NCBI GenBank assembly: GCA_017539045.1
Contig: JAFYHS010000021.1
Span: forward strand, 1-64,000
Origin: Bacteroidales bacterium
GTDB lineage: Bacteria; Bacteroidota; Bacteroidia; Bacteroidales; F082
DNA length: 64,000 bases
Direction of reading: 5' to 3'
Of this stretch, positions 1-64,000 are shown in pieces (the first letter of the stretch is position 1; each line of letters begins with the position of its first letter). Made by a program: the position numbers and the translations under genes. Below the pieces are notes generated by a model, which was not told where the DNA came from, searched no databases, and saw nothing but the letters and a program-made list of their open reading frames with translations.

Positions 1-88
<88 letters not shown>

Positions 89-97
89 ATAGCGGAA

Positions 98-135
98 AGC
101 CCGTCAGCAATAGCTGGCGGGCTTATCTGTTTTTA
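98..135 (+). terminator. rRNA operon terminator
   Basis: An 11-bp stem with one mismatched or wobble position (98-108 with 113-123, loop AATA) is followed by a T-rich tail. It lies directly behind the 5S gene and probably ends the rRNA transcript. Confidence 0.8.
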
Positions 136-152
136 TACGTCTACATTTCCTA

Positions 153-1580
153 TTACTCTTCCGAGTCGAAAAACTCGTCTTTGAAATTCACGAAATATAC
201 CTTGTCCTGTGCCCTTGTGATGGCTGTGTATAGCCATCTCAAGTCTTCTAGCTCCAAGGTCTCTTTCTGGTTGAACGAAGAATCAATGTAAATGCTATTC
301 CATTGCCCGCCTTGGGTCTTGTGGCAGGTGAGGGCATAAGCGAATTTGACCTGTAAAGCGTTGAACCAATGATTTTTCTTCATCTCTTTGTAACGCTCTC
401 TTCTGTTTGGGATGTCCATATAGTCCTCTTCGATAGCTGTAAACAGCCTCTGGCTTTCCTCTTCTGTCAACGAGGGGCTGTTGCTGTTTAATGTATCGAG
501 CAGAATCTTTACTTCAACATTTGGTGCATCGGGATAGTCTGTGAAACTGAGCTCCACATCGGCGAATCGGAATCCGTACATCTCCTCATAATGTTTGATC
601 TTCCTGATTTCTGCCATATCGCCATTGGCAATGAAGTTGATACTGGTATGGCCCTCGGTCCAATAATAGTTGTTTTTAACCACCATCAGTTTGTCGCTCG
701 TCGCAATCTCTCCTTCAATGTTTAGGATGCGTCCTCGTATGGCTTGATTGAACATGTTGGCTCGTTTGTTCGACTTGCAAATGATCACAGCTTCATTGTC
801 TGAAGTGTTGGCGAAGGCACGATGCAAGAGCTCTTCAAAAGTCTCAGGCTCAATCTTTTGTATGTCATTGAAACCAGCCAAATGGAAAAGCGGCAGTTGG
901 TATTCGTAGAGGTTTTGGCTGAGAAGCTGCCTTATGTCCGTGGCATTGTAAAGGATACCTGATTCCAAGGCTTGTCGCTTCACTTCAGTCAACTCATAGG
1001 TGGCGGCAGTGATGGGGAATTGTGATTTCAAATACTCGCAGTCAAGAGCAGGACTTTCAGGATTGCCTACTGGAGGTAACTGGGCTGTGTCGCCAATCAG
1101 CAACAGGCGGCAGTTTTCTCCACTGAAGACATAGCCCAATAGGTCATCCAACAGACTTGAACCGCCAAACTCCTTCTGCTCTCCGATCATGGAGGCTTCG
1201 TCGACAATGAAAAGGGCGTTTTTGAACTTGTTTTCGGCTCGGGCAATTCGTATGCTGCCATCAGGGAAGGTCATGGCCTGATAGATGCGGCGATGAATGG
1301 TGCTGGCAGGTTGTCCCGTGTAGTTACTAAGCACTTTGGCAGCACGTCCTGTTGGCGCCATCAGCACATATTTCGTCCCTATCGAAGGTAAGGTCTTCAC
1401 CAAAGCACGCACCAAAGAAGTCTTGCCCGTTCCTGCATAGCCTCTCAGAATGTAGGTGGGATTCTCTTTCTGTGAAAGCAGGAAAGCGGATAGGTGATAC
1501 ATGACGATGGCTTGTCCCTCGGTGGGCTCGAAGCCGAAAGATTGTGTCATTTTCCCGTATAATTCGCTGCGGCTCAACAT
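153..1580 (-). CDS. RecD-like ATP-dependent DNA helicase (superfamily 1)
   Basis: Single-polypeptide SF1B helicase of the RecD/AAA_30 type, about 475 residues. Walker A GYAGTGKTS is near residues 47-55 and the Walker B/DEAS box near 127-130. The C-terminal UvrD_C_2 block contains CHKTQGGQW and LYTAITRAQ. Such proteins unwind DNA 5' to 3' with ATP in repair or recombination; RecB and RecC partners are not needed in this subgroup and none is nearby. An upstream ATG at 1616 is possible but would overlap the preceding gene. The ATG at 1580 gives the usual N-terminal length before the FEPT motif and was preferred. It follows the TamL-like gene by 13 nt and is probably co-transcribed with it. Confidence 0.88.
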   Translation of the reverse strand: MLSRSELYGKMTQSFGFEPTEGQAIVMYHLSAFLLSQKENPTYILRGYAGTGKTSLVRALVKTLPSIGTKYVLMAPTGRAAKVLSNYTGQPASTIHRRIYQAMTFPDGSIRIARAENKFKNALFIVDEASMIGEQKEFGGSSLLDDLLGYVFSGENCRLLLIGDTAQLPPVGNPESPALDCEYLKSQFPITAATYELTEVKRQALESGILYNATDIRQLLSQNLYEYQLPLFHLAGFNDIQKIEPETFEELLHRAFANTSDNEAVIICKSNKRANMFNQAIRGRILNIEGEIATSDKLMVVKNNYYWTEGHTSINFIANGDMAEIRKIKHYEEMYGFRFADVELSFTDYPDAPNVEVKILLDTLNSNSPSLTEEESQRLFTAIEEDYMDIPNRRERYKEMKKNHWFNALQVKFAYALTCHKTQGGQWNSIYIDSSFNQKETLELEDLRWLYTAITRAQDKVYFVNFKDEFFDSEE

Positions 1581-1593
1581 GATGCTGTTTTCA

Positions 1594-3900
1594 TCAGAAA
1601 GGATAGCCGATGCCAACTTGTAATCTTAAGTTGTCTTCTTTTTTGAAGCGCCAGTAACTACCTGTTTCGTCTTTATAGGGATTACGCATGGCATAGGCCA
1701 AGTCTAGTCGGAGAATCAGGAAGGAGACGTCGATACGCAGACCAAAACCGGCATCCATGGCCAGCTGGTTATAGAAGGTGTTGAATCTGAATTCGCTGTT
1801 GGGCATGGATTCGTTAGGATAGTAGGTCCACACATTGCCGACATCCATAAAGAGGGCTCCATTGAAAATGTTGTAGATGGGGAAACGATACTCGGCGTTC
1901 AATTCCAGTTGAAGGTCACCGGTTTTTTCTATGTCGTCGGAGGTAGGTACATAGCCTCCAGGTCCGACACTGCGGTAGATCCATCCACGAAGGCCGTTGG
2001 AACCTCCACCGTAGAAGCTTCGTTCAAAAGGTAGGTCGCGGGAGTTTCCATAGGGAAGGCCCAAACCGACGAACTGCCTGAAAACTAACCATGAATTGCT
2101 GCCCAAGTCGAGGTGCTGACGGATGTCGACGCTACCTCTTACATATTGTGCATAGCGTATACCAAACAGCTCATGGTGCCCCTCGCTCTCAGTGACAAGC
2201 TTTGTCTTGTTGAATAGAGAGAGCAGGTTGCCACTCGACTCAAGGTCGGTACGAAGGTAGATGAAACTGCCCGACTTGTTGATGGTTTGGCTGTTGTAGG
2301 TAAAGGAATAACGTGAACCTAAAATCAGGTGGCTCGTGTATTGGTCTTTCTTTCTCTGACTGGTCTCGGCATCAAGGTAGGTTTGGAACAGCGGGTTGAT
2401 GTTGGTGATTTTTACGCTATTGAGGTTGATGGGGGTAAAGACATGGCTAGTGCGGTAGTTGCTCTTCCAGTCGTAGCTGAATGTGGCTGTCGAGATGTAG
2501 CGTGAATAATAATACCTTACTTGTGAATTGAAGCCCAAATTGATGGCAGTGGTGGGTTGATAGTCACGAGAGAAGGTAAGGAAAGAGAAGGGCCCCAGGA
2601 ACTTGGGAAACACCAATCCAGTAGTGATGCCGAATTCAGTAGTGTTGAACACTTTCTTTCCGCTTTCCAGTTGTTCCGTTCCCAACAGTTTTTGGGCTTC
2701 AAAACCAGCTTTTATTCCGAGTTGGAAGGTCTCGGCACCATGGAAAATGTTCTTGTTGGAGTAGGAGAGGCTTCCTTTGACGCCGAGGTCACCATCCGAA
2801 TTAGTGCCTTCGGTTTGGACCGTGAAGGAGTGCTTGTCGGTGGGTTGCATCGTGATGCGACAATCGAGGCGGTTGACGGAATCGTTTCCCAAAGGTACGG
2901 TGTCGAATTCGATGTTGATGTTTCTGAACATACGGTAATTGCTCAGAGCCTTGTAAGTGTTGGTGACACTTCTCAAGTTATAAGGAAGGCCTTCGATGAT
3001 AAAGATGGAGCGAGAAAAGGTTTGTGGCTTGATTTGTGGCTTGTCGAAATAGTAGAAATCCCAATAGTTGGGTCGCTTTCTTGTCCCGGTTTCAACATAG
3101 AGTGTCGTCGAGTCGATGGGCTTACTATTCATCTTTAATACCGAGTAGTCGGGATAGATGTTGATGTCGCGGACATAGTATTTCTTATAGGCCAGGTCGT
3201 TTTCTTTCAGCCGCATCGTAATCTCCATGGTGTGGTTCATGAAATTACTGTCGACTTCATAATAGATGTTGTCGCGATTGAAATAGAAGTAGCCCGAGTT
3301 CTTCATCCTTTCAGTGATGATCTCACGTTCATTGTTCAGCGAGTAGGCATTGTAGATGTCGCCTTCTTTGAGTGGGAACTTGGCGCTGTCGCGCATGATG
3401 TAACTGTTGATGAGACTATCCTCGATGACGTAAGTCATCTCGCTGACTGTGTATGGCTCAGTGGGCATGACGTGATAGGTGACACTCGCCTTCTTCCGTC
3501 GTGTTTTTACTGTATGGGTTACCTTCGATCCGAAATAGCCGATGTTGTCGAGGTGCCGCATCATCTGGTTGGATGAGTTGTTGGCACCAGCACGGTCGTA
3601 ATATACAGGCTCTCTGCCAAACGTTTTGTTGAGCCATCGCCATGTCTTACTGTTAGGATTTCTCTCGGCTTTATAATAGATCCAGGTGGGGACGTTGGAG
3701 CTAAAACTCTCTTTATAAGGCTTCAGGCTGATGTAGGACGACAGTTTGGACTTTTCAATCTTAGTGCCTTTCTTCTCGATAGAGACATTGTTTTTCTTGA
3801 CGAGGTATTTCCCCTCAGGCACAAACTTATTGATGTTGCACGAAGAAATCGTCAACGATAGGAGGAGTCCAATCAATATATGAAGCCTTCTGCCTTTCAT
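1594..3900 (-). CDS. tamL: TamL-like Omp85 outer-membrane lipoprotein
   Basis: 768-residue Omp85-superfamily protein. It begins with a lipoprotein signal (hydrophobic stretch then SSC, Cys21), continues through POTRA-like repeats (about 40-330) and ends in a 16-strand-type barrel with the superfamily motif GGGSNGLRGW near residue 630. In Bacteroidota the TamA counterpart is lipidated and called TamL; together with TamB it helps insert or transport outer-membrane material. No tamB is seen in this window, so the name rests on the lipobox plus the Omp85 fold. A true BamA, not lipidated, is encoded at 59.5 kb. Promoter-like TACCTTTG lies 17 nt upstream of the start codon. Confidence 0.82.
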   Translation of the reverse strand: MKGRRLHILIGLLLSLTISSCNINKFVPEGKYLVKKNNVSIEKKGTKIEKSKLSSYISLKPYKESFSSNVPTWIYYKAERNPNSKTWRWLNKTFGREPVYYDRAGANNSSNQMMRHLDNIGYFGSKVTHTVKTRRKKASVTYHVMPTEPYTVSEMTYVIEDSLINSYIMRDSAKFPLKEGDIYNAYSLNNEREIITERMKNSGYFYFNRDNIYYEVDSNFMNHTMEITMRLKENDLAYKKYYVRDINIYPDYSVLKMNSKPIDSTTLYVETGTRKRPNYWDFYYFDKPQIKPQTFSRSIFIIEGLPYNLRSVTNTYKALSNYRMFRNINIEFDTVPLGNDSVNRLDCRITMQPTDKHSFTVQTEGTNSDGDLGVKGSLSYSNKNIFHGAETFQLGIKAGFEAQKLLGTEQLESGKKVFNTTEFGITTGLVFPKFLGPFSFLTFSRDYQPTTAINLGFNSQVRYYYSRYISTATFSYDWKSNYRTSHVFTPINLNSVKITNINPLFQTYLDAETSQRKKDQYTSHLILGSRYSFTYNSQTINKSGSFIYLRTDLESSGNLLSLFNKTKLVTESEGHHELFGIRYAQYVRGSVDIRQHLDLGSNSWLVFRQFVGLGLPYGNSRDLPFERSFYGGGSNGLRGWIYRSVGPGGYVPTSDDIEKTGDLQLELNAEYRFPIYNIFNGALFMDVGNVWTYYPNESMPNSEFRFNTFYNQLAMDAGFGLRIDVSFLILRLDLAYAMRNPYKDETGSYWRFKKEDNLRLQVGIGYPF

Positions 3901-3916
3901 GTGTGCATATTTGGCG

Positions 3917-3924
3917 CAAAGGTA
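3917..3924 (-). promoter_or_regulatory. Bacteroidota -7 element for the TamL-like gene
   Basis: The minus strand reads TACCTTTG, matching the consensus TAnnTTTG, 17 nt before the start codon at 3900. No clear -33 TTG was found at the ideal 19-nt spacing. Confidence 0.6.
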
Positions 3925-3966
3925 AGAAAATTGCTATTGCGGCAGAAGAGGGTTGCCCTATTTTTT

Positions 3967-5253
3967 TCAAACCACCTCGGCAACGGTGAAATTGCTGCCT
4001 CCGATGAAGACTATGTCGTCGAAATGGGCGTTGTTGACGGCTGAACGGTAGGCGTGGCTGACGGACTCGTAGACCTGGCCGCGCAAGCCCATGTCGAACG
4101 CTTTTTGGGCGAGTACATTGGCGTCAAGCCCTCTGGGTATGTCGGCCTTGCAGAAATAGTATTCTGCACCGTGAGGCAAAAGTTGCAGGACGCTGTCGAT
4201 GTCTTTGTCGTTGACCATGCCTAAAACGAAATGCAGCCTTTCATAGTTCATCTCGGCCAATTGTTGCACCACTTCCGTAATACCGGCCACATTGTGTCCT
4301 GTGTCGGCGATGATGAGGGGCTCTTTGCCTAGAATCTGCCAACGGCCCATCAGATGGGTGTTGTTGACGACCTTGGCAATGCCACTGCGGATATCGTCTT
4401 CCGAGAGATGGAATTTGTCGCGTAGCAAGTCAAGGGCGCACATCACCGTGGTCAGGTTCTTTTGCTGGTAGTTGCCCATCAAAGGAATCTCAAGTGCTTC
4501 CATGTAGAGTTCGCTTTGCTTCCACACGTCGAATTGCTGTTTGGTGTTGGATTCGATATGAATCTTGTCGCAGTCAAAGATCTGGTCGGCAAAAAAGATG
4601 GGGCTGTTGCATTCCTGGGCTTTGTCGATGAAGACCTGCTGGGTCTCGGGATGGGTCTCGCCGATGACGACGGGGATGCCAGGCTTGATGATGCCTGCCT
4701 TTTCGTATGCGATTTTGGCTCTTGTGTCACCCAAAAACTTCATGTGGTCGAAGTCGATGTTGGTGATGATGCTCAATTCAGGAGTGATCAAGTTGGTGGA
4801 GTCGAGACGTCCGCCCATGCCTACCTCTATGATGGCGATGTCGACCTGCTCTTTCGAGAAATAGTCGAAAGCCATACCCACAGTCATCTCGAAGAAGGAG
4901 AGCTCCATGGCCTCGAACTTTTCTTTGTAGATGTCGATGAACTGCACAACGTTCTCTTCAGGGATCATCTCTCCGTTGATGCGAATACGCTCACGGAAGT
5001 CGATGAGGTGGGGCGAGGTGTAGAGTCCAGTCTTATAGCCTGCCTCCTGAAACACAGAGGCCAGCATATGGGAGGTGGAGCCTTTGCCGTTGGTGCCGGC
5101 AACATGCACTGACTTGAAGTTACGATGCGGGTTGTCCAGCATCTGAAGGAGTTGTATGGTGTTGTTTAGGTCGGCCTTGTAGGCGGCAGCGCCGATGCGT
5201 TGGTACATCGGGAGCTTGTTGAACATCCATTCGAGAGTCTCTTGGTAGGTCAT
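3967..5253 (-). CDS. folC: Folylpolyglutamate synthase / dihydrofolate synthase
   Basis: 428-residue Mur-ligase-family enzyme that adds L-glutamate to dihydropteroate or to folates using ATP. The P-loop AGTNGKGST is near residues 52-60, followed by the folate-binding region TSPHLIDFRERI and the central DSTN segment. Length is normal for FolC. The start is 2 nt from the tonB stop, so it looks like the last gene of the ftsK-lolA-exbBD-tonB-folC cluster, all minus strand. In Bacteroidota folC is often found next to tonB/exbD genes, which supports both calls. Confidence 0.95.
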   Translation of the reverse strand: MTYQETLEWMFNKLPMYQRIGAAAYKADLNNTIQLLQMLDNPHRNFKSVHVAGTNGKGSTSHMLASVFQEAGYKTGLYTSPHLIDFRERIRINGEMIPEENVVQFIDIYKEKFEAMELSFFEMTVGMAFDYFSKEQVDIAIIEVGMGGRLDSTNLITPELSIITNIDFDHMKFLGDTRAKIAYEKAGIIKPGIPVVIGETHPETQQVFIDKAQECNSPIFFADQIFDCDKIHIESNTKQQFDVWKQSELYMEALEIPLMGNYQQKNLTTVMCALDLLRDKFHLSEDDIRSGIAKVVNNTHLMGRWQILGKEPLIIADTGHNVAGITEVVQQLAEMNYERLHFVLGMVNDKDIDSVLQLLPHGAEYYFCKADIPRGLDANVLAQKAFDMGLRGQVYESVSHAYRSAVNNAHFDDIVFIGGSNFTVAEVV

Positions 5254-5255
5254 AG

Positions 5256-6014
5256 TTATCTGTTGATGACAAAAGTATAGGTGATGGTGCCGTGCTGTTC
5301 TTCAGGGGCGTTGGGGTCAGATGCAAAGGTGGAGCGCAAGGCAGCTTGGATGGCTTTTTGGCGCATATCGTTGTTGATCAAGGTGGTGCCTTTTCTTGCG
5401 ACTTCCGCTCGCGTTACCTTGCCGGCTCGGTCGACCCAGATGTCGACCACCACAACGCCTTCTTCAGTGAAGTCGTCGCTGGGACGGTGTAGGCTTTTGG
5501 CGCCACGACCGCCAAGGTCATAGCCTGTGCCGTTGCCCTTGCCGCCTTGCCCATCATACTGTTTGATACCCGCCAATCCGTTGGGTTTGCCTTGGTCGCC
5601 GGGCTGACCGGTGATGCCTTCCGAACCACCTGCCTGTGGGTTGTTGCTGCCTTTGAACAAGGCTCTTTGGTTGACCGTGGGCTTAGGCGTTTCAGTCGGC
5701 TGTTCCTGTTTGGGTTTGGTAGTTTTAGGTTTCTCCAAGGCGGGAGCCTCGTCGTCATTTTGTGTGACGATGTCTTCCTCGTTCTTACTGGTTTCTTGTT
5801 GCGGTTGTGCAGCCATAGGTATGGCAGGCGTCTCAGGCTGTAGGTTGCCCATGCCTTGGTCCATCATGCCCAGGTCGACTTCTACGCCTTCCTCACCAGG
5901 TAAAGGCAGTGGCGTCTTGAAAGCCATCAGAAACAGGACAAGCACGGCCAAGGCGTGAAACACGATGGTGCCCACTATGGCTATGCCTTTGTCTTTTTTC
6001 TCTTTGTCGTTCAT
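5256..6014 (-). CDS. TonB-family energy transducer (TonB/TolA type)
   Basis: 252 residues. A short cytoplasmic N-terminus rich in Lys and Asp is followed by one membrane helix (about 11-31), a Pro/Lys/Thr/Gln-rich periplasmic spacer (about 75-130), a Gly-rich stretch (about 130-170) and a TonB C-terminal domain (about 180-252, EGVVVVDIWVDRAGKV). It would carry proton-motive energy from the ExbB/ExbD complex to outer-membrane receptors, or act like TolA in envelope constriction. It lies 11 nt after exbD. The neighbourhood (ftsK, lolA) fits either a TonB or a Tol-like role, and sequence alone does not decide. Confidence 0.88.
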   Translation of the reverse strand: MNDKEKKDKGIAIVGTIVFHALAVLVLFLMAFKTPLPLPGEEGVEVDLGMMDQGMGNLQPETPAIPMAAQPQQETSKNEEDIVTQNDDEAPALEKPKTTKPKQEQPTETPKPTVNQRALFKGSNNPQAGGSEGITGQPGDQGKPNGLAGIKQYDGQGGKGNGTGYDLGGRGAKSLHRPSDDFTEEGVVVVDIWVDRAGKVTRAEVARKGTTLINNDMRQKAIQAALRSTFASDPNAPEEQHGTITYTFVINR

Positions 6015-6025
6015 ATGCAGCCCTC

Positions 6026-6439
6026 CTATTTCTTTTGCGATGTGGCGAGGATGACCTTGTGGTTGTTATTGGTGGCGTTATTGATTTCGTTGACGGCATC
6101 AATCACATTGACGATGTATTGTACGGGTACGGTCTTGTCGGAACGCAATACTACTGTGGCTTGGCTGTCGTTGCCTATCTTGGCGTTGATGAGGTCGGTA
6201 AGTTGGGTTTCGTCAGCTTGGTCTTCGTCAACGAAATACTGGAATTGGTCATTGATATACACTGTGACCGTCTGTTTGGCCATGGTCTTGCTGCTGCTTG
6301 AGGGTAGCATAAGCTTGATGGCGTTTGGGGCGACCAAGGTCGAAGTCAGCATGAAGAAAATCAGCAAGAGGAACACCAGGTCCGACATGGACGAGGAGTT
6401 GAAAGTGGGTTCGACCTTATTTCTGGATCTAATGGCCAT
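6026..6439 (-). CDS. exbD: ExbD/TolR biopolymer transport protein
   Basis: 137 residues. One N-terminal membrane helix (about 18-38, LVFLLLIFFMLTSTL) carries the conserved SDLVF segment, with the Asp thought to be on the proton path in this family. A periplasmic domain follows. It pairs with the ExbB homologue 12 nt upstream and the TonB homologue 11 nt downstream to form the usual inner-membrane motor. Confidence 0.93.
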   Translation of the reverse strand: MAIRSRNKVEPTFNSSSMSDLVFLLLIFFMLTSTLVAPNAIKLMLPSSSSKTMAKQTVTVYINDQFQYFVDEDQADETQLTDLINAKIGNDSQATVVLRSDKTVPVQYIVNVIDAVNEINNATNNNHKVILATSQKK

Positions 6440-6451
6440 GATGCTCAGGTT

Positions 6452-7153
6452 TTAAGCAGGTTCGTTCAACACGTCCATAAACTCGGTAGCCTTGCCTTCG
6501 AGCAGGTTGACGACCTTTTGGATCTTGGTGGTGATGATGGCGTGGAAGAAATAGGCGATGATACCGACAATCAGACCGCCGACGGTGGTCACCATGGCTT
6601 CGTAGATGCCTGATGAGAGCAACTCGATGTCAATGTTGTTACCAGCCATTGACATGTTGTAGAAGGCGCGGATCATACCGGTAACGGTGCCCAAGAAACC
6701 AATCATGGGGGCGGCACTGGCAATCATGGCAAGGATGCTGACACCTCTCTCAAGTTTGGCGACTTCCAGGTTGCCCACATTCTCGATGGCAGAGTTGATG
6801 TCACCGAGCGGACGGCCGATACGGGAGAGACCTTTTTCGATCATCCTCGAAATGGGGGTGGAGTTGCTGCGGCACAAGGCCTTGGCCGAATCCAACTTGC
6901 CGTCTTTCATATACTCGCGGATGCGGTCCATAAAGCTATTGTCGTATTTCGTGGCACGCGAAACGGCGATGTATCTTTCGATGAAAATGTAGACCGCGAT
7001 GATGGACAACACGGCCAATAAAATCATGATCCAGCCGCCTTTGGTGGCCAGGTCAAGGATGGAGAGTTTAATTTCAGTAGGCTGGGTTACAGCCTCTGGT
7101 GTAGCAGCAGCGATAGTGTCGTTGACTGCCTGTGTGATTTGCAAAAGATTCAT
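6452..7153 (-). CDS. exbB: ExbB/TolQ/MotA proton-channel protein
   Basis: 233 residues. The first membrane segment is near 37-57 (WIMILLAVLSIIAVYIFIERY). The long cytoplasmic loop is followed by two helices (about 138-165 and 185-210) with the family motif MIGFLGTVTGMI. It is the stator subunit of the ExbBD/TolQR motor. The N-terminal 30 residues (rich in Thr and Ala, before the first helix) are longer than in E. coli ExbB but common in Bacteroidota. It is 52 nt downstream of lolA. Confidence 0.94.
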   Translation of the reverse strand: MNLLQITQAVNDTIAAATPEAVTQPTEIKLSILDLATKGGWIMILLAVLSIIAVYIFIERYIAVSRATKYDNSFMDRIREYMKDGKLDSAKALCRSNSTPISRMIEKGLSRIGRPLGDINSAIENVGNLEVAKLERGVSILAMIASAAPMIGFLGTVTGMIRAFYNMSMAGNNIDIELLSSGIYEAMVTTVGGLIVGIIAYFFHAIITTKIQKVVNLLEGKATEFMDVLNEPA

Positions 7154-7205
7154 ATGGTTTTGTTATGTTTTTCTGTATAAAAACTGAAAATCAGATATAT
7201 TATTG

Positions 7206-7835
7206 TTAACGCATGTCGATCACGTCCACTTCGGGATGCTTTGCTTCGTCGAAGGTGAAGAATTTGTCGTCCAATTCCTGGTCGAATTTCATTTCTTTGA
7301 TGGTAACGACGACCTTACTGCCATCTTCTATATAAATGTCTGCGCTATCAATATTGGGTCTTGATTTTTTCGTATTGATTTTCATGGTCACGCGCTTGTA
7401 TTGACCATTGGGATTCGCCAGTTCGATGGTGGCGATGCCTTTGGCGTCAATTCCAGAGAGGGTGGCTACGTAGCTCTCGTCCAAAGAGGTGAGGAGCTTA
7501 AGGGGCGTGTTGTCAGTGCCTTCGCTGGCATTGCTGACCATGACTTCCTCGTCATCGATGAGATACGACCATATGGTCTTGCCGTCGGAGATGGTCTGTT
7601 GGTCGGTCATTTCGATTTTGTAGGCCTCGCCTTGCAGCCAGGCATGACCTTTTTCGGATTCCCCTAAAGTTTTTCCATCGGGGCTGATTTGATAATTGAA
7701 AGCCATCTCCACGTTCTTGTGACTTCTCATTTGGTCGACCATGACGCGGATGATCTTCTCGGCGTTGTTTTGTGCGCTAACTGCTTGTGCTGCAAATACT
7801 AATGCGATGCAGGCGATGATGTTCTTGATCTTCAT
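7206..7835 (-). CDS. lolA: Outer-membrane lipoprotein carrier protein LolA family
   Basis: About 209 residues. A Sec signal peptide ends near AVSAQ (about residues 1-20). The rest is a LolA/LolB-type half-barrel with an unclosed sheet that shuttles lipoproteins across the periplasm. Recognisable features are the repeated outer-membrane-like strands, HAWLQGEAYKIEM, and VTIKEMKFDQELDDKFFTFD near the C-terminus. A TTG two codons upstream is possible, but the ATG at 7835 is preferred. It starts 2 nt after the ftsK stop, so the two are translationally close. Confidence 0.88.
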   Translation of the reverse strand: MKIKNIIACIALVFAAQAVSAQNNAEKIIRVMVDQMRSHKNVEMAFNYQISPDGKTLGESEKGHAWLQGEAYKIEMTDQQTISDGKTIWSYLIDDEEVMVSNASEGTDNTPLKLLTSLDESYVATLSGIDAKGIATIELANPNGQYKRVTMKINTKKSRPNIDSADIYIEDGSKVVVTIKEMKFDQELDDKFFTFDEAKHPEVDVIDMR

Positions 7836-7837
7836 TT

Positions 7838-10486
7838 TCAAATTCCGTTGTCTTTGTTGTAGATATCCCGCAAAATCTGTTCCAAAGCCATTTCGGAACT
7901 GACTTTCACTTCGCGGGACTTGCTACCGGAGAACGGTCCGACGATGCCTGCGGCCTCAAGTTGGTCGATGATGCGGCCTGCGCGGTTGTAGCCGAGTTTC
8001 AGTTTGCGCTGGATCATCGAGGTAGAGCCTTGTTGGGTCTGCACCACGATGCGAGCGGCCTCTTCGAAGAGGCTGTCGCGTTCGCCCTCGTCTTCGATGT
8101 CGGCGCCTTCGCCTTCGTCCTCGGGTACCTCAGGCAGCAGGAAAGGCTCGGCAAAGCCGCGTTGGTTGCCGATGAACTCGGTGACGGCTTCCACTTCGGG
8201 CGTGTCGATGAAGGCGCACTGCAAACGCACGAGGTCGTTACCCGTGGAGAGCAGCATGTCGCCGCGGCCGATGAGTTGGTTGGCACCACTTTGGTCGAGG
8301 ATGGTCTTGGAGTCGACTTGCGAGATGACGCGGAAGGCGATACGGGCTGGGAAGTTGGCTTTGATGGAACCCGTGATGATATTGACCGAAGGACGCTGCG
8401 TGGCGATGATCAGGTGGATGCCGACGGCACGGGCCAGCTGTGCGATACGCGCTATCGGAGCTTCCACGTCACGGCCTGCGGTCATGATAAGGTCGGCGAA
8501 CTCGTCGACGACCAGGACGATATAAGGCAGGTAACGGTGACCCTCGGTGGGCAGCAGCCTGCGCGACTTGAATTTCTCATTGTATTCGATGATGTTGCGG
8601 CACTCGGCGGCTTTCAAGAGGTCGTAGCGCTGGTCCATCTCAATGCATAAGGAGTTGAGTGTGCGTACCACTTTCTTCACATCGGTGATGATGGCGTCTT
8701 CTGAATCCGGCAACTTGGCCAAATAATGGCGTTCGATGCGGTTGTAGAGCGTCAACTCCACCTTCTTCGGGTCGACCATGACGAACTTCAACTCCGAGGG
8801 ATGCTTGCTGTAGAGCAGGGAAGCGATGATGGCGTTCAGGCCTACCGACTTACCTTGACCAGTGGCACCGGCCATAAGGATGTGTGGCATCTTGGCGAGG
8901 TCGAAGACGTAGGTCTCGTTCGAGATGGTCTTGCCGATGGCGCAAGGTAGGGCGTATTTCGAGTTTTGGAACTTCTCAGAGCTCAGTACGCTTCGCATCG
9001 AGACCGTCTCGGGTTTGCTATTCGGCACTTCGATACCGATGGTGCCTTTGCCAGGGATGGGTGCTATGATACGGATGCCTAAGGCAGCCAGACTCAGGGC
9101 GATGTCGTCTTCCAGGTTCTTGATTTTGGAGATGCGGACACCTGCAGCCGGGACGATTTCGTACAAAGTGACCGTTGGGCCGATGGTGGCCTTGATCTTG
9201 TCGATGGCGATGCCGTAGTTGCCTAAGGTTGCGACGATCTTGTCTTTGTTGGCATTCAATTCCGCTTCGTCAATCTCCGATTTCCCTCCGCCATAGTCGT
9301 TGAGCATGTCCAAGGTGGGGAACTTATAGTCGCTCAGCTCGTAACGTGGGTCGAAAGGCGTGTCGATGGTGAAGTGCTCGTTGCCTTTGGGGGCTTCGAT
9401 GGTCTCTTCCTTGGTGGTCTCGGCGATTTCCAAAGTCACATCATTTTCAGGCTCATCCTGCTTTTCTATGACGGCCTCTTGTGGCTTGGCCTCGTTGAGG
9501 TCTGTTACCAAAGGAATCTCTTCGACGGGATGGGTGAAGACGTTCTCTTTGGGCTTGTTGTCATCAGAAGACACGACCTCAAAATCGGGGTCTTTGGTGT
9601 AGGAGGTGACAGGGGGCAAATCCGAACCGTCATCTTCCTTATCATCATTGTAATTGGTGTAGGGCTCTTCATTATGATTGTTGAAGATGCTGTTTTCCCG
9701 CTCCAGTTCATCTTTGATACGCTGCTCAGCGATGAGTGCGGCTTGTCTGCGGCGTTCTTCTTCCTTCTTCTCTCTCCGTTGTTTGAAATAGTTAAGCGTG
9801 AGGTTGAACTGGTAAACGGCAAAGACGAGGAACAGGAAAATGAGAATGAGCAATACACCTATCCATCCTGTGTAGTCCATGAGTAGGTTGTTAAGCCATC
9901 GACCGACAGCGCCGCCTAGGACTGAACACTTCGGCGCAGAAACGGAGAGGAAGGCAAAGAACAGAGGAATCCAAACCAAACACATGAGGGCGTATTTCCA
10001 TATGTTCCAGAGGTTGATTTTCCTATCGGTGGTCAGCTTTAGTCCTATGATTACGAGCAGGTAGATGAAGAAGAAGGCTCCGAGGCCGAAGGATTCCTTG
10101 ATCAGCGTTTGCGCCAGGAAAAAGCCGGTGCTACCCGTTTGTGAATCAATCTCTGCACTCTTTTCGAAGACCTTGTTTCCGTATTCCTGATGACTGCCGC
10201 TGTAGAAACTGAAGAGATAAGAAACCAAAGCAATGGTTAAGAAGACGGCAAGGCAAAGAAACAGTATGCCGATGATGCGTTTCACACGACCATCCGATTC
10301 TTGCTCCTTATCGGCCTTTTTGGGCTTGGCTTCCTTGCTTTTTGGTGCCTTCTTGGTGGGTTCCTTTTTGGGTTTCTCTTCAATAATCGGCTCTTCCGTC
10401 ACGATCAGCGGACTCTCAACAAGTTCGGTTTCTGGTTGGGCTTTAGGCCTGAATGTGTTCTCTTTGCGGTTATTTCCTGTAGCCAT
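7838..10486 (-). CDS. ftsK: FtsK/SpoIIIE DNA translocase
   Basis: About 882 residues. A Lys/Pro/Glu-rich N-terminus leads to four membrane segments (within about 70-220), a long acidic linker, and the RecA-like motor with Walker A GATGQGKS and Walker B YIVLVVDEFADL. The C-terminal winged-helix gamma domain (last 70 residues) normally reads KOPS-like polar sequences. FtsK pumps chromosome ends through the septum and activates XerCD at dif. The ATG at 10486 is used; an in-frame TTG nine codons upstream also exists. It is the first gene of the cluster that runs to folC. Confidence 0.95.
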   Translation of the reverse strand: MATGNNRKENTFRPKAQPETELVESPLIVTEEPIIEEKPKKEPTKKAPKSKEAKPKKADKEQESDGRVKRIIGILFLCLAVFLTIALVSYLFSFYSGSHQEYGNKVFEKSAEIDSQTGSTGFFLAQTLIKESFGLGAFFFIYLLVIIGLKLTTDRKINLWNIWKYALMCLVWIPLFFAFLSVSAPKCSVLGGAVGRWLNNLLMDYTGWIGVLLILIFLFLVFAVYQFNLTLNYFKQRREKKEEERRRQAALIAEQRIKDELERENSIFNNHNEEPYTNYNDDKEDDGSDLPPVTSYTKDPDFEVVSSDDNKPKENVFTHPVEEIPLVTDLNEAKPQEAVIEKQDEPENDVTLEIAETTKEETIEAPKGNEHFTIDTPFDPRYELSDYKFPTLDMLNDYGGGKSEIDEAELNANKDKIVATLGNYGIAIDKIKATIGPTVTLYEIVPAAGVRISKIKNLEDDIALSLAALGIRIIAPIPGKGTIGIEVPNSKPETVSMRSVLSSEKFQNSKYALPCAIGKTISNETYVFDLAKMPHILMAGATGQGKSVGLNAIIASLLYSKHPSELKFVMVDPKKVELTLYNRIERHYLAKLPDSEDAIITDVKKVVRTLNSLCIEMDQRYDLLKAAECRNIIEYNEKFKSRRLLPTEGHRYLPYIVLVVDEFADLIMTAGRDVEAPIARIAQLARAVGIHLIIATQRPSVNIITGSIKANFPARIAFRVISQVDSKTILDQSGANQLIGRGDMLLSTGNDLVRLQCAFIDTPEVEAVTEFIGNQRGFAEPFLLPEVPEDEGEGADIEDEGERDSLFEEAARIVVQTQQGSTSMIQRKLKLGYNRAGRIIDQLEAAGIVGPFSGSKSREVKVSSEMALEQILRDIYNKDNGI

Positions 10487-10510
10487 TTTTCTGTCTTCGT
10501 TATTAGTTTG

Positions 10511-10518
10511 CAAAAATA
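10511..10518 (-). promoter_or_regulatory. Bacteroidota -7 element for ftsK
   Basis: The minus strand reads TATTTTTG, about 25 nt before the ATG at 10486. It fits TAnnTTTG; no good -33 element was seen. Confidence 0.5.
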
Positions 10519-10559
10519 AACAAAATAGTTGTTTTAGCCATTGGCTTTTTTGCGTTTTT

Positions 10560-10592
10560 GGGCAAAAAAAATAGGCTGCCTGGGCAGCCTAT
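10560..10592 (-). terminator. Rho-independent terminator after lepB
   Basis: A perfect 10-bp stem (10571-10580 with 10583-10592, loop TG) is followed on the minus strand by a run of eight T. It lies 18 nt beyond the lepB stop and ends the parA-to-lepB transcript. Confidence 0.85.
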
Positions 10593-10609
10593 AACTATTT
10601 GCCTTTGAC

Positions 10610-12124
10610 TCACTTGGGAATCCTAAACATCCTGTTCCAGCGGATGCCGCCGTTCTCCTTGTCGAGGGAGAGCCAAACAAGCACAGGCTTGCCCACAATG
10701 TGGTTTTCAGGAACGAAGCCCCAATAGCGCGAGTCAGCGGAGTTGTGGCGGTTGTCGCCCATCATCCAATAGTAATCCATCTCGAAGGTATAGCTGTCGG
10801 CGGGTTTTCCATCAATGAGGATTTGGTTGCCCTGTACCTTCAAGTCATGGAGCTCATAGGCATGGATGATGCGCTCATAAAGCGGCAAGGTGTAGATGTT
10901 CAGTGGCACGGTTACGCCCTTCTTGGGGATGTAAAGCGGCCCAAAGTTGTCCACATTCCAAGGATAGAGGTCGGGACGGTTGGGGAACAGGCTCGTGCTG
11001 GTTTCTTGTCCTGGTGCACGGACGACACGCATCACTGAGGTGATGTAAGGCAACTTGATGAGTTCGTCTGCCACTTTTGCACTGATATTAAGGACGAAAG
11101 TGTTGGGGTCGTCGGTGCGGTAGCCTTCAGAGATGTGGTACTTGTCCAAGGTTTGCTTATTGATGCCGCCGTTGGTGGTTACCACGGTGTAGTTGTGCTG
11201 CATGTTCTCGGGTTCGAAGGCTTTCTCGCCGTTGATATAAACGACGCCGTCAACAATCTTCAGGGTGTCGCCAGGCATACCGATGAGGCGTTTCACATAA
11301 TTCTCGCGTTTGTCGACGGGATGGGCGATGACCTTGCCGAAGTTTTGGTGGTCGTTCCAAACGCGGTTGCGACCATATTCGCGAACGAGGTCATAGTAGT
11401 TGATGCTGCTTTGGAAGATGTCGCAGACCGTGTCGCCGGCAGGATAGTTGAACACGATGGGATCGTAGCGCTTCATGGTGGAGACGCCTGGATAGCGGTG
11501 ATACGGCAATTTGATCCATTCCAGATAGGATTTCTTGGTCTTGCTTCCCGGCAAGGTGTTGTGCACAAAGGGGAAGGATAGAGGCGTATTAGGTCTTTTT
11601 GGACCATAGTGTATTTTGCTTACAATCAGATAGTCGCCAACGCAAAGCGATTTCTCCATACTCGAAGTAGGGATGGTAAAGGCTTCGAAGACGTAAGTCC
11701 TGATGATCAAGGCGGCGACAACGGCAAAGATGATGGCATCGAACCACTCGCGTGCAGTCGATTTTTTGGGCCGCTGGGTCGTGAGCGGGTCTTGGTATTT
11801 GTCGTCCTTGGCGATGATGGGAAAGAAAATGCAAGGCAAGATGGCGGCCATGCCTTCCTCCCAGATCTTGAACCTGCCGAAGCACTTGCCCAACTCGACG
11901 AGCATGAGCAACAGCATGAAGATGTTGATGTAAGGGAAGACGATGAAGAACCACCACCAGAATTTCTTGTGTTTGCCGATGATTTTCAGCAGTACATAAA
12001 TGTTGTAATACGGGATGAGGCTGTACCAGCCTTTTTGTCCGGCAGCTTCAAACTGCTTCCAGCAGAACGCAATCGGGATAGTGAACAGCGCCGGGACGAT
12101 TAAAATGAAAAGTATCAGTGACAT
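10610..12124 (-). CDS. lepB: Signal peptidase I (long Bacteroidota form)
   Basis: 504 residues. The N-terminal third is a small multi-helix membrane module (DUF5684-like, about 1-105). The S26 signal peptidase domain then starts with a membrane helix (about 128-145) and the catalytic serine motif FTIPTSSM (Ser155). The general-base lysine is in VKRLIGMPGD near 259, and the C-terminal box is GDNRHNSADSRYWG. It cleaves Sec signal peptides at the periplasmic face. The catalytic fold is interrupted by long insertions compared with E. coli LepB, which is usual in this phylum. It lies last in the parA-parB-DUF5683-dapB-lepB series. Confidence 0.93.
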   Translation of the reverse strand: MSLILFILIVPALFTIPIAFCWKQFEAAGQKGWYSLIPYYNIYVLLKIIGKHKKFWWWFFIVFPYINIFMLLLMLVELGKCFGRFKIWEEGMAAILPCIFFPIIAKDDKYQDPLTTQRPKKSTAREWFDAIIFAVVAALIIRTYVFEAFTIPTSSMEKSLCVGDYLIVSKIHYGPKRPNTPLSFPFVHNTLPGSKTKKSYLEWIKLPYHRYPGVSTMKRYDPIVFNYPAGDTVCDIFQSSINYYDLVREYGRNRVWNDHQNFGKVIAHPVDKRENYVKRLIGMPGDTLKIVDGVVYINGEKAFEPENMQHNYTVVTTNGGINKQTLDKYHISEGYRTDDPNTFVLNISAKVADELIKLPYITSVMRVVRAPGQETSTSLFPNRPDLYPWNVDNFGPLYIPKKGVTVPLNIYTLPLYERIIHAYELHDLKVQGNQILIDGKPADSYTFEMDYYWMMGDNRHNSADSRYWGFVPENHIVGKPVLVWLSLDKENGGIRWNRMFRIPK

Positions 12125-12178
12125 TTGATGATATTTATTGCCTTTATAACGAAAGTTGTTGCAAAATATTATGAAGGT

Positions 12179-12889
12179 TTATGCTTGAAACAAATCCTCC
12201 ATGTCGAACACGCCTATTTTCCCGATAAGGAACTCTGCAGCGGCGATGGCGCCTAAGGCAAAGCCCTGACGGTTGAAGGCTTCGTGGGTGAGGGTGATCT
12301 TGTCGGCGGACGACTCGGCCTTCACGCTGTGGATGCCGTTGACTTCGCCTTCGCGGGTTACTTTAATAAACAAGGTGCGGTCGGATGGGTTGTCGATGCT
12401 CCATTGGTTGTAGTCATGGTTGACGGCGATGATGTCGTTGGCCAGCTTCACGGCGGTGCCGCTAGGTTTGTCCAGTTTGTGTATGTGGTGCGTCTCGGCC
12501 ATAGAGAGTTGGTAGCCATACTTTTCAGCGTATTTTGCCAACTGCTTGTTGAGCAAGAACATAATGTTCATCCCTATGCTGAAGTTGGGCGCATGGAAAA
12601 GGCTCTGTTTCTCTTCGAGGCAGCGTTTCTTGATTTCCTCAAAATGGTCTTGCCATGCCGTGGTGCCTACCACAACAGGCAGATGCAGGTCGAAGCAGCG
12701 GTGGATGTTGCCCACCACTTGGTCGGGTTGGCTGAAGTCGATGGCGACATCGGCTTGTTTGAGCATTTCAATTCGATCCTCCCATTCCTTGGGGTTGTCG
12801 ATGGTGACGACGATATTATGCTGTCGGGCGATGGCGGCTTTCTCCACCTCGTGACCCATCTTTCCGTATCCTATCAGTGCAATATTCAT
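12179..12889 (-). CDS. dapB: 4-hydroxy-tetrahydrodipicolinate reductase
   Basis: 236 residues. It reduces HTPA to tetrahydrodipicolinate with NAD(P)H in lysine and meso-diaminopimelate synthesis. The N-terminal Rossmann motif is GYGKMGHEV (residues 7-15). The family signature ETHHIHKLDKPSGTA, around 130-145, holds the catalytic His and Lys. Slightly shorter than the E. coli enzyme (about 270), as is normal for Bacteroidota. It is 3 nt from the DUF5683 gene upstream and 54 nt from lepB downstream. Confidence 0.96.
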   Translation of the reverse strand: MNIALIGYGKMGHEVEKAAIARQHNIVVTIDNPKEWEDRIEMLKQADVAIDFSQPDQVVGNIHRCFDLHLPVVVGTTAWQDHFEEIKKRCLEEKQSLFHAPNFSIGMNIMFLLNKQLAKYAEKYGYQLSMAETHHIHKLDKPSGTAVKLANDIIAVNHDYNQWSIDNPSDRTLFIKVTREGEVNGIHSVKAESSADKITLTHEAFNRQGFALGAIAAAEFLIGKIGVFDMEDLFQA

Positions 12890-12892
12890 GGT

Positions 12893-13537
12893 TTAGAAAT
12901 TAAGTTGGAACGACAATCCCACATGCGCGTATTGTGGCATCTTAACGGGCGACTCCATGGGCCGCAGGTAAGGGTCGACGCTGAGGCTGAGGTCGTCGCT
13001 GATGTCGTAGGAATAAAGGTGTCCGTCGACGCAGGCATCGAGGATGTTGAGACCGTACCAGGCAGCGGTGAGGATGCAAAAGAACTCAAAGTCGCGTCGG
13101 TACGATTCCTTATAGGTCTGCAGCTGCCCTTCGGCGTATTTGTTGGCCAAATCAGACTCGTGTTCGTTGAGCGTTACGCCTTCGGGCAGGTCGCCAGTCT
13201 TGAATTCGTAGGCATGCAAGTATGACTTGTACTCGTAATAGTTGTTATAGGCCATGTAGCCGAGACCGCCCAGTCCGGCATAAACAATAGGCACCTTCCA
13301 CCATTTTCGGTTGTAGACCTGTCCCAATCCAGGGAGGCAGGCCGACATGATGGTGGCTTTCTTGGGGCTGTGAGGTTTCTTGACTTTTGCGGTCTTGGTC
13401 GGCTCTTGTTGTTTGACAACGGTGTCGGCGGTGATGAGGGCGTTGCCCACAGTGTCGAACACCACATTCTGCGCTTCCGTTTGCTGAGAGGCGAAAAGAA
13501 GGATGATGCCTAATAGAAACAGGAAACGGCGCAGCAT
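12893..13537 (-). CDS. DUF5683-type membrane-associated protein
   Basis: About 214 residues, function unknown. A signal peptide or N-terminal anchor (MLRRFLFLLGIILLFAS) is followed by a Lys/Pro-rich stretch and then the core ATIMSACLPGLGQVYNRKWW, which is typical of DUF5683 proteins. A hydrophobic hairpin (VPIVYAGLGGLGYMAY) follows. The C-terminal part resembles outer-membrane-associated strands. The gene sits between parB and dapB in many Bacteroidota, so its position is conserved although its role is not known. The ATG at 13537 was preferred over a GTG at 13546 that overlaps the parB stop. Confidence 0.75.
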   Translation of the reverse strand: MLRRFLFLLGIILLFASQQTEAQNVVFDTVGNALITADTVVKQQEPTKTAKVKKPHSPKKATIMSACLPGLGQVYNRKWWKVPIVYAGLGGLGYMAYNNYYEYKSYLHAYEFKTGDLPEGVTLNEHESDLANKYAEGQLQTYKESYRRDFEFFCILTAAWYGLNILDACVDGHLYSYDISDDLSLSVDPYLRPMESPVKMPQYAHVGLSFQLNF

Positions 13538-13542
13538 GGCAA

Positions 13543-14433
13543 TCACTTGTTGTTGAACAGTTCCATGATGCGGTCAAACTCGGCTTCGTCCTTGAAGTCG
13601 ATGACGACGCTGCCTTGGCCTTTCACGTTGCGCTTCACCTTGACCTTGGTGTTGAGGGTCTGCGACAGTTTCTTGATGCTGCTCTTGAAGTGCTCGGGGA
13701 TGTAGTTGGTCTGCTTACGCTCCTTGTCGGCCTTGCCTTTGGCTTTATCGGCCATCTCTTCGGTCTGACGCACATTCATCTCATCCATGATAATTTGCTG
13801 GAGGAGTCTTAGTTGCTCTTCCTTGTCGTTGATGTTGATGAGGGCGCGTGCGTGGCCCATACTGATGTGGCCGTCGCGGATGGCGATTTGCACTTCTGCA
13901 GGCAATTTCAACAGTCTCAAAAAGTTGGCAACGGCACTCCGGCTCTTGCCGACTTTCTCGCTCACTTCTTCTTGGGTCATGTTGCACTCGTCGATGAGGC
14001 GTTGGTAGGAGATGGCCACCTCGATGGCGTTGAGGTTCTCACGGTGGATGTTTTCAATAAGGGCCAGTTCAAGCATCTGTTCGTCGTTGGCCACGCGGAT
14101 GAAGACAGGGATGGTCTTCAGCCCTGCCATCTTGGAGGCGCGCAGACGGCGCTCGCCCGAGATGAGTTGGTATTTGTTGTAGCCAAGCTTCCTGACGGTT
14201 ACGGGCTGAATCACGCCTTGTTCCTTGATGGATTGGGCCAACTCTCTCAGTGCAGTCTCGTCAAATTCAGTGCGGGGTTGGAAGGGGTTGGTCTCGATGA
14301 GGTCGATGTCGATTTCGGCAACGGCACCTGCCACGAAATCGCCGCTGATGTCTTTGCTGGTGATGTCGGTTTCGGGGCTTTGCATGATGGCATCGAGGCC
14401 GCGGCCCAAGGCTCTTCTGTTCTTGTCAGGCAT
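13543..14433 (-). CDS. parB: Chromosome partitioning protein ParB
   Basis: 296 residues. The N-terminus RRALGRGLDAI is typical of chromosomal ParB. The CTPase domain carries the GERRLRA box near residue 95, a helix-turn-helix around 140-200 (TQEEVSEKVGKSRSAVANFLRLL) binds parS, and a C-terminal dimerisation domain follows a Lys-rich linker. It forms a CTP-dependent sliding clamp at parS and acts with ParA in origin segregation. It is 5 nt after parA. No convincing parS site was recognised in the window. Confidence 0.96.
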   Translation of the reverse strand: MPDKNRRALGRGLDAIMQSPETDITSKDISGDFVAGAVAEIDIDLIETNPFQPRTEFDETALRELAQSIKEQGVIQPVTVRKLGYNKYQLISGERRLRASKMAGLKTIPVFIRVANDEQMLELALIENIHRENLNAIEVAISYQRLIDECNMTQEEVSEKVGKSRSAVANFLRLLKLPAEVQIAIRDGHISMGHARALININDKEEQLRLLQQIIMDEMNVRQTEEMADKAKGKADKERKQTNYIPEHFKSSIKKLSQTLNTKVKVKRNVKGQGSVVIDFKDEAEFDRIMELFNNK

Positions 14434-14438
14434 GGTAT

Positions 14439-15221
14439 TCAGTCGTTTTTGGTGGATAAGTTGTTCTTTTCGAGGATCTCGCGTGCCAGGTTGAGGTAGT
14501 TGATGGCACCAGTGCTGTTGGCGTCGTACATGACGATGGTCTTGCCGAAGCTGGGTGCCTCGCTCAAGCGCGTATTGCGGTTGATGATAGTGTTGAACAC
14601 CATGTCTTGGAAGTGCATCTTGACCTCTTCGACCACTTGTTTCGACAGACGTAAACGAGTGTCAAACATGGTGAGCAGTATGCCTTCGATGTCGAGGTCG
14701 GGGTTGAGACGCGTTTGGACGATTTTAATGGTGTTCAACAGTTTGCCGAGACCTTCAAGGGCAAAGTATTCGCATTGCACGGGGATGATGACCGAATCGG
14801 AGGCGGTGAGTGAGTTGACCGTGACCAAACCCAACGACGGCGAGCAGTCGATGATGACGAAATCGTATTCATCGCGGATGGGGGCGAGCAGTTTCTTCAT
14901 CATCAGCTCGCGTTCCGGCAGGTTGATCATCTCGATTTCGGCACCCACAAGGTCGATATGTGCAGGGATCAGGTAGAGGTTAGGCGTCTCGGTCTCAGCG
15001 ATGACGGTCTTGGGGTCCACTTGGTCGATGATGCATTCGTAAATGCTGGTCTCCACGGTTCTTGGGTCGATGCCCACGCCCGAGGTTGCATTGGCCTGCG
15101 GGTCGGCGTCGATGAGGAGGGTCTTGTATTCAAGAACGGCCAGGCTGGCCGCGAGGTTGATGGCGGTGGTAGTCTTGCCTACGCCGCCTTTCTGATTGGC
15201 AATTGCAATGATCTTACCCAT
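14439..15221 (-). CDS. parA: Chromosome partitioning ATPase ParA/Soj
   Basis: 260 residues. The deviant Walker A is NQKGGVGKTT near residues 9-18, and DADPQANAT and IIDCSPSLGLVTVNSL are also present. As a Soj-type ATPase it forms nucleoid-bound dimers that move ParB-parS complexes. It is the first gene of the parA-parB-DUF5683-dapB-lepB cluster. A -7-like TACTTTTG lies at 15249-15256 on the minus strand. Confidence 0.96.
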   Translation of the reverse strand: MGKIIAIANQKGGVGKTTTAINLAASLAVLEYKTLLIDADPQANATSGVGIDPRTVETSIYECIIDQVDPKTVIAETETPNLYLIPAHIDLVGAEIEMINLPERELMMKKLLAPIRDEYDFVIIDCSPSLGLVTVNSLTASDSVIIPVQCEYFALEGLGKLLNTIKIVQTRLNPDLDIEGILLTMFDTRLRLSKQVVEEVKMHFQDMVFNTIINRNTRLSEAPSFGKTIVMYDANSTGAINYLNLAREILEKNNLSTKND

Positions 15222-15248
15222 GTCGTTTCGGTCTCTTATTTTAGGCTA

Positions 15249-15256
15249 CAAAAGTA
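15249..15256 (-). promoter_or_regulatory. Bacteroidota -7 element for parA
   Basis: The minus strand reads TACTTTTG, 27 nt before the parA start codon. It matches TAnnTTTG; the -33 region is not clear. Confidence 0.55.
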
Positions 15257-15295
15257 CGCATTTCGGTGCATTTTATTGTTTCGGTTTATGGAAAG

Positions 15296-15324
15296 TTATC
15301 AACATCCGTGCGTTTTGTTGATAA
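15296..15324. repeat. Inverted pair of DnaA-box-like 9-mers
   Basis: TTATCAACA (15296-15304) and its exact complement TGTTGATAA (15316-15324) are separated by 11 nt, just upstream of parA. Each differs from the DnaA-box consensus TTATCCACA at one base. They can also form a 9-bp hairpin, so a simple structural role is equally possible. Confidence 0.45.
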
Positions 15325-15354
15325 GTTTTTATAGCCTTGAGGGTTTGCAACAAA

Positions 15355-15392
15355 AAAGGCCGCAAATGTGCGGCCTTTGTGCTTTTTTTATG
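15355..15392. terminator. Strong hairpin terminator next to the PUR-alpha-like gene
   Basis: A perfect 10-bp stem (15355-15364 with 15369-15378) has an A-run on one side and a T-run on the other, so it could act in both directions. It lies just beyond the stop of the minus-strand PUR-alpha-like gene. Confidence 0.8.
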
Positions 15393-15402
15393 TGCTGGAT
15401 AA

Positions 15403-15780
15403 TTACTTGTCCAGGCTGTCAAACCATTTGTCGATGGCGCTGTCGATCTCGCCATGGCTTTCGCCATCCGGGTTGTCGAAGTGACGGGGCTCCGGCTGGT
15501 CGTAATAATCGGCAGGATATTCGCCCGTTTCGATGTAGTTGATGGCATCATTCAGGCCCTTCGTGACTTTCTCAAAGTCTTCCTTGTAGAGGAAAATCTT
15601 GTGTTTCTCGTAGAAGAAACGGTTGAGACCCTCATCAAAACGGCGCTTGCTTTCGGTTATGGTGATGTACTTTTCGTCGTTCTTTGTGGATTTGACATCA
15701 AAAAAGTAAGTTCTCTTTCCTGCTTTCACTGCCTTGGAGAACAACTCCTCTTTTCCTTTCATTTCATTTTCTTCCATCAT
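15403..15780 (-). CDS. PUR-alpha-like nucleic-acid-binding protein (DUF3276)
   Basis: About 125 residues. The PUR-type repeat core TYFFDVKSTKNDEKYITITE followed by FYEKHKIFLYKEDFEKV is the bacterial PUR-alpha-like domain, which dimerises and binds single-stranded DNA or RNA. The C-terminal tail is acidic. Its cellular role is not well defined. The ATG at 15780 was chosen over a TTG three codons upstream. It is transcribed alone, divergently from the exonuclease gene, with its own -7 element at 15836-15843. Confidence 0.85.
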   Translation of the reverse strand: MMEENEMKGKEELFSKAVKAGKRTYFFDVKSTKNDEKYITITESKRRFDEGLNRFFYEKHKIFLYKEDFEKVTKGLNDAINYIETGEYPADYYDQPEPRHFDNPDGESHGEIDSAIDKWFDSLDK

Positions 15781-15835
15781 GTCTTTCAATAATTTGATTC
15801 TTTCTTACTTGTTCTTTTGTGTTTGAAAAGTGGGG

Positions 15836-15843
15836 CAAAAGTA
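15836..15843 (-). promoter_or_regulatory. -7 element for the PUR-alpha-like gene
   Basis: The minus strand reads TACTTTTG, about 56 nt before the start codon. It lies back to back with the exonuclease promoter at 15877-15884. Confidence 0.5.
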
Positions 15844-15876
15844 GGAAAAAAATGAATATCGGAGCGTTTTATGTGT

Positions 15877-15884
15877 TATTTTTG
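15877..15884 (+). promoter_or_regulatory. -7 element for the exonuclease gene
   Basis: TATTTTTG is followed by GCAG. A start of transcription about 7 nt later would leave only a short leader before the ATG at 15903, and this decides the choice of start codon for that gene. Confidence 0.6.
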
Positions 15885-15902
15885 CAGTCAAATACGTTTT
15901 CT

Positions 15903-16718
15903 ATGGAACTGAATCTGAAACGCCCCATAGCCTTTTTTGACTTGGAGACGACGGGCTTGAACACCTCGCACGACCGCATCGTGGAGATGAGTGTTTTGAA
16001 AATCAATGTGAACAGCGATGAGGAGCAGCGCGTGTGGCTGTTCAACCCTGAGATGCCCATCTCTCCAGAGTCCACTTCTGTACATGGCTATACCGACGCA
16101 ATGGTGGCCGATAAGCCCACTTTCCGCGAGAAGGCAAAAGAGATAGCCTTGTTCATCGGCAACGCCGACTTGGCGGGATATAACATATTGAAATTCGACC
16201 TCCCTATGCTGGTGGAGGAGTTTCTCCGCGTGGACTACGACTTTGACCTTAAAGACCGTGATTTCATTGATGTGATGAACATTTACATGAAAATGGAACC
16301 ACGTAACCTAAAGAGCGCCTACCGTTATTTCTGTCATGCCGAGTTGGAAGGTGCCCATGGCGCCATGGCCGACACCAAGGCCACTTACGACGTGCTTCGG
16401 GCTATGCTTGACAAGTATCAAGGCGTTGACTATGAGGATGGAAAAGGAAACAAGTCGCAAGGCCCAACCAACGACATGAAGCAACTCTCCGAGTTCTCGG
16501 CCCACCATAAGAACGCCGACCTCTCAGGGCAAATCATCTTTGATGAGGAGGGCAAGGAGGTCTTCATGTTCGGCAAGCACAAAGGCAAGAGGGTGGAGGA
16601 TGTGTTCCGTATGGAGCCGCCTTATTATGATTGGATCATGAAAAACGACTTCCCACGCTATACGAAAAAGGTGGTGACCTCCATAAAGTTGCGCATGGGT
16701 GGTAAAAACGTAAAATAA
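15903..16718 (+). CDS. DnaQ-like 3'-5' exonuclease with C-terminal DUF3820-like domain
   Basis: 271 residues. The DEDDh exonuclease domain (about 5-180) shows ExoI FFDLETTGLN, ExoII YNILKFDLPML and ExoIII HGAMADTKATYDVL. The C-terminal region (about 205-270, FMFGKHKGKRVEDV) looks like DUF3820, a small domain found attached to such nucleases. It is likely a proofreading or repair nuclease separate from the polymerase core. A longer reading from 15819 is possible but would start upstream of the apparent promoter, so the ATG at 15903 is used. The FAH-family gene follows 7 nt later. Confidence 0.88.
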   Translation: MELNLKRPIAFFDLETTGLNTSHDRIVEMSVLKINVNSDEEQRVWLFNPEMPISPESTSVHGYTDAMVADKPTFREKAKEIALFIGNADLAGYNILKFDLPMLVEEFLRVDYDFDLKDRDFIDVMNIYMKMEPRNLKSAYRYFCHAELEGAHGAMADTKATYDVLRAMLDKYQGVDYEDGKGNKSQGPTNDMKQLSEFSAHHKNADLSGQIIFDEEGKEVFMFGKHKGKRVEDVFRMEPPYYDWIMKNDFPRYTKKVVTSIKLRMGGKNVK

Positions 16719-16725
16719 TGAAGCC

Positions 16726-17337
16726 ATGAAAATCATCTGTATAGGACGCAACTATCTGGCACATGTCAAGGAGTTGGACAACGACTTGCCAACGAAGCCC
16801 ATGTTTTTCATGAAACCCGACACGGCATTGCTGCCCGCCGGCGAGCCTTTCCCTTATCCTGATTTCAGCAAGAAGGTGCATTATGAGACCGAATTGGTGT
16901 TGCGCATTTGCAAAACTGGGAGGTCGATTGACATGGAAAAGGCCTCGGAGTATTATGATGCCATCACCGTGGGTATTGATTTCACCGCCCGTGACCTGCA
17001 AAGCGAATGCAAGGCCAAGGGGCATCCTTGGGAGATTGCCAAGTCGTTTGACTATTCTGCCCCCACCGGTGAGTTTAAGGCAATCTGCACATTGAAGCAT
17101 CCCGAGGACATTGCTTTTGGTATGAAACTCAACGGCGAGTGGGCGCAGCAAGGCCACAGCCGCGACATGATTTTCAGTTTTGATCGAATTGTTTCACATG
17201 TCTCCCGTTTTGTCACCTTGAATGAAGGCGATTGCATTTTTACTGGTACGCCACAAGGCGTGGGAGAGGTGCACGTCGGGGATAAGTTGCAGTTGTTCTT
17301 GGAAGATGAGCCCATGTTTGAATTTGAAATAAGATAA
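16726..17337 (+). CDS. Fumarylacetoacetate hydrolase (FAH) family protein
   Basis: 203 residues. The fold begins with IGRNYLAHVKE, the metal-binding ExE motif is in HYETELVLRI, and the C-terminal GDCIFTGTPQGVGEV loop is diagnostic. Members hydrolyse or decarboxylate acylpyruvates such as oxaloacetate and need a divalent metal. The substrate cannot be told from sequence; short bacterial versions are often acylpyruvase-like. It is tightly linked to the exonuclease upstream and to the tricorn-like protease gene 22 nt downstream. Confidence 0.9.
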   Translation: MKIICIGRNYLAHVKELDNDLPTKPMFFMKPDTALLPAGEPFPYPDFSKKVHYETELVLRICKTGRSIDMEKASEYYDAITVGIDFTARDLQSECKAKGHPWEIAKSFDYSAPTGEFKAICTLKHPEDIAFGMKLNGEWAQQGHSRDMIFSFDRIVSHVSRFVTLNEGDCIFTGTPQGVGEVHVGDKLQLFLEDEPMFEFEIR

Positions 17338-17359
17338 TGATAATCAATAAAATAAAGCT

Positions 17360-20300
17360 ATGAAAAAGCTATTCCTAATCGCCATGCTTGCAGTGGCATT
17401 CCAACTCTCAGCCCAACCCTTGTGGATGCGCCACAATGTGATTTCGCCTCAAGGCGACAAGATTGCCTTTTGCTATAAAGGCGACATCTATGTGGTGAAC
17501 GCCAACGGCGGCAAAGCCTTGCAAATCACTACAAATGCTGCTTATGATGCCGACCCAATTTGGTCGCCCGACGGCAAACAAATAGCCTTCGCCACCGACC
17601 GAAACGGTAATTTCGACATCTATCTTGTCTCAGCAGAAGGCGGTGTGGCCAAACGCATTACGACGAACTCTGCCACTGAGATTCCGCTGGCTTTCTCGCC
17701 TGACGACAAGGAAATCTATTTTTCCGCCCAAATCCAAAAAGCGGCAGAGAATGTGCAGTTTGCCTCTGGGTGGATTACCGAGTTATATAAGGTGAGCACG
17801 GAAGGCGGTCGCCCCGAACAAGTGGTGGCAGTGCCGGTGAGCAGCATGTCATTCGACAAGGATGGCAAGTCTTTCCTTTACTACGACCGCAAAGGCAGCG
17901 AGAACATTTGGCGAAAGCACCATGTGTCCTCTGTGGCGCGTGATGTGGTATACTACAACGCGAAGAAAAAGACGCATACCATCCTCACGACCAACGTGGG
18001 TGAAGACAGGGATCCGAGATACTTGCCTGGCTATAAGGATGTTGTGTTTTTGAGCGAGCGCAACAATGGAAGTTTCAATGTCTATAAAGCTCCTGCCAAC
18101 AACCTTGAACAGGTGGAGGCGGTAACCCACTTCAAGACACATCCGGTGCGCTTCTTGAGTGTGGCTAACGATGGATTGTTGTGCTATGGCTATATGGGTG
18201 AAATCTATACCCAACGCATTGGAAGTGAGCCTCAAAGGGTAAATATTGAAATTGTTAATGACCAGTCTCAAGAGCAGTTGGTCAAGCAGGATTTCAAAGG
18301 TATCGGCGACTTTGATTTGAGTCAGGATGGTAAGTTGATTGCTTTCATCTCGCGTGGTGAGCTCTTCGTGACAGGTGTGGATGAATATGCCACCACCAAG
18401 CAAATCACGCATACCGCACAGGCCGAGCGTAACCCCTCGTTCTCGAAGGATGGACGCTCCATCGTTTATGCTTCGGAGCGCGAAGGTTACTGGAACCTGT
18501 ACCAAGCCACCATTGAGCGGAAGGACGACTACAACTTTGCATACGCCACCTTGGTGGAGGAGAAGCCTCTGTTTGACAATGACGGCATCGAACGCATTGC
18601 CCCGTCCTATTCGCCTGATGGCAAGGAAATCGCCTTTATTGAGAACCGTAGCGTGCTGAAAGTCTATAATGTGGCTTCAAAAGCGGTGCGCCAGATTACC
18701 GATGGTTGCCAGCATTACGAAACCGACGATTATGGCTTCTCCTACGAGTGGTCGCCCGACGGACAATGGTTTGCCCTGACTTTGATTTCCCACATGCGCG
18801 ATCCTTATTCCGACATCGGCATCGTGAAGGCCGATGGTTCAAAGACCATTTACAACATTACCGAGAGCGCTTATATCGACGGCAGCCCGCAGTGGGTGCT
18901 GGATGGCAATGCCATTATCTATCGCTCCAACCGTTACGGTATGCGTTCCCATGCCTCATGGGGTAGCCAAAACGACGCTTTCATTGCTTTTATGAACCAG
19001 GATGCCTACGACAAATTCCGCCTCAACAAGGAAGAATATGCATTGCTGAAGGAGCAGGAGAAAGGCAAGAAAGATGACAAGAAAGACGACTCGAAGAAGG
19101 AGGAAAAGAGCGATAAGAAAAAGGACAAGAAGGACGATAAAAAAGATGGCTCAGGGACCGAAAAAGACGAAAAACCTAAGGAAGTCAAAAAGATAGAGGT
19201 GGACTTGGAACACTTGCAAGACCGTGTTATCCGTTTGACGCCCATGTCATCGAGTTTGAGTGGTATGGCTCTTTCAAAAGATGGCGAGAAGTTCTATTTC
19301 ATGACTTCCTTCGAGAAGGGCTACGACCTTTGGGAGATGGATGTGCGCGAAAAGTCGATGAAGATCACGAAGAAGTTGGGACAAGGTGGTGCCCAGTTGA
19401 GGATGAATGGCGACAACCTCTTTGTGCTCTCGGGCAATAACTTGCAGAAATTGGACAAGGGCGGCAAGTCGACGTCGATCAAATATGACGCTACCATGGA
19501 ACTTAATCTTGCCGAGGAACGTGAATACATGTTTGAACATGTCTTCCTGCAAATCGAGAAGCGTTTCTTCATGAAAGACCATCATGGCGTGGATCTGGCG
19601 CTGATGAAAGAGGCCTATCAGCCCTTCCTGCCTCATATCAACAACAACTATGACTTCAGTGAGATGCTGAGCGAAATTCTCGGTGAGCTGAATGTTTCTC
19701 ACACGGGTTCGGGATACCGTCCAGGGAGCAAAGGCGATGCCACAGCTGAGTTTGGTGTGCTGCTTGACCTCGATTACAAGGGTGACGGCCTGAAGATTGC
19801 CGAGGTCGTGGAAGGTGGTCCCTTCGATAAGGGCAAGTCGAAAGTGAAGGCGGGTTGCATCATCGAAAAGATTGATGGTGTGGAGATTACCAAAGGTATG
19901 GACTACTATCCCTTGCTCAATGGCAAGCGGGGCAAGACCGTTTTGGTGACCCTTAAAGACGGTGGCAAGACTTGGGATGAGACGGTGAAGCCTATCAGCC
20001 ATGGTGCGATGAACGAGTTGCTTTACAACCGTTGGGTGAAACACAACGAGGAGACGGTGAAGAAGCTGTCCAATGGCCGATTGGGCTATGTCCACATCAA
20101 GAGCATGGGCGATGCTAGCTACCGCGATGTGTACTCGCAAATCCTTGGCAAATACAACCTTTGTGACGGCATCGTCATCGATACGCGCTTTAACGGCGGC
20201 GGTCGTCTTCACGAGGACATCGAAATCCTCTTCAGTGGCGAGAAATACCTGGAGCAAGTCATCAACGACAGCGTGGCCTGCGTGATGCCTTCGCGTCGTT

Positions 20301-20650
20301 ACAACAAGCCTTCGGTGATGATTATTGGTGAGGCCAACTACAGCAATGCACACGGTACGCCATGGGTTTACAAATACAAGAAGATGGGCAGCCTTGTCGG
20401 TATGCCCGTGCCTGGCACCATGTCGAGCGTGACTTGGGAAACCTTGCAAGATCCTTCCTTGTATTTTGGCTTGCCTGTCGTCGGTTATCGCACCGAGCAG
20501 GGCAACTGGCTGGAAAACACACAGTTGGGACCCGATATTAAGGTGCGCAACACGCCTGAGAAGATGGCTGAAGGCGTCGATGAACAGCTGGAGGCTGCCG
20601 TGAATGAACTGTTGAAAGAGGTGAAGGATTTCCATTATTGGGGGAAATAA
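17360..20650 (+). CDS. Tricorn-like S41 protease, exported
   Basis: 1096 residues. A signal peptide (about 1-18, ending LSAQP) is followed by two beta-propeller regions built of PD40/WD40-like repeats (recurring SPDGKxIAF), a PDZ domain (about 780-860) and a C-terminal S41 peptidase domain with IDTRFNGGGRLHED and GTMSSVTWETLQDP, which holds the likely catalytic Ser. Tricorn enzymes degrade peptides produced by larger proteases; exported Bacteroidota versions probably work in the periplasm. A very Lys/Asp-rich stretch (about 565-615) interrupts the second propeller and is low complexity. The gene closes a three-gene plus-strand run. Confidence 0.9.
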   Translation: MKKLFLIAMLAVAFQLSAQPLWMRHNVISPQGDKIAFCYKGDIYVVNANGGKALQITTNAAYDADPIWSPDGKQIAFATDRNGNFDIYLVSAEGGVAKRITTNSATEIPLAFSPDDKEIYFSAQIQKAAENVQFASGWITELYKVSTEGGRPEQVVAVPVSSMSFDKDGKSFLYYDRKGSENIWRKHHVSSVARDVVYYNAKKKTHTILTTNVGEDRDPRYLPGYKDVVFLSERNNGSFNVYKAPANNLEQVEAVTHFKTHPVRFLSVANDGLLCYGYMGEIYTQRIGSEPQRVNIEIVNDQSQEQLVKQDFKGIGDFDLSQDGKLIAFISRGELFVTGVDEYATTKQITHTAQAERNPSFSKDGRSIVYASEREGYWNLYQATIERKDDYNFAYATLVEEKPLFDNDGIERIAPSYSPDGKEIAFIENRSVLKVYNVASKAVRQITDGCQHYETDDYGFSYEWSPDGQWFALTLISHMRDPYSDIGIVKADGSKTIYNITESAYIDGSPQWVLDGNAIIYRSNRYGMRSHASWGSQNDAFIAFMNQDAYDKFRLNKEEYALLKEQEKGKKDDKKDDSKKEEKSDKKKDKKDDKKDGSGTEKDEKPKEVKKIEVDLEHLQDRVIRLTPMSSSLSGMALSKDGEKFYFMTSFEKGYDLWEMDVREKSMKITKKLGQGGAQLRMNGDNLFVLSGNNLQKLDKGGKSTSIKYDATMELNLAEEREYMFEHVFLQIEKRFFMKDHHGVDLALMKEAYQPFLPHINNNYDFSEMLSEILGELNVSHTGSGYRPGSKGDATAEFGVLLDLDYKGDGLKIAEVVEGGPFDKGKSKVKAGCIIEKIDGVEITKGMDYYPLLNGKRGKTVLVTLKDGGKTWDETVKPISHGAMNELLYNRWVKHNEETVKKLSNGRLGYVHIKSMGDASYRDVYSQILGKYNLCDGIVIDTRFNGGGRLHEDIEILFSGEKYLEQVINDSVACVMPSRRYNKPSVMIIGEANYSNAHGTPWVYKYKKMGSLVGMPVPGTMSSVTWETLQDPSLYFGLPVVGYRTEQGNWLENTQLGPDIKVRNTPEKMAEGVDEQLEAAVNELLKEVKDFHYWGK

Positions 20651-20663
20651 AAAATGCGTTGAA

Positions 20664-20733
20664 GGCCTCAACAGGTATGTCATCCCGACCCAGGCATGTG
20701 GGCAAAGGCATGGGATCTATACCTGCTGAGGCC
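20664..20733. repeat. REP-like palindromic element, copy A
   Basis: A 70-bp element with terminal inverted arms (20664-20678 and 20719-20733, one mismatch). Inside the arms it reads GTCATCCC, then 25 nt, then GGGATCT. The same plan is seen in copy B 26 bp away in opposite orientation. Confidence 0.7.
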
Positions 20734-20759
20734 GTGCATTAGCGCACCATTTTTTAACC

Positions 20760-20817
20760 GCCTTCTATAGATTCCTTTGTCTGCCCGCGAACCAGCCCGC
20801 GGAATGACATAGAAGGC
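20760..20817. repeat. REP-like palindromic element, copy B (inverted)
   Basis: Terminal arms GCCTTCTAT (20760-20768) and ATAGAAGGC (20809-20817) are perfect complements. On the minus strand the core reads GTCATTCC, 25 nt, GGAATCT, matching copy A in layout and spacing. The two copies face each other between the protease gene and the next CDS. Confidence 0.7.
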
Positions 20818-20871
20818 TGACTCTTTTACAATTTTAGCACGGTTTTTGCGTTAACATGGGAAAAACAGCCC

Positions 20872-21903
20872 ATGCGTTTCCGTTTGCACCTTATATTATT
20901 GTTTGCTGTTGCGAGTCTCACAGTCTCGGCACATTCCATAATGGAATGGGACGACTATTTTGAAGTGGAGCATTCGTGGAAGTATAAGGGTAAGGACTGT
21001 TCTATTACATTGAATATCAGTAAGAATCTGTACAATTATTATCGTAATGACCGTGAGCATTTGGCCTATGTCTACCAATTCAACAATGGTGAAATGCCAC
21101 CAAATTACTATAGTTTCATGCTGTCGGAGTTCGACCGTCCCGTGATGCAATCTATAGCGAAAGAGTTTAGTCGTTATGCGCATTCCGAAAAAGACCGTAT
21201 CGAATTAGCACTCACTTTTGTCCAGTCATTGCGATATGCCTTTGATACCGACTCGAAGGGCAAGGATGAGTATGTGCGTTATCCCGTTGAGACGCTAGTG
21301 GATGGCTGTGGTGACTGCGAAGACAAGGTGGCCTTGCTCGTGGCTATACTTTATGAGATGGATGCTGACATTTTGTTGCTGGTATTGCCCGAACACATGG
21401 CTGTGGGTGTGCATTGCGATGAAGTTGAAGCCAGTCGCTATCTGCTTTTCCATGATAAGAAATACTATTACATGGAAACCACCATGTCAAGATGGGAGAT
21501 TGGTGACATCCCTGGCGATTATTATCAGGCAGAGATGGAAGCTGTGCCTGTGAATGATACGCCAACCATGCTTGTCAAGGGAGTGCGTTTCGAGTCGCAG
21601 ACGACTTTCGCCTATGAGAAGGCCCGTTGTGAACTGCAAATAGATCTGGACAATTTGGGTCCAGGCAAGGTGACGGATCTGCGACTTCATGTGCGAGTTG
21701 TCGAGCTGGGCAATCGTAACCGGTTGTTGGCTGAAGAATACTATCAGCTCGAAGATCTTCAGGAGGGTGTGTCGCGAACCGACAAGCTCTCTTTGAAGAG
21801 CCTTATCAAGAAAAATTGCATATTGCAGATGGAGTTGTATGGGAATGAAATCGAGCCCCAGTACAATGAGTTGAAGCTAGAGTATAGCAGGACCCGGAGA
21901 TAA
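20872..21903 (+). CDS. Secreted transglutaminase-like cysteine protein
   Basis: 343 residues. The signal peptide is about 1-20 (LLFAVASLTVSA). The transglutaminase-like core contains DGCGDCEDKVAL with the putative nucleophile Cys149 and LPEHMAVGV with His175. A C-terminal beta domain of about 100 residues follows. Family members act as proteases or peptide-modifying enzymes; the substrate is unknown. Another ATG at 20856 is in the same region but less well placed before the hydrophobic segment. It is convergent with the GH20 gene, with only 3 nt between stop codons and no room for a separate terminator. Confidence 0.7.
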   Translation: MRFRLHLILLFAVASLTVSAHSIMEWDDYFEVEHSWKYKGKDCSITLNISKNLYNYYRNDREHLAYVYQFNNGEMPPNYYSFMLSEFDRPVMQSIAKEFSRYAHSEKDRIELALTFVQSLRYAFDTDSKGKDEYVRYPVETLVDGCGDCEDKVALLVAILYEMDADILLLVLPEHMAVGVHCDEVEASRYLLFHDKKYYYMETTMSRWEIGDIPGDYYQAEMEAVPVNDTPTMLVKGVRFESQTTFAYEKARCELQIDLDNLGPGKVTDLRLHVRVVELGNRNRLLAEEYYQLEDLQEGVSRTDKLSLKSLIKKNCILQMELYGNEIEPQYNELKLEYSRTRR

Positions 21904-21906
21904 GTG

Positions 21907-24522
21907 TCACTCCACCATCACCTCATCCATAAAAATCCAAGAATCGTATCCCTTTCCGGGAAGACCTTCTGGCAGTTTTCCGGGATTCTTCACCACGATG
22001 CGCAGGTAACGCGTTGAAAGATTAGGCAATTCGAAACGCTCACGGAAAGTATGGTTGCCTGTCAAGGGTATCTCAGTTTTGAGGTTGTAAGTCTTGAAAG
22101 GTTTGTAGTTCTTACCATCATTGGAGGTAAAGACTACAACTTCATCGGGGCGAAGGATCCAATCGTGGGCATTCACCAAGAAGCCTATATTCAGTGCGTT
22201 CACTTTTTGGACTTTGCCGAAGTCAATCTCAAGGTCGGCGTCAATGCCATAGAAGCCTTGCCAGTGGCCGTCGGTGTAGTCGTCGCTACCGAGACTACCA
22301 TCGAGTAAGGCATTGTCACCGCCGCCTGAGTACTCGGGACGGTAGTTGCCCGCTGGGCTGTTTAGCTGCTTCAGCCGCCCCATGCCTTTGTGGTAGCAGA
22401 AATAACGCTCTGTGCGCACGGCTTCGCCCACCTCGTTGAAGCAAGCCGCCTTCACGAGGCAGGGCCGCTCCAAAACAATGGGTTTGTTATAGACGGAATC
22501 GTTTGGCGAGACGTCTTTTCCATCAATGGTATAGTGGATGCTCTTGTCGTTGAAAACCGTCTTGAGTTCCACGGCCGCACGTCCTTTATTGTCAGTGGTG
22601 GCTTCAATAAACGGCAGATAGTCAATCAGTTGTAGTCCTTCGGCGATGTCATCGTATTGCTCCATGTTGACATCCAACCAATAAGGTCGGCTTTCGATGT
22701 TCCAAACCTTGACGTATTCTGCTTTCAAGTTGTGAAGTGAAACCATTAACTCTTGGATCAGTTTTTTGCTTTCCGCAATGTTGGCTTTCGTTGGGTCGTT
22801 GTAGGTGCGATAGAGTTGGATTCGGGTTGCGTTGCGTTTAGTGCACCACTGCATGCGGTGCACGGCGTAGAGCGCGTTGTCGAAGAGGTCGGCGTTGCGT
22901 TTCACTTTTTTTTTGTCATTTTTCAAATCCTTCTCCAACGTGGATAGTGCTATGGAGGCTCTTTGGTTCAAGGCTTTGATGGAGTCGTTGACAATGGCAG
23001 GGTAGAAGGGCACCATATGCTCCGCCATGGCGGTGAACTTGCCGATGCCATCGATTTTCGTCCATTCAGAAAGTGCGTCGAGATGCTCTAAGATAACGCT
23101 GGAGAGGCTGCCCAAGAAATGGATGGTGAAGTCGGTCTCAGTGCTTCGCTCTTGTTGGGAAGCAGCGTTCCAACTCCTTTCGGCACCCAATGCAAGGCCA
23201 TATAATGCACTATTGATCAGTGATTCACCGAAGTCATCCCAACAGGTGTTGATGACGCCGAGCGCACCGTTTTTGTGGCCGTCGCGACATAGGTTGGCGA
23301 TGTTCTTCTTGAACTCGTAATGCTTAGGCCAAACCCTTTCGGAAAGGCTCACGCCTGGGGCAACAAAGAAGTTGCGTCCCGACTTGACATAGGGTTGTAG
23401 GAAGTCGTCGAAGCTGTCGATACCCACATAACTCCATGCGATAAGGAAGATGTCTTTGTCTAGATTATCAAGGATTTCAGGATGTTGATCGGCGATGTCG
23501 CCCCACATCATCACGCGCTTGCGATAGGGGCGTAGCATGCGGTTGACGCGGTTGACGTGCTGATAGTACACGGTTTCTGCTCCCAACGAATCGACATAGG
23601 CTTTGGCGGCACCTTGACCAAGGCTCTCCGTCTCGTCGCAATTGATGTTGAAATACGGCGACTTGTAGGCTCTAGCCACCTCGCGGAGATGGTCTTCAAG
23701 GAATCTGTAGGTCTCCTCTTTGGCGGGGTTGAGGTTCCATTTTGTGTCGGCCAAATGACTATAGAACGGATTGCTCAAAATCTCCTCGAAATGTCCGAAA
23801 CATTGCTGGTTACCAATGATTTGGATGTGATACGGCCTGCAAAAATCCTCCAACTCCTTGATTTCCTCGGCGGTGAAGGCATCGGTAGGCGCAATGTCAG
23901 GATGGCACTTGGTCTTGAAGGTGTGTTCGGTATAGAGCGAGAACGCGTTGAGTTTACACTCTGCCAGTTGAGGGATGAGGCGTTTCAGGTAGTCCATGCT
24001 GACGATGGGACCCCGGCTGATGTCGTCTTGCCAAGCGCGTACTTTGAAGTTGGGCCAGTCGGTAATGGTCATGCTGGGAATGACGATGGTGCTGCTTGGA
24101 CTTTTCAGATAGGCATAACGATAGAGTTGTTTCAGACTCTGGGTGGCATAAAAGAGTCCGGTGTTGGTGGTGGCCTCCAGGCGGATGAAATTGTTGTTGA
24201 CCGTCAAGCGGTAGGCTTGGTCCTCGTTTTCGCTGACGCCGAGGTGGTCGGTCTTGGTGAGTTCGATGAAATGCATGCCCTTGATGACACCGCGCGAAAA
24301 CTGCACTTTCCTGCCGCTGATTTGGTCCAAGTCAGTACGAAACATCGTGACAATCTGGTTGATTTCGGCATCGGAGGCATCGTAGGTGAGGACGACGTTT
24401 TCGTCCCATGTGAAATATCCCTCGGTGAATTCAACTTGTTGCGGGGTGGGGAGGATATGGGTGTTTTGCGCGAATGCACATAGACTGAAAAAGCAAAGGA
24501 TAATAAGAAGTCGGACTCTCAT
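21907..24522 (-). CDS. Glycoside hydrolase family 20-type beta-N-acetylhexosaminidase
   Basis: 871 residues. The signal peptide is about 1-18. An N-terminal zincin-like domain (about 22-145) precedes the (beta/alpha)8 barrel with DISRGPIVSMDYLKRLIPQL and the acidic pair in FNINCDETESLG (Asp-Glu near 312-313). C-terminal chitobiase-like and F5/8-type carbohydrate-binding regions follow. It would remove terminal GlcNAc or GalNAc from glycans in the periplasm or outside. The usual GH20 box HxGGDE is replaced by NINCDE, as in a divergent Bacteroidota subgroup, so substrate preference is uncertain. Confidence 0.82.
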   Translation of the reverse strand: MRVRLLIILCFFSLCAFAQNTHILPTPQQVEFTEGYFTWDENVVLTYDASDAEINQIVTMFRTDLDQISGRKVQFSRGVIKGMHFIELTKTDHLGVSENEDQAYRLTVNNNFIRLEATTNTGLFYATQSLKQLYRYAYLKSPSSTIVIPSMTITDWPNFKVRAWQDDISRGPIVSMDYLKRLIPQLAECKLNAFSLYTEHTFKTKCHPDIAPTDAFTAEEIKELEDFCRPYHIQIIGNQQCFGHFEEILSNPFYSHLADTKWNLNPAKEETYRFLEDHLREVARAYKSPYFNINCDETESLGQGAAKAYVDSLGAETVYYQHVNRVNRMLRPYRKRVMMWGDIADQHPEILDNLDKDIFLIAWSYVGIDSFDDFLQPYVKSGRNFFVAPGVSLSERVWPKHYEFKKNIANLCRDGHKNGALGVINTCWDDFGESLINSALYGLALGAERSWNAASQQERSTETDFTIHFLGSLSSVILEHLDALSEWTKIDGIGKFTAMAEHMVPFYPAIVNDSIKALNQRASIALSTLEKDLKNDKKKVKRNADLFDNALYAVHRMQWCTKRNATRIQLYRTYNDPTKANIAESKKLIQELMVSLHNLKAEYVKVWNIESRPYWLDVNMEQYDDIAEGLQLIDYLPFIEATTDNKGRAAVELKTVFNDKSIHYTIDGKDVSPNDSVYNKPIVLERPCLVKAACFNEVGEAVRTERYFCYHKGMGRLKQLNSPAGNYRPEYSGGGDNALLDGSLGSDDYTDGHWQGFYGIDADLEIDFGKVQKVNALNIGFLVNAHDWILRPDEVVVFTSNDGKNYKPFKTYNLKTEIPLTGNHTFRERFELPNLSTRYLRIVVKNPGKLPEGLPGKGYDSWIFMDEVMVE

Positions 24523-24538
24523 AGTCGTAAAATTTCTG

Positions 24539-24546
24539 CAAAGATA
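24539..24546 (-). promoter_or_regulatory. -7 element for the GH20 gene
   Basis: The minus strand reads TATCTTTG, 17 nt before the start codon at 24522. It is a close match to TAnnTTTG. Confidence 0.6.
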
Positions 24547-24559
24547 AGAACAAAACTGC

Positions 24560-24567
24560 TATATTTG
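24560..24567 (+). promoter_or_regulatory. -7 element for cutC
   Basis: TATATTTG lies 41 nt before the cutC ATG, divergent from the GH20 promoter at 24539-24546. Confidence 0.6.
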
Positions 24568-24607
24568 CCACAAAATTAACTTCGTTGAATTAGACATTTC
24601 TAGGACT

Positions 24608-25342
24608 ATGATTAGATTGGAAATCTGTGCCAACGGCATCAAGTCGTTGCAGAACGCAATGGACGGCTGCGCCCAGTGCGTGGAGCTGTGCGAATGCCTC
24701 GAAGTGGGCGGTGTGACACCCTCATTTGGTACCTTGGCGAAGGCCATCGACATTTCGTTTATCCCGATGCGAGTCCTCATCCGTCCACGACCGGGCAACT
24801 ACATCTACGATGCCGAGGAGGTGGAGATGATGAAGACCGACATCATGCTTTGCAAGAAGCTTGGCTTCGAGGGTGTGGTCATCGGTGCCTTGAACGACAA
24901 AGGCGAACTCGATGTGGAGACCATTAAGGCTTTGATGGAGGCTGGCGAGGGGCTGAAATTCACCTTCCATCGTGCCATCGATGCCTGTGTGAAGCCTTTC
25001 GAGGCGGTTGAACAACTGATCGACCTCGGTTTCGACAAAATCCTGACCTCGGGCGGCAAGCCCACGGCATTGGAAGGCGTCCCGATGATTGCCGAGATGC
25101 AATTGCGCTATGGCGACAAGATCGGCATCATGCCGGGCGGCGGCATCAACCTCGGCAATGTGAAGGAAATCCTCGACATGACGGGTGCTGTGCATTGCCA
25201 TGCCTCGCTGGCGCATTGGGTGCCACGCTTCAATGAGAAACTCTATCCCAACCAAAAGGACAACACGGGCGCGACGATGGTGTGGACTGAGTCGAACCGA
25301 GATTTGATTTACGAGATGGAAAAGATACTGAATCCGTTTTGA
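24608..25342 (+). CDS. cutC: CutC family protein
   Basis: 244 residues with a TIM-barrel fold. Family motifs are CANGIKSLQNAMDGCAQCVELCE at the N-terminus (shown in part), RVLIRPRPGNYIYDAEE in the middle and KIGIMPGGGINLGNV near residue 175. CutC was named for copper homeostasis in E. coli, but its catalytic role is unresolved. The Cys-rich first 35 residues are notable. It is followed by a 130-bp palindromic element and then the mannosidase gene. Confidence 0.93.
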   Translation: MIRLEICANGIKSLQNAMDGCAQCVELCECLEVGGVTPSFGTLAKAIDISFIPMRVLIRPRPGNYIYDAEEVEMMKTDIMLCKKLGFEGVVIGALNDKGELDVETIKALMEAGEGLKFTFHRAIDACVKPFEAVEQLIDLGFDKILTSGGKPTALEGVPMIAEMQLRYGDKIGIMPGGGINLGNVKEILDMTGAVHCHASLAHWVPRFNEKLYPNQKDNTGATMVWTESNRDLIYEMEKILNPF

Positions 25343-25346
25343 TTCA

Positions 25347-25476
25347 TCACAAAACCCACAAAACAAGCAAAACTTCTAGTAATGTGTTGGCGGCGCGCAA
25401 CCGCGTTGCCGCCGGAAAGGAGCCGGTTGGCGATTTTCCATTGAAAAATGTTTTGAGGGTTTTGCAGGTTTTGTGA
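25347..25476. repeat. 130-bp palindromic element
   Basis: Terminal arms of 27 nt (25347-25373 and 25450-25476) are imperfect complements built on AAAAC/GTTTT blocks. Inside, a GC-rich hairpin (GGCGGC at 25389 with GCCGCC at 25408) sits in otherwise A/T-rich sequence. It looks like a MITE or REP-type insertion between cutC and the mannosidase gene. Its right end reaches into the alternative GTG start of that gene. Confidence 0.6.
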
Positions 25477-25493
25477 AAAAAGAAATTGTAGCA

Positions 25494-27860
25494 ATGAAAA
25501 AAGTATTGTATTGTTTGATTGCGCTGACGGTATTTGTTGGTTGCCAACAAGTTGAAAAGCCCAATGTCGTCGTTCAAAGCCTCAACCAAGGCTGGACGCT
25601 TACGGGCGACACCTTAGATATTAATATGCGGGCCGATGTGCCCTCGGTGGTGCAGCAGAGCCTGTATGAAAACGGCCTGATTCCGCATCCCTATCTCGGC
25701 ACGGTGGAAAATGACCTTTTATGGATTTCTGACCATCCGTGGGACTACACCTTGCATTTTGACGCAGATAAGGATTTGTTTGAAAAAGAAAATATTGAGC
25801 TTGCCTTTGAAGGCCTTGACACTTACGCCGAAGTCAAATTGAACGGTGAAAAACTCTTCTTCGCCGATAACCAATTCCGCGCATGGAAGCATGAAGTGAA
25901 AGACTTGCTGAAAGAGAAAGATAACTTTTTGGAAGTGCATTTCATCCGTTACGACAGCACCCAATTGGCTTTGTATGAGCAGACCTTGCCGCGTTTGCCT
26001 GAAAAATATGCCGTCACGCGCAAGGCTCCCTATCAGCACGGTTGGGATTGGGCACCGAAGTACAAGAATGTGGGCATTTGGAAGCCGGTGAAGTTGGTTG
26101 GATGGGATGAGGATCGATTGGAAAATGCTTATGTAGTTACGCAAACCGCCAATGCCGACAGCGCCAACCTTTTGCTGCATTTGGATTTGAATGTTGGTGT
26201 GCCAGAGTCGATGCTGCATTCGGACTATAAGGGCGATGGTAAAGTAGACACGGAGATTGTTGTCGAGGTCAGCCCTTCGAAAGGTTCGGGAGCCGCAGCT
26301 CTTACGACCAAAGACAACAAACTCTTGATTACAGAGCATGTCAAAGTGTCGATAGATCGCGTTCATAAGATATTGCCCATTACTATTGCCCATCCACGAT
26401 TATGGTGGCCCAACGAAATGGGCGAACAGCCTTTGTATGACTTTGAGGTTTTCTTAAAAAAGGATGGTAAAATATTGGATTCCAAATCATTCCGCACAGG
26501 AGTCCGTGCCTTTGAGATGGTTGATGAACCTGACAGTATCGGTCGCGCCTTCTATTTCAAGGTGAACGGGGTGCCGATGTATGCCAAAGGTGCCAATTAC
26601 GTTCCCGAAGAGATGATTGAGACTTGGATAAAACCAGAGAATACTTTGCGCTTGTTGCAATCCGCTAAAGACGCACATTTCAATATGTTGCGGGTATGGG
26701 GCGGCGGTATCTATCCCTCCGACGACTTCTTCAATATCTGTGATTCGTTGGGCATTTTGGTTTGGGAAGACCTTATGTATGCTGGCACGATGTATCCTTA
26801 CGAGCACCTTTTCTGTGACAACGTTAGCATTGAAACGGAGGAGCAGGTGAAACGTTTGGCTTCGCATCCATCGTTAGCTTTGTGGTGCGGCGGAAACGAG
26901 GTTTCGGAAGGCTACTATAACTGGGGCTGGCAGCAGTCCTTGGGTTGGAGCGAGGAAGACGACAAGGCCATCAAGGATGGCTATGACCACATGTTTGATT
27001 CGGATGAAGGCTGGCTACCTTATATCATTGCCACCAACGACGGCACGCGACCTTATTGGCCTAGCTCTCCCTCGAAAGGCTGGGGCCGTCCCGAAAGCCT
27101 GACCGAAGGCGATGTGCATTATTGGGGCGTTTGGTGGGGCGAGCAGCCCTATGAGATGTATCGCGAGAAGGTGGGTCGCTTCAACAGCGAGTATGGCTAC
27201 CAAAGTTATCCCGATTATTCTACTTTGCTGAAGATAGCAGAAGGTGAGGAACTAAGCAAGGATGCCAAGGTGATTGCGGCGCACCAGAAACATGCTCGTG
27301 GCACACGCCAAATTGATGATTTCATCCAACGCTATTATCCCGATGCTCAGCCGAAGGACTTTGAGGAGTATGTGCATTTGAGCCAACTTTCGCAAGCCTA
27401 CGGAATGGAGATTGCCATCGAGGCGCACCGCACGGCGAAGCCCTACAACATGGGCACGCTCTATTGGCAACTCAACGACGCTTGGCCTGTGACGTCGTGG
27501 TCATCCATCGACTATTACGGTAATCCTAAGGTGTTCCACGAAAGACTCAAGACGCTCTATGCGCCTGTGCTTTTAAGTCTCGACAAGAATGATTATGGCG
27601 TTTTCGTCACTTCCGACTTGCTTCGCAACATCGATGGCACAGTGAGCGTCAAGGTGTGCGACCTTGAAGACCACCCACTGTTTGAGCAAAAAATGAAAGT
27701 AGAGTTGGAGGCTAACGAAAATCGTAAATTCACCGTTGAAGGCTTAAGCGAATGTCTGTCTAAAATGGACTTGCAAAAGGTTTACGTGAAACTTGAACTG
27801 ACCGAAGGCGACACCCTTACCGCTGAACGCAAGTGCTATTTTCACGCTTTTTTTGAGTGA
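25494..27860 (+). CDS. Beta-mannosidase, GH2, lipoprotein
   Basis: 788 residues. A lipoprotein signal ends in FVGC (Cys17). The GH2 sugar-binding jelly roll (about 25-190), the immunoglobulin-like domain and the TIM barrel follow, with acid/base Glu469 in CGGNEVSEG and nucleophile Glu566 in NSEYGYQS. It should remove beta-1,4-linked mannose at the cell surface or in the periplasm. An upstream GTG at 25473 exists, but the ATG at 25494 gives a standard signal peptide. The GH20 enzyme next door could act on the GlcNAc exposed afterwards in N-glycan cores; this is an inference from position and chemistry. Confidence 0.9.
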   Translation: MKKVLYCLIALTVFVGCQQVEKPNVVVQSLNQGWTLTGDTLDINMRADVPSVVQQSLYENGLIPHPYLGTVENDLLWISDHPWDYTLHFDADKDLFEKENIELAFEGLDTYAEVKLNGEKLFFADNQFRAWKHEVKDLLKEKDNFLEVHFIRYDSTQLALYEQTLPRLPEKYAVTRKAPYQHGWDWAPKYKNVGIWKPVKLVGWDEDRLENAYVVTQTANADSANLLLHLDLNVGVPESMLHSDYKGDGKVDTEIVVEVSPSKGSGAAALTTKDNKLLITEHVKVSIDRVHKILPITIAHPRLWWPNEMGEQPLYDFEVFLKKDGKILDSKSFRTGVRAFEMVDEPDSIGRAFYFKVNGVPMYAKGANYVPEEMIETWIKPENTLRLLQSAKDAHFNMLRVWGGGIYPSDDFFNICDSLGILVWEDLMYAGTMYPYEHLFCDNVSIETEEQVKRLASHPSLALWCGGNEVSEGYYNWGWQQSLGWSEEDDKAIKDGYDHMFDSDEGWLPYIIATNDGTRPYWPSSPSKGWGRPESLTEGDVHYWGVWWGEQPYEMYREKVGRFNSEYGYQSYPDYSTLLKIAEGEELSKDAKVIAAHQKHARGTRQIDDFIQRYYPDAQPKDFEEYVHLSQLSQAYGMEIAIEAHRTAKPYNMGTLYWQLNDAWPVTSWSSIDYYGNPKVFHERLKTLYAPVLLSLDKNDYGVFVTSDLLRNIDGTVSVKVCDLEDHPLFEQKMKVELEANENRKFTVEGLSECLSKMDLQKVYVKLELTEGDTLTAERKCYFHAFFE

Positions 27861-27864
27861 AGTC

Positions 27865-27894
27865 TGTAACTTTTTTGTTGTTTCTCCGTATTAC
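27865..27894 (+). promoter_or_regulatory. ECF sigma-factor promoter of the head-GIN gene
   Basis: TGTAAC (27865-27870) and CGTATTAC (27887-27894) are separated by 16 nt, with T-rich sequence after the first box and TCTC before the second. The same two boxes with identical spacing precede the ECF sigma gene at 30774-30750 on the minus strand. TAnnTTTG is absent here. Confidence 0.7.
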
Positions 27895-27937
27895 GTTTGT
27901 TGATAAGAAAAACAACAAACATTAAAATACTAACACA

Positions 27938-29320
27938 ATGAAAACAAGATTATTTTTTGCAGCCTTGCTGCTGCTGGCCTTCGGAACGATGAAGGCACAA
28001 AACGAAGCCGATCAAATCAATATTATCAGAGTCCTTGGCTCGGGCGATGTGTGTGTCAGCCAGACTCCAGGCCAATTATCATTGAAGAAAGATGGCAAAT
28101 TGGTCACTGACTACAATAGGACGTCAGACATGCTCATTCTCTCCGGCTCTGACGATTATGAAGTCACCATTTCGCAACTTAAAAACATCCAGTTGCTTTC
28201 GTCAGCTGATGTCGTCTGCAAGAGCACAATTAATGGTGACTATATCAATGTCTATAGCAGTGGATCGGGTGATATGGTGATGAAGTTGGATTACGACACC
28301 GTACATGTTGTTCTGAATGGATCGGGCGACATCATCCTTGAGGGCAGATGCAATGTGTTGCAAGCCACACTGCTTGGTAGCGGTGACTTGGTGACCGACG
28401 GTATGAAAGCTGGCGATACGTATATCGATTTAAGAGGATCGGGCGAGGCCAAAGGTGGGGACGATGTGTCGCTTTCCGAACTTATGGCTGAACTGGGTGC
28501 CAATCTCGAACGTCTTTCCGACTCTGTGGATTGGAAGAATGTCGAAAAAGGAATGGAACAATGGGGCAAAGACATGGAAGAGTGGGGCCGTAAGATGGAG
28601 AAATGGGGTGAGCGTTTCGAGCACAATCAGGGTAGGAATTATGATCGTCCTAGAAGCAACGGCAGCCCGGCTCCTGACCAGAATAGACGTCCTGAAAAGA
28701 AGAACCTCCTTTTCGATGGCAACTGGAACGGCTTCGAAGCCGGCTTGAATATGCTGCTGGGTCCAGGCTCCACGGCTAATTTTGAAGGAGATTATAGCTT
28801 TTTGGAGCTGCGTCCCTTGAGAAGCTGGGTGTTCAATTTCAACATTGCTGACGTGGGCATCGCCTTCGACCGCCGTCACATCGCAGGCCTCTATACGGGT
28901 ATTGGCTTGGGATGGAACAACTACAGCTTCAATAATCCTATCAAGGTGATTAAAGGTGAGGACGAGCTTGAGTATGAACCTTTGGATGCTTCAACTTGGA
29001 AGAAGAGCAAGCTGGGAGTCCTTTATGCCCAGGCCCCTCTGATGATTGAGGTGCGTCCTACCCGCCGTCTCTATATCGCTGCCGGTGTCACTGGAGGCTT
29101 ACGTATCGACGGCTGGACCAAGGTCAAATACCAGAATGGAGATAAAACCAAGGTTCATGGCGACTATTATTTGAACCGTTTCAAACTCGACGCTTCGCTG
29201 CGTATCGGCAAGAATGACGGCTGGGGCTTCTTCGCCAACTTTAACCTGCTGCCCACCTTCGACGAGGCTCACGCCCCGACTTGCCACACGACTAGCTTCG
29301 GCTTCAGCCTGAATTTCTAA
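27938..29320 (+). CDS. Head-GIN (DUF2807-like) protein with C-terminal barrel
   Basis: 460 residues. The signal peptide is about 1-20 (AFGTMKAQ). A beta-helical head-GIN region (about 25-170) follows, with repeating GSGD, GSGD, LGSGD and RGSG turns. Next come a Trp/Glu/Lys-rich amphipathic helix (about 200-235, repeats of EQWGKDMEEWG) and an outer-membrane beta-barrel-like C-terminus ending in Phe. Function is unknown; it is probably an outer-membrane adaptor. Its promoter matches that of the ECF sigma operon about 2.8 kb away, so it is likely in that regulon. Ends before a bidirectional terminator. Confidence 0.78.
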   Translation: MKTRLFFAALLLLAFGTMKAQNEADQINIIRVLGSGDVCVSQTPGQLSLKKDGKLVTDYNRTSDMLILSGSDDYEVTISQLKNIQLLSSADVVCKSTINGDYINVYSSGSGDMVMKLDYDTVHVVLNGSGDIILEGRCNVLQATLLGSGDLVTDGMKAGDTYIDLRGSGEAKGGDDVSLSELMAELGANLERLSDSVDWKNVEKGMEQWGKDMEEWGRKMEKWGERFEHNQGRNYDRPRSNGSPAPDQNRRPEKKNLLFDGNWNGFEAGLNMLLGPGSTANFEGDYSFLELRPLRSWVFNFNIADVGIAFDRRHIAGLYTGIGLGWNNYSFNNPIKVIKGEDELEYEPLDASTWKKSKLGVLYAQAPLMIEVRPTRRLYIAAGVTGGLRIDGWTKVKYQNGDKTKVHGDYYLNRFKLDASLRIGKNDGWGFFANFNLLPTFDEAHAPTCHTTSFGFSLNF

Positions 29321-29350
29321 AGCAAAGTCAAATCATCAACCCATAACAAG

Positions 29351-29385
29351 AAAGGCCGCCTCGATTGAGGCGGCCTTTAATTGTT
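29351..29385. terminator. Bidirectional terminator between convergent genes
   Basis: A perfect 12-bp stem (29351-29362 with 29367-29378, loop GATT) serves the head-GIN gene on the plus strand and the anti-sigma gene on the minus strand. Confidence 0.8.
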
Positions 29386-29401
29386 TGTCGTAATATTGTT
29401 G

Positions 29402-30241
29402 TTACTCTTGCTCGTGGCGTTTCTCCCAGCGCTCCTTTGCCTCTTCGATGCGGTCGTCGACACGGTAGAAGGTCTTCACGGCGAGGTCGGCGGCGGCCAG
29501 GTTGATTTCCTCCTTGGCGAGTTGCAGCCCTTCTTGGATCATGCCGCCTATACTCTCGTAATTGCCATCCGTGATTTTCAGGATGCCCTTGCCCCAAAGC
29601 GAGGGCTCTTCATAGTCGTCATCCGTATATGACGCCAGGGCATTGTTGTCAGGCATGAAATATGGAGCATAGTCGGGTTCCGTTGTTTGGGCAAGTAGGA
29701 GCTGACTTGTGATGGAGGCGGGTGCTTCGATGGTTTGCATCTCTGCCAGCATCGGCATGACATCCCTCTCAGAGGCTACTTGTTTTTTGTTCGAGACTTT
29801 TGGGGTCGAAGTTGGTTTGTTTGCCTTGGCCCATGTTGTGGTTGTCGGGTTTTCTGTAGCCCGTCTAGGTATCAAGGCTATGGGTTCGTTGGTGTTGATC
29901 CGACTGACTTCGATGGGTTTTAAGTTGGCGATGGGCTCCAATTTCGGCAACGACTTATCGGGCCACAATCCGACGGTGAGCAGCAAACCGGCGGCAGCAG
30001 CGGCCGAGGCAATCTTGACATATAGCGGCACAACAGCTGCTTTTTTCTTCAGGCCTTCCTTGTTTTCATAAGCAAGGACAGGAGCCTCCAAATGCGGAAG
30101 TTCCTCGGTGAGTTCGTCCCAATCCAAGCCTTGGGCCGCGACGAAGGCTTTCAGCTGCTCTGCCTCGTCGGGGCTGAGGTTACCTTCCATATAGTCAAGG
30201 AGGTAAGCCTCGTAGTTGTCGGTGGTGATGTTTGTCTTCAT
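29402..30241 (-). CDS. Putative anti-sigma factor (membrane)
   Basis: 279 residues. The N-terminal 45 residues (YLLDYMEGNLSPDEAEQL) resemble the zinc-finger-less anti-sigma start common in Bacteroidota. One membrane helix (about 78-96, ASAAAAAGLLLTVGLW) separates it from a Thr/Lys/Pro-rich periplasmic stretch and a C-terminal helical region. The start codon overlaps the sigma gene stop by 4 nt, the classic arrangement for translational coupling of sigma and its regulator. The signal it senses is unknown. The periplasmic part shows no recognisable enzyme or receptor domain. Confidence 0.72.
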   Translation of the reverse strand: MKTNITTDNYEAYLLDYMEGNLSPDEAEQLKAFVAAQGLDWDELTEELPHLEAPVLAYENKEGLKKKAAVVPLYVKIASAAAAAGLLLTVGLWPDKSLPKLEPIANLKPIEVSRINTNEPIALIPRRATENPTTTTWAKANKPTSTPKVSNKKQVASERDVMPMLAEMQTIEAPASITSQLLLAQTTEPDYAPYFMPDNNALASYTDDDYEEPSLWGKGILKITDGNYESIGGMIQEGLQLAKEEINLAAADLAVKTFYRVDDRIEEAKERWEKRHEQE

Positions 30242-30738
30242 GGCTCTATGTCAATGAGGTTATCGATGCTTTTCAGTCTGTTTTTCAGTGCGGTGCGTGC
30301 ACGGAAGATGTTAATCTTCACCTGTGCCTCGCTCATCCCTGTGATGTCGCCGATCTCCTGGTAGCTGTAGCCTTCGTAGTCACGAAGCATCACCGCAGTG
30401 CGTTGCGCTTCGGGCAGTAGGGTCAGGGCCTTTTGTAGGATTTCGTTGACGTCGGGGTAGGCGTTTTGCGTAGTCTTCGCGTTGGCCGGTAATGGCTCTT
30501 CAACGTTAGCGAAGCGTTGCTGGTGCCTGACTTCGTCAATCATGGCGTGGTGGGCGGTGGTGAAGAGGTAGGATTTCGCCTTTGCAAAGTCAATCGTCTT
30601 GACCTTCTCCCAAACGCGTGCGAAGCTTTCCTGCACCACGTCCTCGGCCTGCTCGCGGTTGCGGAGGCTCGAGAACGCGAAGCGGAAAAGCCTGTCGGCA
30701 TATTGCTCCACGCACTGGTTGTACTGACTTCTGTCCAT
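30238..30738 (-). CDS. ECF RNA polymerase sigma factor
   Basis: 166 residues. Region 2 (about 10-75, FRFAFSSLRNREQAEDVVQE, FAKAKSYLFTTAHHAMIDEVR) and region 4 (about 105-160, LPEAQRTAVMLRDYEGYSYQ, MSEAQVKINIFRAR) are both complete, and there is no region 1 or 3. It directs polymerase to promoters of the TGTAAC-16-CGTATTAC type, judged from its own upstream region. It is followed by the putative anti-sigma gene, overlapping by 4 nt. Confidence 0.94.
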   Translation of the reverse strand: MDRSQYNQCVEQYADRLFRFAFSSLRNREQAEDVVQESFARVWEKVKTIDFAKAKSYLFTTAHHAMIDEVRHQQRFANVEEPLPANAKTTQNAYPDVNEILQKALTLLPEAQRTAVMLRDYEGYSYQEIGDITGMSEAQVKINIFRARTALKNRLKSIDNLIDIEP

Positions 30739-30749
30739 CTTTTGTGTAG

Positions 30750-30779
30750 GTAATACGGAGATTTGGCGAAAAAGTTACA
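30750..30779 (-). promoter_or_regulatory. ECF autoregulatory promoter
   Basis: The minus strand reads TGTAAC (30779-30774), 16 nt, then CGTATTAC (30757-30750), ending 11 nt before the sigma start codon. Boxes and spacing equal those of the head-GIN gene at 27865-27894, so the sigma factor probably activates its own operon. Confidence 0.7.
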
Positions 30780-30797
30780 TCAAACGGCAAAAATATC

Positions 30798-30805
30798 TAT
30801 TTTTG
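30798..30805 (+). promoter_or_regulatory. -7 element for lgt
   Basis: TATTTTTG lies 18 nt before the lgt ATG. It overlaps no other element and points away from the ECF promoter. Confidence 0.6.
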
Positions 30806-30823
30806 CGCTCAAAATAATAAAAC

Positions 30824-31729
30824 ATGTTGTTAAACTACATCACTTGGAATGTCGATCCCGTGCTGTTTTCCATAGGCAGCATTCATGTCCGTTGGTACGG
30901 CCTTATGTGGGCCTTGGGCTTTTTGTTGGGCTATTTCATCATGCGAAAGATCTATCGTCGTGAGAAGATGCCTGACGAGTCATTGGATAAACTCCTGGTT
31001 TATATGCTTCTCTTCACTGTCGTAGGCGCCCGTCTCGGACATTGTTTGTTCTACGAACCTGAGTATTATCTTTCCCATCCTTTGAAGATGCTTGCCGTTT
31101 GGGAAGGCGGTCTCGCCAGCCATGGTGGCGCCATCGGCATCCTGCTTGGCCTTTGGATTTATGTGAGGAGATACAACAAGTCCACGAAAAAGAAAGAGGA
31201 AAAACAGCATATCACGTTTATCTGGATCATGGACCGTATCGTCATCCCCGTGTGCCTTGTCGGTGCTTTGATCCGCTGCGGCAATGTGTTCAACCACGAG
31301 ATATACGGCACTCCGACTTCATTGCCTTGGGGTTTCGTGTTCCTTCGCGGTGCTGAGCAGTTTTGCGGTACGGTCGACAGTTACACGGCTTGCACGGCAT
31401 GGGACGCTCCATGTCCGCCAAGCGAGTGGCTGCCATGCCATCCGACGGGTCTTTATGAGGCTTTCTTCTGCTTAGTGGCTATGGTCATCCTGCTGTGGAT
31501 GTACTACAAACGCGACCTTGGCGACAGACAGCCAGGCTTGATGTTCGGCACCTTCCTCGTCATCATCTTTGGTTCGCGCATCGCCATCGAATTCTTGAAG
31601 AATGTGCAAGTGGAATTTGAGAAAAACATGACCTTCGACATGGGTCAATGGCTCAGCGTCCCCTTTGTGCTCATAGGAATAGGGATGATAGTATGGAGCT
31701 TCATACATAAAAAAGAAAAGCAGCTCTGA
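30824..31729 (+). CDS. lgt: Prolipoprotein diacylglyceryl transferase
   Basis: 301 residues with about seven membrane helices. Signature motifs are RWYGLMWALGFLLGY, the HGGAIGILLG loop and the substrate-binding IRCGNVFNHEIYG. Lgt transfers diacylglycerol from phosphatidylglycerol to the lipobox Cys of prolipoproteins, for example the TamL-like, mannosidase and transglutaminase lipoproteins in this window. The segment around 185-210 has an insertion rich in Cys and Pro (CTAWDAPCPPSEWLPC), seen in Bacteroidota Lgt. The stop codon lies inside the loop of its own terminator hairpin. Confidence 0.95.
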   Translation: MLLNYITWNVDPVLFSIGSIHVRWYGLMWALGFLLGYFIMRKIYRREKMPDESLDKLLVYMLLFTVVGARLGHCLFYEPEYYLSHPLKMLAVWEGGLASHGGAIGILLGLWIYVRRYNKSTKKKEEKQHITFIWIMDRIVIPVCLVGALIRCGNVFNHEIYGTPTSLPWGFVFLRGAEQFCGTVDSYTACTAWDAPCPPSEWLPCHPTGLYEAFFCLVAMVILLWMYYKRDLGDRQPGLMFGTFLVIIFGSRIAIEFLKNVQVEFEKNMTFDMGQWLSVPFVLIGIGMIVWSFIHKKEKQL

Positions 31730-31749
31730 GGCTGCTTTTCTTTTTTTTG
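31715..31749. terminator. Terminator overlapping the lgt stop codon
   Basis: The stem GAAAAGCAGC / GCTGCTTTTC has the lgt TGA in its 6-nt loop and a long T-run after it. On the minus strand it could also serve the convergent DUF2723 gene. Confidence 0.8.
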
Positions 31750-31750
31750 T

Positions 31751-34700
31751 TTACTCTGCGTAATACAAATTGAGGTATTCCATCATGCGGTCTGAAATCT
31801 CTTGCGCCAGCTCGGTGCGCCCGTATTTCTTGGCCACACCTCCGAAGTGCTTGAGCAGGCTCATGCCTTCACCGATTTCGTCTTCGTAGTATTCCACAAG
31901 TTTGGGCTTCATACTGCCGTAGTAGCGAATCTTGTCGCAATAGTTGTTGACCAACTGCATGAGGTAATTGTCGCCTTTCACACTGTCGCCGCAAACGTAG
32001 TACATCTCGGGGAACTGATAGGTGCGGATGTCGGCAGGGAACTTCTTGTTGGGGAAGAACTCTTGGTACTTGTCCATCACGATGATGGCCGAGTCGAATT
32101 CTTGGTGGTTGACCAAAGCCTGGGCTAAACGGGAATAGGCCTGCTGAGCGTAGGCGGTGTTGCGCACGCTTTCGCGGTCGGGGACGACGCCTTCTTGGTT
32201 CATGCTGCCCCAGTTAACGATGCCTTCATTGGCCTTGGTGACCAAAAGATCGTAGCTACCATCACGATACACGCCGCCGACACCTTTATAATAGTCTTCG
32301 GCTTCGACGGGGATAAACCTATAGGCCAAGCCTTCCATATGCAGGTATTTGTCAATGCCAAGCACCTTAGACATGTCGCTGAACGAGGTGAAGTACACCG
32401 GGCGCTCCCAGTTGTTGGTAGCCATAAAGTCAAGGAGCATAATAGCATTCTTGTAGATCCAGGTCTCCTTGATGTCCCAAGTGATTTCGTCCACAATCTG
32501 GTCTTTCATGCTTTCGGGAACGATGCCGTTCTTGATGCAGGCTTCTTTGTCGACGGTGAGTTTCACGCTGCGGCAAGGCACGTAGTTGTAGGTGGTACCC
32601 ATATAGCGTTTCACGGCCTTGGGATTATGGATGAAGTCGATGACTTGCTTCAGCTCGACTTGCTTGCCTTTGAAGTATTCTTCTTCTTCGACAGGAATCT
32701 GCTCGTTGACGCCGTTGTCGTATTCCTTTTGCGTCAGCGTGAGCGGGAGTTTCTCGGACTCATACACCTTACGGCCCATCTGGTGGACATACCAGTAGCC
32801 GCTCGACAGCATGTAGTTGCACACGCGCACGTCGGTGCGGAAGCCTTCCACTTCTTGCACGTACCACAAGGGGAAGGTGTCGTTGTCGCCACGGGTAAAG
32901 ATGACGGAGTTGGGCGGTAACTGCGCGAGGTAGTTGCGAGCCCAGTCGCGGGCCGAGGTCTTACCTGCACGGTTGTGCTCTTCCCAGCCGTTGGCGGCCA
33001 ACACGCAAGGCACTGCCAAGAAGCAGATCAGGCCGACGGCCGCGACGGTGATCATGCTCTCCTTTTTCAGGAGTTTGTTGATCCAGTCGATGAGGGCAAT
33101 CACGCCGAAGCCGATCCAGATGGCAAAGGCATAGAACGAGCCAGCATAGGAGTAGTCACGTTCACGAGGCTGGTTAGGCGTCTGGTTCAGGTAGATGATG
33201 ATGGCCAGACCCGTCAGGAAGAAGAGCAGGAAGACGATCCAGCTCTGCTTCAAGTCTTTCTTCAGCAGCCAGATCAAGCCGATGAGGCCTAGGATGAGCG
33301 GCAGGAAGTAATAGGTGGTACGCCCCGGGTTCTGCATGCATTCAGGGATGTTGTCCTGGTCGCCGAGACGGGCGTTGTCGATGAAGCTGATGCCGCTGAG
33401 CCAGTTGCCGTGGTTGAGTTCGCCTTGGCTCTCAATGTCGTTTTGACGGCCTACGAAGTTCCACATAAAGTAACGCCAATACATCCAGTTGCATTGGTAT
33501 TGGATGAAGAACTTGAGGTTTTGCCCGAAGGTGGGTTTGTTGACGGTGATGACCTCACCGCGGTAGTTCCTCACACGGACGGGTGTGCCTTTGACCACGC
33601 CATTAGCGTCTTTACGGTAACTGTCATACATGTCCGAGTGCGAACCTCTTTGCGTACTCCACATACGCGGGAAGAAGGTCTTCAGCTCAGAAGGATAGTC
33701 GGGCTTGCTCTGCTTGTTGTCGTCGGTGACCACATAGCGATGGGCCTCCTTGTCTTTCACGTAGATCGGGTTGCCGTCCTTGAGTCCACTGACCGGGGCA
33801 TTGTAATATGCTCCATAGAGTAGGGGCCAGCTGCCGTATTGCTCACGGTTGAGGTACGATAGCATCGAAAGGGCATCCTTAGGTTCGTTTTCATTGATAG
33901 GCGTGTTGGTGTTGGCACGGATGACCAGCATGAAGAACGACGAATAGCCGATCAGGATGAACATAAAGGAAAGGATGGCGGTATTCCATAACACTTTCTT
34001 GCGTCTTGTCGTAGCGATGAGACCCCAGACGATGAGGCCGATGATCACGGCGAAATAGACGATGGTGCCTAGGTTGAACGGAGCACCGAGCGTGTTGACG
34101 AAGAACAACTCCATCTTGCCGGCCAGATTGACGATTTGAGGCACGAGGAACATATTGATGAGCCACAGCAGCGCCACCGAAATCAAGCCTGCCAAGACAA
34201 ACCCCCAGAAGGTGGTCTTTTTCCATTTCTTGAAATAGATAACATAAACGAATGCGGGGATACAAAGCAGGTTAAGCAGGTGAACACCGATGGAGAGGCC
34301 GATGAGGAAAGCGATGAAAATGATCCATCGGGTGCTCTTCGGGTCGTCGGCCACCCGCTCCCATTTCAGGATGGCCCAGAAAGTCACAGCAGTGAACAGC
34401 GATGACATGGCATAGACTTCGCCTTCGACGGCATTGAACCAGAACGACTCGGTGAAGGTGTAGGCCACTGCGCCGACAAAGCCAGCCAGCAGCACGCCGA
34501 TCTTGTTGGTCCAAGGTGCGTCTTCTCCTTCCTTCATCCACACTTTACGGGCGAGCATGGTGATGGTCCAGAACAGGAAGACGATGGTGAGACCGCTGCA
34601 AATGGCCGACATGACGTTGACCATCAATGCCACCTTGGTGACGTCGCCACCTGCAAAAAGTGAGAAGAATCGGCCCAGCATCTGGAACAGAGGTGCCCCA

Positions 34701-34852
34701 GGCGGGTGACCCACTTGGAGTTTGTATGCCGTTGAAATGTACTCGCCGCAGTCCCACCAACTCACGGTAGGCTCAAGCGTGAGGAAATACACGACGGTGG
34801 CAATCAAGCCTGCCAGCCATCCTGTAATGTTGTTTAACCTTTTGAAAGTCAT
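31751..34852 (-). CDS. DUF2723 family membrane protein (GT-C-like)
   Basis: 1033 residues. About ten to twelve membrane helices in the first 600 residues contain the DUF2723 hallmark EPTVSWWDCGEYISTAYKLQ and VGHPPGAPLFQML, similar to the acidic first loop of GT-C protein O-mannosyltransferases. A long soluble C-terminal part (about 640-1033) follows. A protein O-glycosylation role is plausible but not shown by the sequence. The ATG at 34852 is chosen because it directly precedes the first helix; a longer reading from 34903 would begin at the apparent promoter. Confidence 0.85.
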   Translation of the reverse strand: MTFKRLNNITGWLAGLIATVVYFLTLEPTVSWWDCGEYISTAYKLQVGHPPGAPLFQMLGRFFSLFAGGDVTKVALMVNVMSAICSGLTIVFLFWTITMLARKVWMKEGEDAPWTNKIGVLLAGFVGAVAYTFTESFWFNAVEGEVYAMSSLFTAVTFWAILKWERVADDPKSTRWIIFIAFLIGLSIGVHLLNLLCIPAFVYVIYFKKWKKTTFWGFVLAGLISVALLWLINMFLVPQIVNLAGKMELFFVNTLGAPFNLGTIVYFAVIIGLIVWGLIATTRRKKVLWNTAILSFMFILIGYSSFFMLVIRANTNTPINENEPKDALSMLSYLNREQYGSWPLLYGAYYNAPVSGLKDGNPIYVKDKEAHRYVVTDDNKQSKPDYPSELKTFFPRMWSTQRGSHSDMYDSYRKDANGVVKGTPVRVRNYRGEVITVNKPTFGQNLKFFIQYQCNWMYWRYFMWNFVGRQNDIESQGELNHGNWLSGISFIDNARLGDQDNIPECMQNPGRTTYYFLPLILGLIGLIWLLKKDLKQSWIVFLLFFLTGLAIIIYLNQTPNQPRERDYSYAGSFYAFAIWIGFGVIALIDWINKLLKKESMITVAAVGLICFLAVPCVLAANGWEEHNRAGKTSARDWARNYLAQLPPNSVIFTRGDNDTFPLWYVQEVEGFRTDVRVCNYMLSSGYWYVHQMGRKVYESEKLPLTLTQKEYDNGVNEQIPVEEEEYFKGKQVELKQVIDFIHNPKAVKRYMGTTYNYVPCRSVKLTVDKEACIKNGIVPESMKDQIVDEITWDIKETWIYKNAIMLLDFMATNNWERPVYFTSFSDMSKVLGIDKYLHMEGLAYRFIPVEAEDYYKGVGGVYRDGSYDLLVTKANEGIVNWGSMNQEGVVPDRESVRNTAYAQQAYSRLAQALVNHQEFDSAIIVMDKYQEFFPNKKFPADIRTYQFPEMYYVCGDSVKGDNYLMQLVNNYCDKIRYYGSMKPKLVEYYEDEIGEGMSLLKHFGGVAKKYGRTELAQEISDRMMEYLNLYYAE

Positions 34853-34907
34853 AATGATATAAAAGTGTTTGTTGTTTGTCGAAACAAATTCGGCCTGTGC
34901 CAAACTG

Positions 34908-34915
34908 CAAAAATA
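34908..34915 (-). promoter_or_regulatory. -7 element for the DUF2723 gene
   Basis: The minus strand reads TATTTTTG, 55 nt before the ATG at 34852. It decides against the longer reading frame that starts at 34903. Confidence 0.55.
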
Positions 34916-35009
34916 CGGTTTTTTGGCTTATCTCTAAACGTATTAACGGCAAAAACGCTTTTTGTAGTGCCATAAAAGCAATTTTTTTCAAAAAAATCGC
35001 AAAAATCTC

Positions 35010-35039
35010 TTGCGCGTAACGAAATTAGTTGTACTTTTG
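35010..35039 (+). promoter_or_regulatory. Consensus Bacteroidota promoter of tRNA-Gln
   Basis: TTG (35010-35012) and TACTTTTG (35032-35039) are separated by exactly 19 nt, the ideal spacing of the primary-sigma consensus TTG-N19-TAnnTTTG. It is the best-formed promoter in the window. Confidence 0.85.
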
Positions 35040-35062
35040 CAGCCGCATTCGGAAACGAATGA

Positions 35063-35133
35063 TGTCGAGTGGTGTAATGGCAGCACTGCAGATTTTGGTT
35101 CTGCCTGTCAAGGTTCGAATCCTTGCTCGACAA
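35063..35133 (+). tRNA. tRNA-Gln (UUG anticodon)
   Basis: Full cloverleaf: acceptor TGTCGAG/CTCGACA, anticodon stem GCAGA/TCTGC around the loop TTTTGGT (anticodon TTG), and T arm CAAGG-TTCGAAT-CCTTG. CCA is not encoded. It is a single tRNA gene with its own promoter and terminator. Confidence 0.95.
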
Positions 35134-35151
35134 CTTGAGGTGGAAGAAAAG

Positions 35152-35182
35152 ACCTGCTACTTTGAGTAACAGGTTTTTTTAT
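35152..35182 (+). terminator. Terminator of tRNA-Gln
   Basis: A 9-bp stem with one mismatch (35152-35160 with 35166-35174) is followed by seven to eight T. Confidence 0.8.
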
Positions 35183-35192
35183 TGTTAAAGCT

Positions 35193-35220
35193 AAGGTCCC
35201 TGAGCCTGTCGAAGGGCCGA
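35193..35220. repeat. 28-bp dispersed repeat, copy 1
   Basis: The core CCCTGAGCCTGTCGAAGGG occurs again, with one base changed, at 62182-62209. It is a small imperfectly palindromic repeat of the type found between genes in many genomes. Here it lies between the tRNA terminator and rimP. Confidence 0.75.
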
Positions 35221-35241
35221 TTTAAAAGATTGAAGATTAAA

Positions 35242-35697
35242 ATGATAGTCAAAGAACAAGTTGCAACCCTCTGTGAAGAAGCCCTGGCTGGCACCGACCG
35301 CTTCCTGGTGGAAGTGAAGGTGAAGCCCAACAACGTGATTGAGGTCTACGTTGACGCCGACACGGCTGTCAACATAGACCACTGCGCCGAGTTGAGCCGT
35401 TACATCAACGAGAAACTCGACCGCGATGTGGAAGACTACGAGCTGAGCGTGTTCTCATGGGGTCTCTCAGGCGCCTTGAAGCTTGACCGACAGCTGCAGA
35501 AGTATGTGGGCAAGGACGTGGAAGTGAAGACGAAGGAGACAGGCAAGATGCAAGGAAAGCTTGTAGGCTTCGACGCCGAGAAGGTGGAGTTTGCACCCGC
35601 CCCCAAGAAAGCCTCGAAGAAGAAACCCGTCGAGGAACCTACCAACCTGTTTTTTGAACGTAAGAAAGTGGAGGTTAAACCTGCTATAATTTTCTGA
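35242..35697 (+). CDS. rimP: Ribosome maturation factor RimP
   Basis: 151 residues. The N-terminal alpha/beta domain contains VEVYVDAD-like VIEVYVDADTAVNIDHCAELSR (given in part here), followed by DYELSVFSWGLSGALK. The C-terminal small barrel is about 90-140. RimP helps assemble the 30S subunit. The in-frame extension to 35182 would translate the dispersed repeat and is rejected; the ATG at 35242 gives the normal length. First gene of the rimP-nusA-infB operon, an order conserved across bacteria. Confidence 0.95.
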   Translation: MIVKEQVATLCEEALAGTDRFLVEVKVKPNNVIEVYVDADTAVNIDHCAELSRYINEKLDRDVEDYELSVFSWGLSGALKLDRQLQKYVGKDVEVKTKETGKMQGKLVGFDAEKVEFAPAPKKASKKKPVEEPTNLFFERKKVEVKPAIIF

Positions 35698-35722
35698 TAA
35701 TCAATAAATAATCATATATAAA

Positions 35723-36982
35723 ATGGATAACTACAAATTAGTAGAAACTTTCTCGGAATTCAAGGAATTCAAGAACATTGACCGTGAGGCCATGATGCGC
35801 ATCATCGAAGATGTGTTCAGAGGTATGTTGAACAAGAAGTTCGAAACCGAAACCGACGACTTCATCGATATCATCGTGAACGTCGACAAGGGCGACTTCG
35901 AGATTTACCACAACCGCACCGTGGTGGAAGACGATGAGTTGACCGACCCACTGCGCGAGATCAAGTTGTCAGACGCCATCAAGATTGAGCCCGACTTCGA
36001 AGTGGGCGAAGAGGTGAACGAAGAGCTGCGTATCGAAAACTTCGGTCGTCGCGACATCCTCGCTTTGCGCCAGAACCTGCAGACCAAGGTGGCCGAATAC
36101 GAGAAGGAAAACATCTTCCAGAAGTATAAGGAGAAAGTCGGCGAGATCATCACTGCCGAAGTGGCCCATGTGTGGAAACGCGAGATTGTGGTCATCGACG
36201 ATGAGAACATCGAGCTGATCCTGCCCAAGATGGAACAGATTCCTGCCGACATATATAAGAAAGGTGACACCATCCGCGCCATCGTGAAGAGCGTGGAGAG
36301 CGTCAACGGTTCGCCCGTGGTTACGCTTTCGCGTACCTCCGAGATCTTCCTGCAGCGTCTGCTCGAAGCTGAGGTGCCTGAGATCTACGACGGCCTCATC
36401 ACCATCAAGAAGATCGTCCGTGAACCTGGCCAACGCGCCAAGGTGGCTGTGGAGTCGTACGACGACCGTATCGACCCCGTTGGTGCCTGCGTCGGTATGA
36501 AGGGTTCGCGTATCCACGGCATCGTCCGCGAGTTGCGCAACGAGAACATCGACGTCATCAACTGGACCACCAACCCGCAACTGCTCATCACCCGTGCCTT
36601 GAGCCCTGCTAAGATCACCAATATCGTGCTGAGCAGCGACAACACCATGGCCAATGTGTATATGGAGAACGATCAGATCAGCCTGGCTATCGGTAAGGGC
36701 GGCTACAACATCAAACTCGCCGGTAAGCTTACTGGCTACGAGATTGACGTCTACCGTAATAGCGAGGCCAACAGCGTCGAAGAGGATGTCGACCTGCAGG
36801 AGTTTGCCGATGAGATCGACCAGTGGGTTATCGACTCACTCATCAAGATGGGTTGCGACACGGCTAAGAACGTGCTTTCCTATACGCCCGAGGAAGTGGC
36901 TTCGCGTGCCGACCTCGAGATTGAGACCGTCAAGGAAGTGTTCCGCATCCTGAAAGCTGAATTTGAACAAGATGCCGAATGA
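35723..36982 (+). CDS. nusA: Transcription termination/antitermination factor NusA
   Basis: 419 residues. The N-terminal RNAP-binding domain (about 1-125) is followed by an S1 domain (about 130-200) and two KH domains (about 205-345) containing DPVGACVGMKGSRI and LAIGKGGYNIKLA. The C-terminal helical part is about 360-419. It modulates pausing, termination and antitermination. It is 25 nt after rimP and 42 nt before infB. Confidence 0.97.
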   Translation: MDNYKLVETFSEFKEFKNIDREAMMRIIEDVFRGMLNKKFETETDDFIDIIVNVDKGDFEIYHNRTVVEDDELTDPLREIKLSDAIKIEPDFEVGEEVNEELRIENFGRRDILALRQNLQTKVAEYEKENIFQKYKEKVGEIITAEVAHVWKREIVVIDDENIELILPKMEQIPADIYKKGDTIRAIVKSVESVNGSPVVTLSRTSEIFLQRLLEAEVPEIYDGLITIKKIVREPGQRAKVAVESYDDRIDPVGACVGMKGSRIHGIVRELRNENIDVINWTTNPQLLITRALSPAKITNIVLSSDNTMANVYMENDQISLAIGKGGYNIKLAGKLTGYEIDVYRNSEANSVEEDVDLQEFADEIDQWVIDSLIKMGCDTAKNVLSYTPEEVASRADLEIETVKEVFRILKAEFEQDAE

Positions 36983-37024
36983 TGCTTAGGCATATAAAAC
37001 AAACGAGAAACAAAAGAAGAAACT

Positions 37025-39916
37025 ATGTCCGAAGAAACTAATTTTTCAATTCGATTGTCGAAAGCGGCAAAAGAATTCAATGTGGGAAAGGATACCATCG
37101 TAGAATTCCTTGGTAAGAAGGGATTCCAGGTGGACCCGTCTCCCAACACGAAGCTCACATCTGAGATGTATGAGCTGCTCGTGAAGGAATATCAGGGCGA
37201 GAAGGAAGTGAAGAATGAGGCCAAGAAATTGGGTAACCTCTCTTATAAGGGTGGAAGTGTTTCCGTTGATTCGGCATTGCAATCGCAAAAGTCAGTTGAG
37301 GAAGAGGATCATGATGAAGTCATCATCCGCACCAACACGATATCTACGCCAGTGAAGAAATCGGGCAAGAGCCACGCTGCCTCTGAACCTGCCAAGGAGA
37401 AAGAGACGCCCAAGGAAGAAAAACCTGTGGCGAAGGAGCCTGCCGCTCAGCCTAAAAAGGAAGTGGAGAAAGAAGAACAAGGCGTACCCGGTATCTCGCT
37501 GAAGATTGTCGGTCAGATCGACTTGGAGAAAAAGCCCAAACAGGAAAAGAAGCCTAAGAGTGAAGCCGAGAAACCGGCCAAGCCTCAGGAGAAACAACCT
37601 GAAGCTGAAGCAAAAAAGCCTGAGGTGACAAAGGAGACTCCCGCCGAAGAAGTTCCCGCACAACAGGAACAAACGGCTGAAGAAAAGCTCGTTGAGCCTC
37701 GCCATATCAAATTGGAAGCGCCTAAGCTGACGGGTCCCACCGTTTTGGGTACCTTGGAATTGCCTGTTGAGAAGAAAAACGGCAAAGCCGAAACGAAGAA
37801 GAAAAAGCGTAAGCGCATCATGGGCAAGCCCGAGGGCTCCTCAGAAGATCCCACCGGTGTCAACGTGAATAACGGTGGCAAGAAACAGGAAGGACAGAAG
37901 CCCGGTAAGGGCCCGCGTCCTGCCGACCAAGGTGGCAAGAAAGGTCCTAAGGACAGCCCGAAACTTGGCAAGAAAGACAAGAAAGGCAAACGCGAAGAGA
38001 AGCCTGAGCTGAGCGAAGAGGAAATCTCGAAGCAGATCAAGGACACCTTGGCACGTCTCGCCCCCATGGGTAAGTCGAAGACCTCCAAGCACCGCCGCGA
38101 GAAGCGTCAGCAGGTGGCGGGCAGCATGATGGAGGAGATGATGCGCCAGGAAGAGGACAAGAAGGTGCTGAAGGTGACCGAGTTCGTCACCGCCAACGAA
38201 TTGGCGACGATGATGAACGTGCCTGTGGTGAAGGTCATCGGCACCTGCATGAGCCTCGGTATGCCTGTGTCCATCAACCAGCGTCTCGACGCTGAAGCCC
38301 TAACTGTGGTGGCCGAGGAGTTCGGCTTCCAAGTCGACTTCGTCAGCGCCGACGTGCAAGAGGCCATCGCCGAGACCGAGGAGGTCGACCGCGAAGAGGA
38401 CCTTGTGCCTCGTTCGCCTGTCGTCACCGTCATGGGTCACGTCGACCATGGTAAGACCAAGCTCTTGGACTATATCCGTAACACCAACGTGGTGGCCGGT
38501 GAGGCAGGTGGTATCACCCAGCACATCGGTGCCTACGAGGTGACCACCGAGAGTGGCAAGAAGATTACCTTCTTGGATACGCCTGGTCACGAAGCCTTCA
38601 CGGCTATGCGTGCCCGTGGTGCCAAGATTACCGATGTCGCCATCATCGTCATCGCTACCGACGACAGCGTGATGCCGCAGACTGTCGAGGCTATCAACCA
38701 CGCCCAAGCTGCTGGCGTGCCTATCGTCTTCGCTCTGAATAAGATCGATAAGCCCACCGCCAATCCCGACAAGATTCGTGAGCAACTGGCCAATATGAAC
38801 ATACTCGTCGAAAGTTGGGGCGGTAAGTACCAAGACCAGGAAATCGCCGCTAAGATCGGTCTTAACGTCGATGCACTGCTCGAAAAGGTGTTGCTTGAGG
38901 CCGAGCTCCTCGACCTGAAGGCTAACCCTAACCGTCTTGCCAAGGGTACGGTCATTGAGTCCGCTTTGGACAAGGGCCGTGGTTATGTGGCCAAGATCCT
39001 GGTGCAGAACGGCACCTTGAAGATTGGTGACATGGTTCTTGCTGGTACCACCTATGGTAAGGTGAAGGCCATGTTCGACGACCACAACCGTCCCGTCAAG
39101 GAGGCAGGTCCTTCCACTCCGGTGCTGTTGCTGGGTCTGAACGGCGCCCCCATGCCGGGTGATGCCTTCAACGTGATGACTGACGAGCGCGAGGTGAAAG
39201 CCATCGCCAACCGCCGTGAGCAGCTGCAGCGCGAACAGACACGCCGTACCAGCCCGCACATCACCTTGGACGAGATCGGCCGTCGTATCGCCATCGGCGA
39301 CTTCAAGGAGCTCAACATCATCGTCAAGGCTGACGTGGATGGCTCCGTGGAGGCTCTGGCCGACAGCTTGCTGAAGCTTTCCACCGAGGAGGTGCAGGTC
39401 AACGTCATCCACAAGTCGGTGGGTGCCATCAGCGAGTCAGATGTTATGTTGGCTTCTGCATCCAACGCCATCATCGTGGGCTTCAACGTGCGTCCTACGG
39501 CGCAAGCGCGTAAGATGGCTGAAAACGAGAAGATTGACATCCGTCTCTACTCCATCATCTACACAGCCATTGAAGAGATCAAGGCCGCTATCGAAGGCAT
39601 GTTGGCCCCCGAAATCGAAGAGGTGGTCACCTGCAACCTCGAGATCCGTGAGACCTTCAAGATCAGCAAGGTCGGCACCATCGCCGGTTGTATGGTCTTG
39701 GATGGCAAGGTCACCCGCAACACCAAGGTCCGTGTCATCCGCGATGGCATCGTGATCTACACGGGTGTGCTCGGCTCCTTGAAGCGTTACAAGGACGACG
39801 TCAAGGAAGTCAGTGCCGGTATGGACTGTGGCTTGAACATCGAAAACTTCAACGACATCAAAGTCGGCGACATCATCGAGGGTTACACCGAGAAGGAAGT
39901 CGCGAGGAAGTTGTAA
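37025..39916 (+). CDS. infB: Translation initiation factor IF-2
   Basis: 963 residues. An N-terminal region of about 380 residues is very rich in Lys, Glu and Pro, as usual for Bacteroidota IF-2. The G domain has [12 protein letters not shown] (around 470), DTPGHEAF and NKIDK, followed by the beta-barrel and C-terminal fMet-tRNA-binding domains. It brings initiator tRNA to the 30S subunit with GTP. The N-terminal segment (about 5-50) is an IF2_N-type fold. The stop codon lies in the stem of the shared terminator. Confidence 0.97.
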
Positions 39917-39949
39917 AAAAAGACCGGCAACGCTGGTCTTTTTTTACAA
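39913..39949. terminator. Bidirectional terminator containing both stop codons
   Basis: The hairpin runs from 39913 to 39947 with A-run and T-run flanks. The infB TAA (39914-39916) and the stop of the convergent lipoprotein gene (39944-39946) are both part of it, so the genes end back to back in one element. Confidence 0.82.
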
Positions 39950-42496
39950 CTTTGCCATTACCTTCAGCAACTGCTCGCCCAAACCGATGGTATACCCCTG
40001 CTTCATAAACACCACCTCGCTGTTGGCGTTGGCGATGAGGAAGATGGGGCGGCTCTCGGTGTTGAGGTGGAGCCCGTCAGCGATCTCGTCACGGATGATA
40101 CCTTCGTCGAGGCCGTAGACGATGCCTTCGGGTAGTTCACTGAAGTTCTTTAGCTTGAACTTATCGTATTCTTCTTTACTGCTGAAGACAAAGATCATCG
40201 GCAGGTTGCTGGCTTCAAAGTCCTTGCGGAAGGCGGCGATGTCCTGCATGGCATGGGTGGTGGGCTCGCTGCCCTGGTCCAAGAGGCCGAGGATGAAATA
40301 CTCGTCTTGGATGAGTTGTTTGGCGTTGCCCACTTCGCCCGTCTCGGGGTCGGTGAACTTGCTGTCGGCATAGAAGCTGCCGACAACTTGAAGCTCGTCG
40401 TTGGGCTGACGCAACACGAGGTTCACCTGCGTGGTCTCGCCTGCCTTGATAGTGAAGAGTTGGCTATGGGTCAAAGCGGTGCCGTCGTCCAAACGAGTGC
40501 CTGCCGTGAGGATGTAATAGCCCTCGTCCAAAGGCGTGGGACGCTCGAAAGAGGAGAGCATCATGCCGTCGTCGATGCCGGGGTCTTTGGCGTCGTAGGC
40601 CAAGAGGTGGAAACTGTTGCCGTCGAACTTCTTGATGCTGAAATGCGTGTAGTATTTCGGGTCGGCAACGGATGCGATGGGATAGTATTGGATGTCCAAG
40701 TATCCCACGGCAGCATTGGTGGGTTCAGCAGCTTCAAAGTCCACATTGGTCCATTCCTTGCCGAAATATTGCACGTTGCCATTCACGGGGTTGATTTGTG
40801 CGGCGATACCCAAGCTGCGTGCCATGCTGACGAAGAAGATGTCGCGCGAATGGCGGTCGGCCTTGCGGGCTTTCAATACGCCCAAAGGCGAGATGGGATA
40901 ACGCTGAGGATTTAGGTTGTCATCGGTATTGATGTTGTTTTTCACCCATTCCACCAAAAGGGCGGGGTTGTCGTGGTATTGCTGACGTTCCACTTCAGGG
41001 AAGAACTCGGAGAGGGCCTTGCGGTAAGGCACCAGCATTTCGTTGCTCACACGCGGGCTGAGGATGTATTGCGCATAGAGTTCGGGAGGCATGGAGATGA
41101 TGGATTGCTCGAGACCAGGCGTGTTATCGAGATGGTCTTTCAGCACTTCGAGGCTGACATCGCGCAGGTCCTTGTCGGAGATGTTACTGAGCAGCTCCAC
41201 GGCCTTGATCTCTTGGCTCTTGTCTTGGGCATACTTCACGAAGTCGGCGATGGTCTGCCAGTTGCCCCAAGTCTTTTCAAGAATGCTGCAGAGTTTTTTG
41301 TTGCCTGTATTCATGATGACATCCATCTGGGCTTTCTTGCAGTCGGCGATGTAGGCGTTGCGCAACGAGTCTTCATAGGCTATGCGGCGGTCGTTCTCCG
41401 TACGCATCTCGGCCGTCACCTCGGGCAAGACGCTGGTCGGGGCGGGAGGCACCATGTCGAACTCAAAGACTTCTTCGGTGCCTTCCTCATGGTTGAGGGT
41501 GATGGTGACATTCTCCTGTTCGCCCGACTTGAACACTTGGAAGCCGAATTTGCCGTCTTTGGCGGCATAGGCCATCATGCAGCCCAAGCCAGAGGTGAGC
41601 CAGGTTTGGCCGTTCTCATCGGTGGTCTTCGTGACGACGGTGCAGAACTCGGCATAGTTGTAGATCTTGAACTCCACGGGCAGATTGGCTTGCGGCTGAC
41701 CATTCTCGTCAACGACAGTGAAAGTGGTCTTGGCGGTCTTTCCGTAGTTGTCCACTACATTGATCTCCGTGTAGTTGGCGCTGCGGCTGATGATTTCTTC
41801 TGGACCGTCATAGTCGCCGAAGACACGGGTGTGTAATAATAAGGTGCGTGAGGCGGGTTCGTTGAACCAACCCAAGTCGAGCACGGGCTCGGGCTCGCAG
41901 GCACCGAGGAAGTGCCATTGTCCGTCCACCCAGGCCTCCACCCAGGCGTGGTTGTCGTCGCAATGGGCCCAGCGAGGAGTGTAGACTTGTCTTGCAGGGA
42001 TGCCCACGGTACGCAAGGCGGTCACCAGCAGCGTCGACTCTTCGCCGCAACGTCCCCACGAGGTCTTGATGGTCGCCATCGGGGCGCTGGTGCGGCTGTC
42101 GCTGCCTTTATAGTTGACATGCTCGTGGCACCAGTGGTTCACTTCGAGGACAGCATCGTATAAAGAAAGGTCTTTCACACGGTCTTTCAACTCCTCATAA
42201 TAAGTAGCGCGGAAGCGGTCAAGGTTCTCGTTGTTGACGCGCACAGGCACCACAAAATGCTTGAACTCGCGCTCGGAGATGCTATTGCCCCAGGGCATCT
42301 CTTCCTTGGCGAGGAAGGCATAGTGGACGCATTCGCGGTAATAGTCCTCGGTGTAGTCCACGCTGTCGCCAAGCGGCATGTATTGGTAAAGGAATTCCAA
42401 GGCTTCTTTTTCGCCGAAAGCCATTTCCTTTTCTGACGAACAGGCGGAAAAGAATAAGGCAAAGGCAGTAATGAGTGTGAAAAAGGTGTTTTTCAT
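39944..42496 (-). CDS. Large transglutaminase-domain lipoprotein
   Basis: 850 residues. The lipoprotein signal has Cys19 (FFSAC). The transglutaminase core carries Cys150 in SWGRCGEEST, His183 in DDNHAWVEAW and an Asp shortly after in WVDGQW. These match the Cys-His-Asp triad of the superfamily. It is followed by beta-sandwich and helical regions and a thioredoxin-like C-terminus (about 750-850) that lacks a CxxC. Probably anchored in the outer membrane facing the periplasm or surface; substrate unknown. It is transcribed alone from its own TATCTTTG element. Confidence 0.8.
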   Translation of the reverse strand: MKNTFFTLITAFALFFSACSSEKEMAFGEKEALEFLYQYMPLGDSVDYTEDYYRECVHYAFLAKEEMPWGNSISEREFKHFVVPVRVNNENLDRFRATYYEELKDRVKDLSLYDAVLEVNHWCHEHVNYKGSDSRTSAPMATIKTSWGRCGEESTLLVTALRTVGIPARQVYTPRWAHCDDNHAWVEAWVDGQWHFLGACEPEPVLDLGWFNEPASRTLLLHTRVFGDYDGPEEIISRSANYTEINVVDNYGKTAKTTFTVVDENGQPQANLPVEFKIYNYAEFCTVVTKTTDENGQTWLTSGLGCMMAYAAKDGKFGFQVFKSGEQENVTITLNHEEGTEEVFEFDMVPPAPTSVLPEVTAEMRTENDRRIAYEDSLRNAYIADCKKAQMDVIMNTGNKKLCSILEKTWGNWQTIADFVKYAQDKSQEIKAVELLSNISDKDLRDVSLEVLKDHLDNTPGLEQSIISMPPELYAQYILSPRVSNEMLVPYRKALSEFFPEVERQQYHDNPALLVEWVKNNINTDDNLNPQRYPISPLGVLKARKADRHSRDIFFVSMARSLGIAAQINPVNGNVQYFGKEWTNVDFEAAEPTNAAVGYLDIQYYPIASVADPKYYTHFSIKKFDGNSFHLLAYDAKDPGIDDGMMLSSFERPTPLDEGYYILTAGTRLDDGTALTHSQLFTIKAGETTQVNLVLRQPNDELQVVGSFYADSKFTDPETGEVGNAKQLIQDEYFILGLLDQGSEPTTHAMQDIAAFRKDFEASNLPMIFVFSSKEEYDKFKLKNFSELPEGIVYGLDEGIIRDEIADGLHLNTESRPIFLIANANSEVVFMKQGYTIGLGEQLLKVMAKL

Positions 42497-42513
42497 GGTA
42501 CAATTGTTTGCTG

Positions 42514-42521
42514 CAAAGATA
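42514..42521 (-). promoter_or_regulatory. -7 element for the transglutaminase lipoprotein
   Basis: The minus strand reads TATCTTTG, 18 nt before the start codon at 42496. Confidence 0.6.
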
Positions 42522-42525
42522 GTGT

Positions 42526-43734
42526 TTATTTCAATCCTTCCATCAGGAACTTCCTTAAATGGAGGTGGGTAATGCCGTTGTCATCGTTGCGGGTGACAAG
42601 AGGTGTCATAGAAATGACATATTTCGGATAGTTGTCCTTGATGGCACGGAGGTTGCCAAATTCACGTTCGCGGGTGGATTCGTCAGCAATGATGAATGCG
42701 GCTTGCACATATTTTCGTTGTCCGCCTTTCGCTGTGCAGACAAAATCGATTTCTCCGGCTTGTAGTTGGCCGACGGTCACTGTGTAGCCCAAATAGATAA
42801 GGTGCTGATGAATGATGTTTTCAATCACTTTTTCAATGTCGCCTTCACGACTTCCTCCTGCCAATGCATTGCGGATGCCATGATCCTCAAAATAATACTT
42901 GTCATTGTTTTCGAACAGCCGTTTGCCGTGGATATCGAATCGGTTCACTTGATGAATCATGTATGCCTCGGTCAGGTACTTGATGTAGTTGGAGACAACG
43001 GTCGAGGTCACGTTCTCGCCTTGTGACTTCATGAACTTTGCAATGCTGTTGGCTGAAATGAGTTTGCCGGCATTGTCGGCAAGAAAACGCACTAAGTTTT
43101 CCAAGAAGGTCACGTTGCGGATTTGATTACGCATGACAACGTCTTTCAAAAGTACGGTATGGTAAATGTCCATTTGGTATTCATGTGCATCATCTTCGTC
43201 AAGGCCGATTTTTACGAGGCCAGGCAAACCTCCGAATTGGATGTATTGTGACAAGGCATCGTCGCTGTCGCTAAGGTTGTGGAAAGTGAGGAACTCTTGG
43301 TAGCTGAGTGATTGGATGTAAATCTCTTTGTAACGACCTCCGATGAGTGTGCTCAATTCGTTGCTCAGCATTTTGGCGTTGCTTCCTGTGATGACGATTT
43401 CTGCGTCGGGTTCTGTATGGTAGCTTCTAACACTGCGCTCAAATTCCTCAATGTCTTGAATTTCATCAATAAAGATGTAGTTTTTCTTCCCTTTTTGATA
43501 ATGGTGTTCTATGTGGTCGTTTAGCTCCCGATACGTTTGGATGGAATCGAACTCCCGTTTTTCCTTGTCGATATAAATCACGTTGCTGTCGGCCTCGTTC
43601 CGCTTTTGGTCGCGCAATTGCTTCAATAGATAGCTCTTCCCAACCCGTCTTTGCCCTGTCAGGACGATAATCGTGTTCTTTCCGAAATACCTTTCCACCT
43701 TGTTGAGGTAGTGTTGCCGAATGATGTTTTCCAT
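42526..43734 (-). CDS. AAA ATPase with DUF4143 domain
   Basis: About 402 residues. The AAA_14 ATPase domain has Walker A GQRRVGKS near 28-35, Walker B IFIDEIQDIEEFE and sensor ITGSNAKML. A winged-helix region follows, and the C-terminal DUF4143 domain (about 200-370) resembles restriction-endonuclease-like folds, with GEIDFVCTAKGG. These abundant stand-alone ATPases have no settled function; mobile or defence links are often suggested. An in-frame extension to 43767 would run through an operator repeat, so the ATG at 43734 is preferred. Three 16-bp palindromes lie upstream. Confidence 0.85.
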   Translation of the reverse strand: MENIIRQHYLNKVERYFGKNTIIVLTGQRRVGKSYLLKQLRDQKRNEADSNVIYIDKEKREFDSIQTYRELNDHIEHHYQKGKKNYIFIDEIQDIEEFERSVRSYHTEPDAEIVITGSNAKMLSNELSTLIGGRYKEIYIQSLSYQEFLTFHNLSDSDDALSQYIQFGGLPGLVKIGLDEDDAHEYQMDIYHTVLLKDVVMRNQIRNVTFLENLVRFLADNAGKLISANSIAKFMKSQGENVTSTVVSNYIKYLTEAYMIHQVNRFDIHGKRLFENNDKYYFEDHGIRNALAGGSREGDIEKVIENIIHQHLIYLGYTVTVGQLQAGEIDFVCTAKGGQRKYVQAAFIIADESTREREFGNLRAIKDNYPKYVISMTPLVTRNDDNGITHLHLRKFLMEGLK

Positions 43735-43740
43735 GATTTT

Positions 43741-43836
43741 TTCTTTTATAGAAGAAATTTTCTGCAAAAATAGGAAATATTTCTTTTATAGAAGAAGTTT
43801 TATTGAAAAAGTTGAAATTCTTCTTTTATGGAAGAA
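43741..43836 (-). promoter_or_regulatory. Three 16-bp operator-like palindromes, 40-bp period
   Basis: TTCTTTTATAGAAGAA occurs at 43741-43756 and 43781-43796, and TTCTTTTATGGAAGAA at 43821-43836. Starts are exactly 40 bp apart, about four helical turns. The minus-strand -7 element TATTTTTG (43772-43765) lies between the first two, so one site covers the expected transcript start and two lie upstream. Confidence 0.75.
43765..43772 (-). promoter_or_regulatory. -7 element for the AAA/DUF4143 gene
   Basis: The minus strand reads TATTTTTG, 30 nt before the ATG at 43734. It sits between palindromes 1 and 2. Confidence 0.55.
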
Positions 43837-43896
43837 ATAGTATTGATGGAAAGAATGGTTTTCTGAATTTGTAATGCAATTATCAGAAAAATACGC

Positions 43897-43904
43897 TATC
43901 TTTG
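43897..43904 (+). promoter_or_regulatory. -7 element ahead of the structured RNA region
   Basis: TATCTTTG followed by GCGCC. Transcription from here would start near 43911 and produce a leader of about 310 nt before the methyltransferase start, containing the RNA fold at 43989-44192. Confidence 0.6.
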
Positions 43905-43988
43905 CGCCATATAAATATCAAACGTATCGTAGAGATAAAAATAGAGAATAAATAACATAGTATAAACCAAAGCATTAGCTATTATTTC

Positions 43989-44192
43989 GCGTTTACCGAA
44001 GCCCACCAAATTTATCGGAAATAAAACACAGAAATAATTAGTGAAGGATTAGCCGTAAATGGATGATTCTTTTACCCAGTTGTAATAAGTAATGCTCATG
44101 CCTACGGGTGTGAGTACTTATTTGGGTAAAAGGTTTCCGTGGTGGGCAACCTTGGTAAGCGCAATAAGGAAAGCACCTTTTCTTTATGCGCT
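43989..44192 (+). ncRNA. Candidate structured leader RNA or small RNA
   Basis: Nested complementary segments seen by hand are: 43989-43997 with 44154-44162 (9 pairs, one G-U), 44001-44008 with 44140-44147 (8), 44016-44021 with 44134-44139 (6), 44069-44078 with 44123-44132 (10), 44084-44091 with 44115-44122 (8), and a hairpin 44095-44102/44107-44114 closed by a UACG tetraloop. A separate hairpin at 44158-44192 (14 of 16 pairs, loop CAC) uses the same bases as the outermost helix, so the two states exclude each other. No T-run follows it. No open frame of note is present. It precedes the EcoRI-type methyltransferase and could be its regulatory leader or an independent RNA. No known family was recognised. 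The rest of the 43735-44226 gap is AT-rich, with no gene seen. Confidence 0.55.
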
Positions 44193-44226
44193 GTGATTGA
44201 TGGCAATGCAAAAACTATCAATCATA

Positions 44227-45288
44227 ATGGCAGGAAACATCAATCTTCATGCTGCAAATAAAGCCAAAAAAGACGAGTTTTATACTCAACTTGTTGATAT
44301 TGAGAACGAGTTGAGACATTATAAAGAGCATTTTAAAGGTAAAACGGTGCTTTGTAATTGCGACGACCCGCGTGTGAGCAACTTTTTCCACTATTTCAGC
44401 TTCAACTTTGAGCAACTTGGACTGAAAAAGTTGATCACGACTTGTTACAAAAACCAAAACCGCGACTTGTTCAGTCAAAACGATGCCGAGCAAGCCATTT
44501 GGTTGGAGTATTTCGGCGACCGCAACGGCAACCGTGTGCCTGACCCAGAAGAAATAGGCATCCATTATTTCAAAGGCGATGGGGATTTTCGTTCCCAAGA
44601 GTGCATCGACTTGCTGAAAGAAGCCGATATTGTGGTGACCAATCCGCCATTTTCCTTGTTTCGTGAGTATGTGGCGCAGTTAATAAAGTATGAGAAGAAG
44701 TTTGTGATTATTGGGAACCAAAATGCAATTACGAACAAGGATTTCTTCCCGCTAATCAGAGATAACAAGTTGTGGCTTGGTTATGGCTTTAAGGGTGGAG
44801 CCGGTCATTTTTATAGTAAATACGAGGATGTTGCAACCGCTGGCGACCACCGCAAAGGTATGATTCGTGTTTCTGGCGTTAATTGGTTCACAAATTTGGA
44901 AATACAAAAACGACACGAAGATATCATTTTATTCAAAACATATAATCCCGAGGAGTATCCAAAATATGATAACTATGATGCAATTAACATAGATAAAACT
45001 TCTGACATTCCGATGGATTATAATGGTTTTATGGGTGTGCCGATTACATTTATGGATAAGTACAATCCTGAGCAATTCGAGATATTGGGCATTTGCGCAG
45101 GAAACAGTAGATTAAATAAATTCTATGGTATTGTGCCATATTCGCCACATCCCGAAGACAGGGGAGGATGCGCTGTGTTGAATAATAAAAGAGTATATAG
45201 CCGTATCCTCATCCGTCGCAAGCAAAAGCCAATAGACTACGCTTCGATAGAACCGACGGTCTCGATGGCGGCAGAAGGAACTGAATAG
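44227..45288 (+). CDS. EcoRI-type adenine-specific DNA methyltransferase
   Basis: 353 residues. It matches the EcoRI-methylase family: start region AANKAKKDEFYTQL, the VLCNCDDPRVSNFF block, and the catalytic motif IV NPPF at Asn139 (DIVVTNPPFSLF). The C-terminal part contains WFTNLE and GVPITFMDKYNPEQFEI. It should methylate adenine N6 with S-adenosylmethionine; the recognition sequence cannot be inferred. Several in-frame starts occur from 44197 on; the ATG at 44227 fits the family N-terminus. Codon use is more A/T-rich than in the flanking housekeeping genes, suggesting acquisition. The next gene, DUF262-HNH, is 94 nt away. Confidence 0.88.
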   Translation: MAGNINLHAANKAKKDEFYTQLVDIENELRHYKEHFKGKTVLCNCDDPRVSNFFHYFSFNFEQLGLKKLITTCYKNQNRDLFSQNDAEQAIWLEYFGDRNGNRVPDPEEIGIHYFKGDGDFRSQECIDLLKEADIVVTNPPFSLFREYVAQLIKYEKKFVIIGNQNAITNKDFFPLIRDNKLWLGYGFKGGAGHFYSKYEDVATAGDHRKGMIRVSGVNWFTNLEIQKRHEDIILFKTYNPEEYPKYDNYDAINIDKTSDIPMDYNGFMGVPITFMDKYNPEQFEILGICAGNSRLNKFYGIVPYSPHPEDRGGCAVLNNKRVYSRILIRRKQKPIDYASIEPTVSMAAEGTE

Positions 45289-45301
45289 CAGTAGTAGGCC
45301 C

Positions 45302-45347
45302 GTCCCGGAGGGACGATAAGCGAGTAACCGTAGGTCGTGACTACGGT
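45302..45347. repeat. Small repeat-like region with two hairpins
   Basis: GTCCCGGAGGGAC (45302-45314) and ACCGTAG/CTACGGT (45327-45333 with 45341-45347) form two GC-rich hairpins in the gap between the methyltransferase and DUF262-HNH genes. The layout resembles REP-type repeats of Bacteroidota. It may partly uncouple the two genes. Confidence 0.5.
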
Positions 45348-45382
45348 AGCACCCCGGCAGGACAACAAAACAACGATACAAT

Positions 45383-46474
45383 ATGAACATAGAACTACAC
45401 AAAATCACCGTCCGCGAGCTGACCAAAGGCTACGTGGACAACAACGAAAACGGCGTCCGCGCCTACGGTGGTCGCCTCGACGTGCGCCCGCCCTACCAGC
45501 GCGAGTTCGTCTATAAGGAAAAACAGCGCGATGCCGTCATCGACACGCTCACCCAAGGCTTCCCGCTCAATGTGATGTATTGGGCCGTGCGCGACGACGA
45601 CACCTTCGAGATCATCGACGGGCAGCAGCGCACCATCAGCATCTGCCAATACGTCAACGGCGACTTCGCCTTCAACTTCCGCTATTTCCACAACCTCCAG
45701 CCTGATGAGCAGGAGCAAATCCTCAACTACGAACTGCAAATCTACATCTGTAGTGGCACCGACAGCGAGAAGCTGAAATGGTTTCGCACCATCAACATCG
45801 CGGGTGAGGCGCTTACCGAGCAGGAGCTGCGCAACGCGGTGTACGCAGGCAGTTGGGTGAGCGACGCCAAACGCTATTTCAGCAAGAACGGTGCACCTGC
45901 CGCAAAAATCGGTAGCGACTACCTCAACGGCTCTGCCATCCGTCAGGACTACCTCGAAACCGCCATCGACTGGATTTCCGATGGCAACATCGAGGTTTAC
46001 ATGTCGAACCACCAGCATGATGCCAGTGCCGCACCGCTGTGGCAGTTCTTCCAGTCGGTCATCACGTGGATTGAGACTTCGTTCCGACCAACCAAGGAAC
46101 GCAAGAAGATCATGAAAGGCGTGGAGTGGGGGATGCTCTACAAGCAATACAAAGACCAAGTGTTTGACTACAAAGCCATTGATGAAGAAGTGAAACGCCT
46201 CATCCTCGACGACGATGTAACCAAAAAGACGGGCATCTATCCCTATATCCTCACGCGCAAGGAGAAATACTTGTCAATTCGAGCTTTCACCGATGCGCAG
46301 AAACTGTCGGCCTACGAAAGGCAGATGGGTTTTTGCGCCGATTGCGGTCAACACTTCGAGCTATCGCAAATGGAAGCCGATCATATCACGCCGTGGCATT
46401 TGGGCGGGAAGACCATCGCGGAGAATTGTCAGATGCTCTGCAAGGATTGTAATAGACGGAAGAGTGGGAAATAA
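45383..46474 (+). CDS. DUF262 domain protein with C-terminal HNH nuclease
   Basis: 363 residues. The N-terminal DUF262/GmrS-like domain has YQREFVYKEKQRDAVIDTL and the DGQQR motif at 79-83, thought to bind or hydrolyse nucleotides in GmrSD-type enzymes. The C-terminal HNH nuclease has Cys318 and Cys321 in CADCGQ, the EADHITPWHLGG core near 333-344, and CKDCNRR at 356-362. In known defence enzymes (GmrSD, SspE) DUF262 is paired with a nuclease domain that acts on modified or foreign DNA. Placed behind an adenine methyltransferase, it may be the restriction part of a two-gene module. Base composition is richer in G+C than the methyltransferase, so the pair may be assembled from different sources. 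Confidence 0.85.
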   Translation: MNIELHKITVRELTKGYVDNNENGVRAYGGRLDVRPPYQREFVYKEKQRDAVIDTLTQGFPLNVMYWAVRDDDTFEIIDGQQRTISICQYVNGDFAFNFRYFHNLQPDEQEQILNYELQIYICSGTDSEKLKWFRTINIAGEALTEQELRNAVYAGSWVSDAKRYFSKNGAPAAKIGSDYLNGSAIRQDYLETAIDWISDGNIEVYMSNHQHDASAAPLWQFFQSVITWIETSFRPTKERKKIMKGVEWGMLYKQYKDQVFDYKAIDEEVKRLILDDDVTKKTGIYPYILTRKEKYLSIRAFTDAQKLSAYERQMGFCADCGQHFELSQMEADHITPWHLGGKTIAENCQMLCKDCNRRKSGK

Positions 46475-46490
46475 ACTGCCAAAAGTCGGT

Positions 46491-46527
46491 TTACCACCCA
46501 AAATAGTGGTAAGCTTACCACCTTTTT
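46491..46527. promoter_or_regulatory. fic upstream operator, distal
   Basis: The perfect palindrome GTGGTAAGCTTACCAC lies at 46506-46521, with a half site TTACCACC just before it (46491-46498). A 26-bp stretch around the palindrome (46501-46526) is repeated downstream of fic at 47721-47746 with one difference. Confidence 0.7.
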
Positions 46528-46571
46528 TAGAAAAATAATGCGCTAATCCCATGCAATTCAGCAAAAATTTG

Positions 46572-46579
46572 TATTTTTG
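46572..46579 (+). promoter_or_regulatory. -7 element for fic
   Basis: TATTTTTG; the expected transcript start is about 46586, directly in front of the proximal operators. Confidence 0.6.
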
Positions 46580-46589
46580 TCGCCAAAAT

Positions 46590-46621
46590 GGTGGTAATGT
46601 TACCACCAAATTTGGTGGTAA
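46590..46621. promoter_or_regulatory. fic upstream operators, proximal
   Basis: Two overlapping palindromes are present: GGTGGTAATGTTACCACC (46590-46607, arms of 8) and a perfect 22-bp palindrome centred between 46610 and 46611 (46600-46621). They lie just after the -7 element and 18 nt before the fic start, a typical position for repression. Confidence 0.75.
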
Positions 46622-46639
46622 ATGTAAATCTTTGTACTG

Positions 46640-47710
46640 ATGGAAGCGAAAAAACTGCAAGCAGCATTGGAGAAATGGAACGCCATTCAACCCTTGTCGG
46701 AGAAAGACCGAGAAAGGTTGAGTCGGAAGTTTTCCGTTGATTTCAACTATAACAGCAATCATATTGAAGGCAATACTCTGACATACGGTCAAACCGAATT
46801 GCTTTTGTTGTTTGGGAAGGTCATCGGTGAGGCTGATTTTCGGGAATATGAGGAGATGAAAGCGAGCAATGTGGGACTGAAAATGATGACCGTTGAGGCT
46901 GTCGACCAAGACAAGCCACTCACTCAAAACTTTATTCGGACTCTGCATCGTACGTTGCTACGTGAGGATTACACAGTATATAGAACGCTCCCTGGGGGCG
47001 TGCAGACCAGTTATGTCATTCATGCGGGGCAGTACAAAACCCGTCCTAACAGTGTAATTACTCGCTATGGTGACCGTTTCGACTATGCTTCTCCCGAAGA
47101 GACGCCCGCGTTGATGGCTGAGTTGGTGGATTGGTATAATCAAACGGAACAAAGCGGTACTTTGTCGCCTGCCGATTTGGCCATTTTATTTCACTATCGC
47201 TACATACGTATTCACCCGTTTGAGGATGGCAACGGACGCATAGCCCGACTTCTGATGAATTTCATCCTTTCAAGGCATGGTTATCCGATGATTGTGGTGC
47301 GAAGTCGACAAAAGCAGCAATATCTTGAAGCCTTGCATCGCTCGGATTTGAAGGTGGGAAGTGGGCCGTCGGTGGGCGCCAAAGCCACTATTCAGCAAAT
47401 CAAGCCTTTCCAAAAGCACATGACAGACCTCATGGCGCATGAGATAGAGATGGATACGCTTTTCGTGACGGAGAAATCGGAGGATTTGTGGTGGTATGAC
47501 GGACAAAGAATCATGTTCCGTACGCCTACCTACGGAAAAATCCTAAACGAATTGCTAACTGATAGTCATCCTACATACGCAACTTTGCAGGAAGCGACTG
47601 GGGTCAACCGCTCGGCTCTTCAGAAAATGATACAAACCATGATTGAAAAGGGATATATCGAACGTGATGATGAGGGTGGCTGGCGCGTGTTCATCACCTC
47701 ATCTATGTAA
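46640..47710 (+). CDS. Fic-domain protein with winged helix
   Basis: 356 residues. The N-terminal inhibitory helix carries SNHIEG (Ser39-Glu43, the (S/T)xxxE(G/N) motif), and the Fic core has HPFEDGNGRIAR at 192-203. The C-terminal winged helix (about 300-350, LQEATGVNRSALQKMIQTMI) probably binds DNA. Fic enzymes usually transfer AMP to protein hydroxyls; with an intrinsic inhibitory helix the enzyme is normally silent (class II). GGTGGTAA palindromes flank the gene on both sides, and the C-terminal DNA-binding domain could be what binds them, giving autoregulation. Targets unknown. Confidence 0.9.
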   Translation: MEAKKLQAALEKWNAIQPLSEKDRERLSRKFSVDFNYNSNHIEGNTLTYGQTELLLLFGKVIGEADFREYEEMKASNVGLKMMTVEAVDQDKPLTQNFIRTLHRTLLREDYTVYRTLPGGVQTSYVIHAGQYKTRPNSVITRYGDRFDYASPEETPALMAELVDWYNQTEQSGTLSPADLAILFHYRYIRIHPFEDGNGRIARLLMNFILSRHGYPMIVVRSRQKQQYLEALHRSDLKVGSGPSVGAKATIQQIKPFQKHMTDLMAHEIEMDTLFVTEKSEDLWWYDGQRIMFRTPTYGKILNELLTDSHPTYATLQEATGVNRSALQKMIQTMIEKGYIERDDEGGWRVFITSSM

Positions 47711-47758
47711 AATGTTGGCTAAATAGTGGTAATCTTACCACCTTTTAGCCAACATTTT
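47709..47758. terminator. Long inverted repeat after fic containing the operator palindrome
   Basis: Outer arms AAAATGTTGGCTAAA (47709-47723) and TTTTAGCCAACATTTT (47743-47758) enclose GTGGTAA-TC-TTACCAC (47726-47741). It begins in the last codon of fic and can act as a terminator, while its centre repeats the fic operator. Confidence 0.7.
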
Positions 47759-47801
47759 GTTCGGAACGTCTCGCGTCCCTTGTCTGATAGTCCCGCGTCT
47801 A

Positions 47802-48953
47802 TTATACCATAAACTCTTCCAAAGAAGAGAACAGGATTTCTTTCAATTCCTCTTTGTGCTCGGGCGTGGTCTGTGTGAACAGGAATCCCCAGATGCTCAT
47901 GGCGGGGTTCATGATGTCGCGGGTCTCCAAAACGCCGTGGAAGTGTCGCTTGATGCGCTCAAAGTCCAAGGCACGGTTGGTGTCGTAGGGCTTGTCCAGG
48001 ACGATGAAGCTGAACACGTCGTTCTCGATGCCGTTCCACATGGTGGCATAGTTGGGATGTGTGCCTTCGAAGTAAGCCTGCACGGGCAGCAGGTGGCAGG
48101 TGTGACGCGTCAAGTCGTTGAGGCACATGCCGGCAAAACGTAGCGGGTTGACTTCGATAGGGATGGCGCGACCCGTATGCTTGTCGACGCGGAACTCCAC
48201 ATGCATTGGGAAGTTCTTCAGTCCGAGCACGCCGTTCAAGTCGATGCAGAATTGGTTGAAGGCCGGATAGTTGGCCTCGAAGATCTGCTTGCTCATACAA
48301 TAGAGGCGGTCGCTGACGTCGGTCTCGTTCTTGAAGATGTGGTGGAAGATGTTGATGATGTTGGGCTTGCCCTCGGCGTCATAGTAGGCATCCACGGCAT
48401 ATTCCTCACCTTCGATGAACTGCTCCAGCACAAACATCTCGCTGCGCACCACGGTCTCAGGGAACACGGCGCATTGCTTGGCGAAGTTTTGGTCGATGTC
48501 GTCCAATGCGGCTTGCCATTCGGTCTTATTGCGGACGATATACACGCCCACGCTGAGGAAGCCGACAGCTGGCTTCAGCACCAATGGCAACGGCAACTCG
48601 TCAGGGTTGAGGCTGCGCAAGGCTTTCATCTCCACCTCTTTATAATAGAAGTCGGGATAGATCTGCTGGCAGATGCGACGGAAAGCGGCCTTGTCCTTCA
48701 GGATCTTGACCTTTTTCACCAGCTCCGACTCAGGCAGCTGGGCATAGAGCCACACCAAGGCGTTCTCGGAGACGGCATACAACTGATGGCTTTGCTCGTA
48801 TTTCTCAACGAAAGCCTTGTCGTCCAAAAGATTTAGGTGATGGCCTTGGCTTTTCAGCACCTCGGCCATGTCGTTATTCAAAACGGGGATTTGTTTCTCT
48901 TCCAAATACGCCACCAACGGGGCGGAAACGTATGGTTTTTCTAAAATGATCAT
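47802..48953 (-). CDS. ATP-grasp domain protein
   Basis: 383 residues. The ATP-grasp fold shows the nucleotide-binding LPLVLKPAVGFLSVGVYIV around 125-143, FVLEQFIEGEEYAVDAYYD in the middle and metal-binding VEFRVDKHTGRAIPIEVNPLRF near the C-terminus (both shown within limits). It probably ligates a carboxylate to an amine or thiol using ATP, but no substrate can be named. The start overlaps the purA stop by 4 nt, so it is the third gene of fur-purA-ATP-grasp. Intergenic sequence to fic is short and shows nothing else. Confidence 0.82.
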   Translation of the reverse strand: MIILEKPYVSAPLVAYLEEKQIPVLNNDMAEVLKSQGHHLNLLDDKAFVEKYEQSHQLYAVSENALVWLYAQLPESELVKKVKILKDKAAFRRICQQIYPDFYYKEVEMKALRSLNPDELPLPLVLKPAVGFLSVGVYIVRNKTEWQAALDDIDQNFAKQCAVFPETVVRSEMFVLEQFIEGEEYAVDAYYDAEGKPNIINIFHHIFKNETDVSDRLYCMSKQIFEANYPAFNQFCIDLNGVLGLKNFPMHVEFRVDKHTGRAIPIEVNPLRFAGMCLNDLTRHTCHLLPVQAYFEGTHPNYATMWNGIENDVFSFIVLDKPYDTNRALDFERIKRHFHGVLETRDIMNPAMSIWGFLFTQTTPEHKEELKEILFSSLEEFMV

Positions 48954-50227
48954 CTCAAAATGTTTTGTGTCCTGTCGGGACCGTATGAAACGAATTTAAT
49001 CGGCACGCCGACGTAATTCTCAATGAATTTGATGTAGTCTTCCAACTTCTGTGGAATCTTGCCCTCTATCTTCTGTTGCCAGCCAGGAATCTCGGTGTAG
49101 ACGGGTTCCATGGTCTCAGTGCAGGCAGCAAAAGGCAGGTGCTTGGTCTCTTGTCCGTTGTAGCGGTAAGCAGTGGCGACTTTCAGGGTGGCGAAGTCGT
49201 CCATCACGTCGGACTTCATCATCATCAGGTCAGTGACGCCACTGAGCATGACGGCATATTTCAGCGCAGGTAGGTCGAGCCAGCCGCAACGGCGCGGACG
49301 ACCCGTGGTGGCACCGAACTCGTGTCCGTTTTGGCGGAGCATCTCGCCTGTCTCGTCAAACAACTCGGTGGGGAAGGGACCTGTACCCACGCGGGTGCAG
49401 TAGGCCTTGAAGATGCCGTACACCTTGCCCACACGACTTGGGGCGACGCCCAAACCAGAGCAGACGCCAGCGGCGATGACATTCGATGAGGTCACGAAAG
49501 GATAGCTGCCGAAGTCCACGTCGAGCATGGAACCTTGGGCGCCTTCGGCCAGCACTTTCTTACCGTTGTCAAGGGCTTCGTTGATGAAGTACTCGCCATC
49601 GACAAACTGATATTGCTTCAGGTATTCGATGCCTTCGAACCATAGCTTCTCGTACTCAGCGAAATCGAGGCCGTCGAGTTGGAAGCCCTGCATCTCGAAG
49701 CCCAAGCCAGCGATTTGTTGGAGATGGGCTTTCTTGAGGTTTTCGTATTTCTCGCGGAAGTCGGGCGAGTTGATGTCGCCGATACGGAGGCCTCTGCGGG
49801 CGGTCTTGTCGGTGTAGGTCGGGCCGATGCCTTTCAAGGTGGTGCCTACTTTCATCTTGCCCAAAGCCTTCTCGTTGGCGGCGTCCATGGCGCGGTGGGT
49901 GGGCAGGATGAGATGGGCACGGTTGGCGATCATCAAAGTCTTACGCAGGTCGAATCCGGCTTCGCGCAGGCCTTCGATCTCACCTTTTAATATATGCGGC
50001 TCGATGATGACGCCGTTGCCGATGAGGTTGATGCAACCTGGGGTGAGCACGCCCGATGGGATGTTGTGCAACACGAATTTCTTGCCTTCAAACTCAATGG
50101 TATGACCAGCATTGGGTCCGCCTTGGAAGCGGCAAACGATGTCATAATTCGGGGTGAGGGCATCGACCACCTTGCCTTTGCCTTCATCGCCCCATTGTAA
50201 ACCTAAAAGAATGTCTATTTTGTTCAT
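48950..50227 (-). CDS. purA: Adenylosuccinate synthetase
   Basis: 425 residues. It joins IMP and aspartate with GTP in the first step of AMP synthesis. The N-terminus LGLQWGDEGKGKVVDAL carries the GDEGKGK P-loop with catalytic Asp, and PGCINLIGNGVIIEP, GIGPTYTDKTARRGLR and ATTGRPRRCGWLDL follow in the expected order. In-frame sequence upstream of 50227 overlaps the fur gene in another frame and has no family features, so the ATG at 50227 is used. It lies 25 nt after fur. Confidence 0.97.
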   Translation of the reverse strand: MNKIDILLGLQWGDEGKGKVVDALTPNYDIVCRFQGGPNAGHTIEFEGKKFVLHNIPSGVLTPGCINLIGNGVIIEPHILKGEIEGLREAGFDLRKTLMIANRAHLILPTHRAMDAANEKALGKMKVGTTLKGIGPTYTDKTARRGLRIGDINSPDFREKYENLKKAHLQQIAGLGFEMQGFQLDGLDFAEYEKLWFEGIEYLKQYQFVDGEYFINEALDNGKKVLAEGAQGSMLDVDFGSYPFVTSSNVIAAGVCSGLGVAPSRVGKVYGIFKAYCTRVGTGPFPTELFDETGEMLRQNGHEFGATTGRPRRCGWLDLPALKYAVMLSGVTDLMMMKSDVMDDFATLKVATAYRYNGQETKHLPFAACTETMEPVYTEIPGWQQKIEGKIPQKLEDYIKFIENYVGVPIKFVSYGPDRTQNILR

Positions 50228-50252
50228 TATAAATATATTATCTATTAAACTT

Positions 50253-50696
50253 TCAACTCTTCTTGTGTCCATAAAAAATAAGTGAATGATGGGTGATCTC
50301 CACTCCAAGCTGCTCCTCAATCGATCTTTGGATCTCAAGCAAACGCGGGTCGCAAAACTCCATGACGGTCTCCGTCTCCAAGTCGATGAAATGATCGTGT
50401 TGGCGGAATTTGTAGGAGCGCTCGTATTGTGCGCAGTTGTGCCCAAACTGGTGCTTGATGACAAGCCCGCAGTCTAAGAGGAGGTCGATAGTGTTGTATA
50501 GTGTGGCCCTACTGACGCGGTACTTGTTGTCTTTCATCTGATTATACAGCGAGTCGATGTCGAAGTGCCCGTTAGTCGAGTAAATCTCCTTCAGTATGGC
50601 AAAGCGCTCGGGGGTCTTGCGCAACTTCCTCCGCTGTAGGTAATCGATGAATAACTTCTTGACAGCCAGATAGGTATTGTCAAATGAGTCTTTCAT
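50253..50696 (-). CDS. Fur-family transcriptional regulator lacking the structural CxxC
   Basis: 147 residues. The winged helix (about 22-85, RKTPERFAILKEIY, SRATLYNTIDLLLDCGLV) and the dimerisation domain with HDHFIDLE and HHSLIFYGH are present. The regulatory metal site (HDH, Glu, C-terminal His) looks intact, but the structural zinc CxxC pair found in most Fur proteins (CLDCG in E. coli) is replaced by DLET. It may sense iron, manganese or peroxide like PerR, or have lost one metal site. Transcribed with purA and the ATP-grasp gene. A -7 element TATCTTTG lies at 50726-50719. Confidence 0.85.
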   Translation of the reverse strand: MKDSFDNTYLAVKKLFIDYLQRRKLRKTPERFAILKEIYSTNGHFDIDSLYNQMKDNKYRVSRATLYNTIDLLLDCGLVIKHQFGHNCAQYERSYKFRQHDHFIDLETETVMEFCDPRLLEIQRSIEEQLGVEITHHSLIFYGHKKS

Positions 50697-50718
50697 TTTT
50701 CTAGTCGTGATGTTGGCG

Positions 50719-50726
50719 CAAAGATA
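50719..50726 (-). promoter_or_regulatory. -7 element for the fur-purA operon
   Basis: The minus strand reads TATCTTTG, 23 nt before the fur start codon. Confidence 0.6.
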
Positions 50727-50766
50727 AGTATTTTTTCAGAACAATTCTAAATAATACCCATTATTT

Positions 50767-52959
50767 TTAATTGTTCTTACGCACCACTTTCTGTATCTCC
50801 TTCAGCTGGTTCAGTTTGGCCATCAGGTCGTCGAGTTCTTTGGTGTTGTGCACATAGATGGAGATGGTGGCTTCCACCACGTCTTGTTTGGCTTCCATGT
50901 GGAGCATGTGCAGGTTGAGTTTCATCTCGTTGGAGAGCAGGTTGGTCATGCGGTGGAGCAGTCCAGCCGAGTCTAAAGCGGTGATTTTCAGGTCGGCAAG
51001 GAAGGCAATCTCACTCTTGGGTTGCCATTTGGCTTTCACGATGTTGTTGCCGTAGCGGGATGACAGTTGTATGGCCTTGGGGCAGTTGCTGCGGTGGATT
51101 TGTAGTGGCTCGCCAGGGAAGTTGAAGGCGATGACGTCGTCACCGGGGATGGGGTTGCAGCAGGTCGACACGTTGAAGTCGAACTCGCCCGAGGTGGTGA
51201 TGGACGGTGTCGTGTCTTTGTCTTTGCTGCTGTTGCCCAAGAGGCCGAAGGTGAGGTAACGCACGAAGCTGCCGTTCGACTGAGGCTTCAGCACGCTGCG
51301 GATGAGGCGTTCGTCGATTTTGTCGGTGGCAACGTTATAATAGAAGTCGATGGAGCTGGTGAGGTTCTCGGCCGTCATCACTTGGTTGCGGTTGGCTTTC
51401 GAAGGCTCCATGTCGAGTTTTTTCATGATGGCCTCAAACTTCTGCTCGCCTTCTTCGCGGAAGCCGCGGCGGTATTCCTTGATGCCGCTCTTAAGTCTTG
51501 ATTTGGCGGTAGCAGTGGCCAGAAACTCGAACCATTTCTCCTGCGGGTGTTGCGACTCGGAGGTGATGATCTCCACCTGGTCGCCCTTGATAAGCTTGCG
51601 GTCGAGTTGCGCCAGTTGGTTGTTGACGTTGGCTGCGATGCTGTGGTCGCCAATCTCACTGTGGATGTTGTAGGCGAAGTCGAGCACGGTGGAGCCCTTC
51701 GGCAGTGTGATCATCTTGCCTTGCGGGGTGAAGACATAGATCTCGTCAGAGAAGAGGTCGAGCTTGAAGTTGTCGACAAACTCGATGGCGTTGTCGGAGT
51801 CGCCTCCGATGAGGTCCTGGGCCTTCTTCAGCCATTCATCGAAGCCGCTCTCGGTCGTATCGTTGTCGGTCTTGTATTTCCAGTAAGCGGAGAAGCCCTT
51901 CTCGGCAATTTCCTCCATACGTTGGCTGCGAATTTGCACCTCCACCCAGTTGCCTGTCTGGCCCATCACCACGGCATGAAGGCTCTCGTAACCATTGGCT
52001 TTCGGGAACGAGATCCAGTCCTTCAGCTTCTTGGTGTAAGGGCGGTAGCAGTTGGTCAACACGGCGTAGATCTTCCAGCACTCCATGCGTTCTTGCTCTT
52101 TCGGGCAGTCGGTGATGAGGCGGACGATGAAGGAGCCATAGAGGTCCTCAAAGGCCAACTCCTTGTCCATCATGCGTTTCCAAACCGAATTAACTGAACG
52201 TTCCTTGATTTCCGCTCTTGCCTTGATGCCGTTTTTCGCCAATTCAGCCTCGATGGGGGCGATGAAGTCGCGCAACTCACCCATGCGTTTTCCCCGCACG
52301 TCGTCCATGCGCTTCCGGATGTTGTTGTAGATGGTGGGGTTGGTGTATTTGAAGGACAGGTCTTCCAACTCGATTTCGATGGCATGCAGACCGAGACGAT
52401 AGGCGAGTGGGGCATAGATATAGGTGGTCTCCGAGGCGATCTTCAGCTGCTTGTGCTTGGGCATCGAGTCCAAGGTGCGCATGTTGTGCAGACGGTCGGA
52501 GAGTTTGATGAGCACCACGCGGATGTCGTACGACAGCGAGGAGATGACCTTCTTGAAGTTCTCGGCTTGAGCGCTCTCGGCACCTTCCAGGTTGGCGAAC
52601 TTGGTGAGCCCGTCCACCACACGCGACACCTTCTCGCCAAACATCTCACGGATGTCGTCGAGGGTGTATTTCGTGTCTTCCACCACGTCGTGGAGCAGGG
52701 CGCAGATGATGGAGGTTCGGCCCAATCCGATGTCGTGGGCGGCGATGGTGGCCACTTCGATGGGATGGTAGATATAGGGCTCGCCTGAGCGTCGACGTTG
52801 GTCCTTGTGAGCCTCCACGGCGAAATAAAACGCCTTGTCGACTTCGGCCAAGTCCTGGGCTTCCTTTCGTGTCTGCCAAGCGTCAATCAGGCGCTGGTGT
52901 CGTCGCTCGATTTCTTCTTTCTCTTCTTTGGAATAGGTGTCGGGTAAAATGGGCGTCAT
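50767..52959 (-). CDS. RelA/SpoT-type (p)ppGpp synthetase/hydrolase
   Basis: 730 residues. Domains in order are HD hydrolase (HDVVEDT near 90), synthetase (about 230-370, [16 protein letters not shown]), TGS (about 395-455, [20 protein letters not shown]), helical and zinc-finger-like parts, and ACT (about 655-730). Both catalytic domains keep their key residues, so a bifunctional Rel enzyme that makes and removes the stringent-response alarmone is likely. Start at ATG 52959; a TTG two codons upstream is less likely. It is divergent from lepA, with -7 TAATTTTG at 52990-52983. Confidence 0.95.
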
Positions 52960-52982
52960 AGGCAATCTTCTTTTTCAGACTG

Positions 52983-52990
52983 CAAAATTA
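52983..52990 (-). promoter_or_regulatory. -7 element for the rel gene
   Basis: The minus strand reads TAATTTTG, 23 nt before the start at 52959, back to back with the lepA promoter. Confidence 0.5.
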
Positions 52991-53034
52991 TGCATAATCC
53001 TTTTTTATGCGTCAAGGAACGAGGATTTTTTTTG

Positions 53035-53042
53035 TATTTTTG
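53035..53042 (+). promoter_or_regulatory. -7 element for lepA
   Basis: TATTTTTG is only 8 nt before the lepA ATG, so the transcript would be nearly leaderless. This rules out the longer in-frame reading from 52937. Confidence 0.6.
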
Positions 53043-53050
53043 CGCCCATA

Positions 53051-54838
53051 ATGAAAAACATCCGAAATTTTTGCATCATAGCCCATATCGACCACGGCAA
53101 ATCGACCTTGGCCGATAGGCTTTTGGAACTAACACATACACTCAACTCCAAGGAATTGGTCGACCAAGTGCTCGACGATATGGACCTCGAGCGTGAGCGC
53201 GGCATCACCATCAAGAGCCATGCCATTCAGATGAAATACAACTACAAGGGCGAGGAGTATACTCTCAACCTTATTGATACTCCTGGCCACGTCGACTTCT
53301 CCTACGAGGTGTCGCGCAGCATCGCGGCATGCGAAGGTGCCTTGCTGGTGGTAGATGCCACGCAAGGTATTCAGGCCCAGACGATTGCCAATCTCTATTC
53401 CGCTCTCGAACACGACCTCGAAATCATCCCCGTGATGAACAAGATCGACATGGACAGCGCCATGGTCGACATCGTGGAAGACCAGATGGTGGACCTCCTG
53501 GGCTGCGACCCGAGCGAGATTCTGAAGGTCAGTGCCCGAACAGGCGAAGGTGTGCCTGCTGTGCTCGACGCCATCGTGGAGCGCATCCCCTGCCCGAAGG
53601 GCGACCCCGAAGCACCGTTGCAAGCCCTTATCTTCGACTCGGTGTTCAACTCGTTCCGCGGCATCATCGCCTATTTCCGCATTATGAACGGCACCATGCA
53701 TACCAACGACTTGGTGAAGTTCTTCGCCACGGGTAAGGAATACAACGCCGACGAGATTGGTGTACTGCAGTTGAAGCAAGTGCCTAAGCAGGAACTCTCT
53801 GCAGGCGATGTGGGCTATATCATCTCGGGCATCAAGACCTCAAAGGAGGTCAAGGTGGGCGACACCATCACGCATGTCGAACGCCCCTGCGCCGAGCCTG
53901 TGGAAGGTTTCGAGAATGTGAAACCTATGCTGTTTGCGGGTATCTATCCTGTCGACGCGGACGACTACGAGGAGCTGCGTGCTTCGTTGGAGAAGCTGCA
54001 ACTCAACGATGCTTCCTTGGTTTGGGAACCAGAGTCGTCGGCCGCACTGGGCTTCGGCTTCCGTTGCGGCTTCTTGGGCCTCTTGCACATGGAGATCGTG
54101 CAGGAACGCCTCGACCGCGAGTTCGACATGGATGTCATCACCACGGTGCCCAACGTCTCGTTCAAGTGCTTCAAGACCGATGGCGAGATGATCGAGGTGC
54201 ACAACCCCAGCGGCTTGCCCGAGGTGACGAAGATTGACCATATCGAGGAACCATACATCCTTGCGCAAATCATCTCGAAGAACGAGTTCACCGGACCCAT
54301 CATGACGCTCTGCATCGACCGTCGAGGCGTGCTGAAGAACCAGGTCTACCTCTCCACCGACCGTGTGGAGCTGACCTTCCAGATGCCGCTGAGCGAAATC
54401 GTCTTCGACTTCTACGACAAACTGAAATCCATCTCGAAGGGCTATGCCTCCTTCGACTATCATATTGCTGGCTATCAAGATGCCGACTTGGTGAAATTGG
54501 ACATTATGCTCAACGGCGAGTCTGTCGACGCCTTGTCGACTTTGATTCACCGCGGCCATGCCTACGACTTTGGTCGTCGCATGTGCGAGAAGCTGAAGGA
54601 ATTGATTCCTCGTCACCAGTTCGATATCGCTATCCAAGCGGCCATCGGCGCGAAGATCATCGCCCGTGAGACGGTGCGGCAGGTGCGTAAGGACGTGACG
54701 GCGAAGTGTTACGGCGGCGACGTTTCCCGTAAACGCAAACTGCTCGAGAAACAGAAGGCCGGTAAGAAACGCATGCGTCAGATCGGCAACGTCGAGGTGC
54801 CGCAGTCAGCGTTCCTTGCTGTCCTGAAACTGGATTGA
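53051..54838 (+). CDS. lepA: Elongation factor 4 (LepA)
   Basis: 595 residues. The translational GTPase begins with [20 protein letters not shown] (P-loop around 10-18). [21 protein letters not shown] and NKIDMD follow. The LepA-specific C-terminal domain ends with [20 protein letters not shown]4 acts on stalled or initiating ribosomes and is non-essential in most bacteria. Length is normal. Start chosen at 53051 from the conserved N-terminus and from the promoter position. Confidence 0.97.
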
Positions 54839-54848
54839 CCATTCTTTC

Positions 54849-54873
54849 AACTCTAAACTCTAAACTCTAAACT
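54849..54873 (+). repeat. Heptamer tandem repeat ACTCTAA x3
   Basis: Three perfect copies of a 7-bp unit occupy the gap between lepA and dprA, ending just before the dprA ATG. They do not form a hairpin. Confidence 0.7.
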
Positions 54874-54875
54874 GA

Positions 54876-55973
54876 ATGCCTCCCCTGCAGTATCAAATCG
54901 CTCTAACCCTCCTACCTGGTATCGGTGATATCAGCGGGAAGAAGTTCGTGCAGTATTGCGGCAGCGCCGAGGCCATCTTCAAGGAGAAACGCAAGTCGTT
55001 GGAGAAGATCTCGGGCATGCGTGAGGCCTCCATCGACGCTATCTGCAAGCCCAAGGAATACTTGAAAAGGGCAGAGGAGGAGATTGAGTTCGTCGAACAA
55101 AACGGAATACAGCCTTTATTTTTTCTTGATTCGGACTATCCGCGCCGACTGTCGCAATGCGACGACGCCCCGATGATGCTGTATTACAAAGGCAAGGCCA
55201 ACCTCAACGCCAACCGCGTGGTGGCCATCGTCGGCACTCGCAACATCACGGAATACGGCAAGGAAAACTGCAACCAGTTGGTGGAGGATTTGAAGGATGA
55301 CAATGTGCTGATCGTAAGCGGATTGGCATACGGTGTAGACACCTGTGCACACAAGGCCTCTGTGAAGCATGGCATCCCTACTGTAGGTGTGATGGGCAGC
55401 GGCATGCAGCAGATCTATCCTGCGCCGAACAAGAAGCTGGCTACCGACATGGTTGAGCAGGGAGGTGGCTTACTTACGGAGTGCATGAGCGGCACCTTGC
55501 CCGACCGCGAGAATTTCCCACGCCGTAACCGTATCATCGCGGGTATGGCCGACGCCGTGGTGGTCATCGAGTCGGCGATGAAAGGCGGCTCGTTGATTAC
55601 GGCCGACTTGGCCAACTCTTATAGCCGTGATGTGTTTGCCTATCCCGGTCGTGTGATGGACATCTACAGTCAAGGCTGCAACTACCTCATCCGCACCAAC
55701 AGGGCCCACCTCATGGAGAGCGTGCTCAACCTGCGTTATATCATGCGCTGGGACTCTGAGTCGAAGGCGGAGAAACAAACGGCTTTGTTCCGTGAGTTCA
55801 GCGAGGAGGAAAAGCTAATCATGGACTGCTTCGGCACAAATGCCGTCATCAGTCTTGACGACATCATCGTGAAGTCGGAACTACCGACCACTAAGATAGC
55901 AGCTTTGTTATTGAATTTGGAATTCGACGGCGTGCTGATGGCATTGCCGGGAAAGCGATATCAGAAATGCTAG
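54876..55973 (+). CDS. dprA: DNA processing protein DprA
   Basis: 365 residues. The N-terminal HhH-like domain (LTLLPGIGDISGKKF) is followed by the Rossmann-like core with VAIVGTRNITEYG, VSGLAYGVDTCAHKAS, GVMGSGMQQIYPAPN and FPRRNRIIAGMADAVVVIE. The C-terminal winged helix is about 305-365. DprA loads RecA on incoming single-stranded DNA during natural transformation and is found also in species not known to be competent. It lies 37 nt after lepA and overlaps rsgA by 7 nt. Confidence 0.95.
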   Translation: MPPLQYQIALTLLPGIGDISGKKFVQYCGSAEAIFKEKRKSLEKISGMREASIDAICKPKEYLKRAEEEIEFVEQNGIQPLFFLDSDYPRRLSQCDDAPMMLYYKGKANLNANRVVAIVGTRNITEYGKENCNQLVEDLKDDNVLIVSGLAYGVDTCAHKASVKHGIPTVGVMGSGMQQIYPAPNKKLATDMVEQGGGLLTECMSGTLPDRENFPRRNRIIAGMADAVVVIESAMKGGSLITADLANSYSRDVFAYPGRVMDIYSQGCNYLIRTNRAHLMESVLNLRYIMRWDSESKAEKQTALFREFSEEEKLIMDCFGTNAVISLDDIIVKSELPTTKIAALLLNLEFDGVLMALPGKRYQKC

Positions 55974-56905
55974 GCAAGGTCATCAAATCGACGGGCAGCT
56001 GGTATATCGTCCTCGACGAACAGGGACGGCAGTGGGAGTGTCGTCTGCGCGGCAAGATCCGTTTGGACGGCATACGTTCCACCAATCCTGTAGCCGTGGG
56101 TGACAACGTGGAGTTTGAGCAGGAACCCGGCAAGGACACAGGTGTCATCAAGAAGATCGAGCCGCGCGATAACGTGATTGTCCGTCAGTCAGTCAACTTG
56201 AGCAAGGCCTCGCACATCATTGCCGCCAATGTCGACTTGGCCATCGTGGTGGCCACCATCGCCCAGCCACGCACCTCCACTGGCTTCATCGACCGTTTTC
56301 TGGTAACCGCCGAAGCCTACCATATCCCCGCTGCCTTGATCTTCAACAAGTGTGACCTCTACACCGACGAGCAGATAGGGGAGATGTGCGTGCTGATGGA
56401 ATACTACCAAAGCCTTGGTTACACCTCGTTTGGCGTTTCGGCTAAGACGGGCTTCCAGATCGATCAACTGAAAGCTTTAATGCAGGACAAGATATGCCTG
56501 TTCTCGGGCCATTCCGGCGTGGGCAAGTCGGCCCTCGTGAATGCCCTCGACCCTGCGTTGAATGTCCGCATTGGAGCCATCTCCGACTACCACGAAAAAG
56601 GCAAGCACACCACCACCTTTGCCGAGATGCATCATCTCGATTTCGGTGCATGGATTGTGGACACGCCTGGCATCAAGGAGTTTGTACTGTACGACCTCGA
56701 GAAAGAGACCTTGGCTCAGCGTTTCCCCGAAATGCGCAACTTGATGAGCGAGTGCCGTTTCGCCAACTGCACCCATACCCACGAGCCTGGCTGCGCGGTA
56801 AAGGAAGCCGTCAAAAACGGCGATATCGCCGACTGGCGTTATGTGAATTACATCCGCATGATGACTGGCGAGAGCCATGATTCAGTAAAAGAAGAAGGAT
56901 CGTAG
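55967..56905 (+). CDS. rsgA: Ribosome small-subunit-dependent GTPase A
   Basis: 312 residues. An N-terminal OB fold (about 1-70) is followed by a circularly permuted GTPase with NKCD first, then FSGHSGVGKSALVNAL (P-loop around 180) and DTPGIKEF. The C-terminal zinc knuckle is CRFANCTHTHEPGCAV. RsgA is a late checkpoint in 30S maturation. Start overlaps the end of dprA. The stop codon is the first base triplet of a hairpin-forming tandem repeat. Confidence 0.96.
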   Translation: MLGKVIKSTGSWYIVLDEQGRQWECRLRGKIRLDGIRSTNPVAVGDNVEFEQEPGKDTGVIKKIEPRDNVIVRQSVNLSKASHIIAANVDLAIVVATIAQPRTSTGFIDRFLVTAEAYHIPAALIFNKCDLYTDEQIGEMCVLMEYYQSLGYTSFGVSAKTGFQIDQLKALMQDKICLFSGHSGVGKSALVNALDPALNVRIGAISDYHEKGKHTTTFAEMHHLDFGAWIVDTPGIKEFVLYDLEKETLAQRFPEMRNLMSECRFANCTHTHEPGCAVKEAVKNGDIADWRYVNYIRMMTGESHDSVKEEGS

Positions 56906-56987
56906 GGACGCATCGCATGCGTCCTGTAAAAATGACGCATCGCATGCGTCCGGTAATAATGACGCATCGCATGCATCCGAAAAACGA
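56906..56987 (+). repeat. 27-bp tandem repeat, three copies, hairpin-forming
   Basis: Units start at 56907, 56934 and 56961. Each opens with GACGCATCGCATGC and has arms GACGCAT/ATGCGTC separated by CGC; the third copy has one arm base changed. In all, about 80 bp fill the gap between rsgA and nadK. Confidence 0.8.
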
Positions 56988-56993
56988 ACGAAT

Positions 56994-57869
56994 ATGAAAA
57001 CCATCGCCCTATTTGGAAAGACCATCGCCCCGGAGAATGGGGAATTTATGCGACAATTGTTCAAGGAACTGGCTGACAACCATCTTGAAATTGTTGTCTA
57101 CAAGCCATTTGCCGACATCGTCGCCGCCTATGTCCCCGTAGGCGTGCACTACACAACCTTCAACTCGCATGAAGACTTGAAAGCCGACCTGTTGTTCTCC
57201 ATCGGCGGCGACGGCACCATTCTCGACACGGTGCCCTTCGTCCTCGACTCGGGCATTCCCGTGGCGGGCATTAACATGGGCCGCCTGGGCTTCCTCTCCA
57301 GCACCTCCAAAAACGAGATCGCCATGGCGGTGCACAGTGTGGTCACTGGTGACTATACCGTCGAGCAGCGCACCCTCTTGGAGCTGGTCTCACCAGAGAA
57401 GGTCTTCGACAATGTGAAATATGCCCTTAACGAGCTGAATGTCATCCGTAACCCTGAGCATAGCCTTCTGGCTATCAAGGTGTTTGTCGATGATGTCTAT
57501 CTCAATACCTATTGGGGCGACGGCATCCTGCTGGCCACCCCGACGGGCTCCACTGCCTACTCGCTGAGCGCTGGCGGCCCCATCATCGCACCCAATGCGA
57601 AGAACTTCGTCATCACGCCTATCGCCACACACAATCTGACGGTGCGTCCCGTGGTCATCCCCGACGACAGCACCATCCGCATCCAGGTGGAGGGACGCGA
57701 GAAGAAATTCGTCTTCAGTATGGACTCAAGGAGCTGTACGTTAGATACTTCCGTGCAACTGGAGGTGCGTAAGGCAGGCTTCTGCCTCAACTTGATCAGG
57801 ATGCGCGGCGAGGACTTTTTCGGCACCATCCGCAACAAGTTGATGTGGGGAAAAGACAATAGAAATTGA
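56994..57869 (+). CDS. nadK: NAD kinase
   Basis: 291 residues. It phosphorylates NAD to NADP. The GGDGTILDTVPFVLD motif (around 65-80), NMGRLGFLSS and the second-domain TPTGSTAYSLSAGGPI are all present. Length is normal. It stands between the tandem repeat and a new promoter at 57898. Confidence 0.97.
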   Translation: MKTIALFGKTIAPENGEFMRQLFKELADNHLEIVVYKPFADIVAAYVPVGVHYTTFNSHEDLKADLLFSIGGDGTILDTVPFVLDSGIPVAGINMGRLGFLSSTSKNEIAMAVHSVVTGDYTVEQRTLLELVSPEKVFDNVKYALNELNVIRNPEHSLLAIKVFVDDVYLNTYWGDGILLATPTGSTAYSLSAGGPIIAPNAKNFVITPIATHNLTVRPVVIPDDSTIRIQVEGREKKFVFSMDSRSCTLDTSVQLEVRKAGFCLNLIRMRGEDFFGTIRNKLMWGKDNRN

Positions 57870-57897
57870 TTTCTGACGTTTTCATTAGAAAATTTCA

Positions 57898-57905
57898 TAC
57901 CTTTG
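57898..57905 (+). promoter_or_regulatory. -7 element for the DUF6089-uppS-bamA operon
   Basis: TACCTTTG followed by CACG lies 13 nt before the ATG at 57918, giving a very short leader. Confidence 0.65.
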
Positions 57906-57917
57906 CACGATAAAATT

Positions 57918-58757
57918 ATGTGGAGAAAACTTCGTTTATTATTGATAGTCAGCTGTTTGGCTATTGTTTTTAATGCCAATGCCCAGTTTGACGACCCCAA
58001 AACACTGGAAATCGGTCCCCATGGTGGCGTGAGTTATTATATGGGCGACCTTAATCCTTTGTTGCCTTTTGCCATGGCTGACCTGCAGTATGGTGGTATA
58101 GTGCGTTTCAATGAGAACAGCCGTTGGACCTATCGTTTGGATTACACCCACGCCACTGTCAAGGCATCGGATGAGCAGATCAAATGGCGTCCTGAGCGTG
58201 GCTTGAATTTCCTGACCAAGATCAACGACGTGAGTTTGGTCGTTGAGTTCAACTTCTTGGAGTATTATACGGGTAATCCCAAACGTAACGTGTCGCCTTA
58301 TATCTTCGGCGGCATCTCCGTGTTCCAGTACACACCGTTTATGCAGGTGGGCGACACCTTGGTGAATCTGCGTAATCTTGCCACCGAGGGTCCTGAGGGC
58401 GAGGTCAAATGGTATGACAAACTCTCTGTGAAGTCGAGCCCAGTGGGTCTCTCCATCCCCTTCGGCTTTGGCGTCAAGTTGGCCTTGTCGCGTCACATCG
58501 CAGCCACGATGGAGTGGAGGATGCAGAAGACCTTCACCGACTATCTTGACGATGTGGCCACGGTTTATCCTGAAGAGCATGCCACCGTTGAAATCGGTGA
58601 GACGACATACGACTTAAGCGACCCCTCGGGTAATTATTTAGCTGGACAACAGCGCGGCAACTCTGCCTTCAACGATTGGTTTGGCATGGCACGCGTGTCG
58701 TTGACCTGGAAAATCAACCTCCCCGACGGAAGGGGCTGCAACCTTAGCAAATTCTGA
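57918..58757 (+). CDS. DUF6089 family outer-membrane-associated protein
   Basis: About 279 residues. A signal peptide (LLLIVSCLAIVFNANAQ) precedes an outer-membrane beta-barrel-like protein with GVSYYMGDLNP, a typical start of DUF6089, and alternating aromatic strands after. Function unknown. The gene is regularly found just upstream of uppS and bamA in Bacteroidota, which suggests a role in envelope assembly. It is 2 nt from uppS. Confidence 0.85.
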   Translation: MWRKLRLLLIVSCLAIVFNANAQFDDPKTLEIGPHGGVSYYMGDLNPLLPFAMADLQYGGIVRFNENSRWTYRLDYTHATVKASDEQIKWRPERGLNFLTKINDVSLVVEFNFLEYYTGNPKRNVSPYIFGGISVFQYTPFMQVGDTLVNLRNLATEGPEGEVKWYDKLSVKSSPVGLSIPFGFGVKLALSRHIAATMEWRMQKTFTDYLDDVATVYPEEHATVEIGETTYDLSDPSGNYLAGQQRGNSAFNDWFGMARVSLTWKINLPDGRGCNLSKF

Positions 58758-58759
58758 AC

Positions 58760-59518
58760 ATGGAACTCAAGGAACAGTTGAAGCAACAAATCGACATGGC
58801 GCGCCTGCCGCAGCACATTGCCATCATCATGGACGGCAACGGACGTTGGGCCAAGGAACGCGGCAAGCAACGTATCTTCGGCCATCAGAGCGCCATCCAA
58901 TCGGTGCGTGAGGTGTCCGAAGCCTGCGCCGAACTCGGTGTGTCGTACCTGACTTTGTATGCTTTCTCCACCGAGAACTGGAACAGGCCGCTCGCCGAAG
59001 TCACGGGACTGATGACGCTGCTGGCCCAGACCATCAAGGCTGAGACTGCCACCTTGAACAAGAACAACATACGCCTCAACGCCATCGGCGATTTGGGGAG
59101 CCTGCCCAAAGCCAACTATGAACAGCTGATGCAAGCCATCGACGGCACCAGCCATAACACCCGCATGACCTTGACCTTGGCGTTGAGCTATTCGGGCCGT
59201 TGGGACCTCACCCAGGCCTCGCGCCGCATGGCACAGGAAGTGGCCGCAGGCCGTCTAGTCCCAGAGGCCATCACGGATGCCACCTTGGCGTCCTACCTCT
59301 CTACGGCAGGCATGCCTGACCCCGAGCTGCTGGTACGCACCAGCGGTGAGGAGCGCATCAGCAACTTCCTGTTGTGGCAGCTGGCTTATTCCGAACTCTA
59401 TTTTACCCCTAAATACTGGCCTGACTTCCGCAAGGCGGACCTTTATGAGGCCATCCTCAACTACCAACACCGCGAACGCCGGTTTGGCAAGACTAGCGAA
59501 CAAGTAACCAAACAATGA
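58760..59518 (+). CDS. uppS: Isoprenyl transferase (undecaprenyl diphosphate synthase)
   Basis: 252 residues. Signature IIMDGNGRWAKERG (around 25) carries the catalytic Asp, and LYAFSTENWNRP and DPELLVRTSGEERISNFLLW follow (the latter within limits). It condenses isopentenyl units onto farnesyl diphosphate to make the lipid carrier for peptidoglycan and O-antigen. 15 nt before bamA. Confidence 0.97.
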   Translation: MELKEQLKQQIDMARLPQHIAIIMDGNGRWAKERGKQRIFGHQSAIQSVREVSEACAELGVSYLTLYAFSTENWNRPLAEVTGLMTLLAQTIKAETATLNKNNIRLNAIGDLGSLPKANYEQLMQAIDGTSHNTRMTLTLALSYSGRWDLTQASRRMAQEVAAGRLVPEAITDATLASYLSTAGMPDPELLVRTSGEERISNFLLWQLAYSELYFTPKYWPDFRKADLYEAILNYQHRERRFGKTSEQVTKQ

Positions 59519-59533
59519 TTGAAAGATAGAACT

Positions 59534-62176
59534 ATGCGATTGAGATATATTCCTTTACTACTGCTTACAGCACTGCTGGGATTTGGGAGTGTTGCCTTTG
59601 CCCAGATTCAAATTGGCGACGACCTCTCGGAGATCGATTATTCCAGCCCTCGCGAATATGAGATTGGCGGTATTGTCGTTGATGGCGCCAAATATGTCGA
59701 CGGCTCCATGCTGAGCATGATTGCCGACTTGAGGGTGGGCAACACCATCAAGATTCCGGGCGACGACATCAGCCGTGCCATCCGCAAGATTTGGGAGCAG
59801 GGCCTGTTTGAGGATGTGTCAATCAATGCCACAAATTTTGTGGGCAACAAGGTGTTTCTGCAGATTTGTATCAAAGAGCGTCCCCGTGTCTCGAAGTTCT
59901 CTTTCAAAGGCATCAAAAAGAGCGAGGCCGATGACATCCGCAATAAGATCAACCTGTCGCGTGGCGACATTGCCACCGACCACCTCCTGACGAAGACCAC
60001 CCGCATTATCGAAGGCTATTATTTCGAGAAAGGCTATAACAACGTTGATATCGATATCCAGCAAGTGGCCGACACCGCTCGCGAGAATTATATCGATATG
60101 CAGATCTATATCAACAAAGGGCCGAAAGTGAAGATTGGGAAGATCAACGTGATGGGCAACGAACATCTCGCTGACGGGCAGATCCTGGCAGCCATGAAAG
60201 ACACCAAGCAACGTGGTCATTTCGATCCGCTGTCGCCTCTGGGTCCCCTCGTGGTGAACACGGTGGCCGATGTGATCACGCTGAAGCCGCTGAGGGCCAT
60301 CACGGGCGTGGAAGAATACTTCTACGACAACTATCGTCCGCGTATCTTCAAGGCTTCGAAGTTCCTCGAGAGCAATTACGTTGACGACAAGCAGCATATC
60401 ATCGAGAAATACAATGCGAAAGGCTATCGTGATGCACGTATCGTCAGAGATTCGGTCTACCGCATTGACGACAAGAACTTGGGTATCGACCTCGTCATCG
60501 ACGAAGGCAACCGCTACCATTACCGCAACATCAACTGGACGGGCAACACCAAATACTCCGCCGAGACCCTCAATTCCATCTTGGGTATCAAGCCGGGCGA
60601 CGTTTATAATAAGGAGCTGCTCGACAAGAACCTGAACTATAGCGAGACCAACCTCGACATCAGTTCGCTGTATATGGACGACGGTTACCTCTTCTTCCGT
60701 GTCGACCCCGTGGAGGTGGCTGTGGATAACGACTCCATCGACCTGGAGATACGTCTTACCGAAGGCAAGCAGGCCCGTATCAACAACGTGACGCTTATCG
60801 GTAATACCAAGACCTACGACCATGTGGTGCTGCGCGAACTGTACACCCGTCCGGGACAGCTCTACAGCCGTAGCGACGTCGTCCGTTCCATCCGCGAGCT
60901 GGCCACGTTGGGCTTCTTCAACCAGGAGAGCATCAAGCCCGATGTGCAGCCCAATTTCACCGACAACACTGTCGACATCATCTATTCCGTTGAGGAAGCC
61001 GCTGCCGACCAGATCCGTTTTTCGGCGGGTTATGGTGCTGGTTTCTTAATGTTGGAGGCAGGATTGCAGTTCTCCAACTTCTCGATGCGCAACATCTTCA
61101 ACAAGAAGGCCTGGAGGCCTCTGCCCATGGGCGACGGCCAGAAGCTCTCACTCAACGTCACCACTTATGGCACGCATTATATCTCCTATGGCCTCTCGTT
61201 CACGGAGCCTTGGCTGGGCGGCCGTAAGCCCAATGCTTTGACGGTTTCGCTCTACCAGTCCTATTACTCAAAATTTGTTGAAAGAACCTCCCCTGACTGG
61301 GGTTGGTTCAAGATGACGGGTGGCACCATCGGTTTGGGACGTCGTTTGACCTGGCCTGACGACTACTTCAGCCTGTATCAGGGCATCAATCTGAAACGTT
61401 ATAATCTGAACAACTACCAAACCGGTTATCTGAATGTCGGCGACGGCAATGGCCAGTTCAACCTCATCAGCTACAACTTCGTCCTGTCGCGCAACTCGGT
61501 GAGCCAGCCCATCTATCCGCGCAACGGCTCCGAGTTCCAGCTGGGACTTGAGATCACACCGCCTTATTCCCTCCTTTCCAGTAAGGATTACAGCAGCCTC
61601 GAAGAGAACGAAAAATACAAGTGGATCGAGATGCACCGCTGGAGCTTCAAGGCAGCATGGTATACCGAACTCTACGACAAGCTCGTGATGATGACCCGTG
61701 TGCGCTTTGGCTATCTGGGCCACTTCAACAGTCAGATCGGTCCCACGCCGTTCCACCGTTACTATCTCGGTGGCGATGGCTTGAACAACATCTCCATGGA
61801 CAGCCGTGAGTTGGTGGGTATGCGTGGTTACGGCAACAACGCCCTCACCCCGGGCTATTATAACAACTCCAGCTCGGGAGGCACGGGCGGTAACCTCATG
61901 ACCAAGTACACCTTGGAGATGCGTTATCCGCTCTCGTTGAATCCGCAGGCCACCATCTATGCCTTGACCTTCCTCGAGGCAGGTAACTGCTGGCTTGGCT
62001 TCGAAAACTTCAACCCCTTCGAAGTGAAACGCTCCGCAGGTCTCGGCGTACGTATCTTCCTGCCTATGTTCGGCCTGTTGGGTCTCGACTGGGGCTATGG
62101 CTTCGACGACGTCTATGGTACCACGGGTGAGAACCACAGCCAGTTCCACTTCTCCATCGGCGGATCTATCGACTAA
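59534..62176 (+). CDS. bamA: Outer-membrane assembly factor BamA
   Basis: 880 residues. The signal peptide (about 1-24) is followed by five POTRA domains (about 40-440) with repeating GNTKTYDHVVLREL and the C-terminal 16-strand barrel. The Omp85 motif is GMRGYGNN (around 755). BamA folds and inserts outer-membrane proteins. An upstream TTG at 59519 gives five extra residues and is less likely. Two skp-like chaperone genes follow, the usual neighbourhood. Confidence 0.96.
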   Translation: MRLRYIPLLLLTALLGFGSVAFAQIQIGDDLSEIDYSSPREYEIGGIVVDGAKYVDGSMLSMIADLRVGNTIKIPGDDISRAIRKIWEQGLFEDVSINATNFVGNKVFLQICIKERPRVSKFSFKGIKKSEADDIRNKINLSRGDIATDHLLTKTTRIIEGYYFEKGYNNVDIDIQQVADTARENYIDMQIYINKGPKVKIGKINVMGNEHLADGQILAAMKDTKQRGHFDPLSPLGPLVVNTVADVITLKPLRAITGVEEYFYDNYRPRIFKASKFLESNYVDDKQHIIEKYNAKGYRDARIVRDSVYRIDDKNLGIDLVIDEGNRYHYRNINWTGNTKYSAETLNSILGIKPGDVYNKELLDKNLNYSETNLDISSLYMDDGYLFFRVDPVEVAVDNDSIDLEIRLTEGKQARINNVTLIGNTKTYDHVVLRELYTRPGQLYSRSDVVRSIRELATLGFFNQESIKPDVQPNFTDNTVDIIYSVEEAAADQIRFSAGYGAGFLMLEAGLQFSNFSMRNIFNKKAWRPLPMGDGQKLSLNVTTYGTHYISYGLSFTEPWLGGRKPNALTVSLYQSYYSKFVERTSPDWGWFKMTGGTIGLGRRLTWPDDYFSLYQGINLKRYNLNNYQTGYLNVGDGNGQFNLISYNFVLSRNSVSQPIYPRNGSEFQLGLEITPPYSLLSSKDYSSLEENEKYKWIEMHRWSFKAAWYTELYDKLVMMTRVRFGYLGHFNSQIGPTPFHRYYLGGDGLNNISMDSRELVGMRGYGNNALTPGYYNNSSSGGTGGNLMTKYTLEMRYPLSLNPQATIYALTFLEAGNCWLGFENFNPFEVKRSAGLGVRIFLPMFGLLGLDWGYGFDDVYGTTGENHSQFHFSIGGSID

Positions 62177-62181
62177 AGGCG

Positions 62182-62209
62182 AAGGTCCCTGAGCCCGTCG
62201 AAGGGCCGA
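62182..62209. repeat. 28-bp dispersed repeat, copy 2
   Basis: Differs from copy 1 (35193-35220) at one base in 28. It lies immediately after the bamA stop codon, between bamA and the first ompH gene. Confidence 0.75.
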
Positions 62210-62286
62210 CTTATTATAGGCCGTTCTAATTTTGGAACGATTATTGATATAGCAAACAAGAAAGCAATTAGAAATACTATAAGACA

Positions 62287-62928
62287 ATGAAAACATTTAA
62301 AGCTTTGATTTTGACCGCTGCCTTGGTGTGTGGCGGTATCATGACTGCCAACGCACAGCTTGGCGGTGGACAGAAGATCGTCTATGTGGATTCGGAATAC
62401 ATCATGGAAAACATTCCGGAATACGGCGACGCTCAGGAAGAGTTGAATTCCCTCTCGACGAAATGGCAGAACGAGGTGAAGGCCTTGTATGACAAGGTGT
62501 CGGAGATGTACAGCAAGTATCAGACCGAGATGCTCCTGCTTTCTGAGGACCAGAAGCGCGCCCGCGAGCAGGCCATCATCGACAAGGAACAGGAAGCCAA
62601 GAACCTGCAGATGCAGTATTTCGGCGCCGAAGGCCAGCTCTATCAAAAACGCACTGAGTTGATCCAGCCTATCCAAGAGAAGATCTACACTGCCATGAAG
62701 GAAGTGGCTCAGTCAAAGAATTACGCCTTCGTGCTCGACCTGGCCTCAGGCACCTCGGTGCTCTATGCCAACGACAAGAACGACATCAGCGACGACGTGC
62801 TCGACCAGCTTGGTAACGTGATGCAGACCGTGCGCCGTGAAGACCGCCGCAAGGCTACCAACGCTATGGGTGGCTCAACGGGTGGCAGCACCGGTGGCAG
62901 ATCCGGCAACGTGAAACCTAGGAAATAA
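62287..62928 (+). CDS. OmpH/Skp family periplasmic chaperone, first copy
   Basis: 213 residues. The signal peptide is about 1-21 (GGIMTANAQ). After KIVYVDSEYIMENIPEY comes a long coiled coil (about 50-135) with heptads of Glu, Lys and Gln, and the C-terminus is Gly/Ser-rich with positively charged ends. Skp trimers hold unfolded outer-membrane proteins for BamA. This copy is longer than the second because of the GGSTGGSTGG tail. Confidence 0.92.
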   Translation: MKTFKALILTAALVCGGIMTANAQLGGGQKIVYVDSEYIMENIPEYGDAQEELNSLSTKWQNEVKALYDKVSEMYSKYQTEMLLLSEDQKRAREQAIIDKEQEAKNLQMQYFGAEGQLYQKRTELIQPIQEKIYTAMKEVAQSKNYAFVLDLASGTSVLYANDKNDISDDVLDQLGNVMQTVRREDRRKATNAMGGSTGGSTGGRSGNVKPRK

Positions 62929-62962
62929 TGCCGCTTAAGGCAATGGAATGCAAAAAAAACCG

Positions 62963-62970
62963 TATCTTTG
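62963..62970 (+). promoter_or_regulatory. -7 element for the second ompH gene
   Basis: TATCTTTG followed by CAGC, about 50 nt before the ATG at 63020. It excludes the in-frame extension from 62948. Confidence 0.65.
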
Positions 62971-63019
62971 CAGCTTGATTCGCATAAAAAAGAGAGTTAA
63001 ATTATTAAAATTCAATAAA

Positions 63020-63535
63020 ATGAACAAATTATTCAAAGTTATGTTCTTGGGTGTGGCCCTCTTCGTGATGAGTGGTATTGCCAATGCTCAAGTGAAGATC
63101 GCACACGTCAACACGGCTGAAATCCTCGATGCCATGCCTGACAAAGCCAAGGCTGAGAAGAGCTTGGAGAAGTACTATGGTGAGTTGCAGAGCCAACTCG
63201 AGACCATGGCCAAGGAATATCAGACCAAGATGCAAGACTACGAGGCCAACCAAGCCACTATGTCGAACCTGGTGAAGCAGTCGAAGGAAAAGGAAATCGT
63301 CGACCTGCAGACTCGTATCACCCAGTTCCAGGCTAACGCTGAGAACGAATTCGAAAACAAGCGCGCCGAGCTTCTGAAGCCTATCCTCGATAAGATCCAG
63401 AACGCCATCAACGCCGTGGGTAAGGAGAAGGGTTACACCTATATGCTTGACCTCGCGACGGGCGCTGCCGTTTATGTTGGCGACAATGCCATTGATGCCA
63501 CCAAGGATGTGAAGTCCAAACTCGGTATCAAATAA
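63020..63535 (+). CDS. OmpH/Skp family periplasmic chaperone, second copy
   Basis: 171 residues. The signal peptide is about 1-20 (FVMSGIANAQ), then VKIAHVNTAEILDAMPDKAK and a coiled coil (about 45-120). The C-terminal KGYTYMLDLATGAAVYVGDN is typical of Bacteroidota OmpH. It has its own promoter, so the two paralogues may be expressed at different levels. It ends before a strong terminator shared with the convergent VOC gene. Confidence 0.93.
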   Translation: MNKLFKVMFLGVALFVMSGIANAQVKIAHVNTAEILDAMPDKAKAEKSLEKYYGELQSQLETMAKEYQTKMQDYEANQATMSNLVKQSKEKEIVDLQTRITQFQANAENEFENKRAELLKPILDKIQNAINAVGKEKGYTYMLDLATGAAVYVGDNAIDATKDVKSKLGIK

Positions 63536-63551
63536 TAACGGTTAAACAATG

Positions 63552-63586
63552 AAAAAAAGCCGACTCATTTGAGCCGGCTTTTTTTG
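63552..63586. terminator. Bidirectional terminator
   Basis: The A-run, stem AAGCCG..CGGCTT with loop near CATTT, and T-run form a symmetric hairpin between the convergent ompH and VOC genes. Confidence 0.82.
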
Positions 63587-64000
63587 TTATTTGATGCTCT
63601 CGCGCTTGACTTTCGCGAAGCGTAGCAGCTTCAGTATGCCCAAAGGCTTGTAGTCGTCTTTGTTGGCCAGGTTGAGATAGAGCCCGAACTTCTTCGCGAT
63701 CGGGATCTTGAAGGTCTCGACGAACTCAATGAGGGTGCCGTCGGGGTCTTCCACGTAAGTGAAATGGCCGTTGGCATCGCCCATGTCGAAATCAACGCCA
63801 CTATCGCAAACGAAAGGATGTCCCATGAGCTCGGCTTCCTCTTGCACGGCGCTCATGTTGCGCACGTCGAAGCAGAGGTGGATGAAGCCGGGGTCGCCCC
63901 AATAACGGCCTTCATAGAGCTTTTTGCCGGGGCCATCGACGCTTTGGATGAGCTCGAGGTGCGACGTGCCCATGATGCGGCTCAACGGTCCTTCGATGGG
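63587..64000 (-). CDS. VOC (glyoxalase-like) family protein, 5' end outside the window
   Basis: At least 138 residues, open to the window edge, so the start codon lies beyond 64000. The readable part has the VOC beta-alpha-beta-beta-beta pattern with GTSHLELIQ, DPGFIHLCFDVRN and HFTYVEDPDGTLIEFVET. Metal ligands in this superfamily are a His and Glu in such segments. Members include lactoylglutathione lyase, dioxygenases and resistance proteins; the reaction here is unknown. Confidence 0.75.
   Translation of the reverse strand, partial: PIEGPLSRIMGTSHLELIQSVDGPGKKLYEGRYWGDPGFIHLCFDVRNMSAVQEEAELMGHPFVCDSGVDFDMGDANGHFTYVEDPDGTLIEFVETFKIPIAKKFGLYLNLANKDDYKPLGILKLLRFAKVKRESIK

Follow-up and report, generated by a model that had tools for sequence, protein, structure and literature searches.

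A leader RNA of the Bacteroidales with mutually exclusive pairings, upstream of DNA methyltransferase genes and many unrelated genes: a candidate attenuation-type switch

The RNA that precedes an EcoRI-type adenine DNA methyltransferase gene in a member of the Bacteroidales belongs to a large class of leader RNAs that is absent from Rfam 15. Comparison of its relatives indicates that the pairings are kept via compensatory changes and exclude one another, and that the RNA stands just upstream of genes on the same strand. With moderate confidence we take these RNAs to form a class of their own, new leader switches that act in cis through attenuation-type control. The window, i.e. the whole stretch of DNA that was analysed, comprises 64,000 nucleotides, and the RNA, its flanks and the two genes after it lie on its plus strand. 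The preliminary description of the region had pointed to the layout of a regulatory switch, and a conserved pseudoknotted leader RNA with alternative pairings is indeed found directly before the start codon.

Architecture of the window RNA

The methyltransferase (PF13651) is encoded at 44227..45288 and is followed at 45383..46474 by a GmrSD_N (DUF262)-HNH protein, which corresponds to the PADLOC model REase_II. In the Bacteroidota the -7 promoter box has the consensus TAnnTTTG, and on reading the sequence a candidate box that resembles it was found upstream (TATCTTTG, 43897..43904). The 5' flank of the RNA (AACATAGTATAAACC, 43954..43968) recurs, judged by eye, in a similar form (ACATA or close to it) ahead of most relatives.

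Folding of positions 43960-44240 yielded six mutually nested stems, with a minimum free energy of -94.9 vs -61.5 (sd 4.6) for shuffled sequences (z -7.29; 0 of 200 shuffles as good); for the minus strand z was -3.86. The nested helices ending in a UACG hairpin, as described earlier, were thereby confirmed. The outermost stem, P1 (11 bp), joins 43989..43999 to 44152..44162, and P2 (8 bp) joins 44001..44008 to 44140-44147; in the relatives the 5' strand of P2 lies inside a hairpin loop. Further inward follow a third stem of 7 bp (44016-44022/44133-44139), the hypervariable helix P4 (10 bp; 44069..44078 with 44123..44132), P4b (7 bp; 44084-44090/44116-44122) and P5 (9 bp; 44094-44102/44107-44115, the strands X and X'), which is closed by UACG at 44103-44106. 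An alternative to the end of P4 is the hairpin AAGGTT..AACCTT (44130..44153), the loop of which contains the 3' strand of P2. Downstream of P1 lie a 3' hairpin (44164..44187), with region 4 or X2 (GCACC, 44173-44177) in its loop and then a U-rich tract at 44178-44185, and a terminal hairpin (TGTGATTGATGG/CTATCAATCATA, 44192..44226) that ends at the start codon and is seen in relatives as well.

Four regions of this RNA can exchange partners. Region 1 (GCATTAGCTATTATTTC, 43972..43988) is able to pair with region 2, which consists of a first part (GAAATAATTAG, 44031..44041), complementary to 43979-43988, and a second part (44083..44102) that comprises the 5' strand of P4b, the complement of 43972-43979, and X. 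Region 3 (44107..44122), made up of X' (44107-44115) and the 3' strand of P4b, pairs with region 2 or with region 4. Region 2 can thus be held by region 1 or by region 3, and region 3 by region 2 or by region 4, the pairings of each set being mutually exclusive. Among 48 RNAs, 45 carry at least six T in the eight positions after region 4 (T fraction 0.84 vs 0.29 further downstream), a U-run that is also part of the order-wide search model R2 (see below).

In the preliminary description it was P1 and the 3' hairpin that were thought to compete. The two do share four bases (44159-44162), but their competition is weak, since in nested folding the P1 pairs have a probability of 0.93-1.00 and the rival basal pairs of the 3' hairpin one of 0.04-0.07. 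By comparison of the sequences, the pairings maintained by the relatives are 1:2, 2:3 and 3:4, and not this pair. The pseudoknot suggested as an option (43979-43988/44031-44041) has a probability of 0 in the nested folding program because such a program cannot draw pseudoknots; the relatives speak for it, as the strands around it prefer the partner in their own RNA to the partners in other RNAs (53 of 64 better than the median; none of 5000 permutations gave so low a value). Nor has the verdict that no RNA family could be recognised changed. Across the window, the sole Rfam 15 matches that pass are a tRNA and a partial 5S rRNA, neither of them over the leader RNA, and a search of 43760-44300 at E up to 5 gave three sub-threshold matches, all at chance level. 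In 48 loci that hold a relative or a related gene, nothing above the gathering score overlaps the RNA.

Relatives and the conservation of the pairings

A blastn match to the window RNA (E up to 0.01), often covering the conserved ends only, was present upstream in 61 of 80 methyltransferase loci, and in 59 of the 76 that have more than 250 nt of upstream sequence. Five loci that gave no such match (L069, L070, L073-L075) nevertheless contain a divergent version of the RNA. Within the genus, the covariance model R1 found 112 matches in 65 of 99 genomes (E up to 0.001). A second model, R2, was built from 16 compact members, two of them Kiritimatiellota sequences that lie next to the same enzyme, and matched 84 of 247 genomes of the order, belonging to 66 of 173 genera (E up to 0.01; at most 11 candidates scored per genome). 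A pattern for one sequence type had found 0 of 393 across the order, and in view of the R2 matches it was too strict to show absence. Ten genomes, picked for having R2 matches, contain 100 places in total (5 to 17 per genome). For the two Kiritimatiellota genomes R2 gave additional matches, 4 in one and 1 in the other at E up to 0.01, with some weaker ones; the two best matches there are the sequences used in the model itself and are excluded from these numbers. None were found at E up to 0.05 in nine other genomes, two of them Elusimicrobia. Four viral methyltransferase loci (L111-L114) have the enzyme and a restriction-type gene with 0 blastn matches to the RNA upstream, and a strict sequence pattern gave 0 matches in viral contigs.

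Several observations stand beside these counts. One Kiritimatiellota contig carries two equal-scoring R2 matches 3.4 kb apart (G561:C8:9505-9659 and 13072-13226), and in L115, L146 and L162 DUF1016-like genes are preceded, judged by eye, by a shortened piece of the leader's 5' part. Two loci of the genus with a C5 methyltransferase (L128 and L171) were considered as carriers and left out of the carrier counts; they have the 5' pattern only, and L171 has no R1 match. In the literature, the supplementary motif lists of surveys such as that of 3161 RNA candidates (PMC8040213) aside, no description was recognised as this RNA, and the class has apparently not been described before.

For the genus, 82 distinct RNAs were collected and seven odd ones dropped (L159, L103, L104, L052, L014, L011 and L151). 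Of the remaining 75, 64 were used, and 32 of these with an identity below 0.80 form the alignment A2. The alignment A3 holds 16 RNAs, and A4 holds 48 distinct ones; the order-wide loci behind A4, and behind the placement counts given below, are the 30 best R2 loci and 20 picked places. Homologues without compensatory changes had been named beforehand as evidence against the proposed fold. In A2, however, three helices show 111 double-sided changes vs 29.4 in shuffles, with 97.4% of the cells paired, and a second set of pairs shows 152 double-changed cells vs 42.8 (96.9% paired). The corresponding numbers are 30 vs 10.3 in A3, and in A4 93 vs 27.7 for P1 and P5 and 21 vs 6.3 for 1:2 and 3:4; A3 and A4 are biased towards 1:2 and 3:4 by construction, a bias from which P1 and P5 in A4 are free. 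Across the counts 91.4-97.4% of the cells are paired, a fraction that falls to 24-56% when the partners are slid by 1-3 columns. In the variety of pair types the alignments do not stand out clearly from the shuffles (68, 56 and 21 of 500 for the two A2 counts and A3). Highly conserved positions are few: 34 columns reach at least 90%, mostly in helices, H1 or the U-run.

Blind scans of all column pairs led to the same helices. In order, they returned P5, X':X2, P2 and P1 for A2, and X':X2, P5 and 1:2 for A3. For A4 they returned P5, X':X2, the 5' end with the U-run, and then 1:2 and P1; this alignment leans towards 1:2, 3:4 and the U-run because these belong to model R2. P5 and X':X2 are the top two helices in all three scans. 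When the strands of each RNA were compared with foreign partners, 0 of 5000 permutations were as low for 1:2, 2:3, P5, 3:4, P4 and P1, vs 556 and 2412 for control pairings. In the genus set the same value of 0 was obtained for P5, 3:4, P4, P1, P2 and the pairing between region 1 and part one of region 2 (controls: 4758 and 3415). The pairing between region 1 and part two of region 2 was weak there (34 of 64; 18 of the 5000 permutations reached as low a value); these permutations, like the shuffles above, ignore the relatedness of the sequences.

The helix P4 is hypervariable. A duplex is possible in the P4 region of all 64 genus RNAs, with -14.3 kcal/mol for the own vs -5.7 kcal/mol for a foreign partner, and in 17 pairs of RNAs with a scaffold identity of at least 0.95 the identity of P4 averages 0.68, with a minimum of 0.42. 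P4 changes fast in sequence while staying paired. Drift of a spacer helix or selection for diversity are both possible causes; in our view the diversity may avoid cross-pairing between the copies in one genome. A helix that is hypervariable and yet paired turns diversifying selection on RNA into a testable question.

Downstream genes and placement

From the stronger of the 112 R1 matches, 89 distinct RNAs were counted for placement. For the 88 genus RNAs with more than 400 nt of sequence, a same-strand ORF lies within 150 nt in 74 (median 39). The remaining 14 comprise 8 with a same-strand ORF further off and 6 facing an opposite gene; in L226, L229 and L241 the next gene is on the opposite strand only. 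Upstream of the genus RNAs the genes show no such preference (33 on the same strand, 29 on the opposite one). Across the order, an ORF of at least 100 aa starts within 160 nt on the 3' side in 38 of 47 cases vs 4 of 44 for the mirrored 5' side, and the distance from the end of the RNA to the ORF has a median of 69 nt. Together with the compensatory changes, this placement upstream of same-strand genes marks the element, on comparative grounds, as a probable structured cis-regulatory RNA.

The genes themselves are diverse. Within the genus, the same 5' start and the same terminal hairpin at the ATG were found before an Acyl_transf_3 acyltransferase, GT2 glycosyltransferases and a DUF2334 protein, the hairpin ending a few bases from the ATG also before such heterologous genes. 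GDSL lipases, a GtrA protein, an Eco57I-type methylase and small HTH-like proteins follow the RNA as well. In a Pfam analysis of 20 downstream proteins, six belonged to DNA-methyltransferase families (MmeI-type twice, one of them below the cut-off, N4/N6, C5, N6/HsdR-type and EcoRI-type), one was a SNF2/ResIII/PLD protein and six had no match. The others include a BspA-like LRR protein with a T9SS tail, PKD, BACON, WD40, WG-repeat and DUF6175 proteins, Lcl_C (below the cut-off) and a MotA/ExbB match. L235, taken by eye for a restriction enzyme, and L240, taken for CsgG-like, have no Pfam match. Among 34 downstream proteins with full or near-full sequence, nine of which have no Pfam match, no RNase toxin family of the kind that partners a type III antitoxin was found, and the reading as a type III antitoxin RNA was rejected. 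A recombinase guide RNA was likewise discarded, as no recombinase gene occurs among the scanned downstream proteins.

A role specific to the methyltransferase, or as partner in a defence system, had been considered in the preliminary description. It is not borne out, since the RNA also stands before unrelated genes and the sequences do not co-vary: the pairwise identities of RNA and methyltransferase show no correlation (largest rho 0.24) in the 53 loci with enough methyltransferase sequence. Between the window and L031 the methyltransferases are 98% identical, and the RNAs are alike at their ends only. The DUF262-HNH gene is 97-99% identical across the window, L031, L038, L039, L042, L068 and L094, the methyltransferase 69 to 98%; the residues of the methyltransferase that vary most are those from about 285 onward. 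The restriction genes of the window are followed by a gene for a Fic-domain protein (46640-47710), and close relatives of it occur likewise in L031, L038, L039 and L068. In the Elusimicrobia loci L107 and L108 the same gene pair is preceded by another strongly folding leader (MFE -126 and -130.5), about 300 nt before the methyltransferase, which contains a variable-looking helix; R2 finds nothing in those genomes.

A proposed mechanism, its alternatives and known systems

We propose that the RNA combines a scaffold, the pseudoknotted core with P1, P2 between two hairpin loops and the hypervariable P4, with a moving part, the relay of 1:2, 2:3 (P5 and P4b) and 3:4. Region 4, and then the U-run, lie some tens of nucleotides upstream of the start codon of the adjoining gene, which the RNA would control in cis. 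Pairing of 3:4 together with the U-run would stop transcription or block translation, 2:3 would permit expression, and a signal acting on the core would decide between them. In the window the controlled genes would be that of the methyltransferase and perhaps also the DUF262-HNH gene. The exclusive 2:3 and 3:4 pairings with a U-run after region 4 have the layout of an attenuator, the pairs and the U-run being partly contained in the search model.

When growing transcripts were folded, 1:2 was predicted to form first in 42 of 48 RNAs, and P5 then, before region 4, in 45 of 48. Expression would appear to be the default state, since the full-length nested fold keeps P5 in 43 of 48 and favours 3:4 in 2 of 48; 3:4 would then depend on a signal or on the fold with the pseudoknot. 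For the loop of a terminator, the distance from region 3 to region 4 is long. In the window 3:4 (X':X2) is limited to about 5 bp, and the A/U-rich 3' hairpin nearby may substitute for it. A leader peptide in region 1 was rejected, as short ORFs that overlap this region are rarer than expected (3 of 48 vs a shuffled mean of 11.4, sd 2.6). A coding AUG in P5 was rejected as well; judged by eye, not all members have it, and the P5 loops differ in length.

An alternative is a translational leader whose U-run is no terminator and in which the RNA, together with the terminal hairpin at the ATG, sets the access of the ribosome. The closeness of the genus hairpin to the ATG, also before heterologous genes, the low yield of 3:4 in nested folding and the presence of a second conserved element, DUF805b, between RNA and gene in 12 of 32 places agree with such a leader; the U-run after region 4 in 45 of 48 RNAs would however need another explanation, and across the order the RNA ends far from the start region (the median of 69 nt), so that we regard this reading as rather unlikely. 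That the RNA is a stand-alone small RNA acting in trans, which stands before genes by chance, seems improbable: the strongly one-sided placement of the genes speaks against it, as do the hypervariable P4 and the want of an obvious exposed conserved seed, even though a 3' end with a U-run, the several copies per genome and the three loci with an opposite-strand gene only would suit such an RNA.

Downstream genes that are diverse and often of a mobile type, several copies near contig ends and one tandem repeat of the RNA with a paralogous gene (L264) would fit a mobile or recombination element that acts as DNA, attC-like or MITE-like, and carries genes. The copies are dispersed, however, with 0 neighbouring pairs closer than 5 kb among the 100 places in ten genomes, by which arrays of the integron attC type were rejected; tandem pairs occur at other loci (L264 and L263). 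The orientation of the RNA is moreover fixed relative to the next gene, and exclusive pairings with a one-sided U-run fit an RNA, which makes a DNA element very improbable. Hardly credible is RNA-programmed modification, in which the RNA would serve the methyltransferase/restriction system as its partner or set its specificity. The hypervariable P4, and the difference in body and P4 between the near-identical methyltransferase loci of the window and L031, would agree with it, but the unrelated genes, the absent correlation and the four viral loci that hold the same enzyme pair and give no blastn match to the RNA do not.

Returning to the attenuation-type switch, a more far-reaching proposal can be put forward tentatively, as one that we hold somewhat short of even. 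The RNA would be an undescribed peptide-free attenuator class, widespread in the Bacteroidales and with relatives in the Kiritimatiellota, that brings unrelated genes of the phage and host interface (DNA methyltransferase types, surface and secreted proteins) under one signal, the hypervariable paired helix keeping same-genome copies from cross-pairing. If this is true, a large gene-control system has been overlooked in an order that is dominant among the bacteria of gut and rumen. The 100 places counted in ten genomes, with secreted proteins and several restriction-modification types downstream, would then share one signal for which a search is now possible.

The Rfam motifs DUF805 and DUF805b (RF03081 and RF02914; clan CL00115) are of the cis-regulatory type too, and reportedly stem from a 2017 paper. 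DUF805b lies on the same strand as this RNA, 27-41 nt after it, in the 12 places mentioned (7 of them in one of the ten genomes); in the other 20 it occurs without this RNA, and the window itself has no DUF805b match. Both motifs are short (35-68 model positions), and in the loci examined they do not overlap with this RNA. In L237, L265, L267 and L272 DUF805b lies between this RNA and the next gene, accompanied by DUF805 in two of them. DUF805b, so far an orphan motif, seems in part of its occurrences to be a module within the larger leader described here.

In peptide attenuators of the trp type, 1:2, 2:3 and 3:4 pairings exclude one another and region 4 is followed by U. This RNA shares both features, but it has no leader peptide and carries a large pseudoknotted scaffold in between. 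Type II restriction-modification leaders are similar in that the window RNA precedes a methyltransferase gene that adjoins a restriction-type gene, whereas this RNA is common to many unrelated genes. Riboswitch classes for second messengers are known to control many and diverse target genes. With these the RNA has in common the many copies per genome before unrelated genes, the conserved core and the alternative pairing near the gene, and it differs from them in having few highly conserved positions and no match to an Rfam riboswitch.
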